In this document: positions 1 through 64,000 of the stretch, piece by piece
Layout: each line of letters begins with the position of its first letter
Numbering within the stretch: the stretch's first letter is position 1
NCBI RefSeq assembly: GCF_035825295.1
Contig: NZ_JAYMGI010000002.1
Span: 7,764,001-7,828,000 of the forward strand
Length of the DNA stretch: 64,000 bases
From: Actinacidiphila sp. DG2A-62
GTDB taxonomy: Bacteria; Actinomycetota; Actinomycetes; Streptomycetales; Streptomycetaceae
Direction: 5' to 3'
Notes under the pieces: model-generated
What the model saw: only the letters and a program-made list of their open reading frames with translations
What the model was told of the DNA's origin: nothing
Databases searched by the model: none
Made by a program: the position numbers and the translations under genes

Positions 1-379
1 CGTGCGCGATCGCGGTCTGCGCCGCGCCCTTGGCCTCGACCTCCTGGTAGCTGCTCCAGCCCACCAGCACCGCGGCCAGGCCGACGAAGCTGTGCAGCAT
101 GGCGATCAGCTCCGGCATGCCGGTCATCTCCACCACCCGGGCCCGCCACAGCCCGACGGCCGCGCCGATCGCCATCGCGAGGATCAGCAGCGCGATGCCC
201 CACCCGGAGATGTCGTCGGCGGTGAAGCCGAAGGTGGCCACCAGGGCGATGGCCATGCCCGCGGTGCCGAAGAGGATGCCGGAGCGCGAGGTGCGGTGCT
301 GCGACAGACCGGCCAGGCTCATGATGAACAGCAGCGCGGCGACGACGTCGGCGGCCTGGATTCCCGTACTGGCTTTCAT
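1..379 (-). CDS. pntB: NAD(P) transhydrogenase beta subunit, N-terminal part (cut by window edge)
   Basis: Membrane subunit of the proton-translocating transhydrogenase, which moves hydride between NADH and NADP+ using the proton gradient. Only the first ~126 residues are in the window; the gene runs off the left edge. The visible part begins [20 protein letters not shown] and contains several hydrophobic helices ending in the segment [11 protein letters not shown], as expected of the PntB N-terminus. The ATG lies 6 nt after the pntA stop, so the two are co-transcribed and probably translationally coupled. The AAAGG at the end of pntA can act as the ribosome binding site. Confidence 0.9.
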
Positions 380-385
380 GCGGCC

Positions 386-1927
386 TCAGCCTTTCGAGAA
401 CATGCCGAGCATGCGACGGGTGACGGCGAACCCACCGAAGATGTTGATGCTGGTGAGCAGGATCGCCACGAACGACAGCACGGTGACGGCGGTCGAGCCG
501 CGGCCGATCTGCAGCAGCGCGCCGATCACCACGATCCCGGAGATCGCGTTGGTCACCGACATCAGCGGGGTGTGCAGCGCGTGGTGGACCTTGCCGATGA
601 CGTAGTAGCCGATCACCACCGACAGCGTGAACACCGTGAAGTTCTCCGCCAGCTGCGCCGGGGAGAAGGCGATCACCAGGAACAGGGCCACCATCCCCGC
701 GCCGATCAGGCCCAGCCGGGCCGGCGCCGACAGCCTCCGCTCGGGCGCCGCGGCCGGGGGCGCGGCGGCCTCCGCACGCGCCGCCGGCGCCGCCGACACC
801 TGCACCGGCGGCGGGGGCCAGGTGAGTTCGCCGCGCCGGACCACGGTCACCGCGCGCTGCACCACGTCGTCGAAGTCCAGCGCCATCCGGCCGTCCTTGT
901 CCGGCGTGAGCAGCTTCAGCAGGTTGACCAGGTTGGTGCCGTACAGCTGCGACGCCTGCGCGGGCAGCCGGGCCGGCAGGTCGGTGTAGCCGAGGATGGT
1001 CACGCCGCCCTCGGTGACCACCGCCTCGCCCGGCACCGTGCCCTCGACGTTGCCGCCCTGCGCCGCGGCCATGTCCACGATCACGCTGCCGGGCTTCATC
1101 ACCGCCACGTCCCGCGCGGTCAGCAGCCGCGGCGCCGGGCGGCCGGGGATCAGCGCGGTGGTGATGACGATGTCCACCTCGGCGGCCTGTTCGTGGTAGA
1201 TCTCCGCGGCCCGGCGGTCGTACGCCTGCGAGGTGGCCTTCGCATAGCCGTCGGTGCCCTGCTCCTGCTCCACGTCGACCGCCAGGTACCGGCCGCCCAG
1301 GGAGGCGACCTGGTCGGCGACCTCCGGGCGCGGGTCGGTGGCGCGCACCTCGGCGCCCAGGCTGCCGGCCGCGCCGATCGCGGCCAGCCCCGCCACGCCG
1401 GCGCTGGCCACCAGCACCTTGGCCGGCGGCACCTTGCCCGCCGCGGTGACCTGGCCGGTGAAGAACCGGCCGAAGACGTGCGCGGCCTCGATCACCGCCC
1501 GGTAGCCGGCGATGTTCGCCATCGAGCTGAGCACGTCCATCGACTGGGCGCGGGAGATGCGCGGCACCGCGTCCATCGACAGCACGGTGATGTCGCGTTG
1601 CGCCAGGTCCTCCAGCAGCTGCGGGTTCTGGGCCGGGGCGAGCAGGGCGATGAGCGTCGCGCCGTCGGGCAGCCGGGCGATCTCCTCCGGCGAGGGCGCG
1701 TTGATCTTGAGCACGATGTCGGACCGCCAGGCCGCGCCGATCGCGGCGCCCTCCTGGACGTAGGCGTCGTCGGTGAAGCCGGACGCCGCGCCCGCACCGG
1801 ACTCGACGACCACCTCGTACCCCAGGCGCAGGAGTTGGCGGACGGTGGCGGGGGTGGCGGCCACGCGGGTCTCACCCGTTCGGGTTTCGGCCGCGACGCC
1901 GATCTGCTGTGGCACTGACTCCGGCAT
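386..1927 (-). CDS. pntA: NAD(P) transhydrogenase alpha subunit
   Basis: Alpha subunit of the membrane transhydrogenase, 513 aa. An AlaDH/PNT N-terminal domain begins shortly after the start ([20 protein letters not shown]), followed by the NAD-binding domain ([26 protein letters not shown]) to about residue 370. An A/P-rich linker leads to a C-terminal block of membrane helices (PNTB_4TM type). The single-polypeptide alpha with its own membrane part matches the E. coli-like arrangement. I chose the ATG at 1927 because AAGGGA lies upstream and the longer open frame adds only arginine-rich non-homologous residues. It is first in an operon with pntB. Confidence 0.93.
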
Positions 1928-2259
1928 CCGTATCCCTTGTCCCTTTCGGCTCGGCTCTCGGCTCAGATCTCGACGGAAACGGGCTTGGCAGGCGGAAAAC
2001 AGGGCTTGCGCGGTGCGTGCGCGGCAGCGCACGCGGTAGACACTGCTGGAACCCGCGGGCCCGGCACAACCCCGTAAGGGGTGGCGGTGGACACAGCGTC
2101 CGCACAGCGTCCGTACAGGGGTTGCGCGAGCGCCGCACGGTGTGCGTGCGGTCCCGCACGCACCAAGGGGTCCCCCGCGGCCTGCGGGGGACCCCTTGCG
2201 GTGCTGTCGAATCTATGCCGAACCGGGGGCGTTCGCGGTGTTCGCCCCGCCGGTGGCGG
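1928..2259. other. Intergenic region upstream of pntA
   Basis: About 330 bases without a gene. It holds the pntA leader and, at 2142-2198, two back-to-back perfect hairpins that probably terminate the binding-protein gene to the right. No further convincing promoter or operator was recognised. Confidence 0.5.
2142..2198 (-). terminator. Tandem hairpins downstream of the sugar-binding lipoprotein gene
   Basis: Two adjacent perfect inverted repeats. One is 2142-2151 with 2154-2163 (GTGCGTGCGG/CCGCACGCAC). The other is 2164-2178 with 2184-2198, a 15-bp stem with a 5-nt loop. They lie 60-120 nt beyond the stop of the minus-strand gene ending at 2260 and before pntA. There is no U-tract, which is usual for actinobacterial terminators. 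Confidence 0.7.
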
Positions 2260-3354
2260 CTACTGGAGGCCGACGGCCTTGCAGGCCGCGGCGAACTGGC
2301 CGGTGCAGATCTGCGCCACGGTGTACATGCCGTCCTTGACCACCGTGTCCTTGATGTTGGCCTTGGTCACCGACACCGCGGTGAGCAGCTTGGCCGGCAC
2401 GTCCTGGCCGGAGCCGGACTTGGCGGTGGTGTCGGCGACCGACGTGACGTCCTTGCCCTCCAGCAGGGCGACGGCGATCTCGGCGGTGGCGTCGGCCTCC
2501 GGCTTGTACGCCTTGTAGACCGTCGCCGTCTGGTGATCGGTCAGGATGCGCTGGATGGCCGCGAGGTCGGCGTCCTGCCCGGTCAGCGGGACCTTGATGC
2601 CCTGGCCGTTCAGGGCGGTCGCGATGCCGCCGGCCATGGTGTCGTTGGCGGAGTACACCGCGGCGATGTTCTGCTTGCCCAGCTGGGTGATGGCCGCGGT
2701 CACCTTCTGGTTCGCCACGGTGTCCTTCCACAGGCCGCTCTGCTCGTAGGCGATGTCGACCTTGCCGTCCAGGACCTTGTGCGCGCCGGCCTTGAACTGC
2801 GCGGCGTTGGGGTCCGCGTCGTCGCCGTTGATCATCACGATCTTCGACTGCGGGGTGGCCTTCGGGCCGAGCGCGTCCAGCAGCGCCTGCCCCTGCAGCT
2901 CGCCGACCTTCTCGTTGTCGTAGGAGACGTAGGCGGAGACCGGGCCCTGCGCGAGGCGGTCGTACGCCACCACCTTGACGCCCTTGTCGACCGCGGCCTG
3001 CACCGAGGAGCGGATGCCCACCGCGTCCTGCGCGTCCAGGATCAGCACCTTGACGCCCTTGGTGATCATCGTGTTGACCTGCTGGGCCTGCTTGGACGCG
3101 TCGGCGCCGGCGTTGTCGTAGCTGACCGTGCAGTCGGAGCACAGCTCCTTGATCTTGGCCTCGATGAGCGGCTTGTCGAACCGCTCGTACCGGGCGGTCA
3201 CGGTGTCGGGGAGCAGCAGGCCGATGGACTTGGCCCCGCCCTTGTCCTTGTCCGAGCCCTTCGAGTCGTCCCCCGCCTTGCCGCAGGCGGCCATCGCCAG
3301 CGCCATGGAGACGGCGGCGGTCGTGACGACGATGCGTCGTGTCAACGCGTTCAT
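2260..3354 (-). CDS. Sugar ABC transporter substrate-binding lipoprotein (xylose/ribose type)
   Basis: Periplasmic-binding-protein type 1 family, 364 aa, resembling D-xylose/multiple-sugar binding proteins (XylF/ChvE class). It should capture a monosaccharide outside the membrane. The N-terminus has a short basic region, a hydrophobic helix and a lipobox (LAMAAC, Cys at about residue 24). Typical family segments follow (YERFDKPLIEAKIKEL, VLILDAQDAVGI, VYSANDTMAGGIATALNGQG, PLTGQDADLAAIQRI). The ATG has GGAGGG upstream. No matching ATPase or permease gene is adjacent on either side, so it is an orphan here and its partner must lie elsewhere. Confidence 0.88.
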   Translation of the reverse strand: MNALTRRIVVTTAAVSMALAMAACGKAGDDSKGSDKDKGGAKSIGLLLPDTVTARYERFDKPLIEAKIKELCSDCTVSYDNAGADASKQAQQVNTMITKGVKVLILDAQDAVGIRSSVQAAVDKGVKVVAYDRLAQGPVSAYVSYDNEKVGELQGQALLDALGPKATPQSKIVMINGDDADPNAAQFKAGAHKVLDGKVDIAYEQSGLWKDTVANQKVTAAITQLGKQNIAAVYSANDTMAGGIATALNGQGIKVPLTGQDADLAAIQRILTDHQTATVYKAYKPEADATAEIAVALLEGKDVTSVADTTAKSGSGQDVPAKLLTAVSVTKANIKDTVVKDGMYTVAQICTGQFAAACKAVGLQ

Positions 3355-3683
3355 GGAACGTTGCCCTCCCGGAGCGGGCCGCAACGCCGCAGCCCAAGTG
3401 CGGGTGAGTCAACTGGCGTTAGTCCCCACTCGTCAAGAAGTGGACCATGATTGCCGACATTCCGCAGGAGATTTGCCTGAACTCGGACGTGGGCGCGCTC
3501 TCCCCGTGGTCACAGGGGTGACATCGGCCGGGTTCTGACACAGCAGGCGCCCGGCGCCTGCCGGTGGGCAGACGCCGGGCGCCGCGGCGGTGCGGGGTGT
3601 GCGGTGCGGGGTGTTCGGTGTGGGGAGTGCGGCGCGGGGCGGTGGCGATGCGCGGGGCGCGGTGCGGCTCGCGCCCCGCCGGC
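3355..3683. other. Intergenic region with a GGTGCGGGGTGT-type repeat and a hairpin
   Basis: About 330 bases without a gene. It contains the leader of the sugar-binding gene, the hairpin at 3546-3583, and a short imperfect G-rich repeat at about 3590-3640 (units like GTGCGGGGTGT). I see no coding signal. Confidence 0.45.
3546..3583 (-). terminator. Terminator hairpin after the FAD oxidoreductase gene
   Basis: An 11-bp outer stem (GGCGCCCGGCG with CGCCGGGCGCC), one C:A mismatch, then an inner CTGCC/GGCAG stem with a GGTG loop. It sits about 100 nt beyond the stop of the minus-strand oxidoreductase. Confidence 0.7.
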
Positions 3684-5102
3684 TCAGGCGGTGAGCAGCG
3701 GCAGCAGCGTCTGCTCGGTGAACTCCCACAGCAGCGCCGAGTCGTGGGCGTGGAAGGCCGCGCCGTGCCAGTAGGCGCCGCGCCGTCCCTGCAGCCCGTT
3801 CAGCGCCCGGTAGAAGCCGGCGGCGATGTCGGCCGCGCCGACGGTCAGCTCGTAGGGGGTGTGGCTGGAGAAGTCGCGGAACTCCACCCGGCTGACGTCC
3901 ACCGCGCCCTGGGAGCGCAGCCGCTTGAGGTCAGCCACGATCGCCCCGCGCACCGCCGCGTCGCCCACGGGCGAGGGACTGCCGTACTTCACGTCGTGCA
4001 GTCCCGGTACGCTGCTCGGCGAGAACGCGTAGGCGGCCGGCAGCGGCGGCAGGTTGTACGGCGTGTCCGCGCCGACGTTCTGCACCGTCAGGTCGGCCGG
4101 CACGCCGGCCAGCCGCACCAGCCCGGTGTAGTAGTTGCCCTGCCGGAACCGTCCGAGCACGTCGCGCTCGTGCGCGTCGAGGTCGAAGGCGGCGAGCCTG
4201 GCCGGCAGCGGCGGCGCGGTGATCAGCAGCTTCCCCGCCTTCACGGTGAGCGGACCGTCCGGGGTGTCGACCCGCAGCAGCACCCCGCCGCCTGCCGGTC
4301 GCGGTCGGTCGCCGTGACCCGCGAGCCGAGCAGCACGTCCTCGCCGAGGAACGCCCCCGCCGCCTCGTACAGCGCGCTGTTGTCGCGGTGCGCGGTGGTC
4401 AGGAAGGAGTTCTGCAGGACGCCGGTCACCACGCCCGCGCCGAAGTACTTCAGCACGTACAGCGCGGGCAGCGCCAGGATGTCGTTGAAGCCCTGGCCGA
4501 AGGAGTAGGCGAGCTGGGCGATCGACTCCAGGCCGTGGGCGGTGACGAAGTCGCCCCAGGGCTGGAGCAGTTCGGCCGGCACCGGGTCCGGCAGGTCGTA
4601 TCCGGTCTCCAGGTAGGGGTACTGCTGGAGGATGCCGAGATACGTGCCGAGGGCGGTGGGCGCCGACGGGGTGTAGCCGTCGACGACCCGGCCGGTGCGG
4701 AAGTCCGCGTAGACGGTGGCGCCGCCGCCGAGACTGCCGGAGCCGACCAGGTCGACGCCGAACCGGCCGAAGTACCCGCGCACCAGCGGCGTGTCGTGGA
4801 AGACCGTCACCCCGATGTCGGTCGTCGCACCGGTCCGCGGGTCGTGGTAGGTCTCGCAGTGCCCGCCCGAGCCGGCCTTTGGACTCGATCACCACGACGC
4901 TGCGGCCCTCGTCGCGCAGCCGCACCGCGGTGTACGTGCCGGACGAGCCGCCGCCGACCACGCACACGTCGCGCTCGATCACCCGGCCCGCGCCCCCGCC
5001 GGACCCTCCCGCCGCCGCGGCCACTCCCGGCCGCAGCGCGACGGCCGCGGCCACCCCGCTGCCGGCCAGCGCCTTGAGCGCCTGCTTGCGTGTCCACCCC
5101 AT
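3684..5102 (-). pseudogene. Secreted FAD-dependent oxidoreductase, two frameshifts
   Basis: About 472 codons in total. The N-terminus is a signal-peptide-like segment (WTRKQALKALAGSGVAAAVAL), then an FAD dinucleotide-binding motif (VCVVGGGSSGTYTAVRLRDEG) of the amine-oxidase/NAD(P)-binding Rossmann type. The frame is lost near 4878-4880, where the coding strand reads TCCAAAGG; removing one A restores the glycine- and histidine-containing continuation. Residues continue in the second frame to about 4300, then return to the first frame (VLLRVDTPDGPLTVKAG). The shifts compensate, so total length is preserved. I cannot tell true decay from two consensus errors. The substrate is unknown. Confidence 0.7.
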
Positions 5103-5121
5103 GGAACCCCCTCGGACGACG

Positions 5122-6015
5122 TCACGGTTGCTGAGAGGAGTAGACCGCGCGGCCCGCCGCCCCCGACAGACCGCGATGGCGGGCGGCCTTGGCCCGGTTG
5201 CCGCACACCCGCATCGAGCACCAGCGGCGCCTACCGCCGGCCGTCGTGTCCAGGTACAGCATCCGGCACCGCGGCGCCTCGCACTCGCGCAGCCGCGCGC
5301 GCAGCCGCGGGTCCGCCATCAGCGCGAGCAGGTCGCGGGCCACCAGCGAGAGCAGATGACGACCCGTCAGCGGCGGGAGCCGGACCGCCAGGGCGCGGGA
5401 CCCGGCGTCCGGCGCGGCGGTCAGCTCCAGACGCGGCGCGGGCGGGGCGTGGTACGCGCACTCGTTGACCAGCGCGACCGAGGCGAGGGAGGGCGCGGCG
5501 CCGCGCAGGTCCGCCGCCGCCACGTCGTACGCGGCCTCGCGCAGCAGCCGCAGATCGGCGAGGAGGGGGAGAGGTCCGGCGCGGAGTCCGACACGGCGCC
5601 CGGCGCGGCGCCCGGAGCAGCGCCCGCGATAGCGCCCGGAGCAGCGCCCGGGGCGTGGCCGGCCCCGCGCCGAGCGCCGTCGCCACGCTCGTGCCCGAAC
5701 TCGAACTCGAACCCGAACCCGAACCCGCGACGGCCACCGCGTCCGCGGCCCCGTGGGGCTTCGCGCCCCCCTCCACGTCCGGCACCACGTCCGGCTCCAC
5801 GTCCGGCACCGGCAGCCCCACGCCCTCGCACCACGCGCGCAGCCGCCCCGGCCCGTCCAGCCGCTCGACCGGCGTGGCGTGCCGGCCGCCGAGCGTCGCC
5901 ACGAGGTTGAGCGCCAGGCTTCCGGCGTCGAAGCGCAGGTCGGGCACCGGCCCCCCGGAGGCCGGCCCCTCGGCGCCGGCCCCGCGGCGGCCACGGTCGG
6001 CTCGCGTGTCGTCAT
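5122..6015 (-). pseudogene. CGNR zinc-finger (ABATE-domain) protein, frameshifted
   Basis: Probable small transcription regulator. The N-terminal ABATE-like part is visible in one frame (FDAGSLALNLVATLGGRH, ERLDGPGRLRAWCEGVGL). The C-terminal CGNR zinc finger is in another (CEAPRCRMLYLDTTAGGRRRWCSMRVCGNRAKAARHR, given here as separate pieces C-x4-C ... C-x3-CGNR). The frames are joined through a repetitive GC-rich linker at 5560-5730 made of GCGCCCGG-like units. A second shift near 5985 is needed if translation begins at the ATG at 6015, which has a good GGAG site. It lies 14 nt after the panE-like stop, suggesting one operon. Confidence 0.65.
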
Positions 6016-6029
6016 AACCGCTCCGCCGG

Positions 6030-6968
6030 TTACTCGACCGGGGCCGGAGCGCCCGCCACATACGGGGAGAGGATGTCCGCGACGGCCTTGTTGCGCGGCA
6101 CCGGGACGCCCGCCTCCCGGCCTAGCCGGGCCACCGCCCCGCTCAGCCACGGCAGTTCGAGCCGGTTGCCCTGGACCAGGTCGCGGTACATCGAGGCCGT
6201 CATGGCGGCCGGCAGGCTGTCGCAGAACGCCAGCCGCTCGTCGGCGAACCCCGGGTCCAGGTCCACGCCCCGGGCCCGGCCGACCTCGGCGGCCTCCCGC
6301 ATCACGTCGTGCAGCAGCGACCGCGCGCCCGGGTCCGAGCGGACCACCCCGATCGGCTGCCGGACGGCGGCGGTGGCCGCCGACAGCCCCACGAGGAACA
6401 CGAACTTCTCCCAGATCACCCGCTCGATGTCCGGGTGCGCCGCCGCGTCGATGCCGGCGTCCAGACACCGCTGGAGCAGCTCCGACACCCGCTTGCTCGC
6501 GGAGCCGTCGAACTCCCCGAACACCAGCTTCTGCAGCGGCGCGTGGTGCTCGACCACGCCCGGCTCGCCGATCGCCGCCGAGATGTAGGACACCCCGCCC
6601 AGCAGCGACCGCGGCGGCAGCACGCGGCGCATCACGTCGTCCTTGTCGACGCCGTTCTGCAGCGAGAGCACCGCCGCGCCCGCCTCGGCCAGCGGCAGCA
6701 CCTGCCGCGCCGCCTCCTCGGTGTCCCACAGCTTGACCGCGACGATCACCAGATCGGCGTGCCCGACCTCCCGCGGTGTGGCCACCACCGCCTCGGACGG
6801 CACGGTGACGTCGCCCAGCGGACTGCGCACCCTCAGACCACGGGCCCGGATCGCCTCCAGATGCCGGCCGCGCGCCACCAGGACCGTCTCGCCGGGGCCG
6901 CCCGCCGCGGCCAGCCGCGCCCCGAAGTACCCGCCGACGCCCCCCGCGCCCACCACCGCGATCCGCAC
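6030..6968 (-). CDS. 2-dehydropantoate 2-reductase family protein (PanE/ApbA-like)
   Basis: NADPH-dependent ketopantoate reductase family, 312 aa from the chosen GTG. The N-terminal Rossmann motif is RIAVVGAGGVGGYFGARLA. The mid-protein conserved NGVD follows SLQNG. A C-terminal ApbA_C-type helical domain includes EKFVFLVGLSAATAAVRQPIG. The GTG at 6968 is preferred over an upstream ATG at 6998 because AAGGAGG lies at ideal distance before it and the protein then starts directly at the nucleotide-binding strand. Streptomycetes carry several such paralogues, so a role in pantothenate synthesis is possible but not shown. The CGNR protein gene follows directly. Confidence 0.85.
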   Translation of the reverse strand: MRIAVVGAGGVGGYFGARLAAAGGPGETVLVARGRHLEAIRARGLRVRSPLGDVTVPSEAVVATPREVGHADLVIVAVKLWDTEEAARQVLPLAEAGAAVLSLQNGVDKDDVMRRVLPPRSLLGGVSYISAAIGEPGVVEHHAPLQKLVFGEFDGSASKRVSELLQRCLDAGIDAAAHPDIERVIWEKFVFLVGLSAATAAVRQPIGVVRSDPGARSLLHDVMREAAEVGRARGVDLDPGFADERLAFCDSLPAAMTASMYRDLVQGNRLELPWLSGAVARLGREAGVPVPRNKAVADILSPYVAGAPAPVE

Positions 6969-7109
6969 CGCGGCCCTCCTTCCGTCGAGTGCCGTCACGC
7001 CCGTGTCCGGCGTAACCGGTCGGACGGTTACTCTACCCGGCAGAGGGCAGTCGGCAGGGGGCAGTCGGCAGGGGCAGCCGGCACCGGGCGCGCGGCTCCC
7101 CGGCCGGCC

Positions 7110-7940
7110 TCAGAACTCCTCGTGGTGCCGCGGGTCGCCGCCGAGGCGGTGCGGGGTGTGGGAGGCGATCGACGCCATCTCCCGCTCGTCCAGGGTGAAG
7201 TCGAAGACCGCCAGGTTGTCCCGCTGGCGGCCGGGGTCGGCGGACTTCGGCAGCGGCACCGCACCCGACTGGACGTGCCAGCGCAGCACCACCTGCGCGG
7301 GCGTGCGCTCGTGGGCCCGCGCGACGGCCCGCACCGCGCGGTCCTCCAGCAGGTCGCTGCCGCGCCCGAGCGGGCTCCAGCTCTCCACCGCGATCCCCTT
7401 GGCGGCGAGCGCGGCGCGCAACTCCGCCTGCGGGAACAGCGGATGCATTTCGATCTGGTTCACCGACGGCAGCACCCCGGTCTCCCGCTCCAGCCGGTCG
7501 ATGTGCTCCGCGGTGAAGTTGGAGACCCCGATCGAGCGGACCGCTCCCTCCTCGCGCAGCTTGACCATCGCCCGCCACGAGTCGACGTAGGCGTCGACGC
7601 GCGGCAGCGGCCAGTGGATGAGATAGAGGTCCACGTAGTCCAGGCCCAGCCGCTTGCGGGACTGTTCGAACGACCGCAGCGTCTGCTCGTAGCCGTGGTC
7701 GCGGCCGGGCAGCTTGGTGGTGACGACGATCTCCTCGCGCGGCACGCCGGCGGCCAGGACGCCGCGGCCGACGCCCGCCTCGTTGCGGTAGTTGGCCGCC
7801 GAGTCGACCAGCCGGTAGCCGTGCGCGACGGCCTGCGCCACCGCGCGCTCCGCCTCGGCGTCGTCCATGGGATACGTGCCGAGTCCGAGCGCGGGCAGCG
7901 CCGTTCCGTCGTCGAGCGTGTGGAGCGGAGCTGTGGGCAT
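7110..7940 (-). CDS. Aldo/keto reductase
   Basis: NADPH-dependent carbonyl reductase of the AKR5-like (2,5-diketo-gluconate reductase) type, 276 aa. The catalytic tetrad is visible as Asp46, Tyr51 (DSAANY), Lys76 (TTKLPG) and His109 (LYLIHWP). The AKR signature GVSNF and a C-terminal cofactor-binding PLPKSADPGRQRDN are present. AAGGGA lies before the ATG. It is divergent from the expansin-like gene and is probably unrelated to it. Confidence 0.93.
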   Translation of the reverse strand: MPTAPLHTLDDGTALPALGLGTYPMDDAEAERAVAQAVAHGYRLVDSAANYRNEAGVGRGVLAAGVPREEIVVTTKLPGRDHGYEQTLRSFEQSRKRLGLDYVDLYLIHWPLPRVDAYVDSWRAMVKLREEGAVRSIGVSNFTAEHIDRLERETGVLPSVNQIEMHPLFPQAELRAALAAKGIAVESWSPLGRGSDLLEDRAVRAVARAHERTPAQVVLRWHVQSGAVPLPKSADPGRQRDNLAVFDFTLDEREMASIASHTPHRLGGDPRHHEEF

Positions 7941-8087
7941 GAGGCGGTTCCCTTGCGTCGCTGCGTTTCGTGCCGGTCCCGCCGCCCCCCGGCAGAACCG
8001 GCGATCTTCTGCCCGCCACCCTAGACGCCGCGGCCGGTGGCGCCCGCGGGGCTCGCGGGGCGGCGCGCCGCGGGACGGCGGCGACCC

Positions 8088-8131
8088 TGGACACGCCTGG
8101 GGCCCGAGCGCAGTATGGGAGCGCTCCCATA
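8088..8131 (+). promoter_or_regulatory. CebR operator and promoter of the expansin-like gene
   Basis: Perfect 14-bp box TGGGAGCGCTCCCA at 8116-8129, extended to an 18-bp palindrome (8114-8131). This is the established binding sequence of CebR/CelR, the cellobiose-responsive LacI repressor of actinobacterial cellulase genes. A TGGACA at 8088-8093 and CAGTAT at 8111-8116 could be -35 and -10 (17-bp spacing), with the operator covering the start point. Confidence 0.88.
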
Positions 8132-8161
8132 TGCCGTCCCCCCACACCACCGGAGGCATCG

Positions 8162-9211
8162 ATGCGCTCTTCCCCGCCCCGGCCCGTCCCCGGCCGGCGG
8201 TCGCGCCCGCCCGCACGCCGCCGTCCCGCCCTGCTGGCCGCGCTCGCCGTGATCAGCGGCACCGCGCTGCTGTGGGCGGCGGCGCAGGTGTCGGCGCCCG
8301 CCGCCACCCCGCGGTCCGGCGCGGCCACCTCCCCGGCCGCCGCCCACGCCGCCGCGGCGGCCGGCGCTCCCCGCGCCGCGCACGCCGACGTCGTCGGCAA
8401 CGCCACCCACTTCGACGGCCTCGGCCAGCCCTACGGCGGCTGCGGCCTGCCGCAGGCCGAGCTGGACTCGCCGGACTTCGTCGCCCTCAACGTCTTCAAC
8501 ACCCCCGGCGACTACGCGAGTTACCCACGTCCGGTGCCGCCCGCCCAGGCCTCGCGGATCGGCGCCTTCGACAACGGCCGCAACTGCGGGCGCTGGGTGC
8601 GGGTCACCATCGGCGACTACTGCACCGGGGTCAACGACGGCGCGCCCGGCCAGCCGTTCTGCCGGAACGGCTCGTGGATCCCGGACTCCTACGACGGCGC
8701 GACGCTGACCATGCTGGTCGCCGACAGCTGCGCCGACGCCAACGCCTGGTGCCGCGACGACCCGAACCACCTGGACCTGGTGACCTCGTCGCTGGGCCGC
8801 TTCACCCAGGGCGGCGTCCCCGTCAGCGGCCTCGCCGACCACTGGAACAACCGGCACGTGTCCTGGTCCTACGTGCCCGCCCCGAACTACAGCGGCGACA
8901 TCAGGATCGGCTTCCTGCAGGGCGCCCAGCGCTGGTGGGGCGCCGTCGCCGTCTCCCACCTGCCCAACGGCGTCCACGGCGTGCAGTACCTGGCCGACGG
9001 GACCTGGCACGACGCGCAGCCGGACAGCGACATGGGGCACGCGTTCGTCCTCGCCCCCACCACCTCCGGCGGCACCGACTTCAGCATCAGGGTCCGCGAC
9101 GCCTCCGACGCCTACCTCTTCGACGGCCGCGTCTACGACTTCTCGCTCCCGGCCGCCTGCGCGAACTCCTGCTCCGCGCCCTACACCGCGGCGGCCTACA
9201 CCACGCGGTGA
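8162..9211 (+). CDS. Secreted expansin-like protein
   Basis: 349 aa. Long N-terminal signal (hydrophobic core ~22-42), an Ala-rich spacer, then a two-domain bacterial expansin. A double-psi barrel D1 starts about residue 76 (GNATHFDGLGQPYGGCG), carries several cysteines and the conserved acidic residue Asp205 (NHLDL). A D2/CBM63-like domain follows (VSWSYVPAPNYSGDIRIGF onward). Expansins loosen cellulose without hydrolysing it and help cellulases. GGAGG lies before the ATG. Control by CebR is inferred from the perfect box 33 nt upstream. There is no CBM2 or linker. Confidence 0.85.
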   Translation: MRSSPPRPVPGRRSRPPARRRPALLAALAVISGTALLWAAAQVSAPAATPRSGAATSPAAAHAAAAAGAPRAAHADVVGNATHFDGLGQPYGGCGLPQAELDSPDFVALNVFNTPGDYASYPRPVPPAQASRIGAFDNGRNCGRWVRVTIGDYCTGVNDGAPGQPFCRNGSWIPDSYDGATLTMLVADSCADANAWCRDDPNHLDLVTSSLGRFTQGGVPVSGLADHWNNRHVSWSYVPAPNYSGDIRIGFLQGAQRWWGAVAVSHLPNGVHGVQYLADGTWHDAQPDSDMGHAFVLAPTTSGGTDFSIRVRDASDAYLFDGRVYDFSLPAACANSCSAPYTAAAYTTR

Positions 9212-9217
9212 CCGGCT

Positions 9218-9264
9218 CCCGGTCCGGACCGCCGCCGATTTCACGGGCGGCGGTCCGGACCGGG
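9218..9264. terminator. Bidirectional terminator between convergent expansin and Cip1 genes
   Basis: Perfect 19-bp inverted repeat (9218-9236 with 9246-9264), loop of 9 nt, placed between the stops of the convergent genes at 9211 and 9292. Confidence 0.85.
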
Positions 9265-9291
9265 TTCCCTCCGGCCGATCGGCTCGCGGCG

Positions 9292-10506
9292 TCAGCAGCC
9301 GACGGGCGAGGAGCCCACCGCGACGTCGTCGAACCAGAGCGTGTCGTCACCGGTGGCGTAGCTCTCCCAGCCCAGCCGCAGCGCGGTCGGGCGCGGCGGC
9401 GTGGTCCGGCTCAGCCACTGCTGGTCGACGTCCTGCGTCGGCACGCCGTCCATGTGCAGGCCCGGCACCTGCTGGCCGTTCAGCCAGGTGTCCAGATGGC
9501 CGGACGAGGTGTCGATCGCGAACCGCAGGCACTGCCAACTGCCGGTCGGCAGCGGGCTGCTGAGCGCCACCCCGGCCGGACTCTGGGCCGGCAGGGTGGC
9601 GTCGTCGGTCTCCCGGTTCCACTGCAGGGCGCCGTTCTGGCCGCCGATCCGCAGCGCCCGGCCGCCCTGCGAGGAGTCCGGCATCGACACGAAGGCCACG
9701 TGCGAGGTCGGCAGCGCCGTGGTGTGGCGCACCCACAGCCGCACGTAGACCACCGGGCCGACGGTCGACAGGTCGTGGGTGGAGGCGACGAAGGCGTGGT
9801 TGCAGTAGCCCGCCTTGCCGTCCACCCGCAGCGACTTGTTGCCGGTGTGCGCGACCGCGGAGTCCACCGTGACGGTGCCGGTGCCCTGGCAGTCCGGCGC
9901 GGTGAACTGCCAGTCGCCCGACGGCGTGCCGCCCGACTGGTCCTCGAAGCCGGAGCAGATCACCGCGCTGCCGCAGTCCGCGGGCGGCGACGTCGGGGGA
10001 CTGGTCGGCGGCGAGGTGGGCGGCGAGGTCGGGGGAGAGGTCGGGGGAGAGGTGGGCGGCGTGCCGCCGTCGCAGGGCGCGCCGCCCAGGGTGAACGCGC
10101 TCGGCGCGGGGTCGGCCGACTGCCAGGTGCCCTGGAGGCCGAAGTCCACCGAACCGCCGGTGGCCAGCGTGCCGTTGTACGCGGCGTTGACCGCGGTGAC
10201 GGCGGCGCCGCTCTGGGTGACGGTGGCGTTCCACGCCGAGGTGACGTGCTGGTCGCCGCCGTAAGTCCAGCCGAGCTGCCAACTGCTCACCGCCGGGCCG
10301 AGGTTGGTCAGCCGGACCTGCGCGGTGAAGCCGCCGGCCCACTCGTTGACGGTGTAGGTCACCGAACAGCCGCCGGTCGCGGCGGCCCCGCTGGCCGGGA
10401 TCGCCGCCGCCGCGGGCACGAACAGGGCCGCCGCGGCGAGCAGCAGCAGCCACAGGCGCGGGCGGCGGGGTAAGCGCGACCGGAGCCGGTCGCGTGCGGT
10501 ACGCAT
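9292..10506 (-). CDS. Secreted CBM2-linker-Cip1-like cellulose-active protein
   Basis: 404 aa. Signal peptide (hydrophobic ~31-50). A family 2 cellulose-binding module (~58-160) has NEWAGGFTAQV, SSWQLGWTY and GGSVDFGLQGTW with paired cysteines. A PPTS repeat linker follows. The C-terminal ~220 residues match fungal Cip1: AHTGNKSLRVDGKAGYCNHAF, HVAFVSMPDSSQGG, LRIGGQNGALQWNRETDDAT and WFDDVAVG have close counterparts in the Trichoderma reesei protein as I remember it. Cip1 is a beta-jelly-roll protein co-expressed with fungal cellulases; lyase activity has been reported. The ATG has AGGAGG and a perfect CebR box 25 nt upstream. Confidence 0.87.
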   Translation of the reverse strand: MRTARDRLRSRLPRRPRLWLLLLAAAALFVPAAAAIPASGAAATGGCSVTYTVNEWAGGFTAQVRLTNLGPAVSSWQLGWTYGGDQHVTSAWNATVTQSGAAVTAVNAAYNGTLATGGSVDFGLQGTWQSADPAPSAFTLGGAPCDGGTPPTSPPTSPPTSPPTSPPTSPPTSPPADCGSAVICSGFEDQSGGTPSGDWQFTAPDCQGTGTVTVDSAVAHTGNKSLRVDGKAGYCNHAFVASTHDLSTVGPVVYVRLWVRHTTALPTSHVAFVSMPDSSQGGRALRIGGQNGALQWNRETDDATLPAQSPAGVALSSPLPTGSWQCLRFAIDTSSGHLDTWLNGQQVPGLHMDGVPTQDVDQQWLSRTTPPRPTALRLGWESYATGDDTLWFDDVAVGSSPVGC

Positions 10507-10530
10507 GTGCGCCTCCTGGGATGTGGGGAA

Positions 10531-10576
10531 TGGGAGCGCTCCCACATATGAGAGCGAGCCCGGGGCGCACTGTCAA
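10531..10576 (-). promoter_or_regulatory. CebR operator and promoter of the CBM2-Cip1 gene
   Basis: Operator TGGGAGCGCTCCCA at 10531-10544. On the minus strand a consensus TTGACA (10576-10571), an 18-bp spacer and CTCATA (10552-10547) form a promoter, with the operator beginning 2 nt after the -10. Confidence 0.88.
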
Positions 10577-10621
10577 TCCCGGCGACCGCGCGAGGAGGCT
10601 CCGGGCGTTGCCCACACGACG

Positions 10622-10653
10622 CGGGGGCGGCGGCCCGCCGGCCGCCGCCCCCG
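10622..10653 (-). terminator. Terminator of the sugar ABC operon
   Basis: Perfect 14-bp stem (10622-10635 with 10640-10653) and CGCC loop, 16 nt beyond the stop of the second permease gene. Confidence 0.8.
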
Positions 10654-10668
10654 TGGACCGCCGTGTGC

Positions 10669-11596
10669 TCAGCCCTTGCTCGACCCGAGCGCCAGGCCCG
10701 CGATGAACTGCTTCTGCAGCAGGATGTAGACCACCAGCGTCGGGATGGCGGCGATCATCGCCGCCGCCGCGATCAGGTTCTGGTTGCTGACGAACTGCCC
10801 CTGGAGGTTGGCGAGGGCCGAGGTGACCGGCCGCTTGTCGCCCGACGACATCAGGGTGATGGCCCAGAAGAAGTCGTTGTAGATCCAGGTGGTGAGCAGG
10901 GTCGCGAGCGCGGCCAGGGCCTGCGCACAGCGGCACGGTCAGCCGCCAGAAGCGCGTCCACAGGCTCGCGCCGTCCACCAGCGCGGCCTCGTACATCTCG
11001 CCGGGGATCGACTTCATGTAGTTGCTCAGCACGAAGACGCAGAAGCCCAGTTGGAAGGAGACGTTGATGACCACGAGGCCGAAGATGGAGTTGTACATCA
11101 GGCCGCTGCTGCTGACGAAGTGCGGCAGGGTGATCTTCAGGTAGATGCGGTACAGCGGGGTGATGATCACCTGCTGCGGCAGCAGGTTGCCGGCCGTGAA
11201 CAGGATCAGCAGCGCGACGTTGACCTTCACGTTGACCCGGGTGAGCACGAACGCCACGCCGGAGGCGAGCGCCAGCACGATGATCACCGCGGGCACGGTG
11301 ATCAGCACCGAGTTCCAGAAGAAGTGCGGCATGTCGGACTGGGTCCACGCCTCACGGAAGTTCTGGAAGGTCAGGTGGTGCGGCATCGACACGTAGCCGT
11401 ACTTGCGGGTGTCGGAGTACGGCCGGACCGCGACGTAGAGCGCGAACAGGATCGGCAGCACCCACAGCACCGAGGCGACGATCAGGAACACCTGGGAGGC
11501 GACCTTGCCCCACGGCTTCGGCTTGACGCCCGGTCGGCCGGCGCGCGGCGCGGCGGTGGTCCCCACCGCGGCGCCGGGAAGGGTCTCGGAACTCAA
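10669..11596 (-). pseudogene. Sugar ABC transporter permease (MalG type), one frameshift
   Basis: Inner-membrane permease of a CUT1 carbohydrate importer, about 308 codons. The first ~225 codons run from a TTG start (overlapping the upstream stop in TTGA) through helices to the EAA loop (YEAALVDGASLWTRFWRLTVPL). At about 10928-10932 the frame shifts; the coding strand reads CTGTGCGCAGGCC, and a single-base change restores AQALAALATLLTTWIYNDFF and the normal C-terminus ending LGSSKG. The TTG start is supported by GGGAGGA just upstream. It is either disrupted or mis-sequenced; the rest of the operon is intact. Confidence 0.8.
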
Positions 11597-12609
11597 CTTG
11601 ACTCCTCCCGGCGGAACGTCTGGTACAGGAAGATCGAGATGGGCACCAGCGAGATCACCAGCAGCACCACGCCGAGCGCCGAGCCGAAGCCGACCCGCTG
11701 CGTCTCGCCGACGATGTTGGTGGTCACCAGGACGGACAGCAACTCCAGTCCGTTGATGCCCTTGTTGGTGATGTACACCAGGTCGAAGGCTCTCAGGCTC
11801 TCGATGACGGTGACGACCATGATGACGATGTTGATCGGCTTCATCACCGGGAAGACGACCCGCCAGAACGTCTGCCAGGGGTTCGCGCCGTCGACCAGCG
11901 CGGCCTCGCGCAGGCTCGGGTCCACCGCCTTGAGGCCGGCCAGGTAGAGGATCATCACATAGCCGGCCTGCCGCCAGGTCGCCTCCAGCAGCACCGCCCA
12001 CAGGTTCAGATGGGGGTTGCCGAGCCAGTCGATGGCGTTGTCGTTGTGGTTGCGGCCGATCACCGTGTTGATCAGGCCGTAGTTCTGGGAGTACACGAAC
12101 TCCCAGATGATGCCGATCAGCGCCAGCGACAGCATCACCGGCAGGAACAGCAGGCTCTGGTAGATCCGGGTGCCGCGCAGGCCCCGGTCCAGCAGCACCG
12201 CGAAGAGCATGCCGAGCGGGGTGGCGATCACCACGAAGACCGCGAGCCAGATCAGGTTGTGCCGGACCGCGGGCCAGAACTCGGGGTAGATCGTCGCGGC
12301 CTGGTGGTAGTTCTGCACGCCGTACCAGCAGCCGTTGTTGAGGATCGACGGCATGTTCGGCTGACACGTCTTGGTGTGCAGGCTGCCCACGCCGTTCCAC
12401 TTGGTGAACGACAGCAGCACCGTGCCCACCGCGGGGAACCACACGAAGGCCAGGTCCAGCAGGAGCGGGATGCCCAGCAGCAGCGCGACCACCACGCGGT
12501 CGCGGACGGTCATATGGCGCATGCGGCGACGGCGGCGGGCCGGGGCCCGGTCCTTCTCGGACCGGGCCCCGGCCGCCGCCGGGTCGTGCACCTGGGAGGC
12601 GGAACTCAT
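11593..12609 (-). CDS. Sugar ABC transporter permease (MalF type)
   Basis: First permease of the same CUT1 importer, 338 aa. An arginine-rich cytoplasmic head (RRRRRMRH) leads into six expected membrane segments. A short extracellular insertion with two cysteines (KTCQPNMPSILNNGCWYG) lies after helix 1. The ATPase-contacting EAA motif is REAALVDGANPWQTFWRVVFP. The start ATG overlaps the binding-protein stop by one base (TGATG), so translation is coupled. The next permease overlaps its stop. Confidence 0.93.
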   Translation of the reverse strand: MSSASQVHDPAAAGARSEKDRAPARRRRRMRHMTVRDRVVVALLLGIPLLLDLAFVWFPAVGTVLLSFTKWNGVGSLHTKTCQPNMPSILNNGCWYGVQNYHQAATIYPEFWPAVRHNLIWLAVFVVIATPLGMLFAVLLDRGLRGTRIYQSLLFLPVMLSLALIGIIWEFVYSQNYGLINTVIGRNHNDNAIDWLGNPHLNLWAVLLEATWRQAGYVMILYLAGLKAVDPSLREAALVDGANPWQTFWRVVFPVMKPINIVIMVVTVIESLRAFDLVYITNKGINGLELLSVLVTTNIVGETQRVGFGSALGVVLLVISLVPISIFLYQTFRREESS

Positions 12610-13964
12610 CAGGAGTAGATCGCCTTCGCCTGGGACTCCGCGCTCTTCTGCAGCGAGGCGATGTTGCTCGTGCTGGGGTCGTCGATGAACTTCTGGCAGA
12701 TCGAGATCATCGCGTTGGCCATCGCCGGGTCGGAGTCGCGGTCCATGAACTGCGCGACCGACTTGCACTTGGCGATCTCGGTGACCGACTTCTTCTGGAT
12801 CGCGTTGTAGGTGGGCACCTGCAGGCCGGTGACCAGGCCGACGTCCCACTGGTCGGACTTCAGGTACGCCGACTCGGCCGGGCCGGTGCCGATGTACTCC
12901 AGGATCGCCTTGGCGGCGTCGGTGTTCTTGGCCTTCTTGCTCAGCATGAAGCCGTCGGTGGGGGCGTCCATGTAGTCCTGGCCCCACTGCGGGTTGATCG
13001 CGGGGAAGGTGAAGAAGTCCAGGTCGTCCAGGTTGGCCTTGTCGGTGACGTACTGCGCGGCCACCTGGTTGGTGCCCTGGAACATCATGCCGGCCTGCTT
13101 GGCCTCCAGCGCCTTGGTGGCGTCCTGCCAGATCCGGCCGTTGGCGCCGCTCTGCAGGTAGGGCATGATCTCGGCCCAGTGCTGGAAGACGGTGTGCACG
13201 CCCTGGTCGGTCCAGGGGATCTCGTGCTTCATCAGCTTGATGTGGTAGTCGTACCCGTTGATCCTCATGTTGAGGATGTCGAAGGTGCCGAGCGCCGGCC
13301 AGCCGTCCTTGTCCGCGAACGCGATCGGGATCAGGCCGTCGGACTTCATCTTCTTGGCGAGCTTGACGTACTCGTCCCAGGTGGTCGGGATCTCGTAGTG
13401 GCGCTTGGCGAACTCGCTCTTGTTGTAGAAGACCACCCACGGGTAGTTGTAGATCGGCACCAGGTACTGGTGGCCGTCCAGGCCCGTGGACAGCTGCTTG
13501 GCGGGCGCGCTGAAGCTGCCGCCGATCTTCTCCCAGACGTCGTCGATCGGCTCGACCAGGCCCTGCGCCGCGAAGTACTGCATCCGGTAGCCGGCGAACC
13601 AGGTGAACAGGTCGTCCGGGGTGCCCTGCAGATAGCTGGTGATGTTCTGCTGGAAGGTGTTGTGGTCAACGGTGTTGATCTTGACCTTCACCTTGGTGCT
13701 CGCGGTGGCCGCGGTGGTCAGCGACGCGAAGGCGGCCTTCGGCGCGGGGTCGGAGTAGTTCGACCCGAAGGTCACCGTGCTGCCCGCGACCGGCTGGGAA
13801 CTGCCGCCGCTCTTCTTCTTGTCGTCATCGCTGGAGCTACAGGCGGTGAGGAGCCCTCCGGAGACCGCGGCGAGGCCCGCGGCCCCGGCCACCCCCCTGA
13901 GTACGTTCCTGCGCGACGCGGACAGGCTGTGTGCCGTGCTGCCCGACGACTCGACGTCCGACAT
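12609..13964 (-). CDS. Sugar ABC transporter substrate-binding lipoprotein (CUT1)
   Basis: Family 1 extracellular solute-binding protein, 451 aa. The N-terminus has a twin-arginine segment (SRRNVLRGVAGAAGLAAVSGG) directly followed by a lipobox ending LLTAC, so it is probably a Tat-exported lipoprotein. Typical elements include GTPDDLFTWFAGYRMQYFAAQG and MMFQGTNQVAAQY. It heads an operon with two permeases and no ATPase, as in other streptomycete CUT1 systems that share the MsiK ATPase. The substrate is unknown; an oligosaccharide released by the nearby glycanases is plausible. The promoter region lacks a CebR box. Confidence 0.92.
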   Translation of the reverse strand: MSDVESSGSTAHSLSASRRNVLRGVAGAAGLAAVSGGLLTACSSSDDDKKKSGGSSQPVAGSTVTFGSNYSDPAPKAAFASLTTAATASTKVKVKINTVDHNTFQQNITSYLQGTPDDLFTWFAGYRMQYFAAQGLVEPIDDVWEKIGGSFSAPAKQLSTGLDGHQYLVPIYNYPWVVFYNKSEFAKRHYEIPTTWDEYVKLAKKMKSDGLIPIAFADKDGWPALGTFDILNMRINGYDYHIKLMKHEIPWTDQGVHTVFQHWAEIMPYLQSGANGRIWQDATKALEAKQAGMMFQGTNQVAAQYVTDKANLDDLDFFTFPAINPQWGQDYMDAPTDGFMLSKKAKNTDAAKAILEYIGTGPAESAYLKSDQWDVGLVTGLQVPTYNAIQKKSVTEIAKCKSVAQFMDRDSDPAMANAMISICQKFIDDPSTSNIASLQKSAESQAKAIYS

Positions 13965-14105
13965 GGTGCCTCCATGTGTGTGTGGGCGTTACTGGGGGGC
14001 CGAAGGCGAAATGCTGGCGGATTCGGGAGGTTTCTGGGCGGCTCCAGCACCGATCCGTTTCCAACAGAAGTCACCAAGATGAAACGCCATCGCAACTGCA
14101 GGGTA

Positions 14106-14134
14106 GTTCTACGCCACATGCCCAAGGTCGTCAA
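14106..14134 (-). promoter_or_regulatory. Likely promoter of the sugar ABC operon
   Basis: Minus-strand TTGACG (14134-14129), 17-bp spacer, TAGAAC (14111-14106). The leader to the binding-protein ATG would be about 135 nt. Confidence 0.6.
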
Positions 14135-14182
14135 CGTTCCGATGAAGATGCGTTGCCGGACCGTGATGTGCAGGAGGTGTTG

Positions 14183-14192
14183 GAACATGTTC
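14183..14192. promoter_or_regulatory. Palindrome GAACATGTTC upstream of the ABC promoter
   Basis: Perfect 10-bp palindrome about 50 nt upstream of the inferred -35, within TTGGAACATGTTCG. Its position would suit an activator or a distal repressor site. The binding protein is not identified. Confidence 0.35.
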
Positions 14193-14343
14193 GCTTCCGG
14201 TCGATGGTGCCGCCCTGCGGCCGACGCCCCCAACGTACCGGCCGACACCCCGCCCACTCAGGAGGGACGCGGCCCTCGCGGGCCGGTCCGGGTGGCGTGA
14301 AACCTGCCCCGCAACCCGCGGAGGGTGCCGCGCGTTGGAGGAT

Positions 14344-14367
14344 GGGCCGGGGGTCCGCCCCCGGCCC
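14344..14367 (+). other. Hairpin in the KAS III leader
   Basis: Perfect 10-bp stem GGGCCGGGGG/CCCCCGGCCC with TCCG loop, ending 24 nt before the ATG. It could be an attenuator or simply an upstream terminator. Confidence 0.45.
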
Positions 14368-14390
14368 GACGCCTCGTCCGAAAGGCTCCC

Positions 14391-15386
14391 ATGAAAGCTG
14401 AAACGCGCCCGTCCGCGGCCCACTCCCGCATCCTCGGCGTCGGGGCGTACCGACCGCGCCGCGTCGTGGACAACGAGGAGGTGTGCCGCACCATCGACTC
14501 CTCCGACGCGTGGATCCGCAGCAGGACCGGCATCGTCAGCCGCCGCTGGGCCGGCCCCGACGAGACGCTGGGCGTGATGGCCGAGCAGGCCGCGAGCAAG
14601 GCGGTGGCCGCCGCGGGCCTCACCCCCGAGGACATCACCTGCGTCATCGCCGCGACCTTCACGCACCTGATGCAGACACCGGCCGTCGCCACCGAGATCG
14701 CGCACCGGGTCGGCGCGACCCGCGCGGCCGGCTTCGACGTCTCCGCGGGCTGCGCCGGCTTCGTCCACGGCGTGGTGCTCGCCTCGGACATGGTGCGCGC
14801 CCGCGGCGGCCACGTCCTGGTGGTGGGCGTGGAGCGGATGTCGGACATCCTGGATCTCACCGACCGCTCCACCGCGTTCATCTTCGGCGACGGCGCCGGC
14901 GCGGTGGTCGTCGGGCCGGCCGAGGAGCCGGGCATCGGCCCCGCGGTGTGGGGCGCGGACGGCTCGCAGGCGGACGCGATCCGGCAGAGCGTGCCCTGGG
15001 ACACCCTGAAGAAGGACCCCGGCCACCCCTTCCCCGCACTGCGCCAGGAGGGCCAGCGGGTCTTCCGCTGGGCGGTCTACGAGATGTCCAAGGTCGCCCG
15101 CCAGGCGCTGGACGCGGCCGGGGTGGCCCCCGGCGAGCTGCAGGCGTTCGTCCCGCACCAGGCCAACGAGCGAATCATCGACAGCATGACCAGGGCCATC
15201 GGCCTGCCGCCGGGCGTCGCGGTCGCCAAGGACATCGTCACCAGCGGCAACACCTCGGGCGCGTCGATCCCGCTGGCGATGGACGCGCTGCTGTCCTCCG
15301 GGCAGGCCGCCTCGGGCGACACGGCGCTGCTGCTCGGCTACGGCGCGGGCCTGTCGTACGCGGCGGTCGTGGCGACGCTGCCCTGA
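14391..15386 (+). CDS. 3-oxoacyl-ACP synthase III family protein (FabH-like)
   Basis: Condensing enzyme of the KAS III type, 331 aa; it joins an acyl-CoA starter to malonyl-ACP or performs a related ester-forming reaction. The catalytic triad is intact: Cys121 (SAGCAGF), His256 (VPHQANERI) and Asn287 (SGNTSGAS). AAAGG lies before the ATG. It is not linked to fabD/acpP/fabF here, so it is probably a second copy serving a specialised pathway rather than the housekeeping FabH. No other biosynthetic genes flank it, apart from a phosphopantetheinyl transferase 9 kb away. Confidence 0.9.
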   Translation: MKAETRPSAAHSRILGVGAYRPRRVVDNEEVCRTIDSSDAWIRSRTGIVSRRWAGPDETLGVMAEQAASKAVAAAGLTPEDITCVIAATFTHLMQTPAVATEIAHRVGATRAAGFDVSAGCAGFVHGVVLASDMVRARGGHVLVVGVERMSDILDLTDRSTAFIFGDGAGAVVVGPAEEPGIGPAVWGADGSQADAIRQSVPWDTLKKDPGHPFPALRQEGQRVFRWAVYEMSKVARQALDAAGVAPGELQAFVPHQANERIIDSMTRAIGLPPGVAVAKDIVTSGNTSGASIPLAMDALLSSGQAASGDTALLLGYGAGLSYAAVVATLP

Positions 15387-15441
15387 TGACGACCGGCGGG
15401 CGGGGTCCGTGACGGTACGCGCGCGGCGGGGCGCGCGGGAC

Positions 15442-16423
15442 CTAGATGAGTAAGTCCGAAGTCTGGGGGTTAGTGGTCGTAGGCGATCAGTGATCTGGTG
15501 ATGGGGCTTCCGGTGTTGCGGTTGTGCCAGATGGCGGTGGTCAGGGCGAGGATGCGTTGGCCGATGCGGGCCAGGACTCCTTCTGGTGTTCTGGCGCCGT
15601 GGCGTTCGAGGTCGAGTTGGCCTTTGAGGGTGTCGTTGACGGACTCGATGAGCTGCCGGATCGGCTTGAGCAGGTGCTCGTCGGGGCGGGGTTTGCGGTT
15701 GCGGTAGCTGGGTCTGATCAGGGTCGGGCCCAGCTGCGCCAGGTGGGCGTCGAGCTGGTGGGAGACGTAGCCCTTGTCGCCGATGATGGTCTGCCCGGGG
15801 TGGGTGGCCGGCAGGTCGGGGTCGCGGGTGAGCATGTCGGCCAGGATTTCGCGTTCGTCGACCTTGGGGTTGGCCAGAGCCCAGGCGATGGGCAGTCCGC
15901 CGGGGGTGCACATCAGGTGCAGACGCAGGCCCCAGAAGAACCGTGAGTGCGAGGGGCAGTAGCCGTAGCCGGCCCATCCGGCCAGGTCGGAGCGTTTGGC
16001 CGTCGGGCGGGAGCGGGCGCATTCCACCGGTGTGGAGTCCACGACCCACACGTCGTCGTGCCACAGGTCGCTGTCGCGGGCCAGTGTGCGGATGAAGCGG
16101 CTGATCAGGGTGTTCGCGGCGCGTAGGCGTTTGTTGTAGCCGGACTGGCCGGGCAGGTAGGGGAACTCGGCCGACAGGTGGGTGCGGGTGTAGCGCAGCC
16201 ATCTGGCCTCGGAGACGAAGCCGAGCAGTGCCTGCATGACCGCCAGCGTCAGCAGTTCGGCGTCCGACAGTCGGGGCGGGCGTCCTGAGCGCCGCGATCC
16301 TGCCAGACAGTCATCGATCTTCACGTAGAGTGCTGTCGCGAGGGCCTTGAGGTTTGTCGTCACACACAAACAACGAGGCCCTCGCGCCTTTGCACCCTGA
16401 AGACTTCGGACTTACTCATCTAG
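15442..16423. mobile_element. IS982-family insertion sequence, complete
   Basis: Perfect terminal inverted repeats: 15446-15464 (ATGAGTAAGTCCGAAGTCT) and its complement at 16401-16419, each flanked outside by CTAG (15442-15445 and 16420-16423), which I read as a 4-bp target duplication. The element is about 974 bp with one intact transposase, so it looks recent and possibly active. The right CTAG supplies the TAG stop of the neighbouring phosphotransferase gene. Confidence 0.88.
15470..16363 (-). CDS. IS982-family transposase
   Basis: DDE transposase, 297 aa from the GTG at 16363 (a TTG two codons earlier is possible). Family features: GRPPRLSDAELLTLAVMQ, FPYLPGQSGYNKRLR, the acidic VWVVDSTPVECARS, AGYGYCPSHSRFFWGLRLH, IIGDKGYVS and a late Glu in QLIESVNDTLKGQLD. 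No frameshift. It is encoded within perfect inverted repeats. Confidence 0.92.
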   Translation of the reverse strand: MTTNLKALATALYVKIDDCLAGSRRSGRPPRLSDAELLTLAVMQALLGFVSEARWLRYTRTHLSAEFPYLPGQSGYNKRLRAANTLISRFIRTLARDSDLWHDDVWVVDSTPVECARSRPTAKRSDLAGWAGYGYCPSHSRFFWGLRLHLMCTPGGLPIAWALANPKVDEREILADMLTRDPDLPATHPGQTIIGDKGYVSHQLDAHLAQLGPTLIRPSYRNRKPRPDEHLLKPIRQLIESVNDTLKGQLDLERHGARTPEGVLARIGQRILALTTAIWHNRNTGSPITRSLIAYDH

Positions 16424-17649
16424 CCCGCCGCCGCGCCGAGGGCCTCCTCCAGCCGCGGCCCGGCGAACGTGCGCACCCACGCGGTGTGTTCCGCGCCGTA
16501 CTCCCGCGGCACCACCTCGACCAGCATGATCAGGTACAGATAGCACCGGTAGAGCGCTATCCGGCGCAGCGCCCCCGCGTCGAACACGGTCCGCCCGCCG
16601 CCGGCACCGTAACCGGCCAGGAACGCCGGATCGCGCTCGGCGTCGGCGGCGAACAGCGACAGCGACGCGAAGTCGGCCAGCGGATCGCCCCAGAACATCC
16701 GCTCGCCGTCGATCAGGCCGCTGATCTCCCGCCGCCCGGCCGGGCCGTCCACCAGGACATTGCCCGGCCACAGGTCGAAGTGCACCAGCGCCGGCGTGGT
16801 CACCTCCGCCAGCAGCGGCGTTGCGGCCGCCAGCGCCGCGCGGACCCGCGCGGCCGGCCGCGGCAGCCACGCGCCGTACCGCTCCGCGTCGTCGAGCACC
16901 GCCCCGGTCATCGCGGCGAACGCCTCGGCCCAGCGGCCAGGCGCACCGGTGCTCCGCGACGGATAGCCGACGCCCGGGCCCGCGACGCCGTGCAGCCGCG
17001 CCACCATCCGCCCCAGCGACTCCCGCAGGCGGTCCCGCTCCCGTTCCTCCATGCCGTCGGCCGCGGACCACCAAGTGACGCCCGGCAGATGGGTCATCAG
17101 CGCGAAGGGGACGTCGTCCGCGGCGGTGTTCGTGGCGGTGTTCGTGGTGGTGTCCGCGGCGGTGTTCATGGCGAGATCCGCGGGTGCGTCCACGTCGGCG
17201 TCCGCTTCGGCGCCCGGCGCGAGGTCGCCCCGCGTGTGCAGCACCCGCGGGGCGGGCACGCCGACCGTGGCCGCCGCGGCGTAGAACAACGCCTCGCCGT
17301 GCAGCAGGCCCCGCTCGTAACGCAGGCCGGGCGCGCCGAGCGGCGGCGGGATTTTGAGCACCAGGCGCTCGCCGCCGGTGAGTTCGACGGCGGCAAGGGT
17401 GTTGTAGGTGCCGCCGGAGAGCGCGGTGACGCGGGCGACGCGGTCGCCGGCCGCGCCGCCGAGGACGCCGGAGGCGGTCAGCCGGGCGATCGCCGCGCCG
17501 ATCCGCGGATCGCCCGCCTGCCCGTCCGCCGGCTCGTCCGCCGGCTCGTCCTCGTCCGCCTGCCCGTTCTCGCCCGCCTGCCCGTCCACGCCTGCCCGGT
17601 CGTTCTCGCCCGCCGGGTCGTTCTCCTCGGTCCGCGTGTCCGCGCCCAT
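16420..17649 (-). CDS. Aminoglycoside phosphotransferase-family kinase
   Basis: APH/choline-kinase fold protein, 409 aa. After an acidic low-complexity head (~1-45), the ATP-binding lobe follows (SGGTYNTLAAVEL, LVLKIPPP). The catalytic loop VHFDLWPGNVLVD and the metal-binding LIDGERMFWGDPLAD are intact. An unusual Thr/Asn/Ala/Asp-rich repeat near residues 165-185 (NTAADTTTNTATNTAADD) interrupts the fold between strands. The substrate is unknown; it is not evidence of drug resistance. Its stop codon lies in the CTAG target of the adjacent IS, so the insertion left the reading frame complete. Confidence 0.87.
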   Translation of the reverse strand: MGADTRTEENDPAGENDRAGVDGQAGENGQADEDEPADEPADGQAGDPRIGAAIARLTASGVLGGAAGDRVARVTALSGGTYNTLAAVELTGGERLVLKIPPPLGAPGLRYERGLLHGEALFYAAAATVGVPAPRVLHTRGDLAPGAEADADVDAPADLAMNTAADTTTNTATNTAADDVPFALMTHLPGVTWWSAADGMEERERDRLRESLGRMVARLHGVAGPGVGYPSRSTGAPGRWAEAFAAMTGAVLDDAERYGAWLPRPAARVRAALAAATPLLAEVTTPALVHFDLWPGNVLVDGPAGRREISGLIDGERMFWGDPLADFASLSLFAADAERDPAFLAGYGAGGGRTVFDAGALRRIALYRCYLYLIMLVEVVPREYGAEHTAWVRTFAGPRLEEALGAAAG

Positions 17650-17863
17650 GCGCCCCCGCCCCTCCCGTGCCCGCCGCGCTCCGTCCCCGTGCCCGCGCGC
17701 GGCCGTCGCGGCGGCCCGCGGGCGAGCGCCACCCTACGTCGGGCGCGGGCCGTGGGCGTACGGCGGCCGGGTGCATTTTCGCGCCCGGGGGAGGGGACGG
17801 CCGAGGAAGCGGACATGAGGTAGGTAATACGACTAATGCCGCTCAGGTGGAGGAAGGAGCGCC

Positions 17864-19114
17864 ATGGCCCACGGCCAGATCTCCGAGGTGGAGCAGGACG
17901 ATCCCGAGGCCGAGGGCGCCCCCGGCGCTTCCCGGCGGCGCAGACGCCTGCTCCCCTGGAAGCACCGCCGCGACCTGACCACCGCCCAGCTGCGCCGCCG
18001 CAAGCTCACCACCCGCGGCGTCCTCGGCGTGTGCGTGGTCTGCGCGGGCGCCCTGGGCTGGTCCGTCGGCAAGGCGCTCACCTATCCGGGCAAGGACAGC
18101 ACCCAGGCCCGCCTCGCCGAGTGGGCGCGCGACCACGAGCTGGGTTTCGTCGTCGACCAGTTGGAGAACTGGCAGTACGAGATGAACCCGCCCAGGGTCG
18201 GCGGCAGCCTGTCCGCCGACGCGCTGGCCCGGATGAACGACACCGCGCCCGCCACCCCCTCGCCCGCGCACGTCGCCGCCGCGCCCCTCGTACCGCTGCG
18301 CGCCCCCATGAAGCCGCTGGTCAGCCCGGCGCTCCCGGGCGAGGGCGTCTACCGCACGCTGGCCACCGCGCACGACCAGCCCATCGTCCAGGGCACCTAT
18401 GTGCGCCCCGACGCCGAGCACACCTCGTACGAGGCCGCCGTCGCGTGGATCAGCGGGAAGTACGCCCGCTTCCAGCTGCACCCCGGCGCGCGGGAGCCCG
18501 GCGGTGACTTCGACGTGCCCCCGACCATCCCCGAGGGGCAGCGCACCGGCCTCGTCGCCACCTGGAACGGCGGCTTCCGCGTCACCGACGGCGGCTCGCG
18601 CGGCGGCTTCTACCTCGACGGCAAGACGTCCGGCGAACTGCGCGACGGCGCCGCGTCCGAGGTCTTCTACCGCGACGGCTCGATCAGGATCGGCCAGTGG
18701 GGCCGCGACGTGTCCATGACCCCGGACGTGGTCGGCGTCCGCCAGTGCCTGGAGCTGATGGTCGACGGCGGCCGGGTCGTCCCCGACATCGACGACGACT
18801 CCAAGTGGGGGGTCAGCGACCAGAGCCGCATGTTCGTCCAGCGCTCCGGCGTCGGCGTCACCGCCCAGGGCGACGTCATCATGGTCGTCGGCCAGGCGCT
18901 GTCCGCCCGCACCCTGGCCGAGCTGATGCAGCGCGCGGGCGCGGTACGCGCCATGCCGCTGGACATGAACCGCGCCTGGCCCTCCTTCATGTCCTACGAC
19001 GCGAGCCGCGACCCCTCGAACCCCAAACCCACCAACATCCTCGACTTCGAGGACCCCCCGGACCGCTACTACGTCACCGCGACCCGGGACTTCGTGGCGG
19101 TGTACGCGCGCTGA
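17864..19114 (+). CDS. Membrane-anchored phosphodiester glycosidase-family protein (NAGPA/DUF2233)
   Basis: 416 aa. A basic cytoplasmic head (SRRRRRLLPWKHRR) precedes a single membrane anchor (~50-68). The extracytoplasmic domain has the NAGPA-type core: TGLVATWNGGFRVTDGGSRGG, FYRDGSIRIGQWGRD, RMFVQRSGVGVT and AVRAMPLDMNRAWPSF. The family includes enzymes that cleave sugars from phosphodiester-linked glycans. GGAGGAAGGAG lies before the ATG. The last six codons including the stop are tandemly duplicated beyond the end (19097-19132). Confidence 0.85.
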   Translation: MAHGQISEVEQDDPEAEGAPGASRRRRRLLPWKHRRDLTTAQLRRRKLTTRGVLGVCVVCAGALGWSVGKALTYPGKDSTQARLAEWARDHELGFVVDQLENWQYEMNPPRVGGSLSADALARMNDTAPATPSPAHVAAAPLVPLRAPMKPLVSPALPGEGVYRTLATAHDQPIVQGTYVRPDAEHTSYEAAVAWISGKYARFQLHPGAREPGGDFDVPPTIPEGQRTGLVATWNGGFRVTDGGSRGGFYLDGKTSGELRDGAASEVFYRDGSIRIGQWGRDVSMTPDVVGVRQCLELMVDGGRVVPDIDDDSKWGVSDQSRMFVQRSGVGVTAQGDVIMVVGQALSARTLAELMQRAGAVRAMPLDMNRAWPSFMSYDASRDPSNPKPTNILDFEDPPDRYYVTATRDFVAVYAR

Positions 19115-19132
19115 GCGGTGTACGCGCGCTGA
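19097..19132 (+). repeat. 18-bp tandem duplication spanning a stop codon
   Basis: GCGGTGTACGCGCGCTGA occurs twice head to tail. The first copy ends the phosphodiester glycosidase gene; the second lies just outside it. Confidence 0.9.
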
Positions 19133-19319
19133 GCGGCGGGTGCGCCGGGTGCGGCGGTGCGGTGGGTGCGGTGGTGCGCCGGGCGCGGTGGGTGCGCGGC
19201 GGCTCAGGCGGCGAGGGCGGCCGTGCGGGCGACGGCCTCGCCCCTGGACCGCCGCGGGCGCGGCGCGGGGGCGAGCCCGCGCCCGGCGTGTCCGGGACGC
19301 CCGGCCGTGGCGCGCCGGT

Positions 19320-20243
19320 CTACAGGCGCGGGGCCGACGCCGTCGCCGCCGCGCCGGTGCGCCGCCCTCCCGGGGCCGCGGCCTCCGCGAACGCGCGGAT
19401 CCTCGCGTTCGCGCGCGAGGCGCGCCACACCGGACCCCAGTCCAGCGGCGGCGTGTCGTGGAACGGCACGAACGCCACGTCGGGCCGCACATGGGCGCGC
19501 GTCGCGTGCGCACCGACCGGGAACACACCGTGCCCCGCGCCGACCAGCGCCAGCACCTCGCCGAAGGTCGCCGCGGACCGGCCCTCGGCGATCGCCCGGC
19601 CGCCCGGCGTCACCCGGGGCGACCCGGGCTCGCGCCAGTGGTCCGGCAGCGAGCACGGCGCCTGCAGCACCTCGGCGTGCGCCAGGTCCTCCACGGACAC
19701 CGAGGCGCGCCGCGCGAGCGCGTGCCGCGCGGGCACCGCGAGCACGCGCGGCTCCGACAGCACCACCGATCCGTTCGCCAGGTCGGGCCCGGCCACCGGC
19801 AGGCACGCGATCAGCACGTCCAGCGCGTCCGCGCGCAGCCGCTCCAGGGCCTCGCCCATCCGCACCTCGCGCACGCTCACCTCGCAGCCTGGGTGGCGCA
19901 GCCGGAACGCCTCGGTGGCGCCCGCGAGCACCGGCCCCTCGGCCGGTCCGACGAAGCCGACGCGCAGCGTCCCGGTCACCCCGCGCCCCGCCGCGACCGC
20001 CGTCGCCAGCGCCGCCTCCAGCCGCTCGAACGCCGGCCGCACGTCCTCGTGCAGCCGCCGCCCGATCGGCGTGAGCCGCACGCCCTGGCTGCTGCGCTCG
20101 AACAGCGGCGCGCCGACCCGGCGCTCCAGCTTCCCGATCACCTGGCTGACGTGCGCCGTCGTCACCCGCAGCCGCAGCGCGGTCCGGCCGACGTGCAGCT
20201 CCTCGGCCAGCGTCAGGAACGCCTCGATCTCGTGTCGCTCCAT
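19320..20243 (-). CDS. LysR-family transcriptional regulator
   Basis: 307 aa. N-terminal winged helix-turn-helix (residues ~2-60: FLTLAEELHVGRTALRLRVTTAHVSQVIGKLE) and a LysR effector-binding domain from about 92 (TLRVGFVGPAEGPVLAG). No divergent target gene lies immediately beside it; the next gene upstream encodes an S4 RNA-binding protein. A GCCAATTGGC palindrome at 20347-20356, about 105 nt upstream of the start, is a possible site. Confidence 0.9.
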   Translation of the reverse strand: MERHEIEAFLTLAEELHVGRTALRLRVTTAHVSQVIGKLERRVGAPLFERSSQGVRLTPIGRRLHEDVRPAFERLEAALATAVAAGRGVTGTLRVGFVGPAEGPVLAGATEAFRLRHPGCEVSVREVRMGEALERLRADALDVLIACLPVAGPDLANGSVVLSEPRVLAVPARHALARRASVSVEDLAHAEVLQAPCSLPDHWREPGSPRVTPGGRAIAEGRSAATFGEVLALVGAGHGVFPVGAHATRAHVRPDVAFVPFHDTPPLDWGPVWRASRANARIRAFAEAAAPGGRRTGAAATASAPRL

Positions 20244-20346
20244 GCCGGCCTCCGTCCATGAGCCGAGGGCGGTCCCGGGCGGTCGCCCTGGACGCGGGTG
20301 CGAGTGGTCCGACCATTAAATCCCACGTAACGATCAGCCTGCCAAC

Positions 20347-20421
20347 GCCAATTGGCCCGCCCGCCGTCCGTAACCCCGCGCGCCCACCGACCGCCCGCCG
20401 TCCGTAACCCTGCGCGCCCAC
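20347..20421. repeat. Palindrome and 34-bp-period direct repeat upstream of the S4 gene
   Basis: GCCAATTGGC (20347-20356) is followed by two 31-bp copies (20357-20387 and 20391-20421) differing at one position. It lies in the LysR/S4 divergent intergenic region. Regulatory role unknown. Confidence 0.6.
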
Positions 20422-20498
20422 GCCGGCCCGACGCGGCCCGCGCGCGCACCTGCGTCACCGGTTTCCGCGCGGCGGCCGTGACGTCATACGCTCGGAAG

Positions 20499-20897
20499 AT
20501 GGCCGATCCCCAGCCCGCCGCCGAGCCGGCGGCCCCCGTCCGCGTGGACACCTGGATCTGGTGCGTCCGCCTCACCAAGTCCCGCTCGCTCGCCGCGTCC
20601 GCCTGCCGCGCGGGCCACGTACGCGTCAACGGCGAGCGGGTGAAGGCCGCCCAGCAGGTCAAGCCCGGCGACGAGGTGCGCCTCTTCCACGCCGGGCGCG
20701 AACGCGTCGTGGTCGTGCGCCGGCTGATCGCCAAGCGGGTCGGCGCGCCCGTCGCCGTCGAGTGCTACGTCGACAACAGCCCGCCCCCGCCGCCGCGCAC
20801 CGACGCGCTCGCGATGGGCGTGCGCGACCGGGGCGCCGGCCGCCCCACCAAGCGCGACCGCCGGGCGATGGAGCGCCTCCAGGGCCGTATGCGCTGA
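20499..20897 (+). CDS. S4-domain RNA-binding protein (Hsp15-like)
   Basis: 132 aa. An S4 fold spans ~14-75: VRVDTWIWCVRLTKSRSLAASACRAGHVRVNGERV in overlapping pieces, with PGDEVRLF after it. A basic C-terminal tail (GRPTKRDRRAMERLQGRMR) resembles Hsp15, which binds stalled 50S subunits carrying nascent tRNA. GGAAG lies immediately before the ATG. Monocistronic; a 7-bp hairpin follows. Confidence 0.88.
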   Translation: MADPQPAAEPAAPVRVDTWIWCVRLTKSRSLAASACRAGHVRVNGERVKAAQQVKPGDEVRLFHAGRERVVVVRRLIAKRVGAPVAVECYVDNSPPPPPRTDALAMGVRDRGAGRPTKRDRRAMERLQGRMR

Positions 20898-20900
20898 CGA

Positions 20901-20920
20901 TCCACCGAAGACGCGGTGGA
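20901..20920 (+). terminator. Short terminator hairpin after the S4 gene
   Basis: TCCACCG (20901-20907) pairs with CGGTGGA (20914-20920), 6-nt loop, 4 nt past the stop. Confidence 0.55.
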
Positions 20921-21072
20921 GCCGGCCAGGCCCCTCCGACCGTGCGGTGCGGGTCCGGTCCGGCGGGGTGGTGCGGGTCCGGTCCGGCTGTCCGGTACGG
21001 CTGTCCGGTACGGGTCCGGTCCGGCGGGGCGGGCGCGACGGGCGTCCGGGCGTCCGGGCCCCGCGGTCCGGG

Positions 21073-21480
21073 TCAGTACGACTGGAACTCCAGCAGGCGG
21101 CCCTCGGGGTCGCGGACGTGGGCGGTCCGCAGCGTCGGGCCCCACTCCGGCCGGGCCGCCGGGGGAGCGACGGGCGCGGCGCCGTGCCGCAGGCACAGCT
21201 CGTACGCCTCGGCGACGTCCGTCACCCGGCTGACGAGCATCGCCGTGTCCTGGGCCGGCGGCGCCTGCGCGGGCAGCGCCCGTGTCCCGGCGACCGCGGC
21301 CATCGCCGCGCGATCGAGCAGCATCACCGCGCCCTGGTCGCCCACGTCCCAGCTCGCGTACGGCCCGGCGGCGTCCCCGGAGGAGCGGACCGCGCCGATC
21401 AGGGGCGGCAGCACCGCGTCGTAGAAGCGGAAGGCTGCCGCGAAGTCGGCGGTGAGCAGGCGGGGGTGGAGCGCGTCCAC
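21073..21480 (-). CDS. VOC-family (glyoxalase/bleomycin-resistance fold) protein
   Basis: 135 aa from the GTG at 21480, which has GAAGGGA at the right distance and gives the usual VOC length (LLTADFAAAFRFYDAVLPPL to HVRDPEGRLLEFQSY). An in-frame ATG at 21612 would add 44 residues of Ala/Thr repeat encoded by a GGTGGC repeat; I consider that leader untranslated. VOC proteins bind metals and modify or sequester small molecules; the substrate is unknown. Divergent from the MarR gene, with a 20-bp palindrome between, suggesting control by that repressor. Confidence 0.8.
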   Translation of the reverse strand: MDALHPRLLTADFAAAFRFYDAVLPPLIGAVRSSGDAAGPYASWDVGDQGAVMLLDRAAMAAVAGTRALPAQAPPAQDTAMLVSRVTDVAEAYELCLRHGAAPVAPPAARPEWGPTLRTAHVRDPEGRLLEFQSY

Positions 21481-21491
21481 GGAGATCCCTT

Positions 21492-21530
21492 CGGTGGCGG
21501 TGGCGGTGGCGGTGGCAGTTGCGGTGGCGG
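21492..21530. repeat. GGTGGC hexamer repeat in the VOC leader
   Basis: About five near-perfect hexamers. If translated it would read as alternating Ala/Thr. It probably lies in the 5' untranslated region. Confidence 0.7.
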
Positions 21531-21612
21531 GCGGGGCAGCCGGGGCCGTGACTCGCGGGGCGGCCGTGCGCGCGGCGGCAGCGGTGGGCCCGTGCTCGGC
21601 GGGTGCGTGCAT

Positions 21613-21632
21613 TGATGGGTGCGCACCCATCA
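21613..21632. promoter_or_regulatory. 20-bp perfect palindrome, candidate MarR operator
   Basis: TGATGGGTGCGCACCCATCA lies between the divergent VOC and MarR genes and overlaps the expected -35 of the MarR promoter (-10 TACAAT at 21645-21650, with the ATG 8 nt further on). Confidence 0.72.
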
Positions 21633-21657
21633 TCGGTCCGACCCTACAATGTTGTCC

Positions 21658-22338
21658 ATGGACGACGCGACGAGGGCGGCGCCGCCGCCGACGCTGACCG
21701 GGCTGACCGCGTACCTGCTGTCGCGGACCGGGAAGGCGGCCCGCGGCGCCGTCGCGGCGGACCTCGGCGCGGAGGGGCTGCGGCTGTGGCACGTCGCGGT
21801 GCTCGCCGCCCTCGCCGACTTCGGCCCGCACGTCCAGCGCGACCTGTCGGCGCGACTGTCGATCGACCGCAGCGACATGGTGAAGATCGTGGACGACCTC
21901 ACCGCGTGCGGCTGGGCGGAGCGGACCCGCGACGCGGGCGACCGCCGCCGCGTCACCGTCACCCTCACCGCGGACGGCCGCGCCGCCCTGGCCGCCCGCC
22001 GGGACCGCATCGCGGCCGTGCAGGACCGACTCCTGGCGCCGCTGGACGCGGGCGAACGCGCCCAGCTGCACGCGCTGTTGGAACGGGTCCACACGGGCAT
22101 CGCGGCAGCCGCCGCCCCGGCGGGTCCCGTCATCGCCTCGGCCGGCCCGGCAGACCCCCCGGCCGGTCCCGCGGCCTCTTCGGCCGACCCCGCCGCCGCC
22201 GTGGCCGGCCCCGCGGACGCCTCGCGGCGCGGTGGCGCGTCCTCCGGCGAGCGCGGTGATCGGCGCGCCGGCACGTCTCCACACCCTGGTGAGCGCTCTC
22301 CCAGCCGCTCGCCGCGCGCCCGCCCCTCGCCGCCATAA
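21658..22338 (+). CDS. MarR-family transcriptional regulator with long C-terminal tail
   Basis: 226 aa. The winged-helix core (~1-150) includes LWHVAVLAALADFGPHVQRDL, recognition helix SIDRSDMVKIVDDL and wing RDAGDRRRVTVTLT. The last ~75 residues are a disordered Ala/Pro/Gly/Ser tail, unusual for MarR proteins. A TACAAT -10 ends 7 nt before the ATG, so the mRNA is probably leaderless; there is no ribosome binding site. Divergent from the VOC gene across a 20-bp palindrome. Confidence 0.87.
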   Translation: MDDATRAAPPPTLTGLTAYLLSRTGKAARGAVAADLGAEGLRLWHVAVLAALADFGPHVQRDLSARLSIDRSDMVKIVDDLTACGWAERTRDAGDRRRVTVTLTADGRAALAARRDRIAAVQDRLLAPLDAGERAQLHALLERVHTGIAAAAAPAGPVIASAGPADPPAGPAASSADPAAAVAGPADASRRGGASSGERGDRRAGTSPHPGERSPSRSPRARPSPP

Positions 22339-22513
22339 ACTTGCGGTGCTAGTTTCCCAGTCGGGTCCCGACCGACCGCGCCGCGCGTCCGGCCGGGACC
22401 CGGAGGCCGCCCGGCGCGACCCGCCGCGCGCGGCCACCGCGCGCCCGCCGCACACCACGCGCCGGCGCACCCGCGTCCGACCCGCCGCACGCCCGCCCGA
22501 CCAGGAGCCAGCC

Positions 22514-23701
22514 ATGCGCCCAGTCCACTTCGCCGCGGCCCGCCGCACCCCCATCGGCAAGCTCCGTGGAGCGCTCTCCACGGTCCGGCCCGACGACCTC
22601 GCCGCCACCGTGCTGCGCGGCCTGCTCGCCGACGTGCCGTCCCTGGACCCGGCCCGCATCGACGACGTCTACTGGGGCGCGGCCAACCAGGCGGGCGAGG
22701 ACAACCGCAACGTCGCGCGGATGGCGGTGCTGCTGGCCGGACTGCCCGACAGCGTTCCCGGCGCGACCGTCAACCGGCTGTGCGCCTCCGGCATGGAGGC
22801 CGTCACCTCCGCCGCCCGGATGATCGCCTCCGGCGAGGCCGACGTCGCCGTGGCGGGCGGCTCGGAGTCCATGAGCCGGGCCCCCTTCGTCCTGGCCCGC
22901 CCCGACGAGGCGCTCCCACGCGCCCTGCAGACCCACGACACCCGCCTCGGCTGGCGGCTGACCCATCCGCGGATGCCGGAACTGCACGGCGTGCTCTCCA
23001 TGGGCGAGACCGCCGAGGAGGTCGCCGACCGCCACCGGGTCTCGCGCGCCGACCAGGACGCCTTCGCGCTGCGCTCCCACCGCAACGCCGCCGCGGCCCG
23101 CAAGGACGGACTGTTCGACGCCGAGATCCTCCCGGTGACCCGGCCGGACGGCGTCGTCGTCACCGTCGACGAGTGCGTCAGGGAGGACACCACCGCCGAG
23201 CGCCTCGCCTCCCTCCAACCGGTCTTCCGCGACAACGGCACCGTCACCGCCGGCAACGCCTCGCCCATGAACGACGGCGCCGCGGCCCTGCTGCTGGTCA
23301 GCGAGGAGGCGCTGCACGACCTCGGCCTGGAGTCCCTGGGCCGCTACGCCGCCGGCGCCAGCGTCGGCGTCCACCCCGACGTCATGGGGATCGGCCCGGT
23401 GCCCGCCACCCGCAAGGTCCTCGCCCGCCTCGGCCGGCAGGTGGACTCGGTGCAGGAGGCCGAGGTCAACGAGGCGTTCGCCGCCCAGGCCCTGGCCTGC
23501 GTCCGTGAACTCGGCATCGACCCCGACCTGGTCAACCCCACCGGCGGCGCCATCGCCCTCGGTCACCCGCTCGGCTGCTCCGGCGCCCGCATCCTGACCA
23601 CGCTGCTGCACCGGATGCGCCGCACCGGCGCCCGCCGGGGCCTGGCCACGATGTGCGTGGGCGTCGGCCAGGGCGCCGCGGTCCTGGTCGACCGCGACTG
23701 A
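22514..23701 (+). CDS. Acetyl-CoA C-acyltransferase (thiolase, beta-ketoadipyl-CoA type)
   Basis: 395 aa. Cleaves 3-oxoacyl-CoA with CoA. Nucleophile Cys90 (NRLCASGMEA), His in GGAIALGHPLGCSGAR and the second Cys in TMCVGVGQG are all present. The NQAGEDNRNVARMA signature is typical of PcaF-like enzymes of aromatic degradation, but no pca genes are adjacent, so the assignment beyond thiolase is tentative. GGAG lies before the ATG. The motif GTGGAGCGCTCTCCAC falls in codons 18-23; it may be chance. Confidence 0.92.
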   Translation: MRPVHFAAARRTPIGKLRGALSTVRPDDLAATVLRGLLADVPSLDPARIDDVYWGAANQAGEDNRNVARMAVLLAGLPDSVPGATVNRLCASGMEAVTSAARMIASGEADVAVAGGSESMSRAPFVLARPDEALPRALQTHDTRLGWRLTHPRMPELHGVLSMGETAEEVADRHRVSRADQDAFALRSHRNAAAARKDGLFDAEILPVTRPDGVVVTVDECVREDTTAERLASLQPVFRDNGTVTAGNASPMNDGAAALLLVSEEALHDLGLESLGRYAAGASVGVHPDVMGIGPVPATRKVLARLGRQVDSVQEAEVNEAFAAQALACVRELGIDPDLVNPTGGAIALGHPLGCSGARILTTLLHRMRRTGARRGLATMCVGVGQGAAVLVDRD

Positions 23702-23835
23702 CCCCCGGCCGGCACCGCGAGCGGCCGGCCGCGCCCCCGAGGGCAATATCAAGGGTTGGCCGCCGCCGTGGCGCGGTGCGAGTATTCCGTTGTGCCGCAT
23801 CCCGAGATCCGCCACGCCACCCGCCGGGACCCGCG

Positions 23836-24702
23836 ATGACCGCCCCCGCGCCGCCCGGCGCGCGGCTGCTCGCGATCAGCGACCTGCACGTCGGCTACGA
23901 CGACAACCGCGCCATCGTCGAACGGATGCGGCCCGGGCACGACGGCGACTGGCTGATCGTGGCGGGCGATGTCGGAGAGCGCTTCACCGACATCGTGTGG
24001 GCGCTGACCCAGCTCAAACGCCACTTCGCCGAGGTCCTGTGGCTGCCCGGAAACCACGAGCTGTGGACCCCGCCGGGCGACCCCGACCTGCGCGGCCAGG
24101 CCCGCTACGACGCCCTGGTGCGGGAGCTGCGCGGCCTCGGCGTGATCACCCCCGAAGACCCCTACCCCCTCTGGGAGGGCCCCGAGGGACCGGTCGCCGT
24201 CTGCCCCTTGTTCCTGCTCTACGACTACACCTGGCGCGACGGCACCCCGGGCGCCGCCGACAAGGAACAGGCCCTGGCCCACTCCCGCGAACTGGGCGTG
24301 GTCTGCACCGACGAGCACCTGCTGCACCCCGACCCGCTGCCCGGCATCGACGACTGGTGCCGCGCCAGGGTCGCCGCGACCGCCGCCCGGCTGGACGCCC
24401 TCGACCCCGCGCTGCCCACCGTGCTCGCCAACCACTGGCCGCTGCACCGCGAACCCACCGAGGTGCTGCGCTACCCCTCCTTCGCCCTGTGGTGCGGCAC
24501 GGAGCTGACCGAGGACTGGCACGTGCGCTACCGCGCCACCGAGGTCGTCTACGGCCACCTGCACATCCCCCGGGTCATCTGGCGCGACGGCATCCGCTTC
24601 ACCGAGGCCTCGCTCGGCTACCCCCGCGAGTGGGGCGCCCGCGCCATCGGCCCGCAGGGACCCCGGCTGATCCTGCCCGGCCGCCTCGGCGCCCGCCGGT
24701 GA
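23836..24702 (+). CDS. Metallophosphoesterase
   Basis: Calcineurin-like dimetal phosphoesterase, 288 aa. All motifs are seen in order: ISDLHVG, VAGDVGE, LPGNHE, LANHWPL and YGHLHIP. The stop overlaps the start of the phosphopantetheinyl transferase gene (GTGA), so they are translationally coupled. The pairing suggests a role connected with phosphopantetheine or CoA handling, but that is inference; the substrate is not known. Confidence 0.9.
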   Translation: MTAPAPPGARLLAISDLHVGYDDNRAIVERMRPGHDGDWLIVAGDVGERFTDIVWALTQLKRHFAEVLWLPGNHELWTPPGDPDLRGQARYDALVRELRGLGVITPEDPYPLWEGPEGPVAVCPLFLLYDYTWRDGTPGAADKEQALAHSRELGVVCTDEHLLHPDPLPGIDDWCRARVAATAARLDALDPALPTVLANHWPLHREPTEVLRYPSFALWCGTELTEDWHVRYRATEVVYGHLHIPRVIWRDGIRFTEASLGYPREWGARAIGPQGPRLILPGRLGARR

Positions 24703-25472
24703 TCGAGCACCTGGTGCCGCCCTCGGTGCGCACCCGCGCCGCCTACGGCGCCGAACTCGACACCGCGCCCCTGCACCCCGAGGAGGCCCCGGCCGTCGCC
24801 CGGGCCGTCCCCAAGCGCCGCGCCGAGTACGCCGCGGGCCGCGCCTGCGCCCGCGGCGCGCTGCACGACCTCACCGGCCGCCCCCCGGGCCCCGTCCTGC
24901 GCGACGCCGAACGCGGCGCGCCCCGCTGGCCCGACGGCGTCGTCGGCAGCATCACCCACTGCGACGGCTACCGCGCCGCCGCGGTCGCCCGCCACACCGA
25001 CGTCCTCGCCCTCGGCATCGACGCCGAACCCCACGCCCCGCTGCCCGGCGGCGTCCTCGACGTCATCCTCGCCACCGGCCCCGAACGCGCCGCGCTCGAC
25101 GCCCTCACCGCCCGCGCCCCGCACGTGCACTGGGACCGGCTGCTGTTCAGCGCCAAGGAGACCGTCTACAAGGCGTGGTACCCCTACCACCGCCGCATGC
25201 TCGGCTTCACCGAGGCCGAACTCACCTTCACCCACGACGAGTTCCCCGACAGCGAGTTCCCCGACACCGACACCGCCGACGGGCCGCGCGCGGGGACCCA
25301 GCGCGGCACGTACACCGCACGGCTGCTGATCCCCGGGCCGCTGCTCGCCGACGGCATCGGACCCGACGTCTTCACCGGCCGCTGGATCGTCCGCGACGGA
25401 CTGCTGGCCACCGCGATCGCCGTGCCCGCCACCGGCGCTACGCCGACTCCCGCACCACCAGCGTCGTCTTGA
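24699..25472 (+). CDS. 4'-phosphopantetheinyl transferase (Sfp/EntD type)
   Basis: 257 aa from the GTG overlapping the previous stop. It transfers the phosphopantetheine arm from CoA to carrier proteins of polyketide, peptide or fatty-acid synthases. Motifs: GSITHCDGYRAAA, ALGIDAEPHAPL (magnesium-binding Asp/Glu) and WDRLLFSAKETVYKAWYP. The 3' end overlaps the end of the convergent LacI gene by 35 bases. No synthase genes are in the window, so it must act in trans. Confidence 0.92.
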   Translation: MIEHLVPPSVRTRAAYGAELDTAPLHPEEAPAVARAVPKRRAEYAAGRACARGALHDLTGRPPGPVLRDAERGAPRWPDGVVGSITHCDGYRAAAVARHTDVLALGIDAEPHAPLPGGVLDVILATGPERAALDALTARAPHVHWDRLLFSAKETVYKAWYPYHRRMLGFTEAELTFTHDEFPDSEFPDTDTADGPRAGTQRGTYTARLLIPGPLLADGIGPDVFTGRWIVRDGLLATAIAVPATGATPTPAPPASS

Positions 25473-26481
25473 AGATCACCGAACGCGTCGGCTGAGCCGG
25501 GTCGTCGACCTGCGCCATCAGCAGCCGGGCCATCTCCGCCGCCATGTCCTCCACCGGCTGGCGGACCGTGGTCAGCAGCGGCCGCGACGCCATCGCCGCG
25601 CTGCTGTCGTCGAAACCGACCACCGCCACGTCCTGCGGCACCCGCTTGCCCAGGTCCCGCAGCACCAGCAGCGCCCCCTGCGCCATCAGGTCGCTGGCGA
25701 CGAACACCCCGTCGGTCTCCGGATGCTGGTCGAGCAGCTGACGCATCGCCCGCTCGCCGCCCTCCTGGGTGAACCCGCCCTCGACGCTGGGCACGTACGG
25801 CTGACCGTGCTCGGCCATCGCGTCGCGGAACCCGGTCAGCCGGTCCCGGCCGGCCGCCGAGTCGTACGGCCCCGCGATCGTCGCGATCCGCCGGCACCCC
25901 CGCTCCACCAGCCGGTCCGCCGCCAGCCGCGCCCCGGCCTGCTGCGCGATGTCCACGAAGCTGATCGGCAGCGGCGTGGTCGGCCGCGCGAACACCACCG
26001 TCGGCACGCCCGCCTCGGTGAGCAGGAACGGCAGCGAGTCGCCCGGCGCTATCGACACCAGCACCACGCCGTCGATGTGCTCCTGCCGCAGCCCCGCCAC
26101 CATCGAGCGCCGTGCCTCCTCGGAGTCCGCGAGCATCAGCACCGGATGAACCCCGCGCGGCCGCAGCACCGTCAGCAGACCGCCGACGATCCGCCCGAAG
26201 AACGGGTCGCTGAACACCCGCCCCATGAACGGATCGTCGGCCGTGTGGTGGTCCGGCACCGAGAACACCAGCGCCACCGCATCGGTGCGCCGGGTGACCA
26301 GGGAACGCGCCGCGCGGTTCGGCACGTACCCCGTCGCCTGCACGGCCTCCTGGACGACCCGCTGGATCTCCGGGTCCACGTTCCGGGTGCCGTTCACGAC
26401 CCGGGAGACGGTCGCGCGCGACACACCCGCGCTGCGCGCGACGTCTTCCAAGGTCGGCAGGCGTGGCCGGCTGCTGGTCAT
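25438..26481 (-). CDS. LacI-family repressor (CebR-like), likely regulator of the glycanase cluster
   Basis: 347 aa. HTH at ~9-30 (TLEDVARSAGVSRATVSRVVNG), hinge VPNRAARSLVTRRTDAVALVF, then a sugar-binding core (DGVVLVSIAPGDSLP, VFVASDLMAQGALLVLRDLG, VVGFDDSSAAMASRPLLTTVRQP). The sequence is close in type to CebR. Gene order GH16/TIM-barrel then lacI on the same strand. A TATAAC -10 (26493-26488) ends 6 nt before the ATG, so it is probably leaderless. The palindrome GGAGAGCGCTCTCC covers the -35, pointing to autorepression. Confidence 0.9.
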   Translation of the reverse strand: MTSSRPRLPTLEDVARSAGVSRATVSRVVNGTRNVDPEIQRVVQEAVQATGYVPNRAARSLVTRRTDAVALVFSVPDHHTADDPFMGRVFSDPFFGRIVGGLLTVLRPRGVHPVLMLADSEEARRSMVAGLRQEHIDGVVLVSIAPGDSLPFLLTEAGVPTVVFARPTTPLPISFVDIAQQAGARLAADRLVERGCRRIATIAGPYDSAAGRDRLTGFRDAMAEHGQPYVPSVEGGFTQEGGERAMRQLLDQHPETDGVFVASDLMAQGALLVLRDLGKRVPQDVAVVGFDDSSAAMASRPLLTTVRQPVEDMAAEMARLLMAQVDDPAQPTRSVIFKTTLVVRESA

Positions 26482-26487
26482 ACGGCA

Positions 26488-26514
26488 GTTATACCACGCA
26501 GGAGAGCGCTCTCC
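26488..26514 (-). promoter_or_regulatory. lacI promoter with GGAGAGCGCTCTCC operator
   Basis: Operator 26501-26514, -10 TATAAC at 26493-26488 on the minus strand. The operator occupies the -35 region, the arrangement expected for an autoregulated repressor. Confidence 0.75.
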
Positions 26515-26526
26515 CGGGCCCGTTCG

Positions 26527-29500
26527 CTACGCATACACCCCCAACTCGTACAGGGAGTACCCGTACGTGGTACCCCGCTGCGTCATGGTGACGCGCACGT
26601 AGCGGCCCGAGCCGTTGACGTCCAGGGTGTCCACGCCCCCGGTGCCCGAGGTCGTCGAGTACAGCGTGGACCACGTGTTCCCGTCGTCCGAGACCTGCAC
26701 CTGGTACGCCTTGCCGTACGCCGACTCCCAGCCCAGCTGCACATGCTTGACCGCCGTCGTGCGACCCAGATCCACCTGCACCCACTGCGGGTCGCTCCAG
26801 TCGCTGGCCCAGCGGGTGTCCCACTTGCCGTCCACCGTGTTCGACGGCGGGTACGGCGCCCCGTTGCCCGTCGCCTGGTACGACGAGGCCGTCGCCGGCC
26901 TGCCCAGCGCCACGTTCGTCCCGCTCACCGGCGGCGCCACCACCCGGAACGACCGCGTCTCCACGCCCACGTTGCCGTGCCCGTCGAAGGCGTACACGTA
27001 CACCTTCCACACCCCGAGGGTCTTCGGCGCGGTCGCGGTGAAGACACCGTCGCCGCTCTGGGTGAAGTCCACCTGCCGCAGCCCGGTCCCGCCGTCCACG
27101 TACTTCGAGGTGTACATCAGCGTGTACCGCACCAGGTCGCCGTCGGGGTCGGTGGCCGGCGCGGTCACCGTGAACGTGCCGCCGGCCGGCACCGAGGAGG
27201 TGCTGCTCAGCGTCATCGACCCGATCACCGGCGGGGTGTTGGACTGCGCACTGCCCCCGTAGGCGTGCGCCACCGAGTAGTACGTCGGCTGCCGCCAGCC
27301 CTCCGGCGTCAGGTTGAACCAGATCCCGCCGAAGTCGTTCTCCTCGCCGTAGTTGAACATCGTCGCGCCCAGCGCCACCCCGGTGTGCCCGGCGATGCAG
27401 TTCCAGGCGCTGGTGTAGCCGTCCCGCTTCTGCGTCTCGCTCGGCTCGGTCGGGACGCCGTTGGCGTCGGCGGGCACCTCCCACTCGCCCGGCTCACCGG
27501 ACTCGGTCACGATGTACGGCTTGGTGTAACCGCCGTTCACCCAGTCCTGCTTGACGTTGCACACCGCGCCGTAGGCGTTCACCGCGTACAGGTCGAGCGA
27601 CGGCGTGTACTGCTTGTAGTACGGCCACGCCCCCGTCCACGCGTCGGTGGACGTCACCGGGTGGTTGGGGTCGATCGCGTGGATCGCCTGCACCACCTGC
27701 TCCACGTACTTGGCGTACGCGATCCGCTCCTGCTCGATCTGGTCGCCGGAGTAGTGGTCCTGCGTCGTCAGGATCACCTCGTTGCCCACGTCCCACATCA
27801 GCACGCCCGGATGGTTCTTGTACGTGGTCACCCAGTTCTTGATGTCGTTCAGCGTGTTCGTCTTGTACGTCGTGTCGTTGACGTAGTCCGCGCCCTGGTT
27901 GAGCCAGAACCCGTTGACCACCTTCAGCCCGTACGCCGCGGCCGAGTCCAGCAGTGGCTTGCTGCTCGCGTCGGTGCCCCAGGTGCGCACGGTGTTCACG
28001 CCCATCGACTTCAGGTCCCGCATGTGCGCGTCCGCGGTGGCCGTCGACGGGCCCCACGTCACGCCCTTGACCTGCCACGGCTTGCCGTCCACCGTCAACT
28101 GCCAGTTGCCCTGCGAGCCGGTCACGTGCACGGTGCTCGCGCCCGAGGGCACCGGCGGGTCGCTCAGCGGCGCCGGCGCGGTCCCGGTGTTCTGCGCCAC
28201 GGTGACGCTGTCGATGCTCAACACGCCCCCGGAGGAGGTGTCGTCGGCCGGCGAGGTGCACCCGCACACCGCGTTGGGGTACGAACCGCCGATCCGCAGG
28301 CTGAAGTCGAGGTACACCCCGTGGTCCACCGCGGCCCGCCAGGTCGCGGTCCCCACCTGCGACTCGCTGACCTGCCAGATCTGCTTGCCGTCGAGGTAGT
28401 AGCGGATCTGCTCGTCGGACGTGGTGCGGTCCACGACCTCGGAGTACGTGTGGTAGCCGCTCTGGCAGCCTGCGCAGGTCGCCAGTCCGCTCGTCATCCC
28501 GTTGTACTCACGGCAGTTGCCGTTCGGCGCGGTGCCGCAGTGCAGCGTCGCCGAGAGCTGGTTGCGGCCGTTGACGTCCTCCATGATGTCGCTCTCGCCG
28601 ACGGCGGGCCACGTCGTGGTGTCGCTCTTGTACGCCGCGCCCATCGCGCGGAACGACGGCCAGTAGCCCAACGCCTTCGCCGGCGCGGGCTGCTTGAGCA
28701 CGGCGGAGATCTGGAGCTGGCCGCCGGCCGGCGCGGCGAAGTCGCTGCGCTTGGTCTCGATCCGCGCGGAGGTCCAGGACGTGCCCGACTTCAGCGCGGT
28801 GATGTTGAGGTGACCGGAGCCGTCGAGGCCCACGTTGGCCGGGGAGTCGGTGGCCGTCTCCACCTCGCCGGTGCCCCACTGGGCGGCGCCGCCGGGATAG
28901 GACGTGCCGGTGTCGAGCTGCCAGTCGGCGGTGTTGGGGCGGGCGCCCGACGAGCCGTTGAAGTCGTCGCTCCACACCGTGGTCCAGTTGCCGGGCGGCG
29001 TCGAGCCACCGGTCGAACCGCCGGTGGAGCTGCCGCCGGTCGAACCGCCGTTCGTGGTGCCGCCGTTGGTCGTGCCGCCGTTGGTCGTGCCGCCGGAGGT
29101 CCCGGTGCCGGGCGTGCCGTAGACCTGGAACTCCCAGAGGGAGTAGCCGTACCCGCCGGGCCGCTCGGTGCCGTACATGCGGACGTAGCGGCCGGAGCCG
29201 CTGACGGCGAGCGTCTGGGTGCCGCCGGTGCCGGACGTCGTGGAGTAGACGTCGGTCCAGTTCGTGCCGTCGTTCGACGTCTGGATCGTGAACGACTTCG
29301 CGTACGCCGCCTCCCAGGTGAGGACCACGGAGGTGACGGTGTCGGTGGCGCCGAGGTCGACCCGCAGCCACTGCGGGTCGCTCCAGGCGCTGGCCCAGCG
29401 CGTGCCGGGATCGCCGTCGACCGCGTACGCGGCGGCGTAGCCGGCGCCCTCGGACGAGGACGCGGTCGCGGGCTTGCCCTGCGACAGCAGGCTGTCGGCG

Positions 29501-29622
29501 GCGTGCGCGCGCGAGGCGGGCACGGCCAGCGCGTACACCGCCAGACCGGCGGCGAGCAGCGCGAGCAGCACGGCGCGCAGCGGCGGGGGGAGGGAACGGG
29601 CACGGCCGGGGAGGACTTGCAT
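26527..29622 (-). CDS. Secreted bicatalytic glycoside hydrolase: CBM32-GH16-TIM barrel-CBM32
   Basis: 1031 aa. Signal peptide (1-42). F5/8 type C module (~45-169). Gly/Thr/Asn linker (172-210). GH16 domain (~213-476) with GESDIMED, catalytic Glu343 and Glu348 around Asp345. A second catalytic domain of the GH2/GH5-like clan GH-A barrel type (~500-790): DGKPWQVKGVTWGP, acid/base Glu615 in WDVGNEV, candidate nucleophile Glu707 in IVTESGEPGEW. An Ig-like domain (~797-895). A C-terminal F5/8 type C module (~903-1031). It probably cuts beta-1,3- or mixed-linked glucans; the barrel's specificity is open. AGGAG lies before the ATG. The operator/promoter at 29765-29818 suggests LacI control. Confidence 0.87.
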   Translation of the reverse strand: MQVLPGRARSLPPPLRAVLLALLAAGLAVYALAVPASRAHAADSLLSQGKPATASSSEGAGYAAAYAVDGDPGTRWASAWSDPQWLRVDLGATDTVTSVVLTWEAAYAKSFTIQTSNDGTNWTDVYSTTSGTGGTQTLAVSGSGRYVRMYGTERPGGYGYSLWEFQVYGTPGTGTSGGTTNGGTTNGGTTNGGSTGGSSTGGSTGGSTPPGNWTTVWSDDFNGSSGARPNTADWQLDTGTSYPGGAAQWGTGEVETATDSPANVGLDGSGHLNITALKSGTSWTSARIETKRSDFAAPAGGQLQISAVLKQPAPAKALGYWPSFRAMGAAYKSDTTTWPAVGESDIMEDVNGRNQLSATLHCGTAPNGNCREYNGMTSGLATCAGCQSGYHTYSEVVDRTTSDEQIRYYLDGKQIWQVSESQVGTATWRAAVDHGVYLDFSLRIGGSYPNAVCGCTSPADDTSSGGVLSIDSVTVAQNTGTAPAPLSDPPVPSGASTVHVTGSQGNWQLTVDGKPWQVKGVTWGPSTATADAHMRDLKSMGVNTVRTWGTDASSKPLLDSAAAYGLKVVNGFWLNQGADYVNDTTYKTNTLNDIKNWVTTYKNHPGVLMWDVGNEVILTTQDHYSGDQIEQERIAYAKYVEQVVQAIHAIDPNHPVTSTDAWTGAWPYYKQYTPSLDLYAVNAYGAVCNVKQDWVNGGYTKPYIVTESGEPGEWEVPADANGVPTEPSETQKRDGYTSAWNCIAGHTGVALGATMFNYGEENDFGGIWFNLTPEGWRQPTYYSVAHAYGGSAQSNTPPVIGSMTLSSTSSVPAGGTFTVTAPATDPDGDLVRYTLMYTSKYVDGGTGLRQVDFTQSGDGVFTATAPKTLGVWKVYVYAFDGHGNVGVETRSFRVVAPPVSGTNVALGRPATASSYQATGNGAPYPPSNTVDGKWDTRWASDWSDPQWVQVDLGRTTAVKHVQLGWESAYGKAYQVQVSDDGNTWSTLYSTTSGTGGVDTLDVNGSGRYVRVTMTQRGTTYGYSLYELGVYA

Positions 29623-29764
29623 CGCGGTCTCCTGCGAGGGGGGAAGGGGGAAGAAGAGGGTGTGCGTCGGGGAGTGGGCGAGTGGGGGCTCGGAACGGAG
29701 TCGCGCGGGGGGTCGTGGGGGTGTGAGGGTCGTGTTGTCCTGTCCGGGGGCTTCCGGGGTGGTG

Positions 29765-29818
29765 GGAGAGCGCTCTCCGTCGGCCCCGATGGTTGCCGCT
29801 GGATTTCCGGGGTGTCAA
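29765..29818 (-). promoter_or_regulatory. GH16-gene promoter with LacI operator
   Basis: Minus-strand TTGACA (29818-29813), an 18-bp spacer and a weak AACCAT -10 (29794-29789), then GGAGAGCGCTCTCC at 29778-29765. The gap from the -35 to the operator is 34 nt. Confidence 0.78.
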
Positions 29819-29934
29819 GGGATCGGACGCGAGCGGCGGCGCGCGGACGGGCTTTGCGGACGAAACGGTGACGACTCGGCCGGCGATCGTCGACGGTCGT
29901 GCGGGGGTGCTGTCCCGGGTGACGGGTGGCGGGG

Positions 29935-29987
29935 TTGACAGCGTGTCGGTCGACGGCCGAAAGTGAGGCGTTCGGAGAGCGCTCTCC
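29935..29987 (+). promoter_or_regulatory. GH3-gene promoter with LacI operator
   Basis: Plus-strand TTGACA (29935-29940), a weak GAAAGT (29959-29964) and the operator GGAGAGCGCTCTCC at 29974-29987. The gap from the -35 to the operator is 33 nt, mirroring the GH16 promoter. Confidence 0.75.
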
Positions 29988-30534
29988 CGTCGATCTGCGG
30001 CGGCAACCGTCCGCTCCGCCGACGACTCCGCGGGTGGGGCCGCGGGCCGCCGACGGGGCCGCTGCCGCGCGAGGCAGGTCGCGGCCGCGTCCTGGTCCCG
30101 GTCCCGCGGGGCCGACGACGTCGGCCGTGACCGCCTCGGTCCGCCTCGGTCCGCGGCGGTCCGCGGCACGCGGTCCCGGCCGGGACGTCCGTGCCGGGTC
30201 CCGGTCGGGTCGGCGTGCCTGCGGCACCCGCGGCGTCGCGGAGGCCGCGCGGCGGGGCGACCGGGCCCGCGGTCGCTGCGTGGGCGACCGCGCGGGCCGT
30301 CACGAGGCCGCGCTGCGGGGGCCGTCCGTGTCCCCGTGCGCGCGGGGCGCGCGGCCGTCGCGCACGTCGCGGCGCACCGCGACCGCCCTCAGCCCTCCGA
30401 CGCCGCTTCGCCGTTCCGCTGCTCAACCGCCCAGTGCCCGGGGCGTGTCCGCGGCCCCGTGCCGTTCGCCCGCCGGGCGGACGGGACGGCGCGGGCCCTC
30501 CCCGGCCCCTGCTCCCGTACCCGAAGGGACCCCC

Positions 30535-33500
30535 ATGACGGACGCCGCCGCGGTCGCGGCCGCCGACGACGCCGACGACTCCGAGCCGCCGACCCCGCCC
30601 GCCGCGGGCCCGGCGCAGGACCCCCCGCCGGAGCGCGCCCCCGACGCCGCCCGCGCGGGCTCCTCGCGGGCCCCCGCGCAGGACGGCCCGGCGGTCCTGG
30701 CGAACCCGGCCGCCCCCGCCGCCTCCGGCGGCGCGGTCCCGGGCGTGGGCGCGGGGGACACCCCGTTCCGCGCCCCGGTCCCGGGCGCCACGGCCGCGCC
30801 GGCTGCCGCCTCGCCTACGGCCGGGCCGGCGGCAGCCCGGCGCGCCGGCGCGGGGAGCGCCGCGGACCCGGGGCGGGCGCGGGCGCGCAGGGACGCGCCT
30901 GCTGGGATCGACGACGCCGTCGCCGACGCCGAGGCAGCGGAGGCGGCTGTGTCCGCGGGCAGTGCGTCGGACGCGGTTCCGGCTGGGAGCGCCGCCCCTG
31001 CCGGGGGTGTCGGGGACGCCGGGGATGCCGGTGTGGGGCGGGTGCGGGCGCAATCGGGCGCGTTCGCGGGGTCCGCCCGTTCCGAGGCAGCGGAGGCGGC
31101 TGTGTCCGCGGGCAGTGCGTCGGACGCGGGCGCGGGCGGGAGCGCCGCCTCTGCCGGGGGCGTCGGGGACGCCGGGGGCGGGAGTGGTGCTGTCGTCGGT
31201 CAGATGCGGGGTCCGTCGGACGTTTCGGTCGATGCCGCACGTGTCGGCGGCGCCGCTCCCGATGCGAGCGGGCAGGGGAGCGCCGTGCACGCCGGGGATG
31301 CCGGGGGTGCCGGCGCGGGGGGTGTCGCGCGCTCGGGTGCGTCTGACGGGTTCGCCGGCGGCGGCGGCGCGGCGGATGGGGGTACCGGGGGTGCGGGGGG
31401 CGCCGGTCGGGCCATCGGGGAGCAGATGGACGCGCTGGTCGCGCGGCTGGACCTCGCGGCGAAGGTGCGGTTGTTGTCGGGAGCGGCGACGTTCCGGTTG
31501 CCGGCGGAACCGGCGATCGGGCTCCGGGCGGTGGTGTTCTCGGACGGGCCGGCCGGGGTGCGCGGCGAGCGCTGGGACGAGCGGGACACCTCGCTCGCGC
31601 TGCCGTCGCCGACCGCGCTGGCCGCCAGTTGGGACGAGCGACTCGTCGCGGAACTGGGCGCGTTGCTCGCCGCCGAGGCCCGCCGCAAGGGCGTCGACGT
31701 ACTGCTCGCGCCCACGCTCAACCTGCACCGCAGCCCCCGCGCCGGGCGCCACTTCGAGTGCTTCTCCGAGGACCCGCTGCTCACCGCCCGCACCGGCGCC
31801 GCGTACATCCGCGGCGTGCAGTCCGGCGGCGTCGCGGCCACCGCCAAGCACTACGTGGCCAACGACTCCGAGACCGAGCGCCTCACCCTCGACGCACGCC
31901 TCGACCAGCGGACGCTGCACGAGGTGTACCTTGCTCCGTTCGAGGCCGCCGTGCGCGCCGGGGTGTGGACGGTGATGTCGGCCTACAACCGGGTCAACGG
32001 CGTCACGATGTCCGAGAGCCCGCTGCTGGAGGAGCCGTTGAAGGGCACGTGGGGCTTCGACGGCGCGGTGGTCTCCGACTGGGGCGCGGTCCGCTCCACC
32101 GAGGCCGCCGCGCTGGCCGGGCAGGACCTCGCGATGCCCGGCCCCCACCCGCTGTGGCAGGAGCCGCTGATCGAGGCGGTACGCGCCGGCCGGGTGCCGG
32201 AGGCCGCGGTGGACGACAAGGTGCGGCGGCTCCTGCTCCTGGCCGCGCGCGTCGGCGCCCTGGACGTCCCCGGCCGGCCGGCCCGACGACACCCGCCGGG
32301 ATAGCGCTCTCCTCCGGGGCCACCGAGCCCGCGCCCTCCGCCGAGTCCGCGCCGAGCGTCCACCCCGCGCCGCCCGCGTCTCCGCGACTGCCGGTCGACG
32401 CCGCGCGGCCCGCGCCGCCCGCCCCCACGGCCCAGAGCGATCCCCGCCGCCTGCTGCGGCGCGCCGTGGCAGCCGGCTGCGTCCTGCTGCGCAACGAAGG
32501 CGGCGTCCTGCCGCTGCGCCCGGCGGCCACGCCGGAGGCGAGGCCGTGGCGGCTCGCGGTGCTCGGCCCCAACGCCGCCGCCGCGCGCGTCCAGGGCGGC
32601 GGCAGCGCCGCGGTGTTCCCCGCCGAGGTCGTCTCACCGCTCGACGGCATCCGGGAAGCGCTCTCCGGCAGCGGCGCCGAGGTCGTGCACGCCGACGGCG
32701 TGCTGCTCACCAACCGGCCCACGCCCGTGCACGCCGGCAACGCCCGCAACCCGCGCGACCGGCGCCCCGGCGTCCTGGTCCGCTACCTGGCCGCCGACGG
32801 CTCCGAGGTGCACGCCGAACACCGGCTCTCCGGCCGGGTGCTGGAACCCGGCGACGCCCCGCACGCCGCCGCTGCCGCCGCGGCCGTCGAGGTCAGCGCG
32901 CTGGTCACCGCCGACACCGCGGGGGAGTGGCGGTTCTCGGTGGTCGGCCTCGACACCGTGACGCTGCGCGCGGACGGCGAGACGATCGTGCACGACTTCG
33001 TCGAGCCGGAGTCGGCGGACCCGACGTACGTGCACGTCGCGCCCTCCTTCCGCACCGCCGCGCGCAAGGTCGCGGCGGGCGACGAGGTGCTGCTGGTCGC
33101 GGTGCGCCGCTGGGAGGACGGCCACGGACACGCCGTCGCGCTCGCCGCCGACCCGCCGCGCCCGGACGAGGACGAGCTGCTCGCCCGCGCGGTGGCGGCG
33201 GCGCGCGGCGCGGACGCGGCGGTCGTGGTGGTCGGCACCACCGACGAGATCGAGAGCGAGGGCTTCGACCGCCCGGCGCTCGCGCTGCCCGGCCGCCAGG
33301 ACGAACTGGTCGCCGCGGTCGCCGCCGCCAACCCGCGGACCGTCGTCGTGGTCAACTCCGGCGGGCCGGTGGAACTGCCCTGGCGGGAGAGCGCTCCCGC
33401 GGTGCTGGTGAGCTGGTTCCCCGGCCAGGAGGCCGGACACGGCCTGGCCGACGTGCTGTTCGGGCACGCCGAACCCGGCGGCCGGCTCCCCACCACCTGG

Positions 33501-33998
33501 CCGGGTAGCGCGACGGGCGCGCCGCTGCCGTCCACCGTTCCCGTCGACGGCGTCCTCGACTACGCCGAGGGCCCCTACCTCGGCCACCGGGCCTGGCGGC
33601 GGGCGGGGTCCGAGCCCGCCTACTGGTTCGGCCACGGACTCGGCTACACCACCTGGGCCTACGAGGACCTCGACGTAGCGCCGGACCCGGCAGGCGGCGG
33701 CGCCCTGGTCCGGGTACGGGTGCGCAACACCGGCGCCCGACCGGGCCGCGAGGTCGTCCAGGTGTACCTGACCACCGGCCCGGACGGGTACGACGACGGC
33801 GGCCCGCGACTGGCCGGGTTCGCCGCCGTCACCGCCGGCCCCGGCGGCAGCGCGGTCGCCGAGGTGACCGTCGCCGCCCGCGCGTTCGAGCGCTGGTCCC
33901 CGGCGGAGCGCGGGTGGACCGGCCGACCGGGGCCGTACACCCTGCACGCCGGCCCCTCGGCAGCACGGCAACCGCTCTCGCGGCCGTTCATCCGATGA
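30535..33998 (+). pseudogene. GH3 beta-glucosidase with PA14 insert, one frameshift
   Basis: About 1154 codons. An Ala/Gly-rich acidic head (~1-295) containing two 48-bp repeats precedes the GH3 barrel: MDALVARLDLAAKVRLLSGA, GRHFECFSEDPLLTARTG, KHYVANDSETER, nucleophile Asp515 in VVSDWGAV. At about 32270-32284, in a GGCCGGCCGGCCC run, the frame shifts. The second frame continues through GH3_C (VLLRNEGGVLPL), a PA14-like insert (~32780-33170), SEGFDRPALALPGRQ and a fibronectin-like end. GAAGGGA lies before the ATG at 30535; an alternative start near 31426 would remove the head. No signal peptide, so it probably hydrolyses imported oligosaccharides. Confidence 0.82.
30929..31130 (+). repeat. 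Two 48-bp direct repeats in the GH3 head
   Basis: Identical 48-bp copies at 30929-30976 and 31083-31130, 154 bp apart and 154 not divisible by three-codon phase drift: 154 = 51 codons + 1, yet both translate as EAAEAAVSAGSASDA because the copies sit one base apart in phase only if re-aligned; the observed protein repeats the same residues, so the effective offset should be rechecked on alignment. Confidence 0.6.
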
Positions 33999-34086
33999 AC
34001 GCGGCGGCCGGGTCCGCCCGGCCGCCCACCCGTCCCGGCCGGGCCGACGTGCGGACGTGCGGACGTCCTCCAGCCCCGGCCGGCCC

Positions 34087-34122
34087 GGGCGCCTCCCGTG
34101 TCCTGACCCACGGGAGGCGCCC
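34087..34122 (+). terminator. Terminator of the GH3 gene
   Basis: Perfect 14-bp stem (34087-34100 with 34109-34122), 8-nt loop, about 90 nt past the GH3 stop and followed by a C/T-rich stretch. Confidence 0.82.
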
Positions 34123-34212
34123 CCGCTTCCGCTCCTCCGCCTCCTTCGCGCGACTCGACGGCCACCGCTCCGCGCGCGTTCCACGGGCGCCCCCTGATCC
34201 GCCGCCCACGGT

Positions 34213-34224
34213 GGAGCGCTCTCC
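34213..34224. promoter_or_regulatory. Imperfect LacI-type operator upstream of the GH29 gene
   Basis: GGAGCGCTCTCC, one half-site shorter than the GGAGAGCGCTCTCC boxes of the GH16/GH3 region. Candidate control site for the fucosidase gene. Confidence 0.5.
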
Positions 34225-34351
34225 GGTCAGAGCGGCGGAAAGCCTCCGGGAGGCCTACGCCGCACCCGGATCGGGGTCTGCGACCGGCCGCGCTTAGAGT
34301 CGGGGGTGATCCGCTGACACCTCCGATGAATCACCTGTGAGGACCTGGCCC

Positions 34352-35632
34352 ATGCCCATGCAACCCTGGTTCGCCGACGCCAAGCTCGGGATCTTCCTGC
34401 ACTACGGGATCTACGCGGTGGACGGCGTCGCCGAGTCCTGGGCGTTCTACGGCGGCGAGATGACCCGCGAGCAGTACATGCGGCAGCTGCGCGGATTCAC
34501 CGCCGCGGCGTACGATCCGCGGGCCTGGGCGGACCTGTTCGTACGCGCGGGCGCGCGGTACGCGGTGCTGACCGCCCGCCACCACGACGGGGTCGCGCTG
34601 TGGGACACCGGCGCGCCGCACGGCCTGTCGGTCGCCCGCGACACCCCGGCCGGCCGCGACCTGGTCGCCGGGTACGCCGACGCCCTGCGCGAGCGCGGGC
34701 TGCGGGTCGGCCTGTACTACTCGCACTCCGACTGGTCGCACCCCGACTACCCGACCGTCCGCCACCCCGACCCCGACCCCCTCCAGGTCCCCGTCAACGA
34801 CAACCGCCTCAGCAGCCCCGAACCCGGCGCCGAGGACCCGGCGGCCTGGCGCCGCTACCTCGCCTACCGCAACGCCCAGGTGCGCGAGCTGACCACCCGG
34901 TACCGCCCCGACCTGCTCTGGTTCGACGGCGAGTGGGAGCGCTCTCCCGAGCAGTGGGGCATCGACGAACTCGCCGACGAGATCCTGGCCGTCAACCCGC
35001 GGACCGTGCTCAACGCCCGCATGCTGCACCGCGGCGACTACGCCACCCCCGAGCAGGGCGTCCCGCTCACCCCGCCGGACGGACCGTGGGAGCTGTGCCT
35101 GACCGTCAACGACTCCTGGGGCTACCAGGGCCACGACGACCGCCACAAGTCCGTCGGCCAGCTGGTCCGCTACTTCACCGAGACCATCGGCGCCGGCGGC
35201 AACCTGCTGCTCGACGTCGGCCCGCGCGAGGACGGCGGCATCACCCCCGAGCAGACCGAGCGGCTGGAGGGCCTCGGCGGCTGGATCTCCCGGCACGCCG
35301 CGGCGGTGCACGGCACCGTCGCGGGACTGCCCGCCGGCCACCACTACGGCCCCAGCACGCTCTCCGGCGACCGCCGCACCCTCTACCTGACCTGCTTCGA
35401 CGCACCCCGCGAGACCGTCTCGGTGCGGGGCCTGCGCAACCGGGTGCGCCGGGTCAGCGTGGTCGGCACCGGCGCCGAGCTCGGCCACCGGGTCACCGGC
35501 GGCCTGCACGACGTCCCCGGCGTGCTGTGGATCGACGCCCCCGCGGCCGCCGACACCGACCCGCACGCCACGGTCCTGGCCGTCGAACTCGACGGCGAGC
35601 TCGACCTCTACCGCGGCGCCGGCCGCGGCTGA
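34352..35632 (+). CDS. GH29 alpha-L-fucosidase
   Basis: Retaining alpha-fucosidase family, 426 aa. Signature segments: WFADAKLGIFLHYGIYAVDG near the N-terminus, LTARHHDGVALWDT, GLYYSHSDWSHPDY and the nucleophile Asp192 in LLWFDGEWE. GGNLLLDVGPREDGGI is typical. No signal peptide, so it should act on imported fucosylated oligosaccharides. The ATG at 34352 is chosen because GAGGA lies 8-9 nt upstream; a GTG 15 nt earlier overlaps that site. TGGGAGCGCTCTCCC, resembling the operators, lies inside codons 195-200. Confidence 0.9.
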   Translation: MPMQPWFADAKLGIFLHYGIYAVDGVAESWAFYGGEMTREQYMRQLRGFTAAAYDPRAWADLFVRAGARYAVLTARHHDGVALWDTGAPHGLSVARDTPAGRDLVAGYADALRERGLRVGLYYSHSDWSHPDYPTVRHPDPDPLQVPVNDNRLSSPEPGAEDPAAWRRYLAYRNAQVRELTTRYRPDLLWFDGEWERSPEQWGIDELADEILAVNPRTVLNARMLHRGDYATPEQGVPLTPPDGPWELCLTVNDSWGYQGHDDRHKSVGQLVRYFTETIGAGGNLLLDVGPREDGGITPEQTERLEGLGGWISRHAAAVHGTVAGLPAGHHYGPSTLSGDRRTLYLTCFDAPRETVSVRGLRNRVRRVSVVGTGAELGHRVTGGLHDVPGVLWIDAPAAADTDPHATVLAVELDGELDLYRGAGRG

Positions 35633-36060
35633 CCGCCGTCCGCGCCCGGCACCGGCACCGGCACGCGGCCCACGCCCGGCACCGGCACGCGGCCCACGCC
35701 CGGCACCGGCACGCGCGCGGCCCACTCCCGGCACCCGCACGCACGCCGCCCGCGGACGACGCCCGGCGCACCCGCCGCACGGCACCCGCGCCCGCCGCCC
35801 ACCGGACGGCGCCGGCGCCAGGCATCGGAGGTCTGCGCGGTCGACCCGCCTCGCCGGCGCCCAGAGAGCGCTCCCCGAGCACTCGGCCGCCGCCCGTCTT
35901 CTGGCACCATGTGGTCGTGCCGCGTGACGTCCCGGGCGCGCCGTGCCCGGGAACGGCGTCGTGGGGCCCGCGTCGGCCGGGCTCCTCCGGCCGCAGGCCG
36001 CAGCCCGACGCCGCGGCGGCCCGGCCCGGCGGCGGGCCCGACATCGTGAGGGGGACCCCG
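35633..36060. other. Intergenic region with 24-bp tandem repeat upstream of the ROK gene
   Basis: About 430 bases. It contains a tandem repeat at 35644-35726 and an operator-like AGAGAGCGCTCCCC at 35863-35876, about 185 nt before the ROK start. Otherwise nothing recognised. Confidence 0.5.
35644..35726 (+). repeat. 24-bp tandem repeat, about three copies
   Basis: Unit approximately GCCCGGCACCGGCACGCGG followed by CCCAC. The first copy has an extra GGCACC and the third is divergent. It lies just past the GH29 stop. Confidence 0.75.
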
Positions 36061-37260
36061 GTGACGCCCGACATGGGCCGGACCACGACCCGGGACCTGC
36101 GCCGCCGCAACCGCGCCGCCGTGCTCACCCGGCTCTACCTGCACGGCCCGGCCAGCCGGTTCGACCTGCAGCGCGCCACCGGCCTCAGCTCCGCCACCGT
36201 CAGCAACGTCGTCTCCGACCTCGTCGCCGACGGTCTGGTCGCCGAGGCCGGGCTGCTGGACTCCGACGGCGGCCGCCCGCGCACCCTGCTGCGGGTGCGG
36301 CCCGAACACGCCCGGGTGGCCGGCGTCGACATCGGCGAGACGCACGTCCAAGTGGGCCTGTTCGACTGGACGCTGGAGACGGTGGCCACCGCCACGTACC
36401 CGATCGCGGCAGGCCCCCCGGACCCCGCCGTGCTGGCCGGCCTGGTCACCGCCGGCGTCGAGGAGGTCACCGCGAAGGCGGGCGCCGACCCCGGCGGGCT
36501 GCTCGGCGTCGGCGTCGGGGTGCCGGGCGCGGTGCTCCCCGACGGCGTGGTGCACGCGCCCACGTTCGGTTGGTCCGGCGTGCCGTTCGGCGCGCTGCTG
36601 CGCCCGCGCCTCGCCGCGCCCCTGCGGCTCGACAACTGCGCGCGCACCCTCGGGCAGGCCGAGATGTGGCGCGGCGCCGCGCGCGGGGCCCGGCGCGCCG
36701 TGGTCGCGCTGCTCGCGGTCGGCGTCGGCGCGGCGGTCGCCACCGGCTCGTCCGGCGGGGTGACCAGCGCGGTCAGCGAGTGGGGCCACACCGTGGTCGA
36801 GGCCGGCGGCGCGCCCTGCCGCTGCGGTTCGCGCGGCTGCCTGGAGGCGTACATCGGCGCCGAGGCGGTCCTCGCCCACTACCGGCGGCTTCCCGGCGCC
36901 CGCAACCTGGGACCGGGCGACCCCGAGCGCCGGATCGCCGCGCTGCTGGCCGACGCCGCCGCGCCGGGGCCCGCCGCCGACACCGTGGCCCGGACCGCGG
37001 AGTACCTCGGCATCGGCATCGCCAACCTGGTCAACCTGCTCGGCCCCGACCGGATCGTCCTGTCCGGCTGGCTGGGCGCCGCGCTCGGCCCGGCGGCGCT
37101 GCCCGCGGTCCGCGACGCCATGCGCCGCCACGCCCTGGACCACCTGGCCGGCGGGACCGCGGTGGAGCTGGGCCGGCTCGGCCCGGACGCGGTGGCCCTC
37201 GGCGCCGCCACCCTCCCCGTGCACGAAGTGCTCACCCACGGCGGCCGGACCGGCCTCTGA
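36061..37260 (+). CDS. ROK-family transcriptional regulator
   Basis: 399 aa from the GTG at 36061, which has AGGGGGA upstream. N-terminal winged helix (TRDLRRRNRAAVLTRLYLHGPASRF, ATGLSSATVSNVVSDLVADG), then a ROK kinase-like fold with GVDIGETHVQVGLFDW, the zinc motif CRCGSRGCLEAYIG and a C-terminal LVNLLGPDRIVLSG. Such proteins usually repress sugar-catabolic genes and respond to a sugar ligand. Placed directly after the fucosidase and before the GH6 gene, it may regulate one of them. A 12-bp hairpin follows. Confidence 0.9.
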   Translation: MTPDMGRTTTRDLRRRNRAAVLTRLYLHGPASRFDLQRATGLSSATVSNVVSDLVADGLVAEAGLLDSDGGRPRTLLRVRPEHARVAGVDIGETHVQVGLFDWTLETVATATYPIAAGPPDPAVLAGLVTAGVEEVTAKAGADPGGLLGVGVGVPGAVLPDGVVHAPTFGWSGVPFGALLRPRLAAPLRLDNCARTLGQAEMWRGAARGARRAVVALLAVGVGAAVATGSSGGVTSAVSEWGHTVVEAGGAPCRCGSRGCLEAYIGAEAVLAHYRRLPGARNLGPGDPERRIAALLADAAAPGPAADTVARTAEYLGIGIANLVNLLGPDRIVLSGWLGAALGPAALPAVRDAMRRHALDHLAGGTAVELGRLGPDAVALGAATLPVHEVLTHGGRTGL

Positions 37261-37280
37261 CGCCCGGTCGGCCCGTGCCC

Positions 37281-37306
37281 GCCGGGCGCCGGTCCCGGCG
37301 CCCGGC
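37281..37306 (+). terminator. Terminator after the ROK gene
   Basis: Perfect GC-rich stem GCCGGGCGCC/GGCGCCCGGC (extendable to 12 bp), 20 nt past the stop. Confidence 0.7.
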
Positions 37307-37436
37307 CGGTGTTCCCACCAGGCCGGGGCCCAGGAGCGGGCTTCGCCGCTCGCGCCTCCCGGGGGGCCCGGACCGGGTCCCCGACCATCTGCCGCCCCGG
37401 GCCGTCGCGTTCACTTCTTGAACCGCGCACAGGGGA

Positions 37437-37494
37437 TTGACGCGGGTGCGCGGTGAGGAGTTAATTTCTCGTGCCGCGAGTGGGAGCGCTCCCA
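37437..37494 (+). promoter_or_regulatory. GH6 promoter and CebR operator
   Basis: TTGACG (37437-37442), 18-bp spacer, TTAATT (37461-37466), then a perfect TGGGAGCGCTCCCA at 37481-37494 just past the expected start point. Confidence 0.92.
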
Positions 37495-37608
37495 TACACA
37501 CCCCGCGTCCGGGCGCCCCACCCGCGGCACTTCCACGCCTCCCGTTCCGCCCGCCCTGCCCGCCGGCATCCGCCGCCGGCGGCCAGCCGTTCCGAGGAGC
37601 CGACCCGT

Positions 37609-38877
37609 ATGACCGCACGCGCCCGCACCAGCGCCCGGCCGTCGCGTCCCCACGCACGCGCCGGCCGGAGCGCCGCCGCCAGAACCCGTAGAGCGCTCTC
37701 CGCCGCTGCGGCGGCCGCGGCCCTGACCGCGGTGGCCGCGGCGGTGCCCGCCCAGGCCGCCGCGCCCGCGCACCACCGCGCGCCCGGGCACTCCGCCGCG
37801 GCGCCGACCGCGCTCTACACCCCGCCGGCCAACCCGGACTCCCGGACGCAGGTCCTGGACCTGCTGCGGCACCGGCAGTTCAAGGACGCCGCGGGGGTGC
37901 TCGCCCTGACGCTGACCCCGCAGGCGGTGTGGTTCGACGGCGGCACCAGCCCGGCCGACACCCGGGCGGCGGTCGACAAGACGGTGACGGCCGCGGCGCG
38001 GGCCCACCGGCTCCCCGTGCTCTCGCTGTACAACATCCCGGGCCGCGACTGCGCGCAGTACTCGGCCGGCGGCGCGGCGGACACCGCCGAGTACGAGGCG
38101 TGGATCGACGCGGTGCGGGCCGGCATCGGCAACCGCCCGGCCGACGTCGTGCTGGAGCCCGACTCGCTCGCCCTGCTCCCCGCCGACTGCGGCATGGACG
38201 ACGCGCAGGGGAGCCGGACCGCCGCGCGCTACGACGAGATCCACTACGCGGTGGACGCGCTGGAGCCACTGGCCGGCACCAAGGTCTACCTCGACGCCGG
38301 CCACAGCTCCTGGCACAGCGTCAACGACATCGTGCCCCGGCTGGTCAGCGGCGGCGTCGACGACGCCACCGGCTTCTTCCTGAACATCTCCAACTACCGC
38401 TCGGACGCCGAACTCGCCTGGTACGGCAAGCTCGTCTCGTCCTGCCTCAGCTACGTCGGCGCCGGCGGCGACGCGGCCGCGTGCCCCAACCAGTACTGGC
38501 CCACCGCCGACGCGCAGGCCTGGCTGGACGCCAACGTGCACGCCGCGCCCTCGGCGATGAAGCACTTCGTCACCGACACCAGCCGCAACGGGCAGGGGCC
38601 GTGGGTCCCGCCGGCCGGCGTCTACTCCGACGCCCAGGACTGGTGCAACCCGCCCGGCCGCGGCGCCGGCGCCCGGCCGAGCCTCAACACCGGCGACCCG
38701 CTCCAGGACGCCCGGCTGTGGGTGAAGATCCCCGGCGAGTCCGACGGCCAGTGCACCCGCGGCACCGCGGGGCCCGAGGACCCCGAGCGCGGCTACACCG
38801 ACCCGCCGGCCGGCCACTGGTTCCCCCAGCAGGCCCTGGAGCTGGCCCGCAACGCCTCGCCGCGCCTGCTGCCCTGA
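37609..38877 (+). CDS. Secreted GH6 cellulase (endoglucanase or cellobiohydrolase)
   Basis: 422 aa. Twin-arginine-poor but strongly basic signal (~1-52), then a single GH6 catalytic domain without a cellulose-binding module. Family motifs: LSLYNIPGRDCAQYSAGG with conserved Asp147, VVLEPDSLALL with catalytic acid Asp185, YLDAGHSSWH and LWVKIPGESDG. GH6 enzymes hydrolyse beta-1,4-glucan with inversion. The compact size suits an endoglucanase. GAGGAG lies before the ATG. Expression under CebR is inferred from the perfect operator. Confidence 0.93.
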   Translation: MTARARTSARPSRPHARAGRSAAARTRRALSAAAAAAALTAVAAAVPAQAAAPAHHRAPGHSAAAPTALYTPPANPDSRTQVLDLLRHRQFKDAAGVLALTLTPQAVWFDGGTSPADTRAAVDKTVTAAARAHRLPVLSLYNIPGRDCAQYSAGGAADTAEYEAWIDAVRAGIGNRPADVVLEPDSLALLPADCGMDDAQGSRTAARYDEIHYAVDALEPLAGTKVYLDAGHSSWHSVNDIVPRLVSGGVDDATGFFLNISNYRSDAELAWYGKLVSSCLSYVGAGGDAAACPNQYWPTADAQAWLDANVHAAPSAMKHFVTDTSRNGQGPWVPPAGVYSDAQDWCNPPGRGAGARPSLNTGDPLQDARLWVKIPGESDGQCTRGTAGPEDPERGYTDPPAGHWFPQQALELARNASPRLLP

Positions 38878-38940
38878 CGGCGAGCGCTCTCCCGGCGGCC
38901 CCGGGGCGGCGACGGCCGTCCCCGGGCCCGCCCGCCGACC

Positions 38941-38983
38941 AGCGCTCTCCGACCGCGTCCCCGAGCCGCGGTCGGAGAGCGCT
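38941..38983 (+). terminator. GH6 terminator containing the AGCGCTCTCC motif
   Basis: Perfect 17-bp stem (38941-38957 with 38967-38983), 9-nt loop, 64 nt past the stop. The stem arms consist of AGCGCTCTCC and its complement, the same sequence as the LacI half-operators. Confidence 0.82.
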
Positions 38984-39021
38984 TCCTCGATCACGGCCCG
39001 GCCGTCCGGCACAGTAGGGGC

Positions 39022-39621
39022 ATGCTGCCCGAGGCCCCCTCACCGCATGACCCCCATGTGCGTCACATGCGCCGGATGTTCCTCGCCGTGGTCACCGGGA
39101 GCTTCCTCTTCCTGATCCCGTGGATCGCCTACCTGTCCGCGAGCCTGCCCGACCACCGCGAGGTGGACCAGTGGAAGCTCGCCTGGGTGGGCTTCGACGC
39201 CGTGCTGATCGTGGCCCTCGGGATCACCGCGCTGTGCGCCTGGCGGCGGCTGCAGATGTTCATCCCCTGGGCCGTGGTGACGGCCACGCTGCTGGGCTGC
39301 GACGCGTGGTTCGACGTCGTCCTCGACTGGCACAGCGACGACCAGACCGGGTCGCTGCTCACCGCGGTCTGCGCCGAACTCCCGCTCGCCGCGCTGCTGC
39401 TGTACGCCGCCCGGCGGATGATCCGACTCACCCTGATGATCGCCTGGCACCACGCCGGCCGCACCGACCCGGTCCCGCCGCTGTCCCGGCTGACCCTGGT
39501 CGTGCTCGCCGGCGAACTGTCCACCGGACGAGAGAAAGCCGGGGGAGCCGGACCGCCCGGCGCCCGCGACCGAGGAAACCGAGGAAACCGAGGAAACCGA
39601 GGAAACGGAGCAGCCCCGTGA
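39022..39621 (+). CDS. Membrane protein of unknown function
   Basis: 199 aa with about four membrane segments (~20-40, 52-72, 78-100, 110-130). The C-terminal tail is cytoplasmic and ends in a GNR repeat encoded by four 9-bp units (39571-39606). No enzymatic motif. AGTAGGGG lies before the ATG. The stop overlaps the start of the PfkB kinase (GTGA), so the two are coupled; a role in nucleoside or sugar handling is only a guess. Confidence 0.75.
   Translation: MLPEAPSPHDPHVRHMRRMFLAVVTGSFLFLIPWIAYLSASLPDHREVDQWKLAWVGFDAVLIVALGITALCAWRRLQMFIPWAVVTATLLGCDAWFDVVLDWHSDDQTGSLLTAVCAELPLAALLLYAARRMIRLTLMIAWHHAGRTDPVPPLSRLTLVVLAGELSTGREKAGGAGPPGARDRGNRGNRGNRGNGAAP
39571..39606 (+). repeat. 9-bp repeat CGAGGAAAC x4
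   Basis: Four perfect tandem copies at the 3' end of the membrane-protein gene; in frame they encode GNR triplets. Contracting or expanding them keeps the frame. Confidence 0.9.
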
Positions 39622-40655
39622 CCAGCGTCCCCCCGACCGGCCCGACCGGCCCGACCGGCCCGACCGCCCCGACCGGCCCGGCTCGCCCGAGCGGCCCGAG
39701 CGAGGGCGGACCTGACGAGGCGCCACCGCCCGCCCACGACGTGCTCGTGGTGGGCGGCGCCGGCGTCGACACCATCGTCAGGGTCGACGACCTGGCGATA
39801 CCCGGCGGCGACTCCGTCGTGGTACCGCCGATCCTCGACTACCCCGCGCACACCGGCAACGGCGTCGCCCTCGGCTTCCACGCGCTGGGCCTGGCCACGA
39901 AGTTCGTCGACTTCCTCGGCGACGACCCGCAGGGCCGGCTGGTCCTGGACCGCTACGCCGCGGCCGGTCTCGACTTCAGCCCGCTGCCCGCGCCGCACGG
40001 CACCCCGCGCAGCGTCAACCTGGTGGACCGCTCCGGCCGCCGCTTCTCCTTCTTCGACGGCCGCCACCCGGCGGACCTGCGCCTGCCGCGCGACTTCTAC
40101 CTGCCGCACCTGCGCCGGGCCCGGCACGTGCACGTCTCCCGGGCCGGCCACGCGCGGGACGTCCTGGCCGACGCCGCGGCCCTGGGCCGGCCGACCTCCA
40201 CCGACCTGCACGCGTGGGACGGCGAGGACCCCGGCGCGCACCCCTGGGCGTACGGCGCGGACCTGGTGTTCCTCAGCGCCGCCGCGGTCGGGGAGCGCAT
40301 TCCCGACGTGATCCGCGGCATCCTCGACCGCGGCAGGGCGGAGCTGGTGGTGGCGACCGACGGCGCCGCGGGCTGCCTGGTGCTGGAACGCGGCGCCCGC
40401 GAGCCGGTACGGTTCCCCGCCGTGGTCCCGGAACGGCCGGTGGTCGACAGCAACGGCGCCGGCGACGCCTTCCTCACCGCCTTCCTGCACACGCGCTTCG
40501 CCGGCGGCGACCTGGCCGCGTGCGTGCTGGCCGGCTCGGTCTCCGGCGCGTACGCGTGCGGCGCGCCCGGCACGCACGAGGAGCTCATCGGGGCGGACGC
40601 GCTCGCCGCCGCGGTCTCCCGGGCCCGGTACGCGACGCCCGTCGCCGGCGGCTGA
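39618..40655 (+). CDS. PfkB-family carbohydrate/nucleoside kinase
   Basis: 345 aa from the GTG that overlaps the upstream stop. A disordered PTG-repeat head (~1-40, DNA repeat at 39635-39679) precedes the ribokinase-like core: VLVVGGAGVDTIVRVDDLAIPGG, HTGNGVALGFHALG and the catalytic DSNGAGDAFLTAF (Asp in GAGD). It phosphorylates a sugar or nucleoside with ATP; the substrate cannot be read from sequence. Coupled to the membrane protein upstream. Confidence 0.87.
   Translation: MTSVPPTGPTGPTGPTAPTGPARPSGPSEGGPDEAPPPAHDVLVVGGAGVDTIVRVDDLAIPGGDSVVVPPILDYPAHTGNGVALGFHALGLATKFVDFLGDDPQGRLVLDRYAAAGLDFSPLPAPHGTPRSVNLVDRSGRRFSFFDGRHPADLRLPRDFYLPHLRRARHVHVSRAGHARDVLADAAALGRPTSTDLHAWDGEDPGAHPWAYGADLVFLSAAAVGERIPDVIRGILDRGRAELVVATDGAAGCLVLERGAREPVRFPAVVPERPVVDSNGAGDAFLTAFLHTRFAGGDLAACVLAGSVSGAYACGAPGTHEELIGADALAAAVSRARYATPVAGG
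39635..39679 (+). repeat. 9-bp repeat GACCGGCCC x5
   Basis: Five tandem units (the fourth with GACCGCCCC) in the first codons of the PfkB gene, encoding PTG triplets. Confidence 0.85.
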
Positions 40656-40730
40656 GCGCCCGGTCCGTCCGCGGCCCGCAGGCGCGGGCCCTGGACGACC
40701 GGCGGCTCGTACCCGCGGGCGGCGCCGCGG

Positions 40731-41576
40731 TCAGCCGGCCTCGATACGGCGCACCGCGGTGTCCAGGGCCGCGTCCTGGGAGGTGTAGACCTCGCACACC
40801 GGGTCACCGCTGGGCGTGCGGGTGTGGTCGATCTCCCACAGGCTGACCTCGCTGCCGTCCAGCAGCAGGAAGGCGTGCTCGTACAGCGACCACGAGACCG
40901 GCCGGCCGGCGACGACCGTGCTGCGCCGGGTCACGATGGTGATGCCGTGCGCGATCGCGGTCCGCAGGCGGTCGCGCATCTCGTCGCCGGTGGCGCCGGC
41001 GTTGGCCGCCCGGCGTAACAGCCGCCAGGCGTGGTCCGCCGAGTCGCTCTCGGTGTAGGCGCGGCGGAAGCCCGCCCGGCCGCCGGCGCCGCGCGGCCCC
41101 GGCGCGTCCGAGGGCCACGAGCCGGGCGGCCACTCGCCGCCGGGACCCTCCGGCGCCTCCACCCCCCGGCCCAGCGCGCCGAGGCCCGGCGGCAGTTCGG
41201 GCGGCCCCGCGGCGAAGCCGAAGGCCGTGTCGACGTCCCACTCGGCGACCGCCAGGTCCTCGCGGTCGGTGAACAGCGCGTACACCGTGCCGCCGCCCGG
41301 TCCCGTGTCGTGCTCCAGCTCCCACAGCAGCCGCACCCCGCCGTCCGGCAGCAGGAAGCTGTGGCGGTACGTCCTGCGGTTCATCGGCCGCGGCGGGCCC
41401 TTGGCGTGGCGGCAGGACTGGAGACCGCAGTGGTGCATCAGCGCCGAGCGCACCTCCGCCGCCAACAGCGCGGCCCGCTCGCCGTTCTCCGCCCGCGCCA
41501 GCAGCGCGGCGAACCGTTCACCGGGTCCGCCGCCGCCCGCCGCCGCGTCCCCTCCCCGTGCAGGCTCTGCGTCCAT
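40731..41576 (-). CDS. Unknown two-module protein (possibly DUF6227)
   Basis: 281 aa, no signal or membrane segment. It has an internal duplication: RHSFLLPDGGVRLLWELEHD ... VYALFTDREDLAVAE in the first half and EHAFLLLDGSEVSLWEIDHT ... CEVYTSQDAALDTA in the second, each preceded by an RR(T/S)-containing strand. The halves are joined by a Gly/Pro-rich linker. This resembles a streptomycete family I recall as DUF6227, but I am not certain. Function unknown; monocistronic. Confidence 0.7.
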   Translation of the reverse strand: MDAEPARGGDAAAGGGGPGERFAALLARAENGERAALLAAEVRSALMHHCGLQSCRHAKGPPRPMNRRTYRHSFLLPDGGVRLLWELEHDTGPGGGTVYALFTDREDLAVAEWDVDTAFGFAAGPPELPPGLGALGRGVEAPEGPGGEWPPGSWPSDAPGPRGAGGRAGFRRAYTESDSADHAWRLLRRAANAGATGDEMRDRLRTAIAHGITIVTRRSTVVAGRPVSWSLYEHAFLLLDGSEVSLWEIDHTRTPSGDPVCEVYTSQDAALDTAVRRIEAG

Positions 41577-41736
41577 ACGGCCCTCCCGGCTCCGACGTCG
41601 CCCTCCTGCTGGTGGCTCAGGGTAGTAGGGCCGTCGCCGGATGCGCCCTGGAAGGACGAGAATTCCGGGCGCGCGGCGGCTGCGCGTGCGCCCCTCTTGC
41701 TCCGGGCCTCCCGCGCCGGGGCGCGCGGCGCGGAAC

Positions 41737-42417
41737 CTATGCGCCCGGCGCGTCCCCGACGCGCGCGCACCACGTCAGCGCGCCCAGCAGATGGCGGCGG
41801 AAGTCCGCGTCGGCGTACGCGGCGGGCAGGTGGCCCAGCGCGGTGTAGAACGTACGCCCGAGGCCGGACCGCCCGCACCACACCAGCGGGTGCGGAGCGC
41901 CCATCGCCCCGCCGTCGTACGTGGCCTCGTCCACGGTGGCCAGCACCCGTACGTCCGCGGCCGAGGGGCCGGGACGGAAGTCGTACCACTCGTCGGTCCA
42001 CGACCAGAGGGCCGGCAGGTGGGCGGTCGCCGGGTGCGCGCGGTCCACGACGGAGATCCGCGCGGGCTGGATCTCCGGGTGACGGGCGAAGCGCGCGCCC
42101 ACCAACTCCCCGTAGTAGGGCCAGCCGTACTCCGCGCAGGCCGCGGCGTGCACGCCGAGGAACCCGCCGCCGCCGGTGACGTGGGCGCGCAGCGCGCCGC
42201 GGGCGCCGGGATCGAGGACGTCGCCGGTGGGGGAGAGGAAGACCACGGCCGCGCAGCCGTCGAGGACGTCCGGGCGCAGGTCCGCCGGGTCCTCGGTGTG
42301 CAGTACGGACAGCCCCCGGGAGGCGGCCAGTTCGGCGAGGGCGGCGGCGCCGGCCGGGATCGAGTCGTGCCGGTAGTCCGCGGTCGCGGTGAAGACCACG
42401 ACGTCCGGGGACGTCAC
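41737..42417 (-). CDS. ThuA-domain (trehalose-utilisation-like) protein
   Basis: 226 aa from the GTG overlapping the upstream stop (GTGA). Glutamine-amidotransferase-like ThuA fold: VVVFTATADYRHDSIPAG, CAAVVFLSPTGDVLD, GGGGFLGVHAAACAEYGWPYY, HPATAHLPALWSWTDEWYDF and PLVWCGRSGLGRTFYTALGH. ThuA proteins occur in sugar catabolism; the reaction is not settled. Third gene of an operon with an AraC regulator and a zinc-ribbon protein. Confidence 0.88.
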   Translation of the reverse strand: MTSPDVVVFTATADYRHDSIPAGAAALAELAASRGLSVLHTEDPADLRPDVLDGCAAVVFLSPTGDVLDPGARGALRAHVTGGGGFLGVHAAACAEYGWPYYGELVGARFARHPEIQPARISVVDRAHPATAHLPALWSWTDEWYDFRPGPSAADVRVLATVDEATYDGGAMGAPHPLVWCGRSGLGRTFYTALGHLPAAYADADFRRHLLGALTWCARVGDAPGA

Positions 42418-42863
42418 CGCACGCCGTCGGTCGGGCCGTCGGGAAGGCCGTCGGGCGCCTCCGACGCCGACGCCGCGCCGTCCGCGGCGTGCCGCTCGCC
42501 GGCGTCGTGCCCGCCGCGCACGGCCGCCCCGTCCGGGCCGTCCGGCCCCGGCACGGGCGCGCCGCAGCGCGCGCACACCGCGGCGCGCGGGTCCTCGCGC
42601 ATCGCGCCGCACTCGTCGCACACCCGGTCCAGCCAGCACACCGGGTCGCCGCCCTCGGTGAACTCGTGGGCGGGCAGCGGCTGTTCGGCGCCGCCATGGC
42701 CGCCCGCGCCGCCGCCGCCCCGCGCGCCCGCTCCGCCGTCGGCTCCGGCGCCGGTTCCCGCTCCGGTTGCCGGCCTCCCGCCTGTGCCGTCCGCGGCTCC
42801 CGCGGCCGTACCGGCTGTTCCGCCCGTTGCCGGCCCGCCCGCGTTCCGGCCGTCCGTGGTCAT
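42414..42863 (-). CDS. Small zinc-ribbon protein
   Basis: 149 aa. The only ordered part is the centre, with two CxxC knuckles (CDECG at ~82-86 and CARCG at ~97-101) after WLDRV. The flanks are Gly/Ala/Thr-rich and disordered. It overlaps the AraC stop by ATGA and the ThuA start by GTGA, so all three are translated as a unit. Perhaps a DNA- or protein-binding accessory; I do not recognise a named family. Confidence 0.72.
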   Translation of the reverse strand: MTTDGRNAGGPATGGTAGTAAGAADGTGGRPATGAGTGAGADGGAGARGGGGAGGHGGAEQPLPAHEFTEGGDPVCWLDRVCDECGAMREDPRAAVCARCGAPVPGPDGPDGAAVRGGHDAGERHAADGAASASEAPDGLPDGPTDGVR

Positions 42864-44176
42864 GACGCCTCCGCCTCCTCCTCCGGGCTGGTCGCCCGGC
42901 CCGCGGCCACCGTGCTCCGGCGCCGGTCCCGCCCGGCGCCCTCCCGCGTCCGGCCCGGTTCACCGCCGGGCACGCCGCCTGGCTCACGGCCGGTTACGCG
43001 GCCCGGTTCACGGCCGGGCACGCCGCCTGGTTCACCGCCGGTTACGCGGCCCGGTTCACCGCCGGGCCCGCCGCCCGGTTCACCGCCGGTTACCCGGCCC
43101 GGGACGTCGTCCGGCACACCGTCCCGTGTTCCGTTCCCTACCCCGTCGACGCCCCCGTCGCGCACGGCGTCGCGCAGCAGCGGGCGGGACGCCTCCCGCT
43201 CGCGCGCGTCCCACCGGCTCATCGCGCGCCGCAGCGAACGGGACTCGGCGAATCCCAGGCGCGCCGCGCGCTGCGCGGGACCCGCGCAGGTGTGCAGTAG
43301 CCCGGCCGACTGCTCGCGCCGTACCGCGTCCAACTCCGCGCGCCAGGTGGTGCCGAACTCGCCCAGGCGGCGCTGCAGGGTGCGCGGGCTGACCGCGAGC
43401 ATCCGGGCCGCCTCCGCCAACGACGGCCGCCCGTCCGCCAGTTGGGCCCTGATCGCGGCGTGCAGCCCCGGCACCGCGGACTCCGGCGCCTGTCGGGGCG
43501 GCGGCAGCGCGTCCGCGGCCCGCCGGATGATGACCGCGAGCGCGGGGTCCGCGGTGACCAACGGCCGGGTCAGATCGGCGCGGTGGAGGGTGATCGTGTC
43601 CGCGCCGGTCTCGAAGTCGACGCGGGCCTCGCCGAACGCCTCGGCGTACCCCGCGTGCGCGTCGCGGCGTCGCGGCGCCCGGTGCGCGAAGCCGACGCGG
43701 ATCGGTGCGAACGCGGTCCCGGTGGCGTGCCGCAGCTGCGCGACGACCACGGCGAGCGCGAACTCGGCGACCACGCCCCGCAGTTCGGCGTCGCCGTGGC
43801 GGACCGCGTAGCCGAAGGTGATCTCGTCGTCCGACTCGTGCGAGCTGAACACGGAGTTGCTGCTGACCAGGTGGACGTGGGCGGCGGCGCGGGCGAGCCC
43901 CTCGCCGACCGTGGGCGCGGTGCTCAGCAGGTAGTCGAACAGGTCGAGGGTGCCCGGCTCGTACTCCGCCGCGGCCAGCAGGCCCGCGTCCGCGCGTCCG
44001 GCACGGGAGACCACCGAGCCCCACAGCCGGTAGGTGTTCGCCGAGGGGGTCCGTACCGTCTCCGGGTCGCGCAGGACGCCCGGGATGCCCGCCGCCCGCA
44101 CCATGCGCTCCGCGTCCGCGCAGCTGCTCGCGGCGGCTGTGGCGATGAAGCGGGGGACGACCACGCTCTCCGTCAT
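42860..44176 (-). CDS. AraC-family transcriptional regulator
   Basis: 438 aa from the ATG at 44176; the frame is open for another 127 codons upstream but those are low-complexity. The N-terminal ligand domain is of the arabinose-binding type 2 sort (ASSCADAERMVRAAGIP, LWGSVV, YEPGTLDLFDYLLSTAPTVGE). The C-terminal AraC HTH has SLAEAARMLAVSPRTLQRRLGEF and AARLGFAESRSLRRAMSRW. A tail of three 16-residue repeats follows (DNA at 42957-43100). First gene of the AraC/zinc-ribbon/ThuA operon. Confidence 0.85.
   Translation of the reverse strand: MTESVVVPRFIATAAASSCADAERMVRAAGIPGVLRDPETVRTPSANTYRLWGSVVSRAGRADAGLLAAAEYEPGTLDLFDYLLSTAPTVGEGLARAAAHVHLVSSNSVFSSHESDDEITFGYAVRHGDAELRGVVAEFALAVVVAQLRHATGTAFAPIRVGFAHRAPRRRDAHAGYAEAFGEARVDFETGADTITLHRADLTRPLVTADPALAVIIRRAADALPPPRQAPESAVPGLHAAIRAQLADGRPSLAEAARMLAVSPRTLQRRLGEFGTTWRAELDAVRREQSAGLLHTCAGPAQRAARLGFAESRSLRRAMSRWDAREREASRPLLRDAVRDGGVDGVGNGTRDGVPDDVPGRVTGGEPGGGPGGEPGRVTGGEPGGVPGREPGRVTGREPGGVPGGEPGRTREGAGRDRRRSTVAAGRATSPEEEAEAS
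42957..43100 (-). repeat. 48-bp tandem repeat x3 in the AraC C-terminal tail
   Basis: Units 42957-43004, 43005-43052 and 43053-43100, about 90% identical, in frame. They encode repeats rich in EPG, RVTG and GGVPG. Confidence 0.88.
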
Positions 44177-44782
44177 CGCCGGCACCGGTCCGGCGGCGCC
44201 CGCGGCGCCCGCGGCGCCCTCCGCCGCCCCCGCCGAGGCGACCGCGTCCCCCGTGCCTGTCGCGTCTCCCGCCCCCGCCGCGCCGGAACCGGGAATTACG
44301 CGGACGGGGGCCGGGCCCGGGGCTCGGGTCGGCCGGAGCCGGTCGGCTCGGTCGGCGGGCGGCATCCCGGGCACCTCCGGAGGCTGCTGGACTACGGCTG
44401 ACTGGCTGGCTGACCGGCTGACCGGCCGGCCGACTCGCGGCGGCCGGCTGCCGCCTGCTCCGGCCGACTGCGGCCGGAGCAGGCCCGATCGCGAGCGGAC
44501 CGCGATCGGACGCGGCACGCGGACCGCGGCCTCACGGGCCGCCGCGAGGGACGTCATCGCAGCTTACGCGGGATCTGGCGCGTTGTGGCAGGTGGCTGGC
44601 ACGTTCTGTCCTCCCATGACCGCGGTGTCCGGTACATGATCAGGTGTGCGGCCGGTGTGCCGCGGGCGCCCGCACGGGGGAGTGGCGGGACAGCGGGGGA
44701 GAGCCGGTGCGGGCCGCGGCAGCCGTCCGTACCGGCTCCGCCTCGGCGGCGCCCGTCGCCGGCCCGGCCGGCGGTCCCCGGG
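44177..44782. other. Intergenic region between the TetR and AraC genes
   Basis: About 600 bases. It contains the tandem hairpins at 44453-44509 and a region of GGCTGACC-like repetition at 44400-44450. No convincing gene. Confidence 0.45.
44453..44509 (-). terminator. Tandem hairpins, likely TetR terminator
   Basis: Perfect stem 44453-44466/44471-44484 (14 bp, ACTG loop), directly followed by 44485-44493/44501-44509 (9 bp). They lie between the minus-strand TetR gene and the AraC operon. Confidence 0.6.
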
Positions 44783-45412
44783 TCAGCGGTCCAGCCAGTG
44801 GGCGCGGCCCAGGCTGATGATCCGCATGCGCAGCCGCGCGGCCCGCACGATGCGCTCGTGCGCCGCCGGGTCCCCGGGGTCCGCGTCGAGGAACGCCGCG
44901 GCGGTCATGACCATGTGGTCGACGTAGAGCTGCGCGAGTATCAGCAGCTCGTCGGGCTGCCAGCCGGCCGAGGCGGGCTGGGCCGCCAGACCGGCCGCCA
45001 CCTCGTCGGCGAACCGGTCCAGCTCGGCCGCGATGGCCTCGCGCACCGGCCGTACCCCGCCGTAGCGCTCGCGGGCGATGAAGCGGATGTGCGGCCGGTG
45101 CTCCACGGCGTACGCGGCGGTGATCGCCACGGTGCGGTCGATGATGTCCGCGGAGTCGCCGGACCCCGCCAGCACGTCGCGGACCATCGAGTGCAGGCTG
45201 CCCAGCGACTCGGCGACCAGGGCGACCCCGAGGTCGGCCATGCCGGGGAAGTGCCGGTAGAACGCCGCGGGGGAGACGCCCACCTCGCGGGTCAGCTCGC
45301 GCAGCCCCAGGCTGCTGAGGTTCTGGTGCTCCAGCAGCCGCAGGCCGGCGTCCAGCAGGGACTGGCGGGTCTGCTGCTTCTGCGCCTGGCGGACGCCGGG
45401 AGTGTGACTCAT
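44783..45412 (-). CDS. TetR-family transcriptional regulator
   Basis: 209 aa. HTH at ~14-60 (QTRQSLLDAGLRLLEHQNLSSLGLRELTREVGVSPAAFYRHFP, seen in pieces), and an all-helical ligand domain. The LGLRELTREVGVSPAAFYRHF pattern is like regulators of fatty-acid genes. Divergent from a small membrane-protein gene, with matching CAGT(A/G)AACAAC repeats at both starts (45419-45429 and 45477-45487), suggesting it controls both directions. TTTACT -10 lies ~8 nt before the ATG. Confidence 0.9.
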   Translation of the reverse strand: MSHTPGVRQAQKQQTRQSLLDAGLRLLEHQNLSSLGLRELTREVGVSPAAFYRHFPGMADLGVALVAESLGSLHSMVRDVLAGSGDSADIIDRTVAITAAYAVEHRPHIRFIARERYGGVRPVREAIAAELDRFADEVAAGLAAQPASAGWQPDELLILAQLYVDHMVMTAAAFLDADPGDPAAHERIVRAARLRMRIISLGRAHWLDR

Positions 45413-45418
45413 GTCATT

Positions 45419-45487
45419 CAGTAAACAACCGTTCTCCGACTCTCGCCAGTCCGTGCCCGGCGTAGACTGGAGAAGTCAGTGAACAAC
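45419..45487. promoter_or_regulatory. TetR divergent control region with direct repeats
   Basis: CAGTAAACAAC (45419-45429) and CAGTGAACAAC (45477-45487), 58 bp apart, near the two start points. TAGACT at 45463-45468 could be the plus-strand -10. Confidence 0.6.
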
Positions 45488-45526
45488 TGTGAGCTGAAAA
45501 CTCAACTCCTCGGAGATGCAGCAGAC

Positions 45527-45679
45527 ATGAGCCTCGTCGTCCTCCTTCTCGGCATGGGCGTCCTGATGGGCGCCGCCGCCCACACCTCGCTCACCGTCTT
45601 CACCGTCGCGGCCGCGGTCATCGCCGCGTGGCTGGTCGGCTTCGCGGTCCGCGAGCGGATCGGCCGCCACCGCGGCTGA
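45527..45679 (+). CDS. Small membrane protein
   Basis: 50 aa from the ATG at 45527 (MSLVVLLLGMGVLMGAAAHTSLTVFTVAAAV then a basic tail RERIGRHRG); a GTG at 45479 would add 16 non-hydrophobic residues. One or two membrane segments. GGAG lies a little far upstream. Divergent from TetR and probably its target. Function unknown, though I recall similar streptomycete proteins. Confidence 0.72.
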   Translation: MSLVVLLLGMGVLMGAAAHTSLTVFTVAAAVIAAWLVGFAVRERIGRHRG

Positions 45680-45762
45680 GACCCGCCGCCGAGCCGGCCG
45701 GCCGAGCGCCCGCGGCGCCCGCCGATCCCGCCCGTCCACCACCGTCCTCGGAAGGGAACACC

Positions 45763-46110
45763 GTGAACACCGCAACGCACCCGGCCCCCGCCTCCGCCAA
45801 GGCGTCCACCGACGCGCCCGGCAAGGCGTCCACCGACGCACCCGCCAAGGCCGCCCTGTCCGCCGCCGAGCGCGGCCGCCGCGACGCCGACGGCATGGCC
45901 GTCGCGTCCTTCCTGCTCGGCCTGCCCGGCCTGCTCGTCATGAACATCGTGCTCGGCCCGGCCGCGATCGTCCTGGCGGTCACCGCGTACGCGCGCGGCA
46001 CCCGCCGCCGGGGCCGCGCGCTGCTCGGCCTGGCGCTCGGCGTCGCCGACCTGGTGGTCCTCGTCGCACTGACCATCGCCGACCACGGCGTCCTGTGGTC
46101 CTTCAGCTGA
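45763..46110 (+). CDS. DUF4190-type membrane protein
   Basis: 115 aa from the GTG at 45763 (AAGGGA upstream). An Ala/Lys/Thr head with a duplicated KASTDAP, then a two-helix DUF4190 core (MAVASFLLGLPGLLVMNIVLGPAAIVLAVTAY, RGRALLGLALGVADLVVL). Follows the small membrane gene by 83 nt, so probably the same transcript under TetR. Confidence 0.8.
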   Translation: MNTATHPAPASAKASTDAPGKASTDAPAKAALSAAERGRRDADGMAVASFLLGLPGLLVMNIVLGPAAIVLAVTAYARGTRRRGRALLGLALGVADLVVLVALTIADHGVLWSFS

Positions 46111-46152
46111 CCCGGCCGGCCGAGCCGGCCTGCTCCGGCCGCGCCGGGCCGG

Positions 46153-47637
46153 TCAGCCGAGGTCGATCGCCGGGTACAGCGGGAAGCCCGCGACCAGGTC
46201 GGCGGCCTGCCCGGCGATCCGCTCGGCCAGGCCGTCGGCCAGCACGTAATTGGCCTTCGACAGGCCGCCCTTGGCAGCCGGGGCCGCGCTCGTCCCGGAC
46301 AGCACCGCGTCGATCAGGTCGGCGATCTCGTCCATCTCCGCGGTCCCCAGCCCCCGCGTGGTCAGCGCGGGCGTGCCGATCCTGATGCCGGAGGTGTACC
46401 AGGCGCCGTTCGGGTCCTGCGGCACCGAGTTGCGGTTGGTGACGATGCCCGACTCCAGCAGCGCCGCCTCCGCCTGGCGGCCGGTCAGACCGTACGAGGA
46501 CACGTCGATGAGCACCAGGTGGTTGTCCGTGCCGCCGGTCACCAGCTTCGCCCCGCGCTTCAGCAGCCCCTCGGCCAGCGCCCGCGAGTTGTCGACGATC
46601 GCCTGCGCGTAGGAGCGGAACTCCGGCCGCGCCGCCTCGGCCAGCGCCACCGCCTTCGCCGCCATCACGTGCGGCAGCGGGCCGCCCAGCACCATCGGGC
46701 AGCCGCGGTCGACGTGCTCGGCCAGCGTGTCGTCGCACAGCACCATGCCGCCGCGCGGGCCGCGCAGCGACTTGTGCGTGGTGGTGGTGACGATGTTCGC
46801 GTGCGGCACCGGGTCGAAGTCGCCGGTCAGCACCTTGCCCGCGACCAGGCCCGCGAAGTGCGCCATGTCCACCATCAGCGTCGCGCCGACCTCGTCGGCG
46901 ATCTCGCGCATGATCCGGAAGTTGACCAGCCGCGGGTACGCCGAGTAGCCGGCGACGATGATCAGCGGGCGGAACTCGCGGGCGCTCGCGCGCAGCGCGT
47001 CGTAGTCCACCAGGCCGGTGCGCGGGTCGGTGCCGTAGCTGCGCTGGTCGAACATCTTGCCCGAGATGTTGGGCCGGAAGCCGTGGGTGAGGTGGCCGCC
47101 GGCGTCCAGGGACATGCCCAGCATGCGCTGGTTGCCGAAGGCCGCGCGCAGCTTCGCCCAGTCCTGCTCGGACAGGTCGTTGACCTGCCGCACGCCGGCC
47201 TCGGCGAGCGCCGGGGCCTCCACCCGCTGGGAGAGCACCGCCCAGAACGCGACCAGGTTCGCGTCGATCCCCGAGTGCGGCTGCGCGTACGCGTGCGCGG
47301 CGCCGAAGACGCTCTTGGCGTGCTCGGCGGCCAGCGACTCGACGGTGTCCACGTTGCGGCAGCCGGCGTAGAAGCGGCGGCCGACGGTGCCCTCGGCGTA
47401 CTTGTCGCTGAACCAGTTGCCCATCGCCAGCAGCACGGCGGGCGAGGCGTAGTTCTCGCTCGCGATCAGCTTGAGCATCTCGCGCTGGTCGGTCAGCTCC
47501 GCCGCGATCGCGTCGGCGACGCGCGGCTCGACGCCGCGGATCACGTCCAGCGCGCTGCGGAAGGCGGTGGACTCGGTGGTACGGCCGTCCGCCGCATCGG
47601 CGGCGGGCGGTGCGGTGAGGTCGTGCTGCTGCGCCAT
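46153..47637 (-). CDS. glyA: Glycine/serine hydroxymethyltransferase
   Basis: 494 aa. Converts serine and tetrahydrofolate to glycine and methylene-THF with PLP. Core: [31 protein letters not shown] Asp257 (MVDMAHFAG), Schiff-base Lys289 ([14 protein letters not shown]), and [15 protein letters not shown]. It belongs to the longer actinobacterial form (~480 aa rather than ~420), with an N-terminal extension and an insertion of ~40 residues after [21 protein letters not shown] lies before the ATG. A ZTP riboswitch precedes it, fitting a role in one-carbon supply for purines. Confidence 0.93.
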
Positions 47638-47665
47638 GGCTGTCCTCCGGTCGCGGTACGGGACG

Positions 47666-47745
47666 GCCCAGGCGCACGGCACATATGTCTTGGACGAGCC
47701 GCTCCCCGATGGTTGAACCCATCCCTGCGCGCCAGTCACGGCTCG
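47666..47745 (-). ncRNA. ZTP (pfl) riboswitch upstream of glyA
   Basis: Reading the minus strand from 47745: P1 strand CGAGCCG, then UGACUGGCG, a hairpin GAUGG-GUUCAA-CCAUC, the conserved CGGGGAGC, the P1 partner CGGCUCG, a variable linker, and the conserved GCGCCUGGGC that pairs back to GGCGC as the pseudoknot. This order and these motifs match the pfl/ZTP riboswitch, which senses the folate-stress alarmone ZMP/ZTP and switches on one-carbon genes. It ends 28 nt before the glyA ATG, close to the ribosome binding site. Confidence 0.88.
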
Positions 47746-47914
47746 CGCCGAGCTTATCGCGTCCCGCTCGCGGTCGCTCCGGCTGCCCGGACGCCGGGCG
47801 CCGACCACCAGGAGCGCGCGGGGGAACCGCGCCCCCCGCGGTGAACGTCCGGCGTCTAGGCTGCCGGGAGGGGCGACCGGGCCGAAGGGCCGTGACCGGG
47901 AGAGGGGAGCGCAC

Positions 47915-48973
47915 GTGAGGGAGTCCGTGCGGGAGCACGTCACCGCCGGGGTCGGCGTCATCGACCTGGACCGCCCGAGCGCGCTGAACGCGCTGGACCT
48001 GGCCATGGTGCGGCGGATGACCGACACGCTGACGCGCTGGCGCGCCGACCCCGCGGTCCGCTCGGTGGTGGTGCGCAGCACCTCGCCGAAGGCGTTCTGC
48101 GCCGGCGGCGACATCCGGGCGATGCGCGACGCCGGGATGGCCGGCGACGACGCCGCGGTCCGGACGTACTTCTCCGAGGAGTACGCCCTTGACCTGCTGA
48201 TCGCGCGCTACCCCAAGCCGTACACCGCGCTGATCGACGGCTACGCGATGGGCGGCGGCCTCGGCATCTCGGTGCACGGGTCGGCGCGGGTGGTGACCGA
48301 ACGCGCGTCGCTGGCCATGCCGGAGAGCGCGATCGGCTTCTTCCCCGACATCGGCGCCAGCTACTTCCTGCCCCGGCTGCCCGGCGCGGTCGGCCGGTGG
48401 CTCGGGCTGACCGGCACCCGGATCGGCGGTGCGGCCGCCGTGGAGTGCGGGCTGGCCACCCACTACGTGCCCGCGGCCGAACTGCCGGCGCTGGAGGCCG
48501 GCTTGCTCGGCGGCGGGGAGCCGGCCGCCACGCTGGACCTCTTCGCCGCGCCCGCGCCCGTCTCGGAGATCGCCGGGCGCCGCGCCGTGATCGACCGCTG
48601 CTTCGGCGCGCCGGACCTGGCCGGGGTGCGCGAGCGGCTGGCCGCGGAGGCGGGGGGCACCGAGACCGGGGGCACCGAGGCGGGGGGCGCCGAGACCGGG
48701 GGCGCCGAGGCGGGGGGCGCCGAGACCGGGGGCGCCGAGGAGGACCGGGAGTGGGCCGCGGAGACACTCGCCGTGCTCGACGGCGCCTCGCCGATGAGCC
48801 TGCGGATCACCTGGGACCTGCTGCGCGCCGGCGAGGGCGCGACGCTGGAGGACTGCCTCGCCCGCGAGCTGGAGCTGGCCGTACGGACCGCGCGCGAGCC
48901 GGACTTCCACGAGGGCGTGCGCGCGCTGCTGGTGGACAAGGACCGCAGACCTGCCTGGTCGTCGCGCGGGTAG
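47915..48973 (+). CDS. Enoyl-CoA hydratase/3-hydroxyisobutyryl-CoA hydrolase-family protein
   Basis: 352 aa from the GTG with GAGGGGAG upstream. Crotonase fold: [33 protein letters not shown] (oxyanion hole), [15 protein letters not shown] and [19 protein letters not shown]. The Glu and Asp positions and length favour the hydrolase (ECH_2) group of valine degradation. Between the two halves is a low-complexity insert (~245-275) encoded by a 30-bp repeat (48647-48736). Confidence 0.88.
48647..48736 (+). repeat. 30-bp tandem repeat x3 in the crotonase-family gene
   Basis: Three in-frame units starting GAGGCGGGGGGC, each encoding 10 residues of the type EAGGxETGGx. It is inserted in an otherwise conserved protein. 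Confidence 0.9.
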
Positions 48974-49092
48974 CTCAATATGTGAGACCGAGGTGTCAGA
49001 ATACGGACCGGGCGGCGTAGGGTGACGCCAGGTCCGCCGGCCGTGCGCGCCCGCGGGACCGCCGACGACGACGTCACGACGATTGGAGCGCC

Positions 49093-49833
49093 ATGCCCCG
49101 GGAATGGGACGCGCGGACCTACGACTCGCTGCCGCTGCCGCACCTGGGATGGGGCCTGCGGACCCTGGGCAGGCTCCCCTTGCGCGGCGACGAACGGGTC
49201 CTCGACGCGGGCTGCGGCACCGGGCGGGACACCGAGGGCCTGCTCGACCGGCTGCCGTCCGGCAGGGTGGTCGCCGTGGACGGGTCGGTCCGGATGCTGG
49301 ACCAGTTGCGCGAGCGGCTGGCCTGCCGGCTGGACCGGGTCGACGTGGTGCACGCCGACCTGACCCGGCCGCTGCCCTTCGACGGAACGGTCGACGCGGT
49401 GTTCAGCGTGGCGGCCTTCCACTGGATCGAGGACCACGACGCGCTCTTCGCCTCGCTGGCCTCCCGGATGCGCGCCGGCGCCCGCCTGGTCAGCGACTGC
49501 GGCGGTCGCGGCAACATCGCCGCGGTGAACGCGGCGGTCGCCGAGGTGCGCGGCGCCGCGCCCGGCGGCTGGGAGTTCGCGGGCGTGGCGGACACCGAAC
49601 GCCGGCTGGCCGCCGCCGGCTTCACCGACGTCGAGGTGCGGCTGCGGCCCGACCCGGCCCGCTTCGAGCCGGGCGAGCAGCTGGAGTCGTTCCTGGCCAC
49701 GGTGATCCTGGGCCCCGATCTCGACCGGCTGCCGGCCGAGGAGCACGAGCCGTTCGTCAAGGCGGTCGCGGCCCGGCTCGCCGAACCGGTCGTGGACTAC
49801 GTCCGGCTGGAGATCTCCGCGGTCAGGGCGTAG
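49093..49833 (+). CDS. Class I SAM-dependent methyltransferase
   Basis: 246 aa. Rossmann methyltransferase with motif I VLDAGCGTGRDTEGL, then VVAVDGSVRMLDQ, HADLTRPLPFDGTVDAVFSVAAFHWIEDHDALF. It resembles trans-aconitate methyltransferases; the acceptor is unknown. GGAG lies before the ATG. Followed by the divergent-function LacI gene on the same strand 187 nt later. Confidence 0.9.
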   Translation: MPREWDARTYDSLPLPHLGWGLRTLGRLPLRGDERVLDAGCGTGRDTEGLLDRLPSGRVVAVDGSVRMLDQLRERLACRLDRVDVVHADLTRPLPFDGTVDAVFSVAAFHWIEDHDALFASLASRMRAGARLVSDCGGRGNIAAVNAAVAEVRGAAPGGWEFAGVADTERRLAAAGFTDVEVRLRPDPARFEPGEQLESFLATVILGPDLDRLPAEEHEPFVKAVAARLAEPVVDYVRLEISAVRA

Positions 49834-50019
49834 CCGGGCGGCCGGGAAGACCCGGCGGCGGCTGTGCGTTCAGCGTTGTTAAGGTGTGATCGTTCGCCCG
49901 GCCGACCTCCGCACGCGCTCTGCCCCGCACCGCGGCGCCCCACGCGTGCCCCCACGTGCACGCCCTCTGCCCGCCTGCCCGCCGGCTCCTCGCGCGGGCC
50001 CGCATCCGCCCGAGGCCGT

Positions 50020-51057
50020 ATGAGCCCGCAGAAGCGTCCCACCATCGCCGACATCGCGGCGGCCGCAGGTGTGTCCAAGGGCGCGGTCTCCTACGCGCTC
50101 AACGGCAAGCCGGGCGTCTCGGAGCAGACCCGCGCGCGCGTGCTGGAACTGGCCGCGCGGATGGGCTGGCACCCCAGCAGCGCCGCCCGCGCGCTGTCCG
50201 ACGGCCGGTCCGGCGCGATCGGCCTGGTCGTGGACCGACCCGCGTGGGTGCTCGGCATCGAGCCGTTCTTCACCCAGCTGATCTCCGGCGTGCAGGCGCA
50301 GTTGGCCGGTACGGGCACCGCGCTGATGCTCCAGGTGACCGAGGACGCGGCGGCCGAGGAGGCCGCCTACCGGCGCTGGTGGGGCGAGCGGCGGGTGGAC
50401 GGCGTGCTGCTGGTGGACCTGCGCGAGGACGACCCGCGGCTCGGCCTGCTGGCCGAACTGGGCCTGCCCGCCGTAGTCGTGGGACACGCCGACCCCGCGC
50501 CGGGCCGTCCCTCGGTCTGGCTGGACGACGGCGCCGCGGTCCGCGAGGTGCTCGCCTACCTCGCCGCCATGGGACACCGCAGGATCGCCAGAGTCGCCGG
50601 CCCCGCGCACTTCGTGCACACCCGCGAGCGCGGCGAGGACTTCGCCGCCGCGGCCGGCGAACTGGACCTGTCGGAAGTGCGGTGCGTGCACGCCGACTAC
50701 TCCGGCGACGAGGGCGCCCGCGCCACCCGCCGGCTGCTGTCCGGCGCGAACCGGCCGACCGCGGTGGTCTACGACAACGACGTGATGGCCGTCGCCGCGC
50801 TCGGCGTGGCGCAGGAGATGGGCATCGCGGTCCCCGGCGAACTGTCCGTCGTCGCCTGGGACGACAGCGAGCTGTGCCGGCTGGTGCACCCCGCGCTGAC
50901 CGCGGTCAGCCGCAGCGTCCCCGACTACGGGCGGCGCGTCGCGGCGGCGCTGCTCGCGCTGATCGACGGCGAGGACGTGCCCGACACCCGGCTCGACGCG
51001 CCGGTCCTGGTGCCGCGCGGCAGCACCGCGCCCGCCGCGGCCCGCGCCCGCCGCTGA
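50020..51057 (+). CDS. LacI-family repressor, probable regulator of GH30
   Basis: 345 aa. HTH at ~7-28 (TIADIAAAAGVSKGAVSYALNGKPGVS). Effector domain with GLVVDRPAWVLGIEPFF, VDGVLLVDLREDDPRLG and AVVYDNDVMAVAALGVAQEMG, closing in LTAVSRSVPDYGRRVA. It lies directly upstream of the GH30 gene, whose promoter is flanked by TGAAACAA-type repeats that do not look like CebR sites, so this protein probably reads those. Confidence 0.9.
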   Translation: MSPQKRPTIADIAAAAGVSKGAVSYALNGKPGVSEQTRARVLELAARMGWHPSSAARALSDGRSGAIGLVVDRPAWVLGIEPFFTQLISGVQAQLAGTGTALMLQVTEDAAAEEAAYRRWWGERRVDGVLLVDLREDDPRLGLLAELGLPAVVVGHADPAPGRPSVWLDDGAAVREVLAYLAAMGHRRIARVAGPAHFVHTRERGEDFAAAAGELDLSEVRCVHADYSGDEGARATRRLLSGANRPTAVVYDNDVMAVAALGVAQEMGIAVPGELSVVAWDDSELCRLVHPALTAVSRSVPDYGRRVAAALLALIDGEDVPDTRLDAPVLVPRGSTAPAAARARR

Positions 51058-51069
51058 CCGCGCGACCCT

Positions 51070-51180
51070 CCGCGTTCCGGCGTTCCGGCGCACCGGCGCA
51101 CCGGCGGGGCGACTGTAGCGGCGTTCCGGCGTTCCGGCGGGGGCGGCTGTAGTGGCGCACCCGGTACCGGCGCACCGGCC
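51070..51180 (+). repeat. Short GTTCCGGC/GCACCGGC repeat region
   Basis: About ten degenerate 9-10-bp units arranged in two larger copies, each followed by CTGTAG. Just downstream of the LacI stop. Confidence 0.6.
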
Positions 51181-51225
51181 GTAACGGCTCCGCGCAGGTC
51201 ACCGGCCAACCCCGGCGGCCTGCCC

Positions 51226-51338
51226 GTTGTTTCACGGTGTTTCAGGTGTCCGAAGCGTGTCCGACGCCTTGACGTCCCGTGATGCGCGCGAGTTAAATCA
51301 CGTCGCGATATAAGGCGTGAAACAAGTCGTGAAACAAC
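51226..51338 (+). promoter_or_regulatory. GH30 promoter with two TGAAACAA-type operators
   Basis: Promoter TTGACG (51269-51274), 18-bp spacer, TTAAAT (51293-51298). Upstream site GTTGTTTCACGGTGTTTCA at 51226-51244; downstream site at 51317-51338 is the reverse arrangement, GTGAAACAAGTCG followed by TGAAACAAC. One lies at about -70, the other at about +20, suited to repressor looping. Confidence 0.72.
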
Positions 51339-51470
51339 CGTGCGGGCCCCCTCGCCGCACGGCGCTTCGCGTCACTCGTGCGCGGTCGTCCGTGCCGGCC
51401 CCGCCCACCAGGGCGGCCCGGCGCGCCCCCGTGCCCCCCACCGAGAATCCGCCGAGAAAGGCGACGACCC

Positions 51471-53375
51471 ATGAGCGCAGCCCCCCACGGCCGCCGGCCG
51501 CGGCGGCGCACGCGGCGCATCCTGCTCGGGATGCTCACCGCGGGCGCCGCGGCCCTCACCCCGGTGCTGGCCCTGTCCGCCACCGCCCACGCCGCCGGCG
51601 AGAGCGTGCAGGTGTACCTCACCACCACCAGCGACTCCGGCGGCCGCAACGTCGTCAAGGGACTGGAGCAGCAGGCCCCGATCAGCTTCGCCTCGGGCAC
51701 CGGCGGCTCCGGCCAGAACGTCACGGTCGACGAGAACACCGCCTACCAGCAGTTCACCGGCGCCGGCGCGTCCTTCACCGACACCGCCGCGTACCTGATG
51801 AACTCCAGCGGCGCGCTGTCCGCGAGCACCCGCAACACCGTCATGACCAAGCTCTTCGACCCGGTCAACGGCATCGGCATCGACTTCCTGCGCAACCCGA
51901 TGGGCGCCTCCGACCTGGCCCGCTCCAACTACACCTACGACGACATGCCGTCCGGCCAGACCGACCCGAGCCTGGCGCACTTCTCCATCGCGCACGACCA
52001 GACCGACGTGCTGCCGCTGACCAAGCAGGCCAAGCAGCTCAACCCGGCGCTGAAGGTGATGGGGACGCCCTGGACCCCGCCGCCGTGGATGAAGGACAAC
52101 GGCTCCTACGTGCACGGCTGGCTGCAGTCGCAGTACTACGCCGCCTACGCGCAGTACTTCGTGAAGTACATCCAGGCCTACCAGGCGGCCGGCGTGCCCA
52201 TCGACTACGTCTCCGCGCAGAACGAGCCGACCGTCGGCGGCGACTACCCGGGCGCCGACTGGAACGGCTCGGGCCTGGCCTACTTCACCAAGAACGACCT
52301 GCTGCCCGCGCTGCACGGCGCGAACCTGTCCACCAAGGTGCTGGCGCTGGACTGGAACCCCGACTCCTACGCCTCCTTCGCTGCGCCCACCGTGGACGAC
52401 GCCTCGATCCGCAACGACCCCAACTTCGGCGGCATCGCCTGGCACGGCTACGAGGGCAGCGTCAGCACCCAGACCGACATCCACAACCAGTACCCGAACG
52501 TGCCCTCCTTCGACACCGAGCACTCCGGCGGGACGTGGATCGGCAACCAGCAGAAGGAGGACATGGAGAACCTGATCGACTACACCCGCAACTGGGGCCA
52601 GAGCTGGGTCAAGTGGAGCCTGGCCGTCGACCAGAACATGGGCCCGCACAACGGCGGCTGCGGCACCTGCACCGGACTGATCACCGTGCACAACGGCGAC
52701 AGCCGCAGCGGGCAGGTCGACTACACCATCGAGTACTACACGATGGGCCACCTCACCAAGTTCGTGAAGCCCGGCGCCCACCGGATCGACTCCGGCGACA
52801 ACTCCACCATCCGCAACGTCGCGTGGAAGAACCCCGACGGCTCCAAGGCGCTCATCGCCTACAACGAGTCCGCCTCGGCGCAGCAACTGCGCGTCAACTG
52901 GGGCAACGAGAACTTCGCCTACACCCTGCCGGCCGGCGCCTCGGCGACCTTCACCTGGTCCGGCACCCAGGGCTCCGGCACCGGCACCGGCCACACCGGC
53001 GCCATCACCGGCTACGGCGGCAAGTGCGTGGACGTCGCGGGCGGCGCCAACGCCAACGGCACCGCGGTCCAGCTCTACGACTGCAACGGCACCGCCGCGC
53101 AGGCGTGGACCGCCTCCGGGGCCACCCTGCAGGCGCTCGGCAAGTGCATGGACGTGACCGCCGCGGGCACCGCGGACGGCACACAGGTGCAGCTCTACGA
53201 CTGCAACGGCACGGCGGCCCAGCAGTGGACGAGAGGCTCCGGCGGCACGCTGGTGAACACCGGCTCCGGCAAGTGCCTGGACGCCACGGGACCCAGCTCC
53301 GCCAACGGCACCCGGCTGCAGATCTGGACCTGCACCGGAGGGGCCAACCAGCAGTGGACGGCGCCGGCCGCCTGA
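51471..53375 (+). CDS. Secreted GH30 glucanase with C-terminal ricin-type lectin module
   Basis: 634 aa. Signal peptide (~1-42, basic head RRPRRRTRR). GH30 barrel with side beta-structure (~45-500): QQFTGAGASFTDTAAYLMN, acid/base Glu252 in SAQNEPTVGG, nucleophile Glu350 in FDTEHSGGTW. A Gly/Thr linker, then a ricin B/CBM13 trefoil (~508-634) with three CVDVAGG/CMDVTAAG/CLDATGP repeats and QxW motifs. Related enzymes are endo-beta-1,6-glucanases or glucosylceramidase-like; fungal cell-wall glucan is a likely target. AAAGG lies before the ATG. Controlled by the dual repeats upstream. Confidence 0.9.
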   Translation: MSAAPHGRRPRRRTRRILLGMLTAGAAALTPVLALSATAHAAGESVQVYLTTTSDSGGRNVVKGLEQQAPISFASGTGGSGQNVTVDENTAYQQFTGAGASFTDTAAYLMNSSGALSASTRNTVMTKLFDPVNGIGIDFLRNPMGASDLARSNYTYDDMPSGQTDPSLAHFSIAHDQTDVLPLTKQAKQLNPALKVMGTPWTPPPWMKDNGSYVHGWLQSQYYAAYAQYFVKYIQAYQAAGVPIDYVSAQNEPTVGGDYPGADWNGSGLAYFTKNDLLPALHGANLSTKVLALDWNPDSYASFAAPTVDDASIRNDPNFGGIAWHGYEGSVSTQTDIHNQYPNVPSFDTEHSGGTWIGNQQKEDMENLIDYTRNWGQSWVKWSLAVDQNMGPHNGGCGTCTGLITVHNGDSRSGQVDYTIEYYTMGHLTKFVKPGAHRIDSGDNSTIRNVAWKNPDGSKALIAYNESASAQQLRVNWGNENFAYTLPAGASATFTWSGTQGSGTGTGHTGAITGYGGKCVDVAGGANANGTAVQLYDCNGTAAQAWTASGATLQALGKCMDVTAAGTADGTQVQLYDCNGTAAQQWTRGSGGTLVNTGSGKCLDATGPSSANGTRLQIWTCTGGANQQWTAPAA

Positions 53376-53612
53376 TCGGCCGCCGGGGGAGCGGGAGGAG
53401 CCGGAGGAGCCGGAGGTACCGTTTCGTCGGCTGATGTTCCGCCCGACGTTGACCCAAGTGGCCCTGCGCGGGTGGGAGCAACCGTGACCTGACGCCTACT
53501 CTTGACGAGCCGTCCCGTGCCGCCGCCGCGTGCCGCCGCCTCCCGCGGCGGCACGCCTGGCGCGTACGGGCGTCTCGTACGCCGCGCCCGCTCACGCGAC
53601 GAGGAGAGTCCG

Positions 53613-54589
53613 GTGTCGATCGTCCGCAACGAGGATGCGCTGTGGCGCCGGACGTCGGTGCGCTCCACCGCGATGGCGCTGCCACCGCTGGCCGTGGCGG
53701 TCGTCCTCGCGGTCAAGTGGCCGCTGATCGACTCCAGCGCCGGGCGGCTGGGCTCGGCCGACGGGGAGTGGCTGGCCGCGGCCTGCGCCGCCGCCTTCAT
53801 GACCTGGGTCTGCTCGGCCACCGCGCAGCAGGGCGCGGTCGTCGAGACGCTGCCGCCGGGACGGCTGCTGGCCGCGCAGTTCGCCGCCTCGGCCGCCAAC
53901 CACGTGCTGCCCGCCGGGGTCGGGGGCAACGCGGTCAACCTGCGCTTCCTGATCCGCCGCGGACTGAGCCCCACCCGGGCGGTCGCCGCGCTCGCGCTGC
54001 GGGCCGGCGCCGCGGTGATCGGCCGGTGCGCGCTGCTGCTGGTGGTGCTGGTCTCCTTCCCCGGCGCCCTGCACATCCGCCGGGTGGCCGCCGGCGCCTC
54101 GGCGCCGGCGGCAGCCCGCTGGTGGTCGGCCTGGTGGCGGCGGCCGTGCTGACCGGCGCGGTGGCACTGGTCCGCTGTGCGCGGGGCCTGCGCGAGCGGC
54201 TGCGCGCGCTGCTGGCGTCGGCCGCCGCCGACCTGCGGGCGCTGCACCGCAACAGGGCGCGGGTCGCGGCGCTGTGGGGCGGATCGCTGGCCTTCCCCGC
54301 GACCCACGCGGCGGTGCTGGTCGCCGTCGCGCAGTCGGTGCACGCGTCGGTGCCGGCCAGCGGCGTGGTGGCCGCCTACCTGTGCGCGAGCACGGCGACC
54401 GGCTGGCTGCCGACGCCCGCCGGGCTCGGCTCCCTCGACGCCGCGCTCGGACTCGCCCTGGTGACGGCGGGCGCCTCGGCGGTCGCCGCGACGTCGACGG
54501 TGCTCGGCTACCGCCTGGTCACCGCGTGGCTGCCGCTGGTCCCCGGCGTGGTGGTGCTGGCGGTGCTGGTGCGCTGCCGCGAGCTGTAG
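53613..54589 (+). pseudogene. Lysylphosphatidylglycerol synthase-like transmembrane protein (UPF0104), one frameshift
   Basis: About 325 codons. Start at a GTG with GGAGAG upstream. The first frame gives helices including AAQFAASAANHVLPAGVGGNAVNLRFLIRRG, characteristic of the flippase-like family. At about 54096-54115, in GCGCCGGCGGCAGCCCG, the frame changes. The second frame continues with [38 protein letters not shown] and [20 protein letters not shown]. Role unknown, possibly lipid or glycan transport. Disrupted or mis-sequenced. Confidence 0.75.
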
Positions 54590-54611
54590 CGACCCGCCCG
54601 CGCGAAGCAGC

Positions 54612-54657
54612 ACGGCCGCTGGGGCACGGGAGCGCTCTCCCGTGCCCCAGCGGCCGT
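54612..54657. terminator. Bidirectional terminator with 21-bp stem
   Basis: Perfect 21-bp inverted repeat (54612-54632 with 54637-54657), CGCT loop, between convergent genes ending at 54589 and 54681. Its centre reads GGGAGCGCTCTCCC, resembling the LacI operators, but the long stem marks it as a terminator. Confidence 0.9.
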
Positions 54658-54680
54658 CGCCCGTGGTGAGGACGCGCGGG

Positions 54681-54944
54681 TCAGGCCCTGCGGCGCCCGG
54701 TCCACAGCGGGGTGATCACCGCGATCAGCACGGCCGCGACCCCCACCTGGAAGCCGTGGCGGATCCAGTCGACACCGCTGGTGTCCCCGACGCCGAAGGC
54801 CGCGGCCAGACCGTTGCCGACCAGGCCGCCGATGATGCCGACCAGCACCGTGGCCCACAGCGGGATGGGCTGCCGCCCGGGCAGCACCAGGCGGGCCAGC
54901 AGGCCGATGATCAGTCCGGCGATGATCGCCCACAAGATGGACAT
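54681..54944 (-). CDS. GlsB/YeaQ/YmgE-family membrane protein
   Basis: 87 aa with three membrane segments: SILWAIIAGLIIGLLARLVLPGRQ, ATVLVGIIGGLVGNGLAAAFG and VGVAAVLIAVITPLW. Small stress-associated membrane family (transglycosylase-associated). AGGGGA lies before the ATG. Confidence 0.9.
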   Translation of the reverse strand: MSILWAIIAGLIIGLLARLVLPGRQPIPLWATVLVGIIGGLVGNGLAAAFGVGDTSGVDWIRHGFQVGVAAVLIAVITPLWTGRRRA

Positions 54945-55173
54945 GCTGTCCCCTCTTCTCTTCTCTGTCGTCGTCTCTTCGTCTTGTCTTCGTCTGGTCT
55001 GCGAGTCCGGTCTTCTCAACCGGCTACTGCCCCATGACACCCGGTACATGCAGCCGGCCCGAGCAGGCGGTGGAACGGGCGTAGGTGACGGAGCGTGGGG
55101 AAGACGCCGCTGCGCGAGGCGAACGGCCTGCGCGAGGCGCGCGGGGGACACCGGGGTCAGGGAGGCGGAACCG

Positions 55174-56013
55174 ATGGCGTCACATCTCCTGGGAGGACGC
55201 GGCTCGCGCGGCCGGGGCGAACACGCCGTGCACGCCGGGATGGAGCCGGCCGGGCGGGCGGGGTTCGCGGCGCGCGGGGTGATCTACCTCCTGGTCGGGT
55301 TCCTCGCCCTGCGGATCGCCTTCGGCGACGGCGGCAAGGAGGCCGACCGGCAGGGCGCGCTGCACCAGATCGGCGCGCAGCCGTTCGGCACGGCGCTGCT
55401 GTGGCTGCTCGCGGCCGGGCTCGCCTGCATGACGCTGTGGCGCGCGGCCCGCGCGGTCTACGGCCGGGCGAAGACCGGGAAGCGGCTCGCGGACGCGGGC
55501 CGGGCGGTCTTCTATGCACTGGTGTGCTGGGGCACCGCCGCCTACGCGAGCGGCTCCGGCGGCTCCGGCGGAGGGGGCAGCGACAAGGAGTCCAAGGACT
55601 GGACGGCCGCCGCGCTGAAACTGCCCGGCGGCCAGTGGATCGCCGGCGCCGCCGGGATCGCCCTGTGCGCGGCGGGAGCCGTCATCGCGGTGCGCGCGGT
55701 CCAGCGCCACTTCCTGCGGAAGCTGGAGACCGGCCGGATGGGACGACGCACCAGGTCCGCGGTCACCGCCTCGGGCGTGGCCGGCGGCGTCGCGCGCGGC
55801 GCGGTCTACGCCGGCGCCGGCGTCTTCGTGACCGTCGCGGCGGTCCGGTTCGAGCCCGGGCAGGCCAAGGGCATGGACGACACCCTGCGGACCTTTGCGC
55901 ACACCGCCGCCGGGCCCTGGCTGCTGGCCGCGGTGGCGGTCGGGCTGCTGCTGTTCGGCCTGTTCTCGCTGGCCTCGGCGCGCTGGCGGCGGCTCGACGA
56001 CACCGGCTCCTGA
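55174..56013 (+). CDS. DUF1206 membrane protein
   Basis: 279 aa. Three repeated DUF1206 units, each with two helices: GRAGFAARGVIYLLVGFLALRIAFG, (LADAGRAVFYALVCWGTAAYA) and (GGVARGAVYAGAGVFVTVAAVRF). Six membrane segments expected. GGGAGG lies before the ATG. Function unknown. Confidence 0.9.
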   Translation: MASHLLGGRGSRGRGEHAVHAGMEPAGRAGFAARGVIYLLVGFLALRIAFGDGGKEADRQGALHQIGAQPFGTALLWLLAAGLACMTLWRAARAVYGRAKTGKRLADAGRAVFYALVCWGTAAYASGSGGSGGGGSDKESKDWTAAALKLPGGQWIAGAAGIALCAAGAVIAVRAVQRHFLRKLETGRMGRRTRSAVTASGVAGGVARGAVYAGAGVFVTVAAVRFEPGQAKGMDDTLRTFAHTAAGPWLLAAVAVGLLLFGLFSLASARWRRLDDTGS

Positions 56014-56038
56014 GCGCGGCGGCAGCCCGGCCGCCGGG

Positions 56039-56224
56039 TCAGCGCCGACGGCGGCGCCGGGGGGCGTACGACCACCCGGCGCCGAAGCCGGCGAGGTGTA
56101 GGGCGACGAAGAACAGCCCCGCGATGGTCAGGCTCTGCGGCGTGAACGCCGCGTCGGTGCTGGTGCTCGTCACGTTGATCAGATAAGCGATCGCGAAGAC
56201 GACGGCGCCCACGGCTGCGAACAT
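56039..56224 (-). CDS. Small membrane protein with basic tail
   Basis: 61 aa: two helices (VGAVVFAIAYLINVT, LTIAGLFFVALHLAGFGAGW) and a C-terminal RRRRRR. GGAAGGA lies before the ATG. Convergent with the DUF1206 gene. Function unknown. Confidence 0.75.
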   Translation of the reverse strand: MFAAVGAVVFAIAYLINVTSTSTDAAFTPQSLTIAGLFFVALHLAGFGAGWSYAPRRRRRR

Positions 56225-56404
56225 CGCGCGTCCTTCCTGCCGGCGGTCGGCGCGGACGCCGACGACGCTTCCACGGTGGGCGCGGGATGCGCCTCCCCGG
56301 CATCGGCTTCCCGCCACGGCGCCCCGCACGCACGCGCGTTCGGGCCGGGGCCGGGCCCTTCGGCACCGGGCGCGCGGCGCCGGCGGGCCGGACGCCCGCG
56401 GGGG

Positions 56405-56845
56405 TCACTCGTCCTTGGTGGGCACCGTGGCCGTCTCCAGGAAGAAGTCGTCGATGCCCTGGACCGCCTGGAGGAAGTCGTCCAGGTTCACCGGCTTGGT
56501 GACATAGGCGTTGGCGTGCTGCCGGTAGGCCGCGGTCACGTCGTCCGGGGTGGCCGAGGTGGTGAGCACCACCACGGGGATCAGGCACAGCTCCGGGTCG
56601 TCCTTCAGGACGCCCAGGAGTTCGCGGCCGTTCATCCGGGGCATGTTGAGGTCCAGGACGATCAGATCGGGCACGCGGGTGTCAGGGGAGCGCAGGTGCT
56701 CGAGTGCGGCGACGCCGTCGGTGGCGCGGGCGATCGAGCGCACCGTCCCCTTGGCGCTGAGCGCCTCCTCCACGAGGAGCGCGTCGGCCTCGTCGTCCTC
56801 CACGAGCAGGACCTCGTACGAGTGCTGGGGCAGCAGACTGTTCAC
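56405..56845 (-). CDS. Single-domain response regulator (Rcp1 type)
   Basis: 146 aa from a GTG with CAGGAG upstream. A receiver domain only: VLLVEDDEADALLVEEAL (acidic pocket), phospho-acceptor Asp in IVLDLNMPRMNG, VVVLTTSA and AYVTKPVNLDDF (Lys). No output domain, as in Rcp1-like regulators of phytochrome-type kinases. It is divergent from a CHASE3 kinase and a receiver-phosphatase, probably its partners. The frame is also open upstream without a stop (see next entry). Confidence 0.88.
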   Translation of the reverse strand: MNSLLPQHSYEVLLVEDDEADALLVEEALSAKGTVRSIARATDGVAALEHLRSPDTRVPDLIVLDLNMPRMNGRELLGVLKDDPELCLIPVVVLTTSATPDDVTAAYRQHANAYVTKPVNLDDFLQAVQGIDDFFLETATVPTKDE

Positions 56846-57310
56846 GACGGAGCTCCTGGTTCGCAGGGGGAGGGGATGGCGGTCGGCCGGCCGGCGGAAC
56901 ACCAGGCCGGGCCAGCGGCGGCGCGCGCCCTGGCGGGTCATCCCCCAGGCGCGGCCGAGTTCGGGATACGTGGCGCCCGAGCGGGCGGCGTGCTCGGCGG
57001 CCTGCGCGGCGCGGCTCTCCACGGCGCGCGCGAGGTGGGCCAGCACCCGCAGCCGCTTCAGCGGCTCCGCGGCGGGGCCCGCCACGCTCATGCCCGCCGG
57101 GCGCACGCCCAGCGCGCCCGCGGCGCCTCCCGCGTCCGCGCCCGGTCCCGCCGCCGTGCCCGCGACGGCGGGACCGGCCACGGGCGCGGCGGACGCGGCC
57201 GGCGCGGTGACGCGTGCCGCGAGCAGGGTCGCGATGTCGTCGACCGCCCGCTCGGCCAGCTCGGTGAGCAGGGCGTGGTGGAACGGCGCGGAGGACGGAG
57301 GGTCGGACAC
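56846..57310 (-). CDS. In-frame upstream coding segment, HTH-like helical protein reading into the receiver
   Basis: From a GTG at 57310, 155 codons run without a stop straight into the receiver ORF, giving a possible 302-aa fusion. The segment has a helical start (HHALLTELAERAVDDIATLLAARV), an Ala/Gly linker and a helical end (LRVLAHLARAVESRAAQAAEHA, YPELGRAWGMTRQGARRRWPG), the last resembling a small helix-turn-helix. Whether it is fused to, or overlaps, the receiver is unclear; the receiver has its own start signals. No homologue name can be given. Confidence 0.55.
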
Positions 57311-57457
57311 CTGCCCTACCCTATCGTTCGGCGGGGGCCGCGCCGACAATGCCTGTTGTCGTCCGGGGTACGATGGCCCGCCGCACAAACCCGTGGCATG
57401 TTCGACCCGCAGGTCCGCCCCCGCGGACCGGCGGGCATGTCCCTTCGAGGAGCCGAC

Positions 57458-59107
57458 GTGACCGGCAGCGGAGCCGTCCCGGGCAACGACGTGCCGGAGG
57501 CGGCGGAGCCCGCCTCCGAGCCGCCGGAGCGAAACGACCCCATAGCGCCCCCGCGCGGCCAATGGACGCCCGGCGCCTGGACCACCCGGCGCTGGCTGAC
57601 CACCGGCATGAGCGCCGCGATCGCCCTGCTGGCGGTCCTCGCCGTCGCCGGGGCCTGGGTCTTCGGCCGCACCACCGACGTCTCCGACCACCTGGTCGGC
57701 GTCAGCTCCCCCGCGCTGGTCTCGGCGGTACGGCTGGAGAGCGCGCTGCTGGACCAGGAGACCGGCGTCCGCGGCTACGGACTCACCGGCCAGACCTCCT
57801 TCCTCGACCCGTACACCGACGGCGTCGCACGCGAGCGCGACGCCGTGACCCGCATCCGCACGCTGCTCGCCCACGACCACGCCGCGCTCGCCGACCTCGA
57901 CCGGACGCTCGCCGCCGCCGAGACCTGGCAGAGCAGGTTCGCCCGGCCGATCGCCGCCGCGCCGCCCGGCCGCCCCGTGGCGGTCGCGTCCGAGCGGGCG
58001 GACGAGGCCAAGCGGGACTTCGACGCCGTGCGGGCCGGCACCACCCGGCTGCAGCGCACCCTGCAGGCGGTCCAGGCGCACGACCGGGCCGAACTCGACC
58101 ATGTGCACCGGCTGCGCAACTGGATCTTCTCGCTGATCGTCCTGGTCGTCCTGGTGCTGGTGGTGATGATCTTCGAGGGGCTGCGGCGCGGTGTCACCGC
58201 GCCGCTGACCCGGCTCACCGACGACCTGCGCCAGGTCGCCGACGGCGACTTCGACCACGAGGTCACCCCCAGCGGTCCCGCGGACATGCGCGCGCTCGCC
58301 GCCGACGTCGACCGGATGCGCGCCCGGCTCGCCCGCGAACTGCGGTTCAGCGACACGGCCCGCAAGAGCCTGGACGCCCAGGCCGTCGACCTGCAGCGGT
58401 CCAACGCCGAGCTGGAGCAGTTCGCCTACATCGCCTCCCACGACCTGCAGGAGCCGCTGCGCAAGGTGGCCAGCTTCTGCCAGCTCCTCCAGCGCCGCTA
58501 CGCCGACCAGCTCGACGAACGCGCCGGCCAGTACATCGCCTTCGCGGTCGACGGCGCCAACCGCATGCAGACCCTCATCAACGACCTGCTCGCCTTCTCC
58601 CGGGTCGGCCGGGTGCACGGCGAGACCGCGGAGGTCGACCTGGAGGAGGTCTTTGGCCGGGCCGAGGACGCGCTGAGCCTGGCGATAGCCGAGACCGGCG
58701 CCGAGGTGACCCACGACCCGCTCCCGGTGCTGCACGGCGACGCCACCCAACTGGGCATGCTGATGCAGAACATGCTCTCCAACGCGATCAAGTTCCGCTC
58801 CCCCGACCGGCCGCCGAAGGTCCACCTGTCCGCCTGGCGGGAGGACGACCACTGGGCCTTCGCCTGCGCCGACAACGGCATCGGCATCGAACCGGAGTTC
58901 GCCGAGCGGGTCTTCGTGATCTTCCAGCGGCTGCACACCCGCGACGCCTACCCCGGCAACGGGATCGGCCTGGCACTGTGCAAGAAGGTCGTGGAGTTCC
59001 ACGGCGGCACCATCGGTATCGACCCCGCCCACGCCCCGGGCGCGCGGATCACCTTCACCCTGTCCGAACCCGCAGTTCCCGCCGTGCTGGAGGCGGCACG
59101 CCCGTGA
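57458..59107 (+). CDS. Membrane sensor histidine kinase with CHASE3 and HAMP domains
   Basis: 549 aa from a GTG with GAGGAG upstream. Two membrane helices (~48-70 and ~224-246) enclose a CHASE3-type sensor (ESALLDQETGVRGYGLTGQTSFLDPY). HAMP follows (RRGVTAPLTRLTDDLRQVADGDFDHEV), then the dimerisation helix with the phospho-His in FAYIASHDLQEPLRKVASF and an ATPase domain (LMQNMLSNAIKF, ADNGIGIEP, GNGIGLALCKKVVEFHGG). It is coupled (GTGA) to a receiver-phosphatase. Confidence 0.92.
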   Translation: MTGSGAVPGNDVPEAAEPASEPPERNDPIAPPRGQWTPGAWTTRRWLTTGMSAAIALLAVLAVAGAWVFGRTTDVSDHLVGVSSPALVSAVRLESALLDQETGVRGYGLTGQTSFLDPYTDGVARERDAVTRIRTLLAHDHAALADLDRTLAAAETWQSRFARPIAAAPPGRPVAVASERADEAKRDFDAVRAGTTRLQRTLQAVQAHDRAELDHVHRLRNWIFSLIVLVVLVLVVMIFEGLRRGVTAPLTRLTDDLRQVADGDFDHEVTPSGPADMRALAADVDRMRARLARELRFSDTARKSLDAQAVDLQRSNAELEQFAYIASHDLQEPLRKVASFCQLLQRRYADQLDERAGQYIAFAVDGANRMQTLINDLLAFSRVGRVHGETAEVDLEEVFGRAEDALSLAIAETGAEVTHDPLPVLHGDATQLGMLMQNMLSNAIKFRSPDRPPKVHLSAWREDDHWAFACADNGIGIEPEFAERVFVIFQRLHTRDAYPGNGIGLALCKKVVEFHGGTIGIDPAHAPGARITFTLSEPAVPAVLEAARP

Positions 59108-60330
59108 CCGCCGACGACACCACCGACGACGTCTCCGTCAGACTCCCGCGGCAGGGCGGTCCCGCCGACGCGGCGGCGGGACCGCCGCGGCTGCTGCTGG
59201 TCGAGGACGACCCGGGCGACGCGCTGCTGGTCGAGGAGTACCTCTCCGACGCCCGGCTGGACGCCGACCTCGAGTGGACCCAGACGCTGGCCGGGGCGCT
59301 CGCCTCGGCCGCCGAGCGGCCGCCGGACTGCGTGCTGCTCGACCTGCACCTGCCGGACGCGGTCGGCATGGCCGCGGTCCGCCGGATGCAGCGCGCCTGC
59401 CCGGACGCGGCGGTCATCGTGCTGACCGGCCTGGCCGAGGACAAGGCCGGCGTCGACGCGGTGGCGGCCGGCGCACAGGACTACATGGTCAAGGGCACGG
59501 TCAGCGGCGAACTGCTGGACCGGGCGGTGCGCTACGCCGTGCAGCGCAAGCACGCCGAACGCACCGCGGCGCAACTGCGGGTCAACGAGCAGCGGCAGGC
59601 GGAGAACCGCCGGCTCGAACGCGGCCTGCTGCCCACGCCGCTGCTGCACGACACCCCGATCACCCCGACCTCCTGCTACCTGCCCAGCCGCGAGGGCGCC
59701 CTGCTGGCCGGGGACTTCCTCGACGCGGTGCAGACGCCGGACGGCACCGTGCACGCCGTCATCGGCGACGTCAGCGGGCACGGCCCGGACGCCGCGGCGA
59801 TGGGCGTGTGCCTGCGCATCGCCTGGCGCTCGCTGGTCCTCGGCGGCCACCGCGAGGCGGACCTGCTCGGCCCGATGGACCGCCTGCTGGGCGCCGAGCG
59901 GACCGCGGGGTCGATGTTCGCCACGCTCGCGCTGCTCGCGCTGCCGCCGGGGACGGGCACGATCCAGGTGGTGCTGGCCGGCCACGAGGCGCCGGTGCTG
60001 ATCGACGCCGACGGGGTGCGGCAGCTGCGGGTGCCGCCCGGCCTGGCTCTGGGCATCGCGGGCGACGAGGTCCGCTGGCAGGCCACCGAGCTGCCGCTGC
60101 CGCAGGCCGGCGCGCTGCTGCTGTGCACCGACGGGCTGATCGAGGGCCACGCGGGTCCGGGCCGCGAACGCCTGGGCACCGACGGCCTGCTCGCGCTGAT
60201 CGCCTCCGCCGCCGACCGCCGCGGCCAGGACCTGCTGGACCACCTCACCAGCACGACCAAAGCGCTGGACGCGGGCCGGCACCTCGACGACGTCGCCGTG
60301 CTGCTGCTGGAGTGGGACCGCCCGCTGTGA
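59104..60330 (+). CDS. Fused response regulator/PP2C (SpoIIE-type) phosphatase
   Basis: 408 aa. Receiver (~28-150): LLLVEDDPGDALLVEEYLSD, phospho-Asp in VLLDLHLPDAVG, Lys in YMVKGTVSG. A coiled linker (HAERTAAQLRVNEQRQAENRRLERGLLP in pieces), then a PP2C serine phosphatase of the SpoIIE/RsbU class with GALLAGDFLDAV, VIGDVSGHGPDAAAMG and LLLCTDGLIEGH. Such proteins control anti-sigma-factor antagonists. The start overlaps the kinase stop. Confidence 0.92.
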   Translation: MTADDTTDDVSVRLPRQGGPADAAAGPPRLLLVEDDPGDALLVEEYLSDARLDADLEWTQTLAGALASAAERPPDCVLLDLHLPDAVGMAAVRRMQRACPDAAVIVLTGLAEDKAGVDAVAAGAQDYMVKGTVSGELLDRAVRYAVQRKHAERTAAQLRVNEQRQAENRRLERGLLPTPLLHDTPITPTSCYLPSREGALLAGDFLDAVQTPDGTVHAVIGDVSGHGPDAAAMGVCLRIAWRSLVLGGHREADLLGPMDRLLGAERTAGSMFATLALLALPPGTGTIQVVLAGHEAPVLIDADGVRQLRVPPGLALGIAGDEVRWQATELPLPQAGALLLCTDGLIEGHAGPGRERLGTDGLLALIASAADRRGQDLLDHLTSTTKALDAGRHLDDVAVLLLEWDRPL

Positions 60331-60353
60331 CCGGCCGCCGGCTGAGCGGCCGG
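60331..60353 (+). terminator. Terminator after the kinase/phosphatase operon
   Basis: CCGGCCGC/GCGGCCGG stem (8 bp), 7-nt loop, immediately after the stop. Confidence 0.65.
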
Positions 60354-60468
60354 CGCCCGTCCGCGGCGGCGCCGACCGCCTCGACGGCCGCGCGGGGCGG
60401 GCGGAGCCGGTGCGGGGGGGCGCGGCGCGCCGGTGCGGGGGGCGCGGCGCGGATCCAGCGGGCAGGCC

Positions 60469-62172
60469 CTACTTCGCCTCCGCGTAGCAGCGCACCGCGT
60501 GCGTCTGCAGCGGGAAGCGCACCGGTGTGGCGCCGAAGACCAGCCGGCGGGCCTCGTCGCCGGCCGCCTCGACGGCCGCCCGCACCGGCTCGGCCAGCTC
60601 CCGCGGGGCGTGCACGATCACCTCGTCGTGCTGGAAGAACACCAGCCGCGGCTCCGGGCCGATCGCGGCCAGCCGCCGCCGCAGCGCCGCGAGCATCGCC
60701 AGCGCCCAGTCCGAGGCGCTCGCCTGGATCAGGAAGTTGCGGGTGAAGCGCCCCCAGGAGCGGGCCGCGCGGCGGTCGGTGGACGCGCCGTCCCCGGGGT
60801 CGGCGTCCTCGTCGAGGAAGCGGTCGGCGGAGGGCGCGGGGGAGGTGCGGCCGAGCCGCGAGCGGACGACCCCGCCCGCCTCGCCGGTCCGGGCCGCTGA
60901 CTCCACCAGGGCCAGCGCGGCCGGGAAGCGCCGGCGCATCACCGCGAGCAACTGCCCCGCCTCGCCGCTGGTCTGCCCGTACATCGCCGCCAGCAGGCCG
61001 ATCTTGGCGCGCGGGCGGTCGCCGCGGAACGCGTCGAGGGCCAGCGCCGCGTACAGGTCGTCGCCGGCCGCCGCGGCGCGGACCAGCCCGGGGTCGGCCG
61101 ACATCGCGGCCAGCACCCGCGGCTCCAGCTGGCCGGCGTCGGCGACCACCAGCCGGTGCCCGGGGTCGGCGACGACCGCGGCCCGCAGCAGCCGCGGGAT
61201 CTGCAGCGCGCCGCCGCCGCGGGTCGCCCAGCGGCCGGAGACCACGCCGCCCACCACGTACTCGGGGTGGAACCTGCCGTCGCGCACCCAACTCTCCCGC
61301 CACGCCCAGCCGTGCGCGGCGTGGATCCTCGACAGCTCCTTGTACCGCAGCAGCAGTCCGGCCGCCGGATGGTCCACCCCGCGCAGCTCGTACGAGCGGG
61401 TGGAGGCCAGCCGCACCCCGGCGCGGGCGAAGGCGGGCAGCATCTGGGCCGGCGAGTCGGGGTTGACCGGCCGGCCGCCCAGCGCTTGCTGGATGCGCAG
61501 CGCCAGCTCGCCGAGCAGCGCCGGCCGCGCGCCGCCGGCCGGGCGCGGGCCGAGCAGCCCGGTCAGCAGCTCGTCGTGCACCGAGGCGCTCCAGGGCAGG
61601 CCGTCGCGGCCCATCTCCACCGCGGCCAGCGCCCCCGCCGACTCCGCGGCGCACAGCAGCCGCATCCGGTCCGGGTGCTCGCCGCCCGCCGTCCGGCGCT
61701 GCTGGTCGGCGTGCACCTCCACCAGCGCGGCGAGCGGGTCGACGCCCGGCGGCAGATGACGCCGGTCGGCGGCGAACAGCACCGGCTGGTCGTCCGCGCC
61801 GGGCTCGGGGGCGTCCTCCGGCTCGGGGAGGCCGTGCAGCCGCGCCCACGCCGCGCCGAGCGAGCGCGGCCTGCCGTGCCGGCCCTCGCGCCCCAGCAGC
61901 AGCGACTCGACGAGCTTCGCGTCGTGGCAGCGGGCCGGGCGACCCGAGCCGCGGTCGAGCAGCCACGGGTAGACCTCGTCGGTGGCCGCCCACACCCAGC
62001 GCGGCGCGTCCGCGGCCTCCCGGCGCGCGACCTCGGCCGCCAGATCCGCGTGCCCGCGCGGCGGCCCGGCGACCGCGCCCGCCTCGGTCAGGTCCTGCGA
62101 CCGCCCGCTTGGGCCCACCGGGTCAGGGACGACGGCCACCCGCGCGCCACCCGCGCCCTCGCCCGCCGCCAT
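60469..62172 (-). CDS. DNA polymerase I-like protein (family A, 3'-5' exonuclease/polymerase)
   Basis: 567 aa. The polymerase half is clear: motif A DAGQLEPRVLAAMS, motif B RAKIGLLAAMYGQTSGEA, motif C FFQHDEVIVHAP. The N-terminal part is exonuclease-like but degenerate, with few of the usual acidic residues. This stand-alone form, shorter than PolA, is common in actinobacteria and called bifunctional; repair is the probable role. The ATG at 62172 is used; a GTG one codon earlier is equally near the GGGAGG. Confidence 0.88.
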   Translation of the reverse strand: MAAGEGAGGARVAVVPDPVGPSGRSQDLTEAGAVAGPPRGHADLAAEVARREAADAPRWVWAATDEVYPWLLDRGSGRPARCHDAKLVESLLLGREGRHGRPRSLGAAWARLHGLPEPEDAPEPGADDQPVLFAADRRHLPPGVDPLAALVEVHADQQRRTAGGEHPDRMRLLCAAESAGALAAVEMGRDGLPWSASVHDELLTGLLGPRPAGGARPALLGELALRIQQALGGRPVNPDSPAQMLPAFARAGVRLASTRSYELRGVDHPAAGLLLRYKELSRIHAAHGWAWRESWVRDGRFHPEYVVGGVVSGRWATRGGGALQIPRLLRAAVVADPGHRLVVADAGQLEPRVLAAMSADPGLVRAAAAGDDLYAALALDAFRGDRPRAKIGLLAAMYGQTSGEAGQLLAVMRRRFPAALALVESAARTGEAGGVVRSRLGRTSPAPSADRFLDEDADPGDGASTDRRAARSWGRFTRNFLIQASASDWALAMLAALRRRLAAIGPEPRLVFFQHDEVIVHAPRELAEPVRAAVEAAGDEARRLVFGATPVRFPLQTHAVRCYAEAK

Positions 62173-62448
62173 CACGCCTCCCGCCGAGCCGTCCCGGCGG
62201 ACCGCCGCCGCTCCGGCCTTGCGCCGTTCCGCCCCTGCTCCTGGCGCCGACGATAGACGCGGCCACCGACAACCTCATGACGATGGCCCGCACGGCGGGT
62301 CAGCCGTGCGGGCCGTGCGGGCAGCACTCAACGCCGGCGCTCCCGGGACGCGCGGCGCAGAGCGCCGGTGACCCGGGGGGCCGGTCAGGACCCGCGGACC
62401 GGGTCCCGCGCCTCGAACGCGGCGGGACCGGACCGGCGGGGTGCGGCG

Positions 62449-62817
62449 TCAGGACCCCTGCTGGGCCTTCTCCACCGACTTGCGCACCTCGTCCATGTCG
62501 ACCGCGCGGGCCTGGGCGATGACGTCCTCCAGCGCGGGCGCGGGCAGCGCGCCGGGCTGGGCGAAGATCGCCACCTTGTCCCGGACGATCATCAGCGTCG
62601 GGATCGACTGGATCTGGAACGCGGCGGCCAGCTCCGGCTGGGCCTCGGTGTCGACCTTGGCGAACACGAGGTCCTCGTGCGCGTCGGACGCCTTGTCGTA
62701 GACCGGCGCGAACATCTTGCACGGTCCGCACCAGTCCGCCCAGAAGTCGATGAGGACGAAGTCGTTGGACGAAACGACCTCGTCGAAGTTCTCCTTGGTC
62801 AGCTCCAGAGTGCTCAT
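62449..62817 (-). CDS. trxA: Thioredoxin
   Basis: 122 aa, single thioredoxin fold. Active site WCGPC with Cys30 and Cys33 in FWADWCGPCKMFAP, cis-proline in SIPTLMIV. A short C-terminal extension (DEVRKSVEKAQQGS) exceeds the usual ~108 aa. It reduces disulfides in the cytoplasm. Confidence 0.95.
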   Translation of the reverse strand: MSTLELTKENFDEVVSSNDFVLIDFWADWCGPCKMFAPVYDKASDAHEDLVFAKVDTEAQPELAAAFQIQSIPTLMIVRDKVAIFAQPGALPAPALEDVIAQARAVDMDEVRKSVEKAQQGS

Positions 62818-62940
62818 GACCGCTCAACGGGCCGCGACGGCCGGAAATTCCTTCCCGCGCCCGGGGAGCCCTTCACTCGTCCGGGTGGTGCGGGGCCGTA
62901 CCGCAGTGGCGTGCGGCGGCCCGGCGTCGTTGATCAGCCC

Positions 62941-63165
62941 ATGGCGGCAAGCAAGTGGGTCAGGCAGGAGTTCGCACCGGTCGCGGCGGTCGAGGGCGGC
63001 ATGATGCCCCCGGCCCGAGCAGAAACGCTTCTGCAGAGCCGGGACGCGCCCCTCTACGCGGCTCTGGCCGACCAGTGGCGGCTGGCCGGCCGCATGGTCC
63101 CGGGCCAGACGGACCCCGAATGGGCGGAACTCGTCGGCCGGGTGCCGCGGCTCAGCGGGGTCTGA
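62941..63165 (+). CDS. Small conserved-looking hypothetical protein
   Basis: 74 aa, soluble: KWVRQEFAPVAAVEGGMMPPARAETLLQSRDAPLYAALADQWRLAGRMVPG. The codon pattern looks coding and the composition is balanced. No convincing ribosome binding site before the ATG. Divergent from trxA. Function unknown. Confidence 0.65.
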   Translation: MAASKWVRQEFAPVAAVEGGMMPPARAETLLQSRDAPLYAALADQWRLAGRMVPGQTDPEWAELVGRVPRLSGV

Positions 63166-63294
63166 GCGCGGGGCGCGCTGCGGACCGGACGTCCGGGCGG
63201 GTTCCCGGGCGGCTTCCCGGGCGCGGTCCGGGGCTGCCGTCCGGGCGGGATTCCGGGCGGGCTCCGGTGCGCGTCCCCGGGCGCGGTTCCGGGC

Positions 63295-64000
63295 TCAGCG
63301 CGCGGGGCGGCCGGGCGCGGGGAGCGGCCGGCCGGGCGGCGGCCCGTCGTAGCCGCCGCCCGGCCGCATCCGCAGCGGGCGCTCGGCGTACTCCTCCAGC
63401 GCGTGCGCGATCCAGCCCGCCGTCCTGGCCACCGCGAAGACCGTCTCGCCGGCCTCCGCGGGCATCCCCGAGGACACCGAGAGCACGCCGAGCGCCAGGT
63501 CGACGTTGGCGTGCAGCGGGGAGTGCCGGGCGGCGGTCGACACCACGTCGCGGGCGGCGGCCAGGGCCGGGGCCGCCGCGGGCACGTCGGCGAGCAGTCG
63601 CAGCAGCAGCCGGGCCCGCGGGTCCTCGCCCCGGTACAGCCGGTGCCCGAGGCCGGGGACCGGCCGCCCGGCCCGCAGGTGCTCGGCCACCACCGGGCCC
63701 GCGCCGCGCTCCAGCACCTCGCCGAGCATCCGGTGGACCAGCCCGCTGGCCTGGCCGTGCAGCGGGCTGTCCAGCGCGCCGAGGCCAGCGGACACCACCG
63801 CGTAGGGGTGCGCCCGCGCGGAGGCCGCGACGCGCGCGGCCAGTGTGGACGCGGCCAGGCCGTGGTCGACGAGCAGCGCCAGCGCCGCGTCCAGCACCCG
63901 CAGGGACGCCTCGTCGGCGGGGCGCGCCGTCAGCCGCGACCACAGCCGCCACGGCAGCCGCCCGGCGCCCCGGTGCGTCCGCCCGGCCGGCGGCAGCGCC
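63295..64000 (-). CDS. Citrate synthase-like protein, C-terminal part (cut by window edge)
   Basis: About 235 codons visible; the 5' end is beyond the window. Citrate-synthase family: LDAALALLVDHGLAASTLAARVAAS, HPYAVVSAGLGALDSPLHGQAS, PGLGHRLYRGEDPRARLLLRLL (catalytic His), NVDLALGVLSVSSGMP (Asp) and a C-terminal EYAERPLRMRPGGGYDGPPPG. The short active-site loop is of the citrate/2-methylcitrate synthase-like kind often seen as a second copy in actinobacteria. Confidence 0.88.
   Translation of the reverse strand, partial: ALPPAGRTHRGAGRLPWRLWSRLTARPADEASLRVLDAALALLVDHGLAASTLAARVAASARAHPYAVVSAGLGALDSPLHGQASGLVHRMLGEVLERGAGPVVAEHLRAGRPVPGLGHRLYRGEDPRARLLLRLLADVPAAAPALAAARDVVSTAARHSPLHANVDLALGVLSVSSGMPAEAGETVFAVARTAGWIAHALEEYAERPLRMRPGGGYDGPPPGRPLPAPGRPAR

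Follow-up and report, generated by a model that had tools for sequence, protein, structure and literature searches.

A CebR-related LacI repressor in a soil streptomycete very probably has its own operator for beta-1,3-glucan genes

A soil streptomycete, Actinacidiphila sp. DG2A-62, very probably carries a CebR-related repressor with a DNA signal of its own, GGAGAGCGCTCTCC, for its beta-1,3-glucan genes. We analysed a stretch of 64,000 nucleotides of this genome (the window), in which exact copies of this 14-bp palindrome stand at positions 26501, 29765 and 29974. In all likelihood the three boxes are operators of P0001, the LacI-family protein encoded beside them, which we take for a paralog of CebR that has its own DNA specificity and would control genes for beta-1,3-glucan use. 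The boxes, the promoter layout, its conservation, the co-occurrence with the repressor and the content of the targets were all computed. The assignment would give a concrete repressor-operator pair for actinobacterial use of beta-1,3-glucan (from fungal and algal walls and callose), and it would attach a likely role to DUF1996. The set of three paralogs in one genome also offers material for how LacI repressors split their operators.

Boxes and promoters in the window

The features on which the analysis rests are listed here, with three CebR-type boxes for contrast.

8116..8129, no strand: CebR-type box, exact match
10531..10544, no strand: CebR-type box upstream of a CBM2 plus Cip1-like gene (9292-10506, minus strand)
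25438..26481, minus strand: LacI-family repressor gene lacI (347 aa, P0001), Pfam LacI and Peripla_BP_3, predicted to bind GGAGAGCGCTCTCC
26488..26496, minus strand: extended -10 of lacI, TGGTATAAC, 6 nt before the ATG; leaderless mRNA predicted
26501..26514, no strand: putative operator box of lacI, exact GGAGAGCGCTCTCC match, -33 to -20 from the lacI start codon
26527..29622, minus strand: CBM32-GH16-GH158-CBM32 beta-1,3-glucanase gene (1031 aa, apparently secreted), from PDB sequence matches and F5_F8_type_C twice (Pfam)
29765..29778, no strand: putative operator box of the GH16-GH158 promoter, exact GGAGAGCGCTCTCC match
29789..29818, minus strand: predicted GH16-GH158 promoter, TTGACA 29818-29813, 18-nt spacer, -10 AACCAT 29794-29789
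29935..29964, plus strand: predicted GH3 promoter, TTGACA 29935-29940, 18-nt spacer, -10 GAAAGT 29959-29964; orthologous promoters in loci L143-L146 and L150-L156
29974..29987, no strand: putative operator box of the GH3 promoter, exact GGAGAGCGCTCTCC match
30535..33998, plus strand: GH3 beta-glucosidase gene, start codon ATG at 30535 or at 31426; the N-terminal linker is long and of low complexity, and the frame breaks between 32265 and 32437
37481..37494, no strand: CebR-type box TGGGAGCGCTCCCA upstream of a GH6 cellulase gene (37609-38877)

The sequence-only reading of this DNA had placed a box 34 nt past the TTGACA of the GH16 gene and another 33 nt past that of the GH3 gene, on opposite strands. 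The coordinates agree: there are 34 nt between the minus-strand TTGACA at 29813-29818 and the box at 29765, and 33 nt between the plus-strand TTGACA at 29935-29940 and the box at 29974. That reading also put the box at the promoter of the LacI gene. An exact copy is there, at 26501, but this promoter lacks a TTGACA and has a second architecture, with a conserved TGnTATAAC downstream of the box. The gene that it called GH16 does have a GH16 domain, within a fuller make-up of CBM32-GH16-GH158-CBM32.

Counted from the centre, each half-site of GGAGAGCGCTCTCC departs from that of the CebR box TGGGAGC.GCTCCCA twice, with G for T at position 7 and A for G at position 5, and the two palindromes have 10 of their 14 bases in common. 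The difference is slightly smaller than the replacement of an outer TGGG/CCCA by GGAGA/TCTCC that had been described. The exact CebR boxes in the window number three (8116, 10531 and 37481). Imperfect boxes at 22288, 32299, 37688 and 38879 were set aside as background; they have no TTGACA at the required distance.

Genes at the locus

P0001 has both domains of a LacI/GalR protein, a helix-turn-helix (PF00356, 1.6e-14) and a periplasmic-binding-protein-like effector domain (PF13377, 3.1e-39). The predicted operator is palindromic, has a central CG, and lies beside the protein's own gene as well as at the promoters of the putative targets. The recognition helix reads VSRATVSRV, and the nearest solved structure is 5ysz, a member of the LacI family that we take to be T. 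fusca CelR.

The GH16 domain of the neighbouring glucanase received no Pfam call and was recognised by comparison with PDB sequences. The protein matched the GH16 endo-1,3-beta-glucanases 7eo3/3dgt (E ~1e-72), the GH158 entry 9oro (7e-38) and the CBM32 entry 4zy9 (7e-37).

For the GH3 gene, ATG 30535 is the most likely start codon, because the GAAGGG ribosome-binding motif that precedes the GH3 start in relatives is present there. The box is then ~550 nt from the start codon (1.44 kb with ATG 31426), against ~110-350 nt in the relatives compared. GH3_N and GH3_C are in different frames in the window, whereas several relatives have a single frame of 804-820 aa, and the alignment traces the break to an interdomain linker that differs in length from theirs. 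Real decay and assembly error are both possible causes, and the GH3 target may be dead here because the gene is frame-broken in the assembly. A second CBM32-GH3 gene of the genome is likewise divided between two open frames (L119:3848-7365; C2 ~7030847-7034364), so there may be indel errors in the assembly.

Distribution of the box and the repressor

Pattern searches of the 8.6-Mb genome returned 10 exact copies of GGAGAGCGCTCTCC and none of its reversed form. The nearest relatives of the host genome in the collections are mostly Actinacidiphila species, and the orthologous LacI loci were drawn from Streptomycetaceae, Streptosporangiaceae, Micromonosporaceae, Pseudonocardiaceae and others. These 80 loci (1.37 Mb) hold 184 exact copies, present in 77 of the 80, and 2 CebR boxes. 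The chance expectation from mononucleotide composition is ~0.02. For 63 of the 79 orthologs with a readable helix-turn-helix, the 450 nt ahead of lacI contain an exact box; with up to two mismatches allowed the number is 78, and the distance to the gene is mostly near-fixed.

We then compared the presence of the box with that of the LacI ortholog over 121 genomes of the host family. Both were found in 43 genomes, the LacI ortholog alone in 13, the box alone in 3 and neither in 62 (Fisher p 1.6e-17, a value that overstates independence because the genomes are related). Within the host genus, boxes occur in 23/23 genomes with the ortholog and in 0/5 without it. As for the 13 of 56 ortholog-bearing genomes in which the exact box is absent, several have more distant LacI proteins of 55-60% identity, and some boxes close to lacI are forms with one or two mismatches. 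Taken as a whole, the distribution is the pattern expected of a repressor and its operator.

Promoter architecture

Of 260 box-gene pairs, 96 have a TTGACA 23-38 nt before the box and 1 has it elsewhere within 150 nt. An nAnnnT follows at a spacer of 17-18 in 92 of the 96. We read the target promoters as sharing TTGACA-N17/18-nAnnnT, with the operator at the predicted start site and in the early transcribed region, because of these two distances. The mirror-image double promoter of the GH16 and GH3 genes is conserved in 11 of the 14 relatives that we fetched, as is the 29765 box, in the form GGAGAGCGCTCTC[C/T].

The lacI promoter has no TTGACA. Instead, TGnTATAA[A/C] or a similar -10 is found in 69 of 77 loci (with the TGn in 61), and 65 of the 77 have a gap of 6-7 nt between the -10 and the start codon. 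The operator box mostly falls between -38 and -20. With a conserved -10 so close to the start codon and an operator in this place, the lacI mRNA is probably leaderless, separately promoted and autoregulated, the operator being near -35. Three further boxes of the host genome, at 47542, 2059839 and 3538455, have no TTGACA.

Target genes

Genes downstream of a box encode CBM32, GH16, GH158, GH3 or DUF1996 in 36 of 72 non-redundant cases, compared with 22 of 662 controls, which were the other genes of the same loci (p 5e-26, again overstating independence because the genomes are related and the controls share the loci). Other genes of the host genome with a box upstream include two CBM32-GH3 genes and a DUF1996 gene, and a CBM32-GH64 gene near cebR has one with a single mismatch. 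The presence of GH16, GH158 and GH64 among the targets points to a beta-1,3-glucan regulon, and supports the view that the characteristic targets of P0001 would be beta-1,3-glucan enzymes and not cellulases. A beta-glucan regulon distinct from that for cellulose had been suggested from the letters of the window, and it is consistent with the predicted GH16-GH158, GH3 and GH64 targets and with the CebR box at the GH6 cellulase.

The CBM32-GH64 gene (L122:3212-5093; C2 ~2856211-2858092) is a few kb from cebR and a cellobiose-type transporter cluster. No obvious beta-glucan target was seen at the host-genome boxes 47542 and 2059839. An exact box without TTGACA lies upstream of an ABC transporter and GH13 cluster (L117:7042-13327; C2 ~2059041-2065326) that adjoins a LacI-like gene without a called helix-turn-helix, an unexpected neighbour of alpha-glucan type.

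DUF1996 (PF09362) is downstream of the box in 9 of 72 cases and 4 of 662 controls, and is sometimes fused to CBM32. Besides the host protein (L118:7512-8654; C2 ~3538511-3539653), there are 28 others in the LacI loci, with several invariant His and Cys residues. An AlphaFold2 model has a confident core (mean pLDDT 81), and comparing it with the PDB gave no match by sequence or by fold. DUF1996 is possibly a family active on beta-1,3-glucan.

Two paralogs in the same genome

P0001 and the host's own CebR (C2:2860218-2861282, beside an SBP/ABC-type cluster) share 42% identity. The P0001 and CebR groups are separate in the tree, each with 100/99 support, which leaves P0001 outside the CebR/CelR orthologs. 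The recognition helix has SRATVSRV in 79/79 orthologs of P0001 and GRGTVSRV in 19/19 CebR proteins. A TGGGAGCGCTCCCA box is present at each of the 19 CebR loci and GGAGAGCGCTCTCC at none of them, whereas the lacI loci of P0001 and its orthologs carry GGAGAGCGCTCTCC (184 against 2). P0001 also adjoins the GH16-GH158 and GH3 genes, and not cebEFG. The earlier proposal of a paralogous repressor that has diverged in operator choice holds up well on these comparisons, with the operator apparently tracking P0001 and not CebR. In a separate observation, cebR itself often carries a hybrid box, TGAGAGCGCTCCCA, of which one half is CebR-like and the other like the box of the third paralog; it is conserved in the genus (L123-L141).

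This third paralog, P0003 (C2:7089200), is 46% identical to P0001. The helix of its orthologs reads SRAT[V/A]SR, and the box upstream of their genes resembles NGAGAGCGCTCTCA, which differs from GGAGAGCGCTCTCC nearly only at the outermost base. In the two groups with S-R-A the half-site has base A at position 5, and G-R-G goes with base G. This position falls in the part of the operator that is read by the first residues of the LacI recognition helix. We tentatively suggest, while thinking it somewhat less likely than its opposite, that the change between S-R-A and G-R-G switched half-site base 5 between A and G, that a change at base 7 partly insulated the three paralogs (cellulose, beta-1,3-glucan and the third) in one genome, and that DUF1996 is an uncharacterised family acting on beta-1,3-glucan.

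Alternative explanations

Palindromes could arise by chance or from composition in a GC-rich genome, where AGCGCT is frequent (2114 per genome) and a permissive search returns many matches. We give this practically no weight and ruled it out on the exact copies, of which the genome has 10, with none of the reversed control, and the orthologous loci 184 where ~0.02 are expected; the tight spacing to promoter elements also speaks against it. CebR might regulate the GGAGAGCGCTCTCC sites as degenerate CebR boxes within one regulon, as the shared 10 of 14 bases and the hybrid box at cebR would allow. However, the five genus members without a P0001 ortholog retain 2-25 CebR boxes and have no GGAGAGCGCTCTCC, and in two of them (G001 and G012) the CebR protein was seen directly. 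The co-occurrence across genomes ruled CebR out for us, with the boxes at the 19 CebR loci and the GRG helix in place of SRA on the same side, and we consider this reading very unlikely. That P0003 is the main regulator of the boxes, or shares them with P0001, we consider improbable. It has the same recognition residues, VSRAT[V/A]SR, and its operator differs only at the outermost base, but its orthologs are present in all five of the genus members that lack both P0001 and the exact GGAGAGCGCTCTCC, so the exact box follows P0001 and not P0003. P0003 is also not linked to glucanase genes in the host genome, and the phyletic pattern ruled it out as the sole regulator. Cross-talk between the two is possible because of the same recognition residues and near-identical operators; P0003 may also bind GGAGAGCGCTCTCC, and the regulons would then not be fully insulated.

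A different kind of alternative accepts the boxes as operators of P0001 and has the regulon sense beta-glucosides in general, or cellobiose, and not beta-1,3-glucan. This is unlikely in our judgement, but it is the alternative that we take most seriously. In S. roseum, a putative cellobiose ABC transporter operon has the same palindrome upstream (PMC3377646), GH3 and GH1 enzymes are broad in specificity, and the nearest solved structure is the LacI-family regulator 5ysz. On the other hand, the most characteristic targets belong to the beta-1,3-glucanase families GH16, GH158 and GH64, and the box at the window's GH6 cellulase is of the CebR type.

Proposed mechanism

For P0001 acting on beta-1,3-glucan genes, binding, repression and the inducer are what we infer from the sequences. 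When there is no inducer, a P0001 dimer would occupy the 14-bp palindromes. Assuming a start site 6-8 nt past the -10, the operator at the divergent promoters would span about +3 to +18, and because it lies just past TTGACA-N18-nAnnnT, P0001 bound there would block RNA polymerase or promoter escape at both GH16-GH158 and GH3. At lacI, whose promoter has an extended -10 and is apparently leaderless, the operator would cover about -33 to -20, and the resulting autoregulation would be independent of the upstream glucanase transcript. As inducer we propose a laminaribiose-like compound, a short beta-1,3-gluco-oligosaccharide that basal enzyme would release. Further likely targets in the host are the two CBM32-GH3 genes, the CBM32-GH64 gene with its one-mismatch box and the DUF1996 gene.

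Comparison with known systems

The GGAGAGCGCTCTCC operator class is not new, because it has been reported in Streptosporangium roseum, upstream of Sros_3721-3725 (a LacI protein, two CBM32 proteins and a GH3) and of the Sros_7173 operon (Anderson et al. 2012, PMC3377646). Our literature search found no other paper with GGAGAGCGCTCTCC in such a context, no experimentally studied repressor with a GGAGAGCGCTCTCC operator and no experimentally tested actinobacterial repressor for beta-1,3-glucan use. Ravcheev et al. 2014 (PMC4052901) state that reconstructed LacI regulons underrepresent Actinobacteria.

In both the S. roseum cluster and that of our host, LacI, CBM32 and GH3 genes are preceded by the identical 14-bp palindrome, and we found P0001 orthologs with the same box in two other Streptosporangium (L063 and L079). 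The S. roseum report differs in being a prediction for one species, and it linked the box neither with a group of orthologous repressors nor with promoter elements or a beta-1,3-glucan regulon (PMC3377646). What is new here is a repressor assignment tested across genomes, the promoter types and the regulon content, to which GH16-GH158, GH64 and DUF1996 are added. Catenulispora acidiphila has a sister palindrome, TGAGAGCGCTCTCA, beside the LacI gene Caci_6684 and two GH16 putative endo-1,3-beta-glucanases (PMC3377646); its outermost base is T/A instead of G/C. With CebR/CelR of Streptomyces and Thermobifida, P0001 shares the LacI subfamily, the hinge YVPNRAAR, the centre of the operator and the position of operators near promoters. 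CebR/CelR differ from it in forming a clade of their own, in the GRG helix, in the TGGGAGCGCTCCCA operator and in their linkage to a cellobiose-type ABC transporter and cellulases.
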